A DNA stretch of 20,914 bases, from positions 1 through 20,914 of IMG/VR virus record IMGVR_UViG_3300022907_000864; one strand, given 5' to 3'. The notes below the pieces were generated by a model. The model did not search any database. It was not told where the DNA came from and worked only from the letters and a program-made list of their open reading frames with translations. The translations under genes were made by a program, and so were the position numbers. Shown here piece after piece: positions 1 through 20,914 of this stretch. The stretch's first letter is position 1. Each line of letters begins with the position of its first letter. Source of the stretch: a virus.

Positions 1-139
1 TTCTTCTAGCATATTTAGATACGGTTGTTAATCCGCTGTCATATACTTTAGTTACTTCAATTATTTCTTGATTCTTTGGAAACGGATATCTTTGTCCATG
101 TTCAGGGCCGCCATTAAATACACCTTCATATTTACTCAT
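1..139 (-). CDS. Partial CDS, unknown phage protein (N-terminus only)
   Basis: The first 46 codons of a gene that runs off the left edge. It starts with ATG at 139-137 and reads MSKYEGVFNGGPEHGQRYPF and onward with no stop before the edge. The start lies inside the end of the helicase gene (ATGAGTAA, 8 nt overlap), which suggests translational coupling to the helicase. The N-terminal pattern of an acidic/aromatic start followed by GGPxxGQRYPFP gives me no function. The gene is probably real because the frame stays open and the overlap matches the junctions used elsewhere in the window. Confidence 0.6.
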   Translation of the reverse strand, partial: MSKYEGVFNGGPEHGQRYPFPKNQEIIEVTKVYDSGLTTVSKYARR

Positions 140-1577
140 CGTTGTCCTCGTCAAAGGGTAGTTCTGCACCTTCTATTGCGTCAGTGTCTCCGCATTTTAG
201 AAACTCATCTCTAGTTCTTAATTCTGTGAGTAGCGCATGTGCGCCGTCCATTCTAAGATTGATATAGTTTCCATCTTGCATACCGGGTCCATGACGAGAC
301 ACAATAGGCACTAACTTTCTATTTCCGGCACGAGGACCGTCCTCTGCCGTTTCTTCTGCTGACTTCTCTTTAAATATAGAGAACGATGTACACAACCAAA
401 TAAGTCTATCAGAACCGCTTACAGCGTCCGTAGATTCTTTAGTGATACCATCTCTATTTAGCTGCACAAATGCCAGACAAGCAAAGTCATACTTGACTGC
501 TAGATTATGAAGGTTTGTAATTTGAAACCCAAGCGCTTGATACTCTTGAATATTTCCAGATATACCAGAAGACGACATAAGTTTAAGATAATCGTAAACT
601 ACAACACAATCGTTTGTTCTACCGTTTTCATCTGTTCCTACCTCTTGAATAACCCATCGTTTGATATGATTTAGAATATTCTCAAACGGTGCGCCAGCGA
701 CACTAACATATGTATAGGGTATGTTTTCAATTTCTTGTATGGCATTTTGAACTGCTATAAATTGTTCTTCATCTTCCGCAAATTTACCAGTTGAGATGTC
801 GTTAATGGCAACACCACTAAGGCTTGATAAAATTCTATTGAGGTGATCTTCTTTGCTCATCTCTGTGTCAAGCATAAGGACAGGTACACCCTTTCTTGCC
901 ACACTTATTGCAACGTTGTCACCAAAAACAGATTTACCAACCTTTGGTCTAGCAGAAACTAAGTCTACACACTTGCGTCGTAGGCCACCGCCAATAGCAG
1001 CATCGTATCTATCAAATCCGCTTGGTATACCAATCTGATCGCATTTATTTTCGATAAGAAAATCAACATATTCTTGTAACCCTTCACCGATCTTTTCTGG
1101 TTTATCTCTAGTATCATCCTCTCTTAAAAAGTCTGTTACTGGACTTTCCAGTATAGAAATAATTTCATCTATATCTTCATCGCCATTTAGACTTTCTATA
1201 TCGTTACCTATTTTAGTTGCTAGACTTTTTATCTTTCTAGCAAACTCAAACTTCTTTACTTGTGCAGCAAAGTGAATTACATTCTCTTTTTTGACGGGAA
1301 AATCCATCAAGCTTTTGATATATTGCAGCTCTTGTTTTGTCTGAATTGTTTCAGAAAATCCAAGTTGGTCAGCCGCAGATAATAGCGATGGCAAATCTAC
1401 CGAGGCTTCTTTTGCAAGAATCTTTTCAATACACTTAAAAATAAGCTGGTTGTTCTGATTACAGAAACTATTATAATCAATTATTTCATTGATTTCAACA
1501 TACGATTCTAGACCATATGCAAACAAGCCAGCAAGAACTGCTGTCTCTGCACCTTGGTCTCCCAGTAATTTTTTCAC
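132..1577 (-). CDS. dnaB: DnaB-like replicative DNA helicase
   Basis: Replicative helicase of the RecA-fold DnaB/gp41 superfamily, expected to form a hexamer that unwinds DNA at the phage replication fork. Residues about 10-115 look like the DnaB N-terminal helical domain. The ATPase domain follows: Walker A ARPKVGKS (209-216), the conserved DTEM (237-240) with the probable catalytic Glu, Walker B CVVVYDYLKLM (324-334), and a QLNR sensor-like motif (372-375) followed by SGSDR (387-391). The acidic C-terminal tail (EGAELPFDEDNDE) is common in phage helicases. At 481 aa the length fits the family. The start is GTG at 1577-1575, preceded by GGGAGAAGG; it overlaps the previous stop by one base (TAGTG). 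The function is a confident family assignment; the precise phage lineage is not. Confidence 0.92.
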   Translation of the reverse strand: MKKLLGDQGAETAVLAGLFAYGLESYVEINEIIDYNSFCNQNNQLIFKCIEKILAKEASVDLPSLLSAADQLGFSETIQTKQELQYIKSLMDFPVKKENVIHFAAQVKKFEFARKIKSLATKIGNDIESLNGDEDIDEIISILESPVTDFLREDDTRDKPEKIGEGLQEYVDFLIENKCDQIGIPSGFDRYDAAIGGGLRRKCVDLVSARPKVGKSVFGDNVAISVARKGVPVLMLDTEMSKEDHLNRILSSLSGVAINDISTGKFAEDEEQFIAVQNAIQEIENIPYTYVSVAGAPFENILNHIKRWVIQEVGTDENGRTNDCVVVYDYLKLMSSSGISGNIQEYQALGFQITNLHNLAVKYDFACLAFVQLNRDGITKESTDAVSGSDRLIWLCTSFSIFKEKSAEETAEDGPRAGNRKLVPIVSRHGPGMQDGNYINLRMDGAHALLTELRTRDEFLKCGDTDAIEGAELPFDEDNDE

Positions 1578-1978
1578 TACCTTCTCCCGCAGCGATTGCA
1601 GCGATTGTGTTCACCGTAAATCAAACTTGGATTTTCCATGTATGTTTTACCGCAAATGCTACATTCTACTTCAACCTTAGTTGACTTCCCTCTGGTTCTA
1701 CTGGCTTTCTTTCTGTTGTTAGACCATTCATCTTCTCCTTCGAGTTGAAATTGTCCGTCATCAACCCATTGGTTTTTCTTGGCTCTCACCGGAACTCTCC
1801 CTCTTTCTAATTCAGTTTTACTACTAGTTACGCGAAAATCTTCCTCCACAGTTGACTGCGGCTTTGAGGAAACCGCTTCCTCTTTTTGTTTTGTTTCTGA
1901 TAAACTATTCATAAGTTGGTCAAGCAAAGCTTGCTTCTGCTCAACAGTAAGATTTTTAAGTAGATCTTTATCTATCAT
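1577..1978 (-). CDS. Small protein with C-terminal zinc ribbon
   Basis: A 133 aa protein of unknown function. The N-terminal third is helical and acidic and the middle is rich in Lys/Arg and Ser. The C-terminus carries two CxxC pairs (CSICGKTY and CNRCGRR, separated by an HN-containing loop) that would bind one zinc ion. ATG at 1978 overlaps the previous stop as ATGA. It sits directly upstream of the helicase, in the place where T4 gp40 (a helicase-associated accessory protein) sits between uvsX and gene 41. A DNA- or primase-related role is therefore possible, but this rests on position only. It is too short and lacks the catalytic motifs to be a full primase. Confidence 0.75.
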   Translation of the reverse strand: MIDKDLLKNLTVEQKQALLDQLMNSLSETKQKEEAVSSKPQSTVEEDFRVTSSKTELERGRVPVRAKKNQWVDDGQFQLEGEDEWSNNRKKASRTRGKSTKVEVECSICGKTYMENPSLIYGEHNRCNRCGRR

Positions 1979-2439
1979 TTCCTTTTGCCTTTTTCAAAAA
2001 GTATGTCAGCCTTTCTACGTATATTATACTCTCTAGTCTTGATATTTTCAAGTCTTCCTTGAGCAGTTAGTTTCCATTCGTTGATTTTATGTGCTAGGTC
2101 ATCATTTCTGAGAATTGTTGCGACTTTAGTTTCATGTTTTGCGTATGTATCCCACACACCACTGGACAACAGTTCAGATATAATACTCTGTAACGAGTTT
2201 TCACACCAACGAATTACATTCTCGCATTGGGCGCGTTCTGTAGCGACATGATCTACATATTGCAGAAGTTGATATGCATATCCAAAACATTCGTCTTGCG
2301 TTAATTTTTCTAGACTATCTAGTGATAAAGTTTCCGCCATAGCAAACTCTGCATTGAATTTGGTTGGCGTTATGTTTTTACCAGAAATATATCTATCAAT
2401 ACCATCTAAAAATTCTTTTAGTCTTTCAGCGGCTGTCAA
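1975..2439 (-). CDS. Helical protein of unknown function; possible recombination accessory factor
   Basis: A 154 aa, mostly alpha-helical, Lys/Arg/Glu-rich protein with no motif I recognise with certainty. It ends in a basic region (NIRRKADILFEKGKRK). It lies between the RecA-like gene and the helicase and overlaps both neighbours, so a role in recombination or helicase loading (like UvsY or gp59 of T4) is a reasonable guess, but this is guilt by association. The start is TTG at 2439-2437. It is supported by a GGAG eight bases upstream (2448-2451), and the next in-frame ATG lies about 33 codons further in. The two neighbouring overlaps (14 nt and 4 nt) also fit. Confidence 0.7.
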   Translation of the reverse strand: MTAAERLKEFLDGIDRYISGKNITPTKFNAEFAMAETLSLDSLEKLTQDECFGYAYQLLQYVDHVATERAQCENVIRWCENSLQSIISELLSSGVWDTYAKHETKVATILRNDDLAHKINEWKLTAQGRLENIKTREYNIRRKADILFEKGKRK

Positions 2440-2848
2440 TTTGATTTCTCCAATCTTCTACGCTATCTGAATATTTAAGAACGATTAACTCTATATCATT
2501 TAGCTCACACCAGTCTTCCTTTATAAAATCTCTTTTGTTAGATTGCAAGAAGCCCGCCATAGTTTTATGAAAGAATTTACAAAACTCATAATGCTGTCTA
2601 CCGTGAACTTCTATACCAAGCATTAGACTTGGAATAAAGAAGTCTAGGAATAATGCAGACTTCTTACTTGGACATCTTGATCCCGGCAACTTTACTTCTT
2701 CTAAAACTGTATAACCCCTGAACATATCGGTGAGCAATTCTCTTGCCAATATATGATACTTTGATTTAACAGTTTTGTCATTCTTTTTTACGATATATTT
2801 CTTTAAATTTATATTGTACTCACGACCATTTAGACCTACGACTTTCAT
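2426..2848 (-). CDS. Putative PD-(D/E)XK-like (Vsr/DUF559-type) nuclease
   Basis: A 140 aa protein that resembles small restriction-endonuclease-fold nucleases. The core looks like LFLDFFIPSLMLGIEVHG: an Asp (D69) at the end of one strand and a Glu (E80) in the next strand, followed by VHGRQHYE and then a helix with KRDFIKEDWCELNDIELI. In Vsr and DUF559-like proteins this arrangement places metal-binding acidic residues next to a conserved HG and a C-terminal 'K...L...G..v' helix-strand. It could therefore cut DNA intermediates during recombination or repair. ATG at 2848 overlaps the RecA stop as ATGA, so the two are probably co-translated. The fold assignment is an inference from pattern. 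Confidence 0.6.
   Translation of the reverse strand: MKVVGLNGREYNINLKKYIVKKNDKTVKSKYHILARELLTDMFRGYTVLEEVKLPGSRCPSKKSALFLDFFIPSLMLGIEVHGRQHYEFCKFFHKTMAGFLQSNKRDFIKEDWCELNDIELIVLKYSDSVEDWRNQIDSR
2448..2451 (-). promoter_or_regulatory. Ribosome binding site deciding a TTG start
   Basis: The minus strand reads GGAG, eight bases, then TTG (2439-2437). No ATG or GTG occurs at a suitable distance in this frame, so the Shine-Dalgarno sequence argues for a true TTG initiation codon. Confidence 0.6.
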
Positions 2849-3948
2849 AGCACACTTTTAATCTCATCATATAAGAAACTTTGAATCTCTTCATTTTCTT
2901 CAATGAATCTACTTAGGTTTGACATACCTTGAAACTTAAAGAATTTTTCTCTAGCTTCTGGTTCATCTACGACCTCGTTCTTCTTTAGAAGTTGTAGGAT
3001 TCTTTTATCCTCTGACGCAACTGCGCTTATGATTGTGTACCAAGCACCTGCCTGTTTGATGAATGTAAGTTCGTTTGCTATCTCGCACAACTCTCTTGTC
3101 TCATCAATACCAACGCCGTATTTAATATATGATACTGCGGTTGAATTTGGCTTTCCGCCAGCAGCAGAGGTTTTAACTACCCAGTTGGCAACTTGACCTA
3201 CATCATGACCTGCTTCGTCTGTCTCTTCCCACTTACCTCTATGCGTGATAACCATATTGGTTCCCGCCTGATATTGAAGCATGTTACCTGCGTCAGCCAT
3301 CTTTGCTGGAGACCATCTAGACCCACCGGTATTTGCGATATTATGGGTAATGAAAATTAGAATTGCTCTGGTTCTAGCAACGTCATTGCTAATACGTTTG
3401 AAAAACATAGAGAGAAGTCTCGGTAGCTGCGCTCTAACGCCACCACGAACATCTCCGTCAAGTTCATCTTGCGGAACCATATTAGATACAGAGTCAATGA
3501 TTGCTACAAAATCTGGTGTATTCTTAACATACGTCTCAATAGCATTAAGAAATGTTTCAGCGGACACTACAGGTTGATTGTCTGTCGCTTGCACAATTTT
3601 AATTTTATCTGAATCAAGACCCTTGATGCCTGTAAAGTTTTCTTTTGTCAGTCTACCTTCGGTGTTGAAGTAGAATACGTTTTTACCTGCTGCTTGCGCT
3701 TTAGCAGCGAAGTACAAAGAGGTCGTAGTCTTTCCGGTTTTAGGGTCGCCAGTCATAACAACAACGCTACCTTCTCGCAATCCTCCTCCCAGTGCCAAGT
3801 CTAGTGCTGGCGATATACCAATAGTATTAAACGTCTGTAGGTCTTGTAATACTTTTGTTCCTTGCTCAACAATATCTCCGTACTTTGCGATGATTTGATT
3901 ACTTACAATATCATCACTAAACTTAGCCGTCGCTTTCTTTTTTGCCAT
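2845..3948 (-). CDS. recA: RecA/UvsX-family recombinase
   Basis: ATP-dependent strand-exchange protein for homologous recombination, repair and recombination-primed replication. Visible motifs: Walker A GDPKTGKTT (67-75), NTEGR (95-99) with the probable catalytic Glu97, Walker B VAIIDSV (148-154), the DNA-binding loop region around VRGGVRAQLPR (168-178), FITHNIANTGGS (199-210) at the L2 position, and near the C-terminus YGVGIDETRELCEIANE followed by IKQAGAWY (298-304). The last of these matches the RecA signature YGxGI...KAGAWY. Length is 367 aa, close to bacterial RecA and T4 UvsX. The ATG is preceded by GAGGA at a good distance and overlaps the previous gene by 26 nt. Confident at family level; the YGxGI...AGAWY element makes it look more RecA-like than UvsX-like. 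Confidence 0.93.
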   Translation of the reverse strand: MAKKKATAKFSDDIVSNQIIAKYGDIVEQGTKVLQDLQTFNTIGISPALDLALGGGLREGSVVVMTGDPKTGKTTTSLYFAAKAQAAGKNVFYFNTEGRLTKENFTGIKGLDSDKIKIVQATDNQPVVSAETFLNAIETYVKNTPDFVAIIDSVSNMVPQDELDGDVRGGVRAQLPRLLSMFFKRISNDVARTRAILIFITHNIANTGGSRWSPAKMADAGNMLQYQAGTNMVITHRGKWEETDEAGHDVGQVANWVVKTSAAGGKPNSTAVSYIKYGVGIDETRELCEIANELTFIKQAGAWYTIISAVASEDKRILQLLKKNEVVDEPEAREKFFKFQGMSNLSRFIEENEEIQSFLYDEIKSVL

Positions 3949-4381
3949 TCTTTAGTCCTCTTAATTTATTCAATCCAGATTTCTTACCGTAAGATTTCTT
4001 TCTGTTCTGTGGATCTTTCTTTATTTCTAGTTCTTGAGTTTTATTTTGCTGCTCTTCAATTAATTTTAATTGCTTTTTTATTTCGGGTATTACCCTTTTG
4101 TTCTTTAGAGAGAACACTTTAGATAAGTAGGGAGAGTTGACCGCTCTGATAACAGCCGCCTCTCCATACTTTTTAATTAAAGAGTTAGCAGTAAATAATT
4201 GTTGTTTAAACGTCCAGTCCCAAGGTTTTTTATTCCAAAACTTATATGTTAGATTACCTTCGTTCTTATGTTCTGCTAAACGTAAACACATCATCTCTGC
4301 TAAATAAGCAGCGCAAGTACAATGATCTCCAGTTGACTGATGTTTGTATTTGCTTTTCTCAGTTCTTTTTCGTTTTGTCAT
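3923..4381 (-). CDS. Unknown basic phage protein upstream of recA
   Basis: A 152 aa protein, strongly basic at both ends (TKRKRTEKSKYKH at the start, a run of Lys/Arg near the C-terminus). A compact region contains DHCTCAAYLAEMMC, which could bind a metal or form a structural Cys cluster, and YKFWNKKPWDW followed by a helical stretch. I do not recognise the family; the basic charge and position suggest a nucleic-acid-associated protein. I chose ATG at 4381 because a GAAG lies nine bases upstream and because the longer reading starts with TTG far inside the upstream gene. An ATG at 4423 is an alternative that would add 14 residues. It overlaps the upstream gene by 23 nt and recA by 26 nt. Confidence 0.7.
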   Translation of the reverse strand: MTKRKRTEKSKYKHQSTGDHCTCAAYLAEMMCLRLAEHKNEGNLTYKFWNKKPWDWTFKQQLFTANSLIKKYGEAAVIRAVNSPYLSKVFSLKNKRVIPEIKKQLKLIEEQQNKTQELEIKKDPQNRKKSYGKKSGLNKLRGLKNGKKESDG

Positions 4382-4772
4382 AGAGTATTGCTTCTTCAAA
4401 GCAGTTTTCAATTGGGTCTTCATATTTATGCTCAACAATTAACTCTGGAGTTATGTACATTTTTTTATGAACTATACCGTCTTTAATAGTTCCGATTGTT
4501 ATATAGCTTTTAGTTTTTTGGCCTATCTTGCCCATTGCGGACCTAATAAGATAAATGCCTTGCACATTTTCTAAATCAATATTAACTTCATGTGATCTAA
4601 ATTGCAATAGTAATTCATCTGGAAATAGCTGTTCGTTATCGCATCTTTTTTTAACGTCCATCCACTCATCAAATGTTTCACAGTTAAACTCATCTCCATT
4701 AGATAATTTACACCTGATCCAAATTGCATCAATGTTGTTTCTGTATTTTTCTAAAAACTTTTTCTTATCCAT
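4359..4772 (-). CDS. Hypothetical protein
   Basis: A 137 aa acidic to neutral soluble protein with no signal peptide or membrane segment. It begins MDKKKFLEKYRNNIDAIW and contains alternating strand-like stretches (SYITIGTIKDG, KKMYITPELIVEH), suggesting a small alpha/beta or beta-rich fold. No catalytic motif is evident. The ATG at 4772 is one base after the previous stop, and the gene overlaps the next one downstream. It is likely real because of the tight operon spacing and sustained open frame. Confidence 0.7.
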   Translation of the reverse strand: MDKKKFLEKYRNNIDAIWIRCKLSNGDEFNCETFDEWMDVKKRCDNEQLFPDELLLQFRSHEVNIDLENVQGIYLIRSAMGKIGQKTKSYITIGTIKDGIVHKKMYITPELIVEHKYEDPIENCFEEAILYDKTKKN

Positions 4773-4773
4773 A

Positions 4774-5070
4774 TTACTGCTTTATATTAGTAGTACACTC
4801 AGGTCTTTTCCTATCTGGCGATCTGTATCTTAGATCATCTGACATCATAGATGCAGTTTCGGTCATCACAGTCGAACCCTTCTTATTACTAAAAATTTGC
4901 TGACTAAGCTGAGTCTCTTCGGCTTGAACTTTAGGTTCACATTTGTCAGCAAATGCTTTTATAACACTCTTTGCTCGATCTAGTTCTACTGATAGCTCGT
5001 CAATCCCAAGTTCTAAGTTTTCTTGAATATAAAATTTTTCAATCTTACTTAGTGGTCCTCGCTTACTCAT
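4774..5070 (-). CDS. Small protein with HTH-like N-terminus
   Basis: A 98 aa protein. Residues about 5-40 (LSKIEKFYIQEN, then GIDELSVELDRAKSVIKAF) have the layout of a short helix-turn-helix: a helix, a turn with G-I-D-E-L-S-x-E-L, then a putative recognition helix. The C-terminal half is polar and contains STVMTETASMMSDD, which looks like a conserved peptide rather than a random linker. A DNA-binding or transcription-linked role is possible. The start ATG (5070) has AGGAG eight bases upstream and overlaps the upstream stop as ATGAGTAA (8 nt). Confidence 0.7.
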   Translation of the reverse strand: MSKRGPLSKIEKFYIQENLELGIDELSVELDRAKSVIKAFADKCEPKVQAEETQLSQQIFSNKKGSTVMTETASMMSDDLRYRSPDRKRPECTTNIKQ

Positions 5071-5389
5071 TTATAAATCTCCTGTTAGCTCTAGTAAGGT
5101 AAATAGAATTTTTAGTTTGAAGGTAAATTAAATAGAAATCGAATGTTTCTTTACTTACTTGTTTTAATTTTGTTTCAAGATTTTTTCTGCTTGAGTTAAT
5201 ACCTATTGGGTCAAAGATTTGATTGTTATAGGTTTCAATAAAATATAATTTATTACTATTTTTTGTTAGGATTCTTGCGTATACCTTTTCCGTTGGCTTA
5301 ATTACTTGTTTTCCATTTTTATTAAAATCAGCTTCTTGAGACTCTGTTTTATTATCTAGATAATCTTGCGTTTCTTTTATAAACTTCAT
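5063..5389 (-). CDS. Hypothetical protein
   Basis: A 108 aa basic protein, rich in Asn/Lys, with no recognised motif. Predicted strands around KVYARILTKNSNKLYFIETYNNQIFD and a helical C-terminal part (SKETFDFYLIYLQTKN) suggest a small mixed fold. ATG at 5389 overlaps the stop of the zinc-ribbon gene as ATGA and has GGAGGG four bases upstream. Support for it being real comes from this junction and the intact frame. Confidence 0.65.
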   Translation of the reverse strand: MKFIKETQDYLDNKTESQEADFNKNGKQVIKPTEKVYARILTKNSNKLYFIETYNNQIFDPIGINSSRKNLETKLKQVSKETFDFYLIYLQTKNSIYLTRANRRFINE

Positions 5390-5739
5390 TTTCCCTCCAT
5401 AATATATCGTGTTTTTTGAGCATCATTCATTTTATTTATCTCTTTGGTAGGCTTTGTAGTATGCTCATGATGCCACGGTTTCTCTACTTTGGGTTGAGAT
5501 TCGCGTTTCATCGCTTCCATTTCGTTGATTTTATTTTTATTCAACCTTGTGTTCTTGTCAGCAACACTTCCTATGGTATTGCTTCCCGCCATGAAACTGT
5601 GGAGTCCACCAGTAACTACTCTAAACAACCCTTCCTCGTTACAAAGAGGACAAGTCGTTAGTTCTGGGTCTGTGACCTTTTGGAACACATCACTGACTTC
5701 TGCTCCACAGTCTCTACATTCGTAATCGTAAATAGGCAT
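5386..5739 (-). CDS. FmdB-type zinc ribbon protein
   Basis: A 117 aa protein whose first 35 residues match the FmdB/CxxC_CxxC regulatory zinc-ribbon family: MPIYDYECRDCGAEVSDVFQ, then CPLC. The zinc ligands are C8, C11, C30 and C33. Proteins of this type are common as short regulators or nucleic-acid-binding accessories in bacteria and phages; their molecular role is poorly defined. The C-terminal half is a low-complexity polar tail with many Lys, Asn and His. The ATG shares one base with the PhoH stop (TAATG) and has GGAG six bases upstream. Confident for the domain, not for a function. Confidence 0.85.
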   Translation of the reverse strand: MPIYDYECRDCGAEVSDVFQKVTDPELTTCPLCNEEGLFRVVTGGLHSFMAGSNTIGSVADKNTRLNKNKINEMEAMKRESQPKVEKPWHHEHTTKPTKEINKMNDAQKTRYIMEGK

Positions 5740-6407
5740 TAGTTCTCCAATGCGTTAAGTATTCTTCCTAATATTCCATTACGTTGAATATCACTATATC
5801 CTAATCTACAAACACCAACACCTTCTAGTTCGCCAATCTTGTCTATTATATCTTCAAGTCCACTCTTGTTATTAAGGTCAGTTTGACGAATATCGCCGTT
5901 GATGATTACTTTACTTCCTTGCCCCATACGTGTTATAAACATTTTAATTTGTTCCCACGTACAGTTTTGCGCTTCGTCTAATATCATATATGAATTATGA
6001 AATGTTGATCCGCGCATAACTTCAAGGGGCGCATACCTAATCTTCCCCTCATTATAATAGTGTCCATAGTACGCTCTTCCAAGGAAAAACTTGAAATTTT
6101 CTTGCATTGGTAGAAGATAGGGCGCTATTTTTTCCAGAAGTTCTCCGGGTAGCGACCCTATCTCCTTACCGGTGCATACCAGCGGACGGGTTACAATGAT
6201 TTGTTCTATGTCTCCGCGATGAAGATGCTCTGCGGCAATACCAGAGGCTATAAATGATTTACCACAACCAGATGGGCCGGTACAAAATACGACATCGTTT
6301 TCAATAATCTGACGTATATAATCCTTTTGGTTAGTTGTTTTTGCTTCTACAGCTTTAACTTTTTGTGGTGAATTCTCTACTTCTTTTCTGGTTCTTCTTT
6401 TAGACAT
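5739..6407 (-). CDS. phoH: PhoH-like P-loop ATPase
   Basis: A 222 aa PhoH-family protein, very common in marine and T4-like phages, with a P-loop NTPase core related to superfamily 1 helicases. Seen directly: Walker A GPSGCGKS (44-51), TRPLVCTGKEIGSLPG (73-88), Walker B MILDEAQN (141-148), an ITRMGQGSK sensor-like motif (158-166), and GDIRQTDL (171-178). All are hallmarks of PhoH. The role in phage is unsettled; RNA-related ATPase activity or phosphate-stress links have been proposed. The length is close to the domain alone, without the PIN domain found in PhoH2. The ATG has AAGG upstream at a good distance. It follows the dUTPase after 21 nt. Confidence 0.92.
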   Translation of the reverse strand: MSKRRTRKEVENSPQKVKAVEAKTTNQKDYIRQIIENDVVFCTGPSGCGKSFIASGIAAEHLHRGDIEQIIVTRPLVCTGKEIGSLPGELLEKIAPYLLPMQENFKFFLGRAYYGHYYNEGKIRYAPLEVMRGSTFHNSYMILDEAQNCTWEQIKMFITRMGQGSKVIINGDIRQTDLNNKSGLEDIIDKIGELEGVGVCRLGYSDIQRNGILGRILNALEN

Positions 6408-6428
6408 ATGTTGTACCTTATATTAGTG

Positions 6429-6968
6429 TTAATTACCAGAACTACCGAATCCTCCCTGTCCTCTTTGAGTATCGTCTAAATCTTCCACCTCTACTAATTC
6501 AAAACCCTTTACTTTTTGAAATAATATTTGCGCTATCCTGTCACCCTTCTTAACTTGATAGTGGTTGGTTACTCTTGAGTTATAGAGTATTACTCCTACA
6601 TCACCTCTATAACCAGCGTCAATAACGCCAGCAAATACATCTAGTCCATTCTTATAAGCAAGGCCAGAGCGCGGCCAGATAAGACCAACATACCCGGCGG
6701 GAATTGCCATAGAAATGCCAGTCTTGACTAGTTTGTGATTAACCGCTGGAATCTCTACATCTTCTAGGGCATAGAGATCATAGCCCGCATCTGTTTTGTT
6801 TGCTCTTGTTGGAATGATCGCTTCGGGATCTAGTTTCTTAACTTTTAATTCAGGGCCGGTATATGGCTTCATACCAGCTGGTAAAGAAGTTATAACTTCT
6901 GGATTGATATGACAAGAGTTTTGCCATACTGGAAATGGTGGCACATGAGTTTTTTTATTTTCTTCCAT
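6429..6968 (-). CDS. dut: dUTPase (dUTP diphosphatase)
   Basis: Hydrolyses dUTP to dUMP and pyrophosphate, which keeps uracil out of DNA and supplies dUMP for dTTP synthesis. The homotrimeric dUTPase motifs are in order: RANKTDAGYDLYA (55-67), PRSGLAYK (99-106) with GVIDAGYRGDVGVILYN (114-130) containing the catalytic Asp region, KKGDRIAQILFQ (140-151), and the C-terminal glycine-rich arm RGQGGFGSSG (169-178). About 40 residues precede motif 1, which is longer than a minimal dUTPase; they contain HVPPFPVWQ and could hold a trimer contact or an interaction site. The ATG is preceded by AAGGAATAAA. It lies 8 nt after the ribonucleotide reductase stop, so both are probably made from one message. 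Confidence 0.95.
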   Translation of the reverse strand: MEENKKTHVPPFPVWQNSCHINPEVITSLPAGMKPYTGPELKVKKLDPEAIIPTRANKTDAGYDLYALEDVEIPAVNHKLVKTGISMAIPAGYVGLIWPRSGLAYKNGLDVFAGVIDAGYRGDVGVILYNSRVTNHYQVKKGDRIAQILFQKVKGFELVEVEDLDDTQRGQGGFGSSGN

Positions 6969-6976
6969 TTTATTCC

Positions 6977-9196
6977 TTACATATCACACTTGCCGCCAGC
7001 ACAGGCGACTTGTTGAACAGGGTTTACGTTATTAGTTTCTTCGATAACATTTGTAAAGTCTGCATCTTTATATTCTCTGTTAAGATCGACCCACTCTTTC
7101 CAATTATATACATCTTTCATACAATATGTCAACTGTTTTAGGTCTCCTGCGAAGTATTTTTCAGCAAATCTTTCACATCGTTCTTTCCACTCTTTCTTTC
7201 CGTTACCTTTAATCTTTTCGCCAAACCCAAGTAGACTGTCACATGCCGCCCAAAGGTTGTCCTCCCATAGAGTAAGTGCAACCTCGATAAGTCCACTCAC
7301 AAAGATAGAGGCATCGCCGTAGTGTGCGACCTGCTCACTTGGCAGATAGACTGTAGTGAATGGTGCCTGTGGAAAATCTTTATCACCAGAGATAGGAAGC
7401 AATGAAATACCACAAAAGTATTTTCTATTCTTATAAATATATTTCTCTACCTCATCCCATTCATCTGGTTTAACGTTAATAGTATTACTTACATTATGAT
7501 TTAACCAAGGTTGAGTACATAATTCTGGATTTGTACCATTGAGAACCCAACTTTGCTGTGTAGATTTTACATAGTCCAACAACTGTAGTGCGCTCACTTG
7601 GTTTTTAGTTTTGCCGCCATCCTTAACTTCTACACAGAACGATACAACGTCATCACTATCATTATTACTCCAAACACTTTCTTCACACGCTCTTGGGTTT
7701 TGTGTTCTAAAGTAATTATAAATGGGTTCCATTTTGTTTGCTTGGACTCGGCGGATATATCGTTTCGCATGGTGCGGGTGAATACCACTAGATGTTCCAA
7801 GAATACAACTTGATGTTCCTTCTGGTTTAATACATGTGGTTCTTGCTGCTTGGCGAATACCCAGCAGTTCTGCCATTCTAGCGTTTGTTTTCTTTACAAT
7901 ATTAGCGCCGCGCTTCTGTGATGATGGATCAAGACAAACTTCTGCGTTCTCCATCATGCCTGTCATACTAACGCCCAGCAGAGCTTCTCTTGCGATGATT
8001 CGTTCCGACGCACCGCCCAGATACTCAAACTCCGAGAAACCCGCCTGTAGTGTACCAATGATTGTAGCAGCACGGCAAGCATCAAAGAAGTCTTGTTCGG
8101 TTTTTACTTTTGAGCAGTTAATAGTTGATAGGTTACATGCCTGCCATCCAGATTCACCAGTTTCTTCACATACAGGCCACATGCCAATTTCAACACATGG
8201 ATTTACCAGAAGTTCTGTGCTATCCGCCCAAACAAATCCCGGCTCGCCAAACTCTTTAACAGAGTTCATTAGTTCTGCAAATTGTTCTTTTGTTGTTTCA
8301 TCTCGTACAAGTAGCGCAGAATTATTTGATCTTCCTCGCTGGGGATTGTCAATGAACCAAGTTCCTGTTTTAGCCCTTGCCATCTCACTATCGTCAGGAC
8401 TAAATACGCAAATGGTAGCAGAGCGGCGAACGCCACCAGATATAACAGCATCAGCGGTGTGCATAATAATATCATAAGCTTGGATAGGTTTGAGCTTTTT
8501 CTGTCCATCTTTAACTGCTTTATCTAGAATTTTTCTAATGTTTGTTAGAGCATTACGTAGAGGTTCCGGGCCGGGAGCTTTGCCGCCACTTGACTTTAGG
8601 TAAGATCCGGCGGGACGAATTTGACTGTAATCAAAATTAACAGTCTTGCCAGAATATTCACCGAATAGTTCATCTTGTAGATATTGGTCGAAGTAGCTCG
8701 ACACCAAAATGCCTACGGCATCACTCCATCCTTCAATGGTATCTGGAATAACGTATTTTTTACTACCCTCTTTCTTTGGTAGAAGGTCTGGTAGTTTTTC
8801 AATATGGTGTTTTTGTACGGAAAATCCAGTACCACAACCACACAGAAGTAGATACATACATTCTTGGAAGAATCTTACACGGTCGCAGTACGACACAATA
8901 CAATTATACATACGAGCATTGTGCTTGAAGATTGGTGATCCGCCAAACTGTAGCGCGCGCTGTGATCCAAGAACACGCTTCTTCCGCATTTGTTCATATG
9001 CCCACTCTATTTCTTCTGCGAGTTCTGGTTTATATGGATATGTTCCGTTTTCACTTTCTTGGTAAATATATTTATCAAGCATCATTTGCTTGACTCTATC
9101 TACTGCCTCGTTCCAAGTTTCTCGCCTTTTCTTTTCAGGAATCCAACGCGCATACTTACTAACAAATGTATAATCCATTAAAGACTTCAAAGACAT
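6977..9196 (-). CDS. nrdJ: Class II (adenosylcobalamin-dependent) ribonucleotide triphosphate reductase, monomeric type
   Basis: Reduces ribonucleoside triphosphates to dNTPs using a cobalamin-generated cysteinyl radical, so it needs no oxygen and no small subunit. Length is 739 aa, the size of the monomeric RTPR type. Key residues: NPCVEI (332-337) with the radical Cys334 and Glu336; likely reducing pair NC (C99) and ACNL (C354); the C-terminal CAGGKCDM with C732 and C737, which re-reduces the active site. Also visible are CGCGTGFSVQ (119-128), KPEGTSS (457-463) and GIHPHHAKRYIRR (471-483). The ATG has AGGA nine bases upstream. The gap between C334 and C354 is 20 residues, longer than I remember for the Lactobacillus enzyme. 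No intein or intron is visible. It works with the adjacent dUTPase in nucleotide supply. Confidence 0.93.
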   Translation of the reverse strand: MSLKSLMDYTFVSKYARWIPEKKRRETWNEAVDRVKQMMLDKYIYQESENGTYPYKPELAEEIEWAYEQMRKKRVLGSQRALQFGGSPIFKHNARMYNCIVSYCDRVRFFQECMYLLLCGCGTGFSVQKHHIEKLPDLLPKKEGSKKYVIPDTIEGWSDAVGILVSSYFDQYLQDELFGEYSGKTVNFDYSQIRPAGSYLKSSGGKAPGPEPLRNALTNIRKILDKAVKDGQKKLKPIQAYDIIMHTADAVISGGVRRSATICVFSPDDSEMARAKTGTWFIDNPQRGRSNNSALLVRDETTKEQFAELMNSVKEFGEPGFVWADSTELLVNPCVEIGMWPVCEETGESGWQACNLSTINCSKVKTEQDFFDACRAATIIGTLQAGFSEFEYLGGASERIIAREALLGVSMTGMMENAEVCLDPSSQKRGANIVKKTNARMAELLGIRQAARTTCIKPEGTSSCILGTSSGIHPHHAKRYIRRVQANKMEPIYNYFRTQNPRACEESVWSNNDSDDVVSFCVEVKDGGKTKNQVSALQLLDYVKSTQQSWVLNGTNPELCTQPWLNHNVSNTINVKPDEWDEVEKYIYKNRKYFCGISLLPISGDKDFPQAPFTTVYLPSEQVAHYGDASIFVSGLIEVALTLWEDNLWAACDSLLGFGEKIKGNGKKEWKERCERFAEKYFAGDLKQLTYCMKDVYNWKEWVDLNREYKDADFTNVIEETNNVNPVQQVACAGGKCDM

Positions 9197-9230
9197 TAAA
9201 TATTCCTCATGATTGTAAAACTAAATTAAT

Positions 9231-9416
9231 TTATTTTTCTTCTTTTTTCTGAACTATAGACAGCTCAATTCCTTCGCCTATACTGATGACCATTATATCT
9301 TTGCCATCTCTTTTTGTAAAGCTCACCTTATCTAAAATCTTTTTGACTTTATCAACATCTTCTTTTTCAATGTCATATTTGTCAAGAAGTACATCTAAAA
9401 TTTTGTTGATAATCAT
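9231..9416 (-). CDS. Small hypothetical protein
   Basis: A 61 aa protein with no recognisable motif, rich in Asp/Lys/Ile (MIINKILDVLLDKYDIEKED at its start) and predicted to be helix-strand. I start it at the ATG at 9416, which overlaps the stop of the upstream gene as ATGA and has GGAG ten bases upstream; the longer reading would require TTG at 9431. It is the last gene before the RNR and may belong to the membrane-protein block upstream. Confidence 0.6.
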   Translation of the reverse strand: MIINKILDVLLDKYDIEKEDVDKVKKILDKVSFTKRDGKDIMVISIGEGIELSIVQKKEEK

Positions 9417-9880
9417 TGGGTGACACTCCAAGCTACTGCATTTAATATTTCTATCAAGTCGGCTCTTTTATCTTCGTCCATAGGCGCGTCTTGCTTTCCA
9501 ATAGCATTAACAATAGCGAAGTCTATGTTTTCTCCAAGAGAGTCATATTTTCCCAATAGAGATGTATCAAAATGCAACACCCCGGCGAAAGTGTTTAGGT
9601 TTCTAAACTGTCCTGTAGAATCTATTATAGTATCATCTTTGCCAATTACATCAGCTAATTCCAAATAAAATGAAGAAATTAATTTCGCATCTTCTTGCGA
9701 GATTTCAATCTCAGTAATTGGTTTTACAAGCTCTTTATTTTCCAAAGATGGTTCAGTGATAGTATACACAGACCCATCGACAATTTCAACGTTATCTTTC
9801 ACAAATTCAGCGGCTTTTTCACCAAAAAGTCCAACCACAATAACTACTAAAGCTAAGAATATTCTAAGGTTATCACTCAT
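9413..9880 (-). CDS. Membrane-anchored hypothetical protein
   Basis: A 155 aa protein. Residues about 5-22 (LRIFLALVVIVVGLFG) form one hydrophobic segment at the N-terminus, either a signal anchor or an uncleaved signal peptide. The remainder is soluble, acidic and beta/alpha-like, so the C-terminal domain is probably outside the cytoplasm. No catalytic motif. It overlaps its upstream neighbour by 4 nt and is followed by the 61 aa gene as ATGA. It could be an i-spanin-like or host-envelope factor, but there is no coiled coil strong enough to claim this. Sequence supports only 'membrane-anchored'. Confidence 0.7.
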   Translation of the reverse strand: MSDNLRIFLALVVIVVGLFGEKAAEFVKDNVEIVDGSVYTITEPSLENKELVKPITEIEISQEDAKLISSFYLELADVIGKDDTIIDSTGQFRNLNTFAGVLHFDTSLLGKYDSLGENIDFAIVNAIGKQDAPMDEDKRADLIEILNAVAWSVTQ

Positions 9881-10152
9881 AGCACATCCTTTGATTTTGC
9901 AAAAAGAGGAAAGACTTTATGGACTTCTTGTTCGGCCTCAGTTAATCCATGCTTCTTGCATAATTTTTTAAGATTTTCCCAGCACTCTACAACGTCAGTA
10001 AGGCTCTCATCGCCCGGAAGAGGCGGCGGCTCTGGCTTTCCGTGAACGTATCTATCTAAGACTTTACTAAATAAAACCGGCCCAATTAAAAACGCCCCAA
10101 TGCCAAGCATAAACCATTGAAAGAAGCTCAACGCACTAAATAATTCACTCAT
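9877..10152 (-). CDS. Small membrane protein with proline-rich linker
   Basis: A 91 aa protein with one likely transmembrane helix at about residues 11-30 (FQWFMLGIGAFLIGPVLF), then a short linker KPEPPPLPGDES and a helical tail with Cys residues (ECWENLKKLCKKHG). The proline-rich hinge and small size resemble phage envelope or holin-accessory proteins, but I cannot name it. The ATG at 10152 follows the previous stop by 2 nt and has GGAG eight bases upstream. Confidence 0.7.
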   Translation of the reverse strand: MSELFSALSFFQWFMLGIGAFLIGPVLFSKVLDRYVHGKPEPPPLPGDESLTDVVECWENLKKLCKKHGLTEAEQEVHKVFPLFAKSKDVL

Positions 10153-10154
10153 TC

Positions 10155-10478
10155 CTATTCTCCAATATTATTTATAATTTCATTAATTTCCTGTTCAGTT
10201 AGCGCTGGAACAACATCCAAAAATGCCCCATAGAGTGCAGTCCTATCTTCTCTTCGCGCACGCTTTCGTATCTCTCTCTTTAATAACACCTTAAAAAGAA
10301 AAGACGGGTTTTGCAATTCTCCTTTAATGCTTTGTTTATCTTTACAGGCCCACCATAGTTTTATTAGGTTCGTAACGATAGATATTATAATACTAATAGT
10401 GATAGGGTCAATACCGTAATTTCCATCTTTTTTCTGGGCGCTCTCTGATATTCTTTCTGCTAAATTTTCTATACTCAT
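10155..10478 (-). CDS. Small membrane protein
   Basis: A 107 aa protein with a hydrophobic segment at about residues 25-45 (DPITISIIISIVTNLIKLWW), followed by a very basic region (KREIRKRARRED) and an acidic C-terminus. By the positive-inside rule the basic part would face the cytoplasm. The end (PALTEQEINEIINNIGE) is amphipathic. Function unknown. The ATG overlaps the lipoprotein stop by one base (TAATG) and has AGGAG nine bases upstream. Confidence 0.7.
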   Translation of the reverse strand: MSIENLAERISESAQKKDGNYGIDPITISIIISIVTNLIKLWWACKDKQSIKGELQNPSFLFKVLLKREIRKRARREDRTALYGAFLDVVPALTEQEINEIINNIGE

Positions 10479-10930
10479 TACCTATGTCTCCTAAATAGTC
10501 CTCTTGACCTATCTTGATTAGTTTGTACCGCTGGCTTTTCTTCGACTATTATTTCCTGTATCGGTTCTGGCTCGACCACCACTTCAGGCTCAGGCTCTTC
10601 CTCAATCGGAATTTTAAATTCTTCTAATATTTGTGGAATGTCTAGTAGCGTATCTGTTGACCATTCTATTTCTGGCATGTCGCCAGCAGATTTACAGGCA
10701 TCGCATCCGGGACATTCTGTTTTGTGTCCGTCTCCCTGTATTATCCAGCCCGAACCATCGCACCCTTCTTCAACAATCTCATCTGTGATGACGTTATATT
10801 CTATTATAGCATCGGCAAGTCTTGTTGCAATATAGGCTCTGTATTCTGGATCGCTTTGCCACTCACTATTTTTTGTTTCTGCACATCCGACAAATAAAAC
10901 AAGCACAATCAAAGTCGATAGATATTTCAT
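10478..10930 (-). CDS. Putative lipoprotein with DnaJ-like cysteine cluster
   Basis: A 150 aa protein. The N-terminus is a typical lipoprotein signal: MK, a hydrophobic stretch (residues 4-14), then VGC with the lipidated Cys at residue 16. The middle holds CDGSGWIIQGDGHKTEC followed by PGCDAC (C57, C73, C76, C79), which resembles a DnaJ-type CxGxG zinc site. The C-terminal third has an acidic Pro/Glu/Val repeat region (EPEPEVVVEPEP, residues 113-123) that may span the periplasm. It ends in basic GLFRRHR. The DnaJ-like cysteines outside the cytoplasm are unusual. A secreted redox, envelope or spanin-like role is possible; none is proven. The ATG has AGGA six bases upstream; the papain-like gene ends 9 nt before. 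Confidence 0.8.
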   Translation of the reverse strand: MKYLSTLIVLVLFVGCAETKNSEWQSDPEYRAYIATRLADAIIEYNVITDEIVEEGCDGSGWIIQGDGHKTECPGCDACKSAGDMPEIEWSTDTLLDIPQILEEFKIPIEEEPEPEVVVEPEPIQEIIVEEKPAVQTNQDRSRGLFRRHR

Positions 10931-10939
10931 CTTTCTATC

Positions 10940-11863
10940 CTATAAAAATTTTGTAGTTCCGTAATCTGGTAGTTCTCTCGCTGGAAATCCATCTACATCG
11001 CTAAATACCCAAGCTCCCTTTTGAGCCAACATGCCTCTTGCGTCTTTTTCCCTAATCCAAAAGCTACCATCTGGCTGTTCATGGATTTTTGGGCCGCTAT
11101 TCCATTTACCCCAACTATTCTGTACTAAGAATAATGTTTCTTTAAATCTTTCTTGGGTGTCGTCGCAAGCGATCCAACACATCGCGTGACTCCAGCCTTT
11201 CGATCTTGCTGCAATTCCTTTAGCATCTCTTCTACTAGAGAATCCATAACTAGAACAAACAGAAATACCGTAACCATTAGCAAGTGCATCTCGCGCCTCC
11301 TGTATAGTAGTTATAAGAGATATGGTTTTAACTTGATGTTTTCTTGCCTCTTTTGTATAAATGTCAAATGGTATTTTATGTTTAGCACCAAGACTTGAAT
11401 CATATTTAGATAGATCGACAATGCCGTAGTCTTTTCTTAATAAGATGCCACCATTTTCATGAACATATTTTGCAGCAGTAGAACACATCATGCCCTGTTT
11501 TTTGTGTCCTCTGCTTTGGTAGATGGCTTCTGTTGCACCTCTGGCAACAAACTGCTCCATATCTCCCTTTACGTCTATCTCTACGCTTCTTGTTATGTCT
11601 ATAGCGTTTCTAGTGGCGTGAGATACGCAGTCGCCAGTTGTTTGACGTTCTGACGGCCCAAAACTGGGGTCGAACTTTAATAAAGATTTAAACGGGAGAG
11701 AGAGTTTCCCTTCTCCATCTCCCCATAATTGGTATGCGGCAGCTCCGAATAGTGGATTTTTAAGCTCGCCAAGCAGTCTTGCGACTTCTTTTTTGTCACA
11801 CTCTGCGCCTTTAAATCCTTCACGATAAGCGTTTAAAAGCTCGCGTGGCGTTTTAAAATCCAT
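10940..11863 (-). CDS. Papain-like (C1-type) cysteine protease
   Basis: A 307 aa protein that carries the papain-family catalytic residues in the expected order: Q74 (oxyanion hole) and C79 in RQTTGDCVSHA (73-82), H226 in WSHAMCW (224-230), and N249 in VQNSWGKWNSG (247-257). The Asn-Ser-Trp-Gly motif is a classic papain signature. No signal peptide or membrane segment is visible, so the enzyme acts in the cytoplasm or is exported by a holin-like route. Possible roles are cleavage of envelope or wall peptides at lysis, processing of virion proteins, or attack on host proteins. It sits between a holin-like gene and a lipoprotein gene, which favours a lysis or exit role. The ATG has AGGA seven bases upstream. 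Confidence 0.85.
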   Translation of the reverse strand: MDFKTPRELLNAYREGFKGAECDKKEVARLLGELKNPLFGAAAYQLWGDGEGKLSLPFKSLLKFDPSFGPSERQTTGDCVSHATRNAIDITRSVEIDVKGDMEQFVARGATEAIYQSRGHKKQGMMCSTAAKYVHENGGILLRKDYGIVDLSKYDSSLGAKHKIPFDIYTKEARKHQVKTISLITTIQEARDALANGYGISVCSSYGFSSRRDAKGIAARSKGWSHAMCWIACDDTQERFKETLFLVQNSWGKWNSGPKIHEQPDGSFWIREKDARGMLAQKGAWVFSDVDGFPARELPDYGTTKFL

Positions 11864-11872
11864 GATACAGTC

Positions 11873-12082
11873 CTATTCTGCTGCGTTATTTTTCATCCAT
11901 TTAATTGCAGTATCAAGACCTACTGCGATAATCGGAACTACAAGAGGACCATATGTTCCAAGGTCGATAGTCCCAAGACTTTGCGCAACAACGGTAAGCG
12001 CGGCAGCGCCACCAACAAGAGCCGCATTTTTGCCAACACCGATAATGTCAGACCAGTTCAATTTGAATTTAGCTGAACCCAT
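11873..12082 (-). CDS. Small two-helix membrane protein, holin-like
   Basis: A 69 aa protein with two hydrophobic segments (about residues 17-36, GKNAALVGGAAALTVVAQSL, and 44-62, YGPLVVPIIAVGLDTAIKW). There is a short basic N-terminal stretch (KFKLN) and a charged end (KWMKNNAAE). Size and topology match many phage holins, but holins share little sequence and two-helix proteins of this size have other roles, so this is a structural guess. It lies 9 nt upstream of the papain-like protease gene, and a holin next to a hydrolase is a common phage arrangement. The ATG has AGGAG six bases upstream, and the previous stop is 1 nt away. Confidence 0.6.
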   Translation of the reverse strand: MGSAKFKLNWSDIIGVGKNAALVGGAAALTVVAQSLGTIDLGTYGPLVVPIIAVGLDTAIKWMKNNAAE

Positions 12083-12083
12083 T

Positions 12084-12638
12084 TCATTCTCCTATTTTTA
12101 AATAAACTAAAAAACCGTGATTTTTCTTTTCTCCCCTATATGGGAAACCGTGTAAACATATAGATGTACCGTCCATTGATACAGTTTTTATTTTTATTTC
12201 TCTATTACCCTTTGAGCAAGATTCAAACTCATGTAACACATGATGTCTTTCTGGCTCATCTACAATATTAACCCAGTCAAGTCCTTTAAATTCTTTGTAG
12301 TCTGTTGCCTCTTTGAATTTTTCATTTGACCAAAGAAAATCTCCTGTGCTACTTATCTCAAAAATTGGCTGCTCAAAGTTGTAAAATATAGCTTTTGATC
12401 TATGGTCTACTGTTATTTGCCTGCTTTCTATTCTGTTGATAGCATCTTTTATAGACGATCCACCATTGGTAGTTAGTTCGTGTTTTATTTCTTTAATGCT
12501 ACACACTAAATAATCATGCCCCTTGACCATTTTAGCCACAGGTTTTATTATTTTTTTCCAAATAAGAGCCGCAAGCCAAACGCAAACTGGTATAATAACA
12601 ACCTCAATTATCATAATTAATATATCGGTAATGCTCAT
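12084..12638 (-). CDS. Membrane-anchored PAS-domain protein
   Basis: A 184 aa protein with one N-terminal transmembrane segment (about 4-28: DILIMIIEVVIIPVCVWLA), a basic/coiled linker with KKIIKPVAKMVKGHD and KEIKHELTTN, and a C-terminal PAS-like fold. The PAS region (about residues 85-184) reads IFYNFEQPIFEISSTGDFLW, then SNEKFKEATDY and a later GFPYRGEKKNHGFLVYL. These are the usual PAS features: an N-cap strand, a helix with the N/E.F pattern, and a late beta-strand. No kinase, HAMP or output domain follows, so it would sense or bind something without visible output. I start at ATG 12638 because AAGG precedes it, rather than at TTG 12668 which lies inside the terminator. It directly precedes the holin-like gene by 1 nt. 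Confidence 0.65.
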   Translation of the reverse strand: MSITDILIMIIEVVIIPVCVWLAALIWKKIIKPVAKMVKGHDYLVCSIKEIKHELTTNGGSSIKDAINRIESRQITVDHRSKAIFYNFEQPIFEISSTGDFLWSNEKFKEATDYKEFKGLDWVNIVDEPERHHVLHEFESCSKGNREIKIKTVSMDGTSICLHGFPYRGEKKNHGFLVYLKIGE

Positions 12639-12652
12639 TTTACACCTTGGCG

Positions 12653-12685
12653 AAAAAGGGGCTGGCAACTATTGCCGCCAACCCC
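12653..12685 (-). terminator. Strong Rho-independent terminator after the structural-protein gene
   Basis: On the minus strand, GGGGTTGGC (12685-12677) pairs with GCCAGCCCC (12666-12658) in a nine-base stem with one G-U pair, and is followed by TTTTT (12657-12653). It sits 27 nt after the stop of the gene at 12712-13380 and just before the ribosome binding site of the PAS gene. This is the clearest terminator in the window. Some read-through or a separate promoter must exist to express the downstream membrane block. Confidence 0.85.
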
Positions 12686-12711
12686 AGAATAATTATTTAT
12701 AAAATAATAAA

Positions 12712-13380
12712 TTACTTACCAGTAATTGGCTTGTAGTCGAAGAAGTCGCCGCCAGAACTTACGTCCGTGGTAACGAAGTCAACTTTCATAACCAATTCGC
12801 CCGGAATAGCTCTGCTTGGATTTGCAGCGCTGTCTGCTGCTCTATCCGATTCATTGCCATCCGCGATGTCGTGCATGTTCTCGTTCAATGCTACTGGAGC
12901 CTGAGCAGCGGTTCCGCCAGCGTTCAACCAGATTAGTCTGGAGAGGTTTGACGAACCGTTTGCCTTGGTTCCGGTCAAGGTGTACTGACCAGCTCTAAAC
13001 TTGGTCAAAGTCTTAGCACCAAAGGAGTGTTCAAACTGATGAATCGAGCGACGAGTGTTGGAATCCGATCCCGGAATCAACATTTTCGTGCCAGCCACGC
13101 CAGAAAGAGTAGTGCTAATTGTACGGATGACATAGTTGCCAGCCGAACTATATGCGAAAGTTCCGCCGCTCAAAGCCTTGGTATTTGCAACAAGACCGTT
13201 TGCTGCTTCTACTGGCCCCGGAGTCTTGCCGAAATCAGAAGCGTTGTCTTTGAGTGACGAAGCTCTAGTGATAACATCGCCAGTGGTGATGTTTCCAAGA
13301 ATTGTTCCGCCCTGAGATTGGGCCGAAAACGATCCACCAGTAGTATTGACTAGGTGGCTATTGCTACTAGGAACTGCCAT
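12712..13380 (-). CDS. Putative abundant virion structural protein
   Basis: A 222 aa protein with a composition typical of phage capsid, decoration or tail proteins: rich in Gly, Ser, Ala, Thr and Asn, no cysteine, and few charges at the N-terminus (MAVPSSNSHLVNTTGG). Beta-strand-like stretches alternate with turns (YVIRTISTTLSG, QYTLTGTK, LVMKVDFVTTDV). It ends DFFDYKPITGK. The gene has its own 87 nt leader, a GGAG ribosome site, and a strong terminator directly after it, so it forms a single-gene unit. Its base composition looks visibly less AT-rich than its neighbours, consistent with high expression. The precise role (decoration, head fibre, tail tube) is not recognised. Confidence 0.65.
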   Translation of the reverse strand: MAVPSSNSHLVNTTGGSFSAQSQGGTILGNITTGDVITRASSLKDNASDFGKTPGPVEAANGLVANTKALSGGTFAYSSAGNYVIRTISTTLSGVAGTKMLIPGSDSNTRRSIHQFEHSFGAKTLTKFRAGQYTLTGTKANGSSNLSRLIWLNAGGTAAQAPVALNENMHDIADGNESDRAADSAANPSRAIPGELVMKVDFVTTDVSSGGDFFDYKPITGK

Positions 13381-13467
13381 TATAAGTTCTCCATGTAAAA
13401 GTGATGAAATAAACTACAATTTTCCAAATCCGATATAAAGTCCAGTTCCTAGATTGATATACACAAT
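13381..13467 (-). promoter_or_regulatory. Leader of the structural-protein gene; probable promoter region
   Basis: This 87 nt stretch is the largest gap between genes and precedes the single-gene unit that ends in the strong terminator. On the minus strand it is AT-rich, with TATATC and TTTATATCG elements and GGAG nine bases before the start ATG at 13380. I cannot place a matched -35/-10 pair with confidence. A promoter used by the phage sigma factor encoded just upstream is plausible. Confidence 0.35.
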
Positions 13468-13929
13468 TCAGATTTCAATCTTGTTATTGTTTTTGTAAAA
13501 TTTAACCGCTTTTGCTACTTTTCTTCTGGCTGTTTCTCGACTATATCCATTTTGTTTTCCAATCTCATTCATCGTCATATTATATACATATTTTTGTTCT
13601 AACAGGGACGCATATTCTTTTGGTATGCCATCAAAAACATCTATAAGATTAGAGGATCTAGACACAGTATTTACTTCAATAGTTTCGGTTGCAAATTCTC
13701 TGATTCTCTTTTTTAGCTCGTTTTTGAAAGCGAACACTAGATTTTGATATAAGAACGAAGTAAACTTAGTGCCTCTTTTTGGATCGTACTTCTTAGCACA
13801 TTCCCAAAGAGTATTTAGTTTAATAGAGTCTAGCTGATCTGGGTCAATAGATCTATATCTAGCTCCAACCGCGTTCATTATTCCCACTACATTAGAATCA
13901 TTCAAAAGCTCGTTCATTTTGCTGTCCAT
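13468..13929 (-). CDS. Phage sigma factor (gp55-like, region 2 and region 4 only)
   Basis: A 153 aa RNA polymerase sigma factor that would redirect host polymerase to phage promoters, probably late genes. A sigma region 2-like part spans about 30-75 (TLWECAKKYDPKRGTKFTSFLYQNLVFAFKNELKKR broken across these residues, with the conserved YDPKRGTKFTSF pattern of core-binding helices). A region 4-like HTH spans about 105-150 (EYASLLEQKYVYNMTMNEIG, then SRETARRKVAKAVKFYK). Regions 1 and 3 are absent, as in T4 gp55 and ECF-type factors. I use ATG 13929, which has GAGGAG five bases upstream; a GTG at 13935 would lie on top of it. It overlaps the upstream gene by 32 nt. Confidence 0.8.
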   Translation of the reverse strand: MDSKMNELLNDSNVVGIMNAVGARYRSIDPDQLDSIKLNTLWECAKKYDPKRGTKFTSFLYQNLVFAFKNELKKRIREFATETIEVNTVSRSSNLIDVFDGIPKEYASLLEQKYVYNMTMNEIGKQNGYSRETARRKVAKAVKFYKNNNKIEI

Positions 13930-14539
13930 TATCACTCCTCAAAATTATTCCACCAAAGTTATTTTTCTTATCTATTAACGAACTCAGAGCATCAAGGTAC
14001 TCTGCGTTTACTTCATTTGCTACAACATATTCTATTTTACCCTCTGGATAAACCAATATAGACCAAAACTTATTATCTTTTAACTGACCTTTTAATAGAT
14101 CCACAGTTTCTTGTATTCCATCGTTTGAAAATATCTCGTTCTCAGTATAAGAACATATCCTCTCATTGATTTGATTTCTCACATCTCTTATATCAAAAAG
14201 TTTAGCAACGCCTATAAAAAATGAGTATTTACCCATGATCTTTAGCGCCTCAATCCCGTCGATTTGTGTGTTTAGTACATCTGATATACTTCCTGTTATC
14301 GGAAAATTAGTGTGTGCTATCCAGCAATCCCATCTATCAGACGGTTTTAGTATGGAGTCCTCTGGATATGCCCCCATTGGAGTATATATCAGCCTAGACT
14401 GAACAGGTATAAAGAAGTCTGGCGAGACCTGCTCTTCACTCATCTCATAAGAAGGCTCCTGCTGCGGAATTTCTTTTTCTTCTTCCGGCGACATTTTAGC
14501 GTTCCAGCTTTCCCATAGTATTTTTTTCTTGGAATCCAT
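13898..14539 (-). CDS. Hypothetical phage protein
   Basis: A 213 aa soluble acidic protein of unknown function. The N-terminal 45 residues are disordered and Glu/Pro-rich (EEEKEIPQQEPSYEMSEEQ). The main body begins near FFIPVQSRLIYTPMG and includes SDRWDCWIAHTNFPIT, a helical stretch with KIMGKYSFFIGVAKLFDIRDV, and a C-terminal segment with KFWSILVYPEGKIEYVV. The fold looks alpha/beta. The ATG has AGGG at a suitable distance. It overlaps the sigma gene at its end, so it may be co-expressed with it. Confidence 0.7.
   Translation of the reverse strand: MDSKKKILWESWNAKMSPEEEKEIPQQEPSYEMSEEQVSPDFFIPVQSRLIYTPMGAYPEDSILKPSDRWDCWIAHTNFPITGSISDVLNTQIDGIEALKIMGKYSFFIGVAKLFDIRDVRNQINERICSYTENEIFSNDGIQETVDLLKGQLKDNKFWSILVYPEGKIEYVVANEVNAEYLDALSSLIDKKNNFGGIILRSDNGQQNERAFE
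13935..13940 (-). promoter_or_regulatory. Ribosome binding site deciding the sigma-factor start
   Basis: GAGGAG lies five bases before ATG 13929-13927. A more upstream GTG at 13935-13933 would have no spacer, so the ATG is the better start. The site is inside the upstream coding sequence. Confidence 0.6.
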
Positions 14540-14548
14540 AACAAAACC

Positions 14549-14899
14549 CTACATTAATGTGGAAGCGTCTAGTGGAGGTATTACTACGTCGTCTTCTGAA
14601 ACTCTTTTATTCTGCTCGGCTATCTTTTTTAATGCCGAATAGAAAGAAACCAGCCTTTCCAGTTGATCTATTTGGTCTTCGCTTTCAGACATTTTTTCTA
14701 GGTTTCTTAATATCTTATAGCCAATATCTTTGTTTCCAAGATGGACTAAGATAGTAGCCATACAGCTTATGCCCGTATCATCATCCTGCCAGTCACAAGA
14801 AAAACCCATTTCGCCATCAGCATAACACTCTATTACTAGGCAAGCTCCATCAACATTATCTGAATGTTGATTTTCCGACCCCGGTAATTGCTCGTTCAT
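14549..14899 (-). CDS. Hypothetical protein
   Basis: A 116 aa acidic protein. The first 15 residues look flexible; then comes ACLVIECYADGEMGFSCDW (beta-like, two to three Cys), DDTGISCMATILVHLG, and a helical C-terminal half (ILRNLEKMSESEDQIDQLERL) with a coiled-coil-like pattern. No enzyme motif. It overlaps the next gene upstream by 44 nt and has GGAG seven bases before its ATG. Confidence 0.7.
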   Translation of the reverse strand: MNEQLPGSENQHSDNVDGACLVIECYADGEMGFSCDWQDDDTGISCMATILVHLGNKDIGYKILRNLEKMSESEDQIDQLERLVSFYSALKKIAEQNKRVSEDDVVIPPLDASTLM

Positions 14900-15251
14900 A
14901 AAATGGCTCCAATTTTATCTGTTTTTCGTGGATTTGTGAAAATGTCAAAAATCTACCGTCTTTTTCAGCGTCAATTACTTCAGGCGTGCAAGTAATATAC
15001 ACACTTTCAGCGGTCATTTCTCCATTATTATTAATTAATCTAAAGTCAAATAACTGCTTTTCAAACCACTTATAGTCTACTTTGAAGTACCTTGAGAAGA
15101 GTTGTTTTAATGTCTCTTTCTCATCTTTTGTTGACGCTATTATTGATGGTATTTTATTATCATTAGTAAAAAATATTTTAGTATAATTATCACTGATATA
15201 ACTTCTTTGCTTATTATACTGTATCGCCACTAGGCTTATCTTAACTTTCAT
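14856..15251 (-). CDS. Hypothetical protein, weak Nudix-like outline
   Basis: A 131 aa protein. Its N-terminal pattern, MKVKISLVAIQYNKQRS followed by ISDNYTKIFFTNDNKIPS and a helix (EKETLKQLFSRYFK), recalls the strand-strand-Nudix-box-helix order of Nudix domains, and a later YITCTPEVI resembles a Nudix strand. The metal-binding REUXEE box is absent, so if it is Nudix-derived it should not hydrolyse substrates in the usual way. This is a low-confidence resemblance; it may be an unrelated alpha/beta protein. The ATG (15251) overlaps the upstream gene by 11 nt and lacks a strong ribosome site close by. Confidence 0.55.
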   Translation of the reverse strand: MKVKISLVAIQYNKQRSYISDNYTKIFFTNDNKIPSIIASTKDEKETLKQLFSRYFKVDYKWFEKQLFDFRLINNNGEMTAESVYITCTPEVIDAEKDGRFLTFSQIHEKQIKLEPFYERAITGVGKSTFR

Positions 15252-15465
15252 CTTTTTGGCTTGACTCCATAGCTTTTTCTTTTAATTTTTGCACAAAATT
15301 AAACTGATTCAAAACGCTTGAATAATTCTGAACATTGTGTATCAGCATGTCTAGAGATCCTGAATCTGATTCATCTAATAGATTATTTATATCTAGTGCC
15401 TGACGATCCATGAGTGCCTTGTAGTGGGACTCCAAAGCGTTAATCATTGTCAATCTTTTATCCAT
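15241..15465 (-). CDS. Small helical hypothetical protein
   Basis: A 74 aa protein with heptad-like helices (TMINALESHYKALMDRQALD and NVQNYSSVLNQFNFVQKLKE) and no enzyme motif; probably a small coiled coil. It overlaps the upstream glycosyltransferase by 8 nt, and GGAGG lies six bases before its ATG. Its place between the glycan cassette and the small unknown genes gives no specific clue. Confidence 0.65.
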   Translation of the reverse strand: MDKRLTMINALESHYKALMDRQALDINNLLDESDSGSLDMLIHNVQNYSSVLNQFNFVQKLKEKAMESSQKDES

Positions 15466-16513
15466 TTACAGCCTCCAATAGTTTATCAACAGTATTATTC
15501 CAAGAAAACTTACTAGCAGTTTCTACGCCGCTATTGTTTACGCCAAGCAGACCATCCTGCTTTAGCTTGTGTACATCTCTCATATATTCTATCACAACAT
15601 CTTTCTGGTCGCAAGACAATTCTGCCCAAAATCCTTTTTTACCATCAAAGAATACTCCATCAAAGGCTGTTTCTAAATTTTCTATGTTCACGAGTCGCGA
15701 GTTTACGGGAGAACAGAACTCCGTATGTGCTGAATAGTTGGTGGTTATAACATGCTTGCCGCACGCCATCATTTCGAGCAACTCAAGATTCCAGCCCTCT
15801 GCCCGCGCGGGAAACACTCCACAATCAACCATATTCATAAGCCTAGCAACATCTTCATGATGCTGCTGTCTAGGAATTAGTCGGACTTTATCACTAAGTC
15901 CCGATGTTTTATAAAGTTTTTCCCAGTATTCTCTTTGTTCTTGCTTGAGAAATGGGTTTTCGCACATCATCCACAGTTCTACATTATCGTCCTTTGTAAA
16001 GGCTTTATTAAAACATTCTGCTAGAATATCATGACCTTTGCGCTTTTCCCATTTGCCACAATTAAAAAAGATTGTTTTATTAGGATTAGACACTTTATTA
16101 GGATAAAATATTTCAGTGTCCACACCAAGCGGTACAACACTAGCCTTAATTCCCGTTTGATTATCAACTATTTCGGATGCCCATTTAGAACAAACCAACA
16201 ATTCATCACAATGATGAAGGCTTATTTTTTCTCTTTGGTCAAACTCAGTTAGCTCAAAAATAGGAAATCCAAAATGCTTTCCTTTGCCGACCCTTTGAAA
16301 TAGGTCGTGCTGATGCCATATTTTAACATGCGGCCTGCTTAACCGAAGATTAGTAATATTATTCATAGACCGAGCAACGAAATCTTCAACAGGTTCGGGC
16401 TGACCTATAGGATACAGCGCAACAGAATCATCTCTATTGTAGAGTTCTTTCAAAATATTGTAGCCAGCCACCCCATAGCCCAAGCTATTTATTGGTGTTT
16501 GCAAATTAATCAT
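15458..16513 (-). CDS. GT4-type (GT-B fold) glycosyltransferase
   Basis: A 351 aa glycosyltransferase that would move a sugar from a nucleotide-sugar donor to an acceptor. The N-terminus (MINLQTPINSLGYGVAGYNIL) has the glycine-rich acceptor-side loop of GT-B enzymes. The C-terminal nucleotide-binding domain shows FFNCGKWEKRKGHDI (strand followed by K/R-K-G, as in GT4), and the donor-site E-x7-E: ARAEGWNLELLEMMACGKHVI (residues about 240-260, with E in AEG and E in LLE). Start chosen at ATG 16513, because the longer version begins with TTG; it overlaps the cytidylyltransferase end by 8 nt. Donor and acceptor cannot be read from the sequence. Confidence 0.85.
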   Translation of the reverse strand: MINLQTPINSLGYGVAGYNILKELYNRDDSVALYPIGQPEPVEDFVARSMNNITNLRLSRPHVKIWHQHDLFQRVGKGKHFGFPIFELTEFDQREKISLHHCDELLVCSKWASEIVDNQTGIKASVVPLGVDTEIFYPNKVSNPNKTIFFNCGKWEKRKGHDILAECFNKAFTKDDNVELWMMCENPFLKQEQREYWEKLYKTSGLSDKVRLIPRQQHHEDVARLMNMVDCGVFPARAEGWNLELLEMMACGKHVITTNYSAHTEFCSPVNSRLVNIENLETAFDGVFFDGKKGFWAELSCDQKDVVIEYMRDVHKLKQDGLLGVNNSGVETASKFSWNNTVDKLLEAVNG

Positions 16514-16931
16514 TTTGACCAAGTATCCTTTTTCTTATTATTGTTGAGCTTATGTTTTTAGTGTAGGGTAAGTATACCAGAAGTATCCCCTTTTCGTCAA
16601 GCCAATCTTGACTAAAATTCATTTGTTTATAGTAATCTTTATGTCTCCAGTCATCCCCAATGGCGATTATGTCTGGCTTAACTAATTCTATCGCTGGTTT
16701 ACTATCTTCTCCACCCGTGTTTGCTATTATATTTATAGAAGGATCAAACCCATTGATACTCATACATCTTTCACTAAAGTTCATTATAGGATAATCTTTT
16801 TTGTATTGATATATAAATTCATCTTCGTTTAAAGAAACAACAATATTATCGCAAAGCTTTTTACAGTTTCTTAAAAAAGACATATGACCATAGTGAAAAA
16901 GGTCAAATGTCCCTCCTGTATATAGTTTCAT
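16506..16931 (-). CDS. TagD/GCT-like cytidylyltransferase
   Basis: A 141 aa nucleotidyltransferase of the glycerol-3-phosphate cytidylyltransferase type, which couples CTP to a phosphorylated polyol or sugar. Motifs: GGTFDLFHYGH (6-16) with the HxGH nucleotide-binding motif, KKDYPIM (44-50), GDDW (92-95), and SSTIIRKRI (128-136), the ISST-type motif in the RTxGISTT position. Length is close to TagD. The product could be CDP-glycerol, CDP-ribitol or another activated group used by the neighbouring transferases; TagD-like proteins also include ADP-heptose and FAD synthetase relatives, so the substrate is unknown. The ATG has AAGGAG upstream. It lies between two glycosyltransferase genes. Confidence 0.85.
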   Translation of the reverse strand: MKLYTGGTFDLFHYGHMSFLRNCKKLCDNIVVSLNEDEFIYQYKKDYPIMNFSERCMSINGFDPSINIIANTGGEDSKPAIELVKPDIIAIGDDWRHKDYYKQMNFSQDWLDEKGILLVYLPYTKNISSTIIRKRILGQND

Positions 16932-16940
16932 AGCCTCTCC

Positions 16941-17828
16941 TTATTTTTCAAACATAGAAAAATATCTTTTTACATGCTCTTTACTCATAAGCAAGTGATG
17001 TAAAACACAGTCCTGTTTTGCCATTAGGTATAAATAATGAGACTTTTCCACGTTATCTATCAGCAATTCTGGAAACACGCTTCTGTTGCTATTACCATTC
17101 ACATGGTAATGAGAAGAACACATTTTTACACTATTGTTACATGTTCCTATTATGTTGTAATTTTTATAGTTTGCATTCGTAGATAAAAATAATTCTATCA
17201 AATGCTCGTCATGAACCCACGCAGTGTTACAGGTATTTTCCAAAGCCTGACCATGTTTAGTAATTTCAACTAGATTATTAATCCCAGTAGATGAAGTCAT
17301 GTCTAGATTATTATCAGAAAGAAAATCTAAAAAATTTAAGCAGAACTGTCTACTAAAACAAGAATACCCTGTATCGCACCTACATATGGTTTCTGGATAT
17401 TCAGATTTAAAAAGTTTATGAATTTCTAATTTCATAGACGGATATGGTCTTAACTGACCAGTATTTTTTTGTTTAATTAAATCTTCCGAACTTATATTGA
17501 AACAATTTATATATTGATTTTCTTCAGATATATAGTCAGAAATGTTTTTACTCATATCTAAGATAAGAGTGTCCATGTCTACAAAGAAACAATAGTCAGC
17601 GCCAGACTCAACGGCAGAATAAAACCTAACAGCTTTTCTTAAAAGTGGACATAGATAATTATTAGATTTAGATATTAAGTTTTTTATCCTGAAATCATTT
17701 TCATTCATCACATTTAATTTTATATTGTGCATAGAGCAATATTTGTACATGCCAGACAAAGATTTACTATGCCAATTTTCAAACCCGCTAAAACCATAGG
17801 TGTTTGTAATAAAAAACTGATTGTTCAT
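16941..17828 (-). CDS. Putative GT-A glycosyltransferase (DxD type)
   Basis: A 295 aa protein. A short hydrophobic strand followed by DMD (84-86, in FFVDMDTLILD) is the GT-A metal/nucleotide DxD signature. Upstream, LLRKAVRFYSAVESGADY has the helix-before-DxD layout of GT8/GT34-like and related enzymes. Later, DTGYSCFSRQFC and WVHDEHLIELFL resemble the acceptor and C-terminal part of such enzymes. Several Cys residues occur. The ATG overlaps the sulfotransferase stop as ATGA. The family is a reasonable pattern match; substrate unknown. Confidence 0.65.
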   Translation of the reverse strand: MNNQFFITNTYGFSGFENWHSKSLSGMYKYCSMHNIKLNVMNENDFRIKNLISKSNNYLCPLLRKAVRFYSAVESGADYCFFVDMDTLILDMSKNISDYISEENQYINCFNISSEDLIKQKNTGQLRPYPSMKLEIHKLFKSEYPETICRCDTGYSCFSRQFCLNFLDFLSDNNLDMTSSTGINNLVEITKHGQALENTCNTAWVHDEHLIELFLSTNANYKNYNIIGTCNNSVKMCSSHYHVNGNSNRSVFPELLIDNVEKSHYLYLMAKQDCVLHHLLMSKEHVKRYFSMFEK

Positions 17829-18421
17829 ATGTAGTTGAATTTTTCCATTTCGTTTTGATAAATATAAATAATTTGTTTAATAGTTTCTTTTTTAATTGAC
17901 AAATCCATACCATCGCTACTATTGATTTTTTTAGATAGATCTGGTAACGGTTTTTCAAGCTTGTCAAATAATATTTTACAGGACTGTTCAAAATTTTCAT
18001 ATTTAAGATAAGTCGTATGACAGTTGTTATCTGTATAATTTTCAAATATTGTACTTCCACGACGCTTTTTTTCTAGATTCGACATTATCCATTTGTCAGA
18101 ATTTGGATTTTCTTTATAAAAATCTAGACACTTGGTTTTCCATCCTTCTGGATAAACAGAGTTTATATGATCTATCCCAAGATTTGACACTCTTTTCATA
18201 AGACCCCAATCGCTTTTATGGCATTCAATATGATTTCTAACAAATAATATAAATTCATATCCTTTAGCTCCTAATTTTATAGCATCCGACGCTCTGCCAT
18301 GTTTTAAATTAATGTTATCAACAAAAAGATCATCATACTTAGATAGTTCTCTGTGTAAAAATGTAGATCCGGTTTGAGGCACTCCAAGGTAAGCGATTTT
18401 ATTTTTATGACATATTATCAT
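17825..18421 (-). CDS. PAPS-dependent sulfotransferase-like protein
   Basis: A 198 aa protein with the two main sulfotransferase motifs. The 5'-phosphosulfate loop is YLGVPQTGSTFLHREL (11-26), close to the canonical PKTGSTSL type. The 3'-phosphate motif is FILFVRNHIECHKSDW (57-72), with the expected R-N at 62-63 and a Ser at 70. The enzyme would move a sulfo group from PAPS to a carbohydrate or other hydroxyl. Length is short (about 200 aa) but typical for carbohydrate-sulfotransferase-like domains in phages and bacteria. The ATG has GGAG six bases upstream and overlaps the upstream glycosyltransferase by 17 nt. It implies that the phage modifies a glycan by sulfation, if host PAPS is available. 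Confidence 0.75.
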   Translation of the reverse strand: MIICHKNKIAYLGVPQTGSTFLHRELSKYDDLFVDNINLKHGRASDAIKLGAKGYEFILFVRNHIECHKSDWGLMKRVSNLGIDHINSVYPEGWKTKCLDFYKENPNSDKWIMSNLEKKRRGSTIFENYTDNNCHTTYLKYENFEQSCKILFDKLEKPLPDLSKKINSSDGMDLSIKKETIKQIIYIYQNEMEKFNYI

Positions 18422-19379
18422 TTAAGGCTCCTTCTAATTTTGCAAGTAGGTTAGTTGCGAAATAGGTTCCACTTATCCATTCTTTATTCATACTCTTCAA
18501 ATATAGGTGTGCCTGATATATGAGATCGTCATTCTTCAAAAGATCGTGAGCGTGTTCTATATTATCATAATATAAAGGATAGTCAACACCAAGATATTCT
18601 ACAACGGGATCAATTTTATTGATTAATATTGGCGTATTTCTAGCCATAGGCTCTATAACGGCATTATTGGCCGAGCTATCAAATAAATCTAAGAAAACTA
18701 TAGAATTGGATAGCAGCTCATCATAATCTTTGTTTGGAATATGATTTAATGTTTGCACGCTAGACCATCTATATTTATTTTCGTAAAAGCCTCGGTCATG
18801 CTTTTCTTGAATTGACAACATCTGCATCGCATAGTCATACGCTCCGGGAAGCCAGACTTTAGAATATTTATTAGAGTGCTTTAAACTTAAAAACGACTCC
18901 ATGTTCCTCAACCAATATCCTATTTGTACTATCTTTCTATCTTTTGAAAAGAAGTTTTCTGGTTTCCATTTGTTTCTCGGTATCTCGGTTGGGTGCTTTA
19001 CCGCAATAACCGGAACTTCAATTTTCTTTACGAGCCAGTGTCTCAAATATTCTGATAAGACAACAATAGCCTTACAGTTATTTAGCGATTGCCTAAATAG
19101 CGGCTTATCGAGCAGCGCGTGCGGAGAGTTGTAGTCATCAAACCATGAAGGCGTATTTGGAGGATTGTGTAGAACCCCGACCCAAGGTCTTTTGTATGGC
19201 AGAACGCTAGAGCCTCCTTTATATTCAGACAATACATTCCAGCAAAAAGTTTTTTCTAAGAAAGAATCAAACAAAATGCCAGACCTTGAGTGGTATGGTT
19301 GTAGCTTAGACATACAATAAGACCAGCCAGAGCGATGATTACTAAAGGAGGTTACATCAGAAAGGTCAAGTCTAATCAT
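18405..19379 (-). CDS. GT-B type glycosyltransferase
   Basis: A 324 aa putative glycosyltransferase. Residues around VGVLHNPPNTPSWFDD and CKAIVVLSEYLRHWL look like the acceptor-side domain of a GT-B enzyme (the strand-helix 'VVLSEYLR' pattern). KIVQIGYWLRNMESFL opens the second Rossmann domain. FLDLFDSSANNAVIEPMARN (about 233-252) is equivalent to the donor-binding N/E motif that ends in IE, followed by TPILINK. The ATG overlaps the previous stop as ATGA and has no strong ribosome site, suggesting translational coupling. Substrate unknown. Confidence 0.7.
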   Translation of the reverse strand: MIRLDLSDVTSFSNHRSGWSYCMSKLQPYHSRSGILFDSFLEKTFCWNVLSEYKGGSSVLPYKRPWVGVLHNPPNTPSWFDDYNSPHALLDKPLFRQSLNNCKAIVVLSEYLRHWLVKKIEVPVIAVKHPTEIPRNKWKPENFFSKDRKIVQIGYWLRNMESFLSLKHSNKYSKVWLPGAYDYAMQMLSIQEKHDRGFYENKYRWSSVQTLNHIPNKDYDELLSNSIVFLDLFDSSANNAVIEPMARNTPILINKIDPVVEYLGVDYPLYYDNIEHAHDLLKNDDLIYQAHLYLKSMNKEWISGTYFATNLLAKLEGALNDNMS

Positions 19380-20221
19380 ATCAATTTTTTGCCCATCATT
19401 CCTTCAAATATTCCAATACTGTATTTACATTTTAACAAAGCTAGGAACTCTACATACTCAGAAGAAACACTTTCTTCAAAAAGCCATCTTGGTTGATTGT
19501 AGTCTAATAACTCTGGGGATTCAACAAATCTTTTCCAAACCTCTTTTAACTTGGAACTATCATCCATCATAGACATGGAAGCGCCTTCCTGATACCCCAT
19601 ATTATAGTAATACTCAGAAACAACGTCTGGAGAGAAGTCAGAGTCGCAAAATCTTTTTACTTTGGTTAAGTTTGAACAATGATATATCTTATACTTCTTT
19701 GCAATACCAAGACAAAATGACGCGCTCTCTACAGAAAATCCCCTTGGAGTGTTTGAGCAATAGTATCCCGTCCTATTATAAGCAGGGCCAGATATAACAC
19801 TCCCCACTAGGCTGCCATAGTTATGAGGCTCTTTTGTTATATCGCAAACAACACTGTCACCAAAATTAATATCATATTTATGATAAGATTCTTGAATATA
19901 CCTAGTGCTTACATCTTTATTTCCATTGGTTGTATATTTTGGGCCAAATAATATGCCCGCATCTCTATACAAATTATTAAGAGTTATAGCATTAAATATG
20001 AAATCGCTTGGAATATAAGTCGAATTATCAAATATTAAAACTAAACTCGACTCCACCCTATTGGGCATTGTGTCAGCACTACAAGTAATAAAATCATAAG
20101 ATACACCAAGGTCGTCTAATGATTTTTTCACATGGAGAGAATTAAAAAACTGAGTACCATCATATACAATAGAATCCGGCCCACCGTTTGACGGCAGGTG
20201 GAATACAGTTAAATCCTTCAT
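19376..20221 (-). CDS. Unknown protein of the glycan cassette, possibly glycosyltransferase-like
   Basis: A 281 aa protein with an alpha/beta outline: TVFHLPSNGGPDSIVYD, then SYDFITCSADTMPN and LVLIFDNSTYIPSDFIF, where FDN could sit in the place of a DxD. Later it has SVVCDITKEPHNYGSLVGS and GYYCSNTPRGFSVES. I do not recognise the family and the key motifs are not clear, so the transferase suggestion rests mainly on its place as the first gene of the sugar cassette. The ATG follows AGGGA at a good distance and the gene ends as ATGA on the next one. Confidence 0.5.
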   Translation of the reverse strand: MKDLTVFHLPSNGGPDSIVYDGTQFFNSLHVKKSLDDLGVSYDFITCSADTMPNRVESSLVLIFDNSTYIPSDFIFNAITLNNLYRDAGILFGPKYTTNGNKDVSTRYIQESYHKYDINFGDSVVCDITKEPHNYGSLVGSVISGPAYNRTGYYCSNTPRGFSVESASFCLGIAKKYKIYHCSNLTKVKRFCDSDFSPDVVSEYYYNMGYQEGASMSMMDDSSKLKEVWKRFVESPELLDYNQPRWLFEESVSSEYVEFLALLKCKYSIGIFEGMMGKKLI

Positions 20222-20236
20222 TTTATCCCTGCAAAA

Positions 20237-20533
20237 TTAAAACAAATTTAAGTCTTTTATAAAATATCCTAAAGCACTAGATACGGCTGAAACAAATATT
20301 AGACCATACCAATAACTACAACAGTCTGAATACAAAGAGTATTTTGGTATATCTTCTCTATTTCTTTTAGTTCTTTCAAGCCCCTTCATAACTTCGGAGT
20401 TAGTAAATAGTAGCTCATCAATAGAGCCATCGTTGCACTCAATTATCACTAGATTATAGTGATCGTTTGCCGCCCCGTGCTTATCTTTATTCTCTACCCT
20501 ATAAATTTTACCAGCTTTTGCACCCCGTATCAT
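20237..20533 (-). CDS. Small protein with C-terminal membrane segment
   Basis: A 98 aa protein. Its N-terminal part has strand-rich MIRGAKAGKIYRVENKDKHG and HYNLVIIECNDGS, which recalls a small SH3-like or beta-barrel fold. Its C-terminus (YWYGLIFVSAVSSALGYFI, about 74-92) is a single hydrophobic segment, suggesting a tail anchor. Start chosen at ATG 20533 because AGGAG (20541-20545) lies seven bases upstream and the open frame further upstream overlaps the coding sequence of the preceding gene. Function unknown. Confidence 0.6.
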   Translation of the reverse strand: MIRGAKAGKIYRVENKDKHGAANDHYNLVIIECNDGSIDELLFTNSEVMKGLERTKRNREDIPKYSLYSDCCSYWYGLIFVSAVSSALGYFIKDLNLF

Positions 20534-20540
20534 TGTATAT

Positions 20541-20545
20541 CTCCT
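20541..20545 (-). promoter_or_regulatory. Ribosome binding site deciding the start at 20533
   Basis: AGGAG on the minus strand, seven bases before ATG 20533-20531. It overlaps the stop codon of the upstream gene (20546-20544), so termination and re-initiation are closely coupled. Confidence 0.6.
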
Positions 20546-20914
20546 ACCATTTTTTGCAAGACCAGTATCTAGCTTTCCACTTCGGGCCGGGAGCCGTGTC
20601 GCACTTATGTCGCGCTCTAAAGCTCTTTCGTCGCGCTGGATCGTCTTTCTTGATTTCCATGTTTGGATCTCCAAAGCGCACGATAACAACCTTACCGCTT
20701 CCATTTTTGGTGTAAACTGCGAACTTTTTTGGCCCATCTGGAGTTCGGAATGGTTTATTTAAGCTCACCTTGCGGCCCTGATATTCTGCGGATTGAGCCT
20801 TTTTCCAAGCCTCTGGATCTGGTCGGTCTTTATCTCCACGTTTTGCTGGCTTATAATCCTTGCCTTCTCTCTCTTTCTTTCTGCGAATATTCTCCCACAA
20901 TCCGGGTCGTTCGG
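20544..20914 (-). CDS. Partial CDS: C-terminal part of a conserved phage protein
   Basis: The frame is open to the right edge, so the gene begins outside the window. Internally a TTG at 20900 could look like a start, but the codons upstream of it continue ERPG before LWENIRRKKE, and PGLWxNI followed by charged K/R/E is a recurrent C-terminal motif in phage proteins, so I treat it as a fragment. Visible: LWENIRRKKEREGKDYKPAK, a GDKDRP linker, then RFGDPNMEI, RRKSFRARHKCD and KARYWSCKKW near the end. I recall this second block from many uncultured phage proteins without a clear function. The gene is real; its role (possibly head-related) is not supported by the sequence alone. Confidence 0.7.
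   Translation of the reverse strand, partial: ERPGLWENIRRKKEREGKDYKPAKRGDKDRPDPEAWKKAQSAEYQGRKVSLNKPFRTPDGPKKFAVYTKNGSGKVVIVRFGDPNMEIKKDDPARRKSFRARHKCDTAPGPKWKARYWSCKKW

Follow-up and report, generated by a model that had tools for sequence, protein, structure and literature searches.

A papain-fold cysteine protease in a holin-type, late-type operon of uncultivated marine phages: a candidate proteolytic lysin

A papain-fold cysteine protease (PROT) is encoded between a holin-like gene and a lipobox-protein gene in the 20.9-kb virus record analyzed here (the window, i.e., the whole stretch of DNA), raising the question of what such an enzyme does for a phage. At least one recognised lytic protein is present in 97.4% of dsDNA phages (PMC12596118), and the classification of papain-like enzymes puts phage lysins in CHAP and related groups (PMC10318531). 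None of the papers searched describes a C1-type lysin linked to a holin. The data below give good support for a papain-fold protease encoded in a holin-type, late-type operon. PROT is probably (roughly 55%) the lytic enzyme of this late lysis operon, acting by proteolysis. The features of the locus are collected in Table 1.

Table 1. Features of the PROT operon and its surroundings (window coordinates), and tmRNA genes of three large relatives (coordinates of the sequence named).
Feature	Coordinates	Strand	Remarks
N-terminally anchored protein	9413..9880	minus	155 aa; conserved, both locus types
N-terminally anchored protein	9877..10152	minus	91 aa; both locus types, 53/58 loci
Single-TM protein	10155..10478	minus	107 aa; conserved in type A loci (36 loci)
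Lipobox protein	10478..10930	minus	DnaJ-like Cys motif CDGSGW..GDGHKTECPGC; C-terminal thioredoxin domain frequent among relatives
PROT, papain-fold cysteine protease	10940..11863	minus	ATG start, 307 aa; no signal peptide, no TM segment
Type A holin-like protein	11873..12082	minus	69 aa with two hydrophobic segments; adjoins PROT on its upstream side in type A loci
PAS-like protein	12084..12638	minus	N-terminal membrane anchor; PF13426, E 7.9e-5
Intrinsic-terminator-like hairpin with T tract	12653..12685	minus	between first gene and lysis-like genes; z -5.2
Gly/Ser/Thr-rich protein	12712..13380	minus	222 aa; first gene of the operon, no function assigned
Core of late-type promoter	13458..13464	minus	TTGTGTATAT in window, GTGTATAAT in most relatives
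Sigma-factor-like protein	13468..13935	minus	just upstream of operon; phrog_351, E 1.6e-8
tmRNA, G001 (L151)	53226-53531		
tmRNA, G003 (L162)	95175-95369		
tmRNA, G005 (in L200)	2499-2842		

The PROT reading frame has exactly the limits given in the initial annotation, which had left out the strand. The catalytic set proposed there, Q74, C79, H226, and N249 with the NSWG motif, is found at these positions and does not vary in any of the 81 aligned sequences, including each of N249, S, W251, and G252. A divergent subfamily, 37–38% identical to the window protein, retains Cys, His, and Asn (sequences C13, L298, L312, L331), and its member L336 has NTWG in place of NSWG. The catalytic residues are thus kept among the relatives, and their loss in all of them, named earlier as grounds for giving up the assignment, is not observed. 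PROT is under purifying selection, with dN/dS of 0.03–0.12 against close relatives, and is therefore a functional gene. In papain, the oxyanion Gln is located six residues before the catalytic Cys. The invariant Gln of PROT precedes it by five (81/81), and the intervening loop is likely shorter by one residue than that of papain. Hydrophobic segments of TM or signal type are absent from PROT in all 58 loci compared, as predicted for a holin-dependent lysin of the non-SAR type.

Searches of Pfam, PHROGs, and PDB sequences with the window PROT gave no match, and PF00112 is detected in PROT relatives at E 0.0027–0.0048, below the gathering score. The AlphaFold2 model of PROT (pLDDT 71.7, pTM 0.75) has 180 Foldseek matches at E<=0.001, among which C1A proteases rank first; the top match is xylellain (E 3.6e-9), followed by cathepsins and other papain-family proteases. 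In a DALI-like comparison (VIA), the model aligns with xylellain 3ois at Z 18.3 over 219 residues. The name "papain family," used in the initial annotation, is therefore borne out by the fold rather than by a sequence profile, for which support is weak. As modeled, PROT has a C1-like fold and active site and is not a formal PF00112 member.

Xylellain (PDB 3OIS; peptidase family C1A) has the fold, the Cys-His-Asn order, and the NSWG motif in common with PROT, as well as an N-terminal extension preceding the catalytic domain. The two proteins are ~20% identical, and PROT differs in having the oxyanion Gln one residue nearer to Cys and in lacking a signal peptide. PROT is, moreover, phage-encoded and lies within a holin-containing operon. 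The C1A protease Cwp84 (PDB 4D59; Z 16.8) also has the PROT fold and processes the precursor of a bacterial S-layer, a protein-envelope substrate, but it is cellular and secreted, and its function is processing, not lysis. Baculovirus V-cath is a virus-encoded C1A protease which aids host dissolution late in infection; unlike PROT, it is a secreted zymogen acting on insect tissue. Proteins of uncultured phages named "Peptidase C1A" (BFVD, e.g., A0A6J5TCZ4, A0A6J5QDM8) have the same fold as PROT at only 15–17% identity.

PROT has 116 close relatives in IMG/VR viral contigs, and relatives are present on at least 589 viral contigs; a collection of 50,697 phage records contains no match even at E 10. 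In ~790 cellular genomes of two classes, homologs are found on phage contigs only, and PROT as a cellular or host gene is rejected. The carriers are marine phages that form an abundant group without cultivated members. Their ribonucleotide reductase (RNR) is up to 49% identical to that of cultured relatives, and terminase and helicase only ~25%, so no cultured phage reveals the host.

The immediate neighbors are as first described, a holin-like ORF upstream and a lipobox protein downstream. Neighborhoods were compared in 58 PROT loci, with 2.6 kb required on each side, and N-terminally anchored membrane proteins adjoin PROT in all of them. In most loci, the N-terminus of the protein encoded directly downstream of PROT is hydrophobic; this protein also has a DnaJ-like (zinc-motif) Cys pattern around GDGH. 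It carries a WCxPC thioredoxin-type motif in 21 of 57 loci and, in L312, a C-terminal thioredoxin domain (PF00085, E 6.8e-9). For the PAS-like gene, the ORF caller chose a start at 12668, a TTG that falls within the terminator.

Small holin-like proteins fall into two unrelated types, and one of them is located beside PROT in 44 of 45 dereplicated loci: type A in 24, type B in 20, neither in one, and both in none. Type A proteins (~70 aa) are encoded upstream of PROT and type B proteins (~60 aa) downstream. The best PHROG matches of type B are three holin families, phrog_297, phrog_9987, and phrog_4712 (E 0.006–0.09), and type A has no holin match in PHROGs or Pfam; both types are putative holins. 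The PROT operon resembles the holin-endolysin cassette of dsDNA phages in having a leaderless hydrolase next to a small protein with two TM segments, a late-type promoter, and anchored accessory proteins. It differs in that its enzyme is a papain-type protease, in which Pfam and PHROG searches recognised no peptidoglycan-hydrolase domain and no wall-binding domain was found.

Genome context was taken from three large relatives, G001 (174 kb), G003 (167 kb), and G005 (138.5 kb), of which G001 and G005 were also scanned against Pfam. The PROT operon begins with a promoter of GTGTATA(AT) type, a motif class shared with operons for head and tail. There, the motif TTTTGTGTATAAT is located upstream in both G001 and G003, and the core GTGTATAAT is present in 11 copies in G001 vs 2.3 expected from base composition, and in 18 copies in G003 vs 2.6 expected. 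In each genome, one copy precedes the PROT operon's first gene by 76–80 nt; in G001, the late motif thus stands before this first gene and not immediately before PROT. Among 25 distinct type A upstream regions, the exact 9-mer GTGTATAAT occurs in 17 and GTGTATA in all 25, and in some type B loci the core is found ~380 nt upstream of PROT. The motif common to this operon and the virion operons suggests that PROT is expressed late. Because the core in G005 precedes an RNR gene, not structural or virion genes, this could be a middle-late promoter class, or one that differs in the G005 branch. Judged from sequence, the sigma-factor-like protein is a possible regulator of late genes, and the hairpin after the first gene a possible attenuator, as if setting lower expression downstream.

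The core status of PROT was addressed with phoH as anchor, which picks loci independently of PROT, instead of with head-gene relatives, whose contigs end before the PROT region. PROT is present in nine of 11 phoH-anchored loci of sufficient length (seven distinct; three represent one virus) and absent from two (L333 and L334). In these two, other hydrolases stand where PROT would be, again following the PAS-like protein. One replacement gene encodes a C92 permuted papain-like amidase (PF05708, E 0.001–0.0017), relatives of which were found on six contigs. The product of the other combines a secreted trypsin-like protease (PF13365, E 3e-13 to 4e-12) with a thioredoxin-like domain in one fusion protein (L333 3467-5386; L334 1335-3212), an unusual domain pairing. 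A slot that exchanges sets of envelope-type hydrolases, with proteolysis and thioredoxin in common, would show the behavior of a lysis or envelope-attack module.

A classical endolysin was sought by Pfam scans in batches, covering nearly all G001 genes (except its block of sugar genes and its small ORFs at 26–38 kb) and those G005 genes that have no G001 relative. Two of the four scans comprise the best 25 families, to E ~1e-5 in one and ~5e-4 in the other. Among the Pfam families listed for G001 and G005, there is no lysozyme, amidase, transglycosylase, CHAP, NlpC, M15, or M23; a divergent or novel peptidoglycan hydrolase could be missed by Pfam. The "lysis-like position" of the initial annotation has gained strength from the late-type promoter, the interchangeable holin-like partner, the anchored neighbors, the replacement by other hydrolases, and the lack of a recognised peptidoglycan hydrolase in the genomes scanned; lysis itself we still infer.

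As a proteolytic lysin, PROT would be synthesised late and without a signal sequence, and its small holin-like neighbor would let it out across the membrane. There it would take the host envelope apart by proteolysis, with proteins of the surface layer or of other parts of the envelope being likelier targets than peptidoglycan cross-links. The anchored zinc-motif and thioredoxin proteins could act in the same space, either breaking disulfides or keeping the catalytic Cys reduced. An active papain-like enzyme without a leader would need inhibition until lysis, for which a pro-region is only a possibility. This scheme presumes the holin function, the release of PROT at lysis, its activity as a protease, its substrate, and what the thioredoxin does.

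Two PROT contigs were binned in one SAR202 (Dehalococcoidia) MAG, among 393 Dehalococcoidia genomes, and others in one Bacteroidia (Flavobacteriales) MAG of 395 and in one Lokiarchaeota MAG. SAR202 bacteria have S-layers and no peptidoglycan (PMC10444878, PMC11994032), and a SAR202 host would fit a protease lysin. Among these phages, five genomes (G001, G002, G003, G007, G008) have a permuted tmRNA made of two pieces (RF04321), and the type B genome G005 has a tmRNA of one piece (RF00023, E 5e-41). The permuted form has no match over the cut-off in other sampled Dehalococcoidia, so SAR202, suggested by the two contigs in one MAG, is not supported by this test. Binning of phage contigs into MAGs is weak evidence, the clues conflict, and no host is claimed here; a peptidoglycan-free host is not established because the MAG bins disagree and the permuted tmRNA is unmatched in Dehalococcoidia.

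The same operon evidence would serve conventional endolysin chemistry, in which PROT is a papain-fold endopeptidase that, as CHAP or NlpC/P60 lysins do, cuts the peptide cross-links of peptidoglycan, but on a C1-type scaffold. Phage proteins of the same fold are named "Peptidoglycan binding-like" (A0A6J5MXS7) and "N acetylmuramidase" (A0A8S5PQA2), the replacement locus includes the C92 papain-like amidase (PF05708, E 0.001), and the permuted tmRNA is compatible with ordinary murein-bearing hosts. This reading is nevertheless unlikely: PROT has no wall-binding domain that could be found, its fold and NSWG motif are those of protein-cutting C1A proteases, and some of the activities encoded by its neighbors and by the replacement genes are directed at proteins (trypsin-like protease, thioredoxin). 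Proteolysis of envelope proteins by PROT is more likely than cleavage of peptidoglycan.

The PROT block holds the sigma-like factor, RNR, and phoH, and is separate from the head and tail genes. In the window, the RNR (6977-9196) is of a single, B12-dependent-like type with no NrdB adjoining, and relatives have NrdA plus NrdB at the matching locus. Secreted trypsin-like proteases recur in the lineage outside the PROT module (G001 81797-82756; G005 136166-136849; L115, upstream of PROT). DUF1501 proteins, most with twin-arginine-like signals, number two to three per genome (G001 23356-24639 and 82759-84000; G005 101261-106222), and a MotA/TolQ/ExbB match (PF01618) among G001 proteins likely comes from a run of small membrane proteins at 19925-21671.

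With PROT lying among nucleotide-metabolism and replication genes and lacking an export signal, it might stay in the cytoplasm late in infection and degrade host or regulatory proteins, supplying amino acids or tuning late expression, its membrane neighbors being incidental. Such a role is improbable, given that anchored proteins and one of two holin-like proteins constantly accompany PROT across rearranged loci, and that the replacement set in L333 and L334 includes a secreted protease.

Head genes of the large relatives comprise terminase, portal, a protease/scaffold fusion, and capsid, of which capsid and terminase are only remotely similar to those of cultured phages. The fusion is a 488-aa gene of assemblin-like protease/scaffold type between portal and capsid genes; herpesvirus assemblins are the first four matches of its N-terminal model, weakly (best E 0.019). 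Prohead proteases are expected beside portal and capsid, where G001 and G005 have this other gene, and are expected to be serine proteases of the herpesvirus-assemblin, HK97, or T4 gp21 type, whereas PROT has a papain fold with Cys-His-Asn. PROT homologs are not among the head genes, a location that, if exclusive, the initial annotation had named as grounds against its reading. Its alternative that PROT matures virion proteins is weakened accordingly, and PROT as a head-maturation protease is rejected as the main reading. A role of PROT in the virion, whether in processing head or tail proteins or as a packaged, injected protease, is the least probable account. In its favor are a promoter class common to this operon and virion genes and a first gene that could encode a virion protein; against it are a location outside the head and tail clusters of G001 and G005 and a head cluster with a protease-type gene of its own.

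PeiW and PeiP, pseudomurein endoisopeptidases of methanogen viruses, are cysteine peptidases lysing hosts with a non-murein wall, and we know of no holin identified in these systems. Like PROT, they are viral cysteine peptidases; unlike PROT, they belong to another peptidase family and have another substrate. They have been discussed as viral lysis enzymes for non-murein walls, together with the hypothesis that a holin and an S-layer protease would serve for hosts without peptidoglycan, no such enzyme being known at that time (PMC4456609). It is a tentative and rather doubtful extension of the proteolytic-lysin reading that this marine phage lineage lyses protein-walled hosts, e.g., S-layer bacteria without peptidoglycan, by means of a holin, a papain-type protease, and an envelope thioredoxin. 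Phage lysis is taught as the cutting of peptidoglycan, and the exit of tailed viruses from protein-walled hosts is an open question. If true, lysis by holin and protease would be the proteolytic counterpart of the holin-endolysin system, and the holin-linked protease, widespread in ocean phages, is a concrete, testable candidate and possibly a new class of lysins.

Follow-up and report, generated by a model that had tools for sequence, protein, structure and literature searches.

A predicted glycan-decoration island with a constant frame and an often-replaced slot in an uncultured tailed-phage clade

Sequence comparison indicates that the glycan cassette of an uncultured phage contig belongs to a large clade of uncultured tailed phages and forms a modular island for glycan decoration, in which a frame of constant glycosyltransferase genes encloses an often-replaced slot. 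The window analysed here is a contig fragment of 20,914 nucleotides (IMGVR_UViG_3300022907_000864, positions 1-20,914). The gene order G1-G2-[slot]-G6 is found in 32 contigs (the window and 31 others), with G1 always directly ahead of G2 and G6 always after the slot. Such recurrence makes the arrangement more than a chance one. With constant end genes and a swapped middle, the particle or the host may bear a coat whose chemistry changes fast.

Layout and enzymes of the cassette

The cassette comprises six tightly packed ORFs on the minus strand (15458-20221), which bears out an earlier sequence-only reading of six overlapping glycan genes on one strand. The features are as follows.

up1, 20237..20737, minus strand: 166 aa, no function assigned; left boundary of the variable island
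G1, 19376..20221, minus strand: 281 aa; GT-A-fold (GT2-like) glycosyltransferase with degenerate DxD; constant first gene
G2, 18405..19379, minus strand: 324 aa; divergent GT4/GT-B-like glycosyltransferase; constant second gene
G3, 17825..18421, minus strand: 198 aa; probable PAPS-dependent sulfotransferase; variable slot; GC 29%
G4, 16941..17828, minus strand: 295 aa; GT34-like GT-A glycosyltransferase (FVDMD); slot gene
G5, 16506..16931, minus strand: 141 aa; TagD/ECT-like cytidylyltransferase; slot gene
G6, 15458..16513, minus strand: 351 aa from the corrected ATG; GT4 glycosyltransferase with an E-x7-E-type motif
d1-d4, 13898..15465, minus strand: four small proteins after G6, no function assigned; right flank of the island

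Intergenic spacing is -4 for G1/G2, -17 for G2/G3, -4 for G3/G4 and +9 for G4/G5, and the G5/G6 overlap reads ATGATTAA; such overlapping or abutting genes suggest joint translation. None of the six enzymes has a predicted transmembrane segment, and an Rfam search of the window gave no match. Five of the six assignments (G1, G2, G4, G5 and G6) are well supported.

Among the frame genes, G1 has no significant Pfam, PHROG or NCBIfam match. Its AlphaFold model is good (pLDDT 85), and every top PDB match of the model is a GT-A glycosyltransferase (TarP/TarS, cellulose synthase and SpsA), with a probability of 1.0 and a TM of only about 0.4, which points to a GT-A fold. The DxD metal motif is not retained, its position varying as DNS/DED/DQN/LEN/KQN across 14 homologues. 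G2 is a remote GT4, with a weak Pfam match to Glyco_transf_4 (6.9e-4) that lies under the cut-off; its homologues extend to further phages and to bacterial genomes. Searches of a phage collection by tblastn gave zero matches for G1, G2 and G3 (50,697 phage records for G2), and peptide-pattern scans of viral contigs using the window G2 or G3 alone returned none. Scans with a relative's G2 and with the alignment succeeded. G6 is a clear GT4 (Pfam 5e-17; PHROG glycosyltransferase 5e-24), scoring 60-63 bits against Glycos_transf_1 (cut-off 26-27) and carrying the E-x7-E motif EGWNLELLE, and its tblastn matches in the phage collection are at 23-27% identity only. For G6, the TTG given as its start (16522) is probably incorrect: the alignment with relatives begins at the ATG at 16513. 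G6 is a core gene across the phage clade (315 relatives) and is also present without G1-G5.

Within the slot, G4 is placed in GT34 by Pfam PF05637 (5.8e-6; 26.7 bits, above the gathering score of 23; residues 21-104) and carries FVDMD, and L061 and L165 have distant homologues at this slot. G5 matches CTP_transf_like (3.6e-17) and contains HYGH and ISSTIIR, corresponding to the HxGH and ISSTxxR motifs; its closest solved relatives are ECT and TagD (1coz, E 1.1e-13). Since G5 scores under the cut-off of the TagD equivalog TIGR01518 (66.7 versus 165.4 bits), we assign it to the superfamily and to no particular substrate. Homologues of G5 immediately precede G6 in L013 and in the L030 group.

G3 is a probable PAPS-dependent sulfotransferase. 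It matches no Pfam or PHROG model, and the assignment was made from motif: FVRNHIECHKS aligns with the 3'-PB motif (RNP..R..S), with R62 invariant and S70 nearly invariant. The 5'-PSB P-loop reads VPQTGSTF, where PKTGxTS with Lys/Arg is expected; the L051-type enzyme retains the usual Lys there. A profile of G3 and its relatives ranks sulfotransferases first (best E 0.002), with rows other than G3 contributing, and the top Foldseek matches of a mediocre model (pLDDT 63) are also sulfotransferases (E 0.06 to 0.5). Because Gln replaces Lys/Arg in the P-loop, we use the label "probable" only, and this substitution together with the mediocre model means that sulfation by G3 could be lost. The earlier family calls (GT-like, GT-B, GT-A DxD, TagD-like and GT4) stand, while that of a sulfotransferase is plausible only, given the P-loop Gln and the lack of a Pfam match. 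When G3 was searched in 34 relative records, a single weak match was found, within a 753-aa frame. No APS kinase scores above the family cut-off among the relatives; phage-made PAPS was dismissed on this ground, and sulfate supply would depend on host PAPS.

Constant frame and swapped slot in relatives

The slot is empty in L162, L167 and L169, and elsewhere its contents vary widely. A sulfotransferase is accompanied by an FkbM methyltransferase in L002 (in L164 the two form a fusion, judged by motif), by a glycosyltransferase in L061, by DUF6473 and a cytidylyltransferase in the L030 group, by a double radical-SAM/SPASM in the L051 group and by a 299-aa protein in the L144 group. L057, L058 and L072 have radical-SAM alone, L168 has an HD-hydrolase-like gene, and other contigs hold other glycosyltransferases or nucleotidyltransferases. 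Sulfotransferase-like slot genes are present in 22 of the 32 contigs (about nine of 16 distinct lineages) and fall into at least three mutually unalignable types. The recurrence of at least three such types in one slot of a conserved locus argues that they are tied to glycan capping and are not scattered metabolism.

Slot labels need ten changes on the G2 and G6 trees, and the G6 genes of the window and of L002 are sisters (100/100), yet the two slots differ. L028 provides a natural empty site: its RNR and the structural-type protein str222 (which has neither a family nor a structure match) are 97% and 98% identical to those of the window, its up1 (89% identical) is followed by G6 after 13 bp, and only 16 bp stand in place of the 3.7 kb of the window. 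The flanking d1-d4 have themselves diverged between L028 and the window. GC content is 29-31% in slot genes and 35-39% in frame genes.

The six genes neither fall into unrelated families nor lie scattered without order in relatives, the two outcomes that the sequence-only reading had named as refuting it. Its proposal of a full pathway does not hold: the cassette is not self-contained, because G6 is clade-wide without G1-G5, the G3-G5 slot turns over rapidly and the sugar-nucleotide genes of relatives sit away from the cassette.

Candidate targets of the glycan

Most large relatives carry a second island of three GT4 genes and an epimerase; among 17 records, an epimerase is found in 13, GT4 in 15 and three consecutive GT4 genes in 12. 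All records are fragments. In these 17, neither the initiating sugar-phosphate transferase Bac_transf (PF02397) nor the flippase Polysacc_synt (PF01943) was detected, with positive controls for both, and the pairing of initiating transferase and flippase that marks a Wzx/Wzy-type locus was not seen. The second-island proteins of one relative, G012, have no predicted transmembrane segments, and the end of that island lies close to the tape-measure region. In distant phages (L103-L106), G2, radical-SAM and sulfotransferase genes lie directly downstream of tail-fibre and LamG-like virion genes.

The reading we favour, tentatively and at slightly less than even probability, is that a virion protein is decorated in the cytoplasm with a glycan whose cap varies and often includes sulfate. 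The soluble cassette enzymes would act in the host cytoplasm late in infection, where G6, with the second-island GT4 trio and nucleotide-sugar enzymes of relatives, would build up a short shared glycan on a surface protein of the virion, perhaps a tail or decoration protein. G1 and G2 would lengthen this glycan and the slot enzymes would cap it, in the window by adding a further sugar, a CDP-activated group (possibly of glycerol- or ethanolamine-phosphate type) and sulfate drawn from host PAPS. Swapping of the slot would then change the outer chemistry of the particle, and with it charge, adsorption and recognition by grazers or host factors. The missing membrane or lipid-linked steps and the tail genes beside the cassette in distant relatives lean towards the virion, not decisively. 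Some host glycans, such as the LPS core, are also made by soluble cytoplasmic glycosyltransferases, and the lack of membrane proteins is therefore not decisive.

Somewhat less probable is modification of the host envelope. Here the soluble enzymes would act at the inner membrane face during infection, attaching sugars, sulfate and a CDP-derived group to intermediates of the host's LPS core or capsule; superinfection or grazers would thereby be blocked, a role also proposed for the LPS clusters of cyanophage P-SSM2. That phage offers a precedent, its two clusters containing 24 LPS-type genes that have been read as altering the surface (PMC2984593; PMC7824862). Cellular G2 homologues (Shewanella, Alteromonas) likewise sit within islands of other glycan and sulfotransferase genes, one of them near a GDP-mannose-dehydratase-like gene as in surface polysaccharide loci, and O-antigen loci, too, typically show such fast turnover. 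The 17 records without a lipid-carrier sugar transferase or Wzx-type flippase, the cassette enzymes without predicted transmembrane segments and the position of the cassette inside tail gene modules in distant relatives argue the other way. A link of the cellular homologues to flagellin glycosylation islands found no support in the Shewanella and Alteromonas genomes inspected, where the flagellins lie at a distance of 2 Mb or on a different contig.

It is improbable that the interval between up1 and G6 is a hotspot collecting unrelated accessory genes that do not cooperate. Other relatives do carry DUF1501 and trypsin-like genes or uncharacterised ORFs there (the DUF1501 genes presumably hint at PVC bacteria as hosts), and L168 has its HD-hydrolase-like gene, but G1 and G2 are invariably adjacent with G6 invariably after them, the slot genes are nearly all of glycan type (exceptions being DUF6473, uncharacterised proteins and L166/L168), and the gene overlaps favour joint translation. 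Less probable still is DNA hypermodification, whereby the transferases would decorate a hydroxylated base of phage DNA with sulfation as the outer step. Phage glycosyltransferases acting on DNA are well known (discussed in PMC12619734), and nucleotide-acting glycosyl-/sulfotransferase systems have been reported in phages (PMC10829341). However, a thymidylate-synthase-type hydroxymethylase was not found in the 17 records (control positive), nor was Tet_JBP, for which the control was silent. A dCMP deaminase and a ThyX-like ORF (by eye) in the L028 record and a dUTPase-like ORF in the window point to normal dTTP synthesis, and the G2 and sulfotransferase genes adjoin tail genes in distant phages.

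A more specific version of virion decoration, which we consider rather unlikely, is a phage "serotype" locus in which constant glycosyltransferases frame swapped capping chemistries, giving rapidly changing sulfated virion glycans. The capping chemistries would be sulfation, methylation, radical-SAM modification and extra sugars. We know of no earlier case in which phage enzymes themselves produce a sulfated glycan on the virion.

Relation to known systems

Compared on gene-content descriptions, the cassette resembles P-SSM2-type LPS/capsular clusters in combining multiple glycosyltransferase families with nucleotidyltransferases, in residing in a large tailed phage and in being polymorphic among relatives. 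It differs in the constant ends (G1, G2, G6) around a swapped middle and in the recurrence of sulfotransferase and radical-SAM/SPASM genes, PMC7824862 mentioning no sulfotransferases. In mycobacteriophages (Che8, Corndog, Myrna; Freeman et al. 2023), the tail tube and capsid are glycosylated by the phages' own glycosyltransferases, phage-encoded soluble enzymes thought to target phage proteins in the cytoplasm; PMC12363180 describes glycosyltransferases only for these systems and does not mention a sulfotransferase.

Bacterial O-antigen/capsule loci share the constant flanks and variable middle, and the combination of an activation enzyme, glycosyltransferases and decorating transferases, but no flippase or initiating transferase was detected in the related records and the cassette has no transmembrane protein. 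If the virion is the target, the island would represent phage surface-antigen switching with a layout comparable to that of O-antigen loci; if the host is the target, it would be a clear candidate for superinfection exclusion by a sulfated surface.

A sulfation step had been thought unusual for a phage, but phage sulfotransferases have precedents: PHROG 3347 ("Galactose-3-O-sulfotransferase") exists, and sulfotransferases recur in marine viruses, with Sulfotransfer_3 proteins carried by OM43 phages and Synechococcus phage S-SRM01, their role being described as unclear (PMC10580990). We found no relevant literature linking SPASM, sulfotransferase and glycosyltransferase in phage, and the cassette context names partner proteins for phage sulfotransferases. 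While the window G3 and the L002/L030 types match no PHROG meaningfully, the cassette sulfotransferases of L051, L056 and L104 match PHROG 3347 at 1.6e-9 to 9e-25.

Gene order and turnover in the cassette

The window covers an entire virus record, itself a 20,914-base fragment, and its main genes all lie on the minus strand. Its proteins include PHROG matches to a DnaB-like helicase, PhoH-like and sigma-like proteins, along with RecA-like and class II RNR proteins that match phage proteins. The six genes proposed by the sequence-only reading are all present, with neighbours that overlap or abut. We place the start of G6 at the ATG at 16513 rather than at the listed TTG because the alignment of relatives starts there.

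Window 15458-20221, minus strand: six-gene glycan cassette, G1 first and G6 last

The cassette keeps its ends and changes its middle. G1 lies next to G2 in the window and in 31 other viral contigs, and in all 32 the pair is followed by a slot of zero to four genes and then by G6. The sequence-only reading proposed to look for its gene order in other phages; the order of the end genes is found in those 31 contigs, with the interval occupied in the window by G3, G4 and G5 as the variable part. This slot holds a sulfotransferase-like gene in 22 of the 32 contigs; elsewhere it contains radical-SAM/SPASM, GT, DUF6473 or nucleotidyltransferase-like proteins, or is empty. Ten changes of slot type are needed on the G2 and G6 trees (22 rows), and the sister G6 genes of the window and contig L002 flank unlike slots. 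The GC content of slot genes is lower. We further note a tandem protein architecture in the glycan cassettes of three contigs.

L051:3672-6107, also in L058 and L072: tandem double SPASM-like and radical-SAM proteins, 812-845 aa

A scan with G6 returned 315 viral contigs, of which 80 were kept. The clade shares the order up2, up1 (the gene just before G1 in the window), a variable interval and G6, followed either by the small genes d1-d4, a sigma gene and a structural-type gene (str222) or directly by a peptidase gene. Contig L028 carries an empty version of the site: its far flank is near-identical to that of the window (RNR 97%, str222 98%), G6 lies 13 bp after up1, and 16 bp occupies the place of the window's 3.7 kb. 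G1-G5 therefore form a replaceable block, while G6 is a gene of the clade.

Three proteins near this site are listed below.

Window 12712-13380: str222, 222 aa, Ser/Thr-rich (22%)
Window 10940-11863: 307-aa protein resembling a papain-type (C1) peptidase by eye
L028:6676-7344: phosphatase of the PAP2 family, upstream of the island boundary (PF01569, 2.5e-12)

A family search placed str222 in no known family; it resembles a virion protein and is a candidate for the acceptor. The 307-aa protein has no Pfam match, is strongly conserved across the clade (91-95% in L028 and L002) and adjoins G6 directly downstream in many relatives. ORFs sized like the L028 phosphatase occur at the matching place in several relatives, and this enzyme is possibly tied to envelope or lipid-phosphate chemistry.

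Cassette enzymes and the sulfotransferase-like types

G6 is a clear GT4, and a weak family-profile match marks G2 as a remote GT4, whose relatives align with a mean column identity of 53%. G1 gave no significant match in the family search. Its model (built from 14 homologues, pLDDT 85) adopts a GT-A fold, and its top structural matches are TarP/TarS, cellulose synthase and SpsA; the DxD of G1 is degenerate across homologues, so its activity is uncertain. G4 is GT34-like, and G5 is a cytidylyltransferase assigned no further than the TagD/ECT superfamily, its substrate being unproven.

G3 is probably a sulfotransferase, as judged from its motifs (loop VPQTGSTF, in which glutamine replaces lysine, and 3'-PB FVRNHIECHKS), from a profile of G3 and its relatives for which sulfotransferases rank first among solved structures (E 0.002), and from a fold comparison whose best matches, though weak, are again sulfotransferases. 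The sulfotransferase-like genes of the slot fall into at least three mutually unalignable types. Type 1 is G3 itself, type 2 (L002, L061, L030 and L144) finds PDB sulfotransferases weakly by profile, and type 3 (L051 and L069) matches Sulfotransfer_2 and PHROG 3347. One slot holds an apparent fusion, with a sulfotransferase motif at the N-terminus and a match to FkbM over the rest.

L164:7984-9309: apparent sulfotransferase-FkbM fusion, single 442-aa ORF

Glycan clusters (PMC2984593, PMC7824862) and sulfotransferases (PMC10580990; also PHROG 3347) are already known in phages, as is virion glycosylation (work cited in PMC12363180). Our literature search found no description of a locus with constant ends, a swapped middle and a recurrent, non-homologous sulfation slot. 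As far as the literature searched shows, this architecture, with its putative sulfation slot, is the new element.

Glycan gene setting and proposed target of decoration

Epimerases occur in 13 of 17 fragmentary records, and 12 of the 17 have a cluster of three GT4 genes. The record of L028 contains a second island with three GT4 genes, epimerases, a DegT aminotransferase, nucleotidyltransferases and a TagD-like gene, beyond which lie tail genes.

L085:4020-19503 and L084:18071-18808 (record G012): the closest relative's large second island of glycan genes, also with an acetyltransferase-like gene

The distant phages L103-L106 carry a G2 fusion, radical-SAM genes and up to three sulfotransferases, all directly downstream of tail-fibre and LamG-like genes. 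In Moorena, Shewanella and Alteromonas, too, cellular homologues of G2 adjoin sulfotransferases. Another phage contig has an FtsZ/tubulin-like protein, by its GAGGGTGAG motif, beside G2 and sulfotransferase genes.

L107:5942-7096: 384-aa FtsZ/tubulin-like protein

Virion decoration and host-envelope modification are the leading readings of the cassette, and DNA modification is an unlikely one. No TM segments are predicted in the six cassette enzymes or in the second-island proteins of G012, and neither lipid-carrier transferases nor flippases were found in the 17 fragmentary records. Base-hydroxylating enzymes were likewise not found in these records, in a search whose hydroxymethylase control was positive and whose Tet_JBP control was silent. 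Together, these results favour decoration of a protein by soluble enzymes in the cytoplasm, and the neighbouring tail genes suggest the virion as its target. Gene content, order and turnover are shown by the sequences; acceptor, sugars, sulfation and timing are steps of the mechanism that we infer. Modification of the host envelope stays close as an explanation, since LPS-core enzymes are likewise soluble and the P-SSM2 precedent has been read as envelope modification (PMC2984593, PMC7824862); against it, the tail-gene context of the cassette homologues favours virion decoration.

Several of these phages also encode DUF1501 proteins, which have signal-like N-termini and are often paired, sometimes with trypsin-like proteases.

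L028:3811-6311, L050:7930-9141, also in L069 and L144: DUF1501 proteins

DUF1501 belongs to the alkaline phosphatase/sulfatase-type superfamily, and its typical carriers are Planctomycetes and Verrucomicrobia. The DUF1501 genes hint at a host of the Planctomycetes/Verrucomicrobia type.
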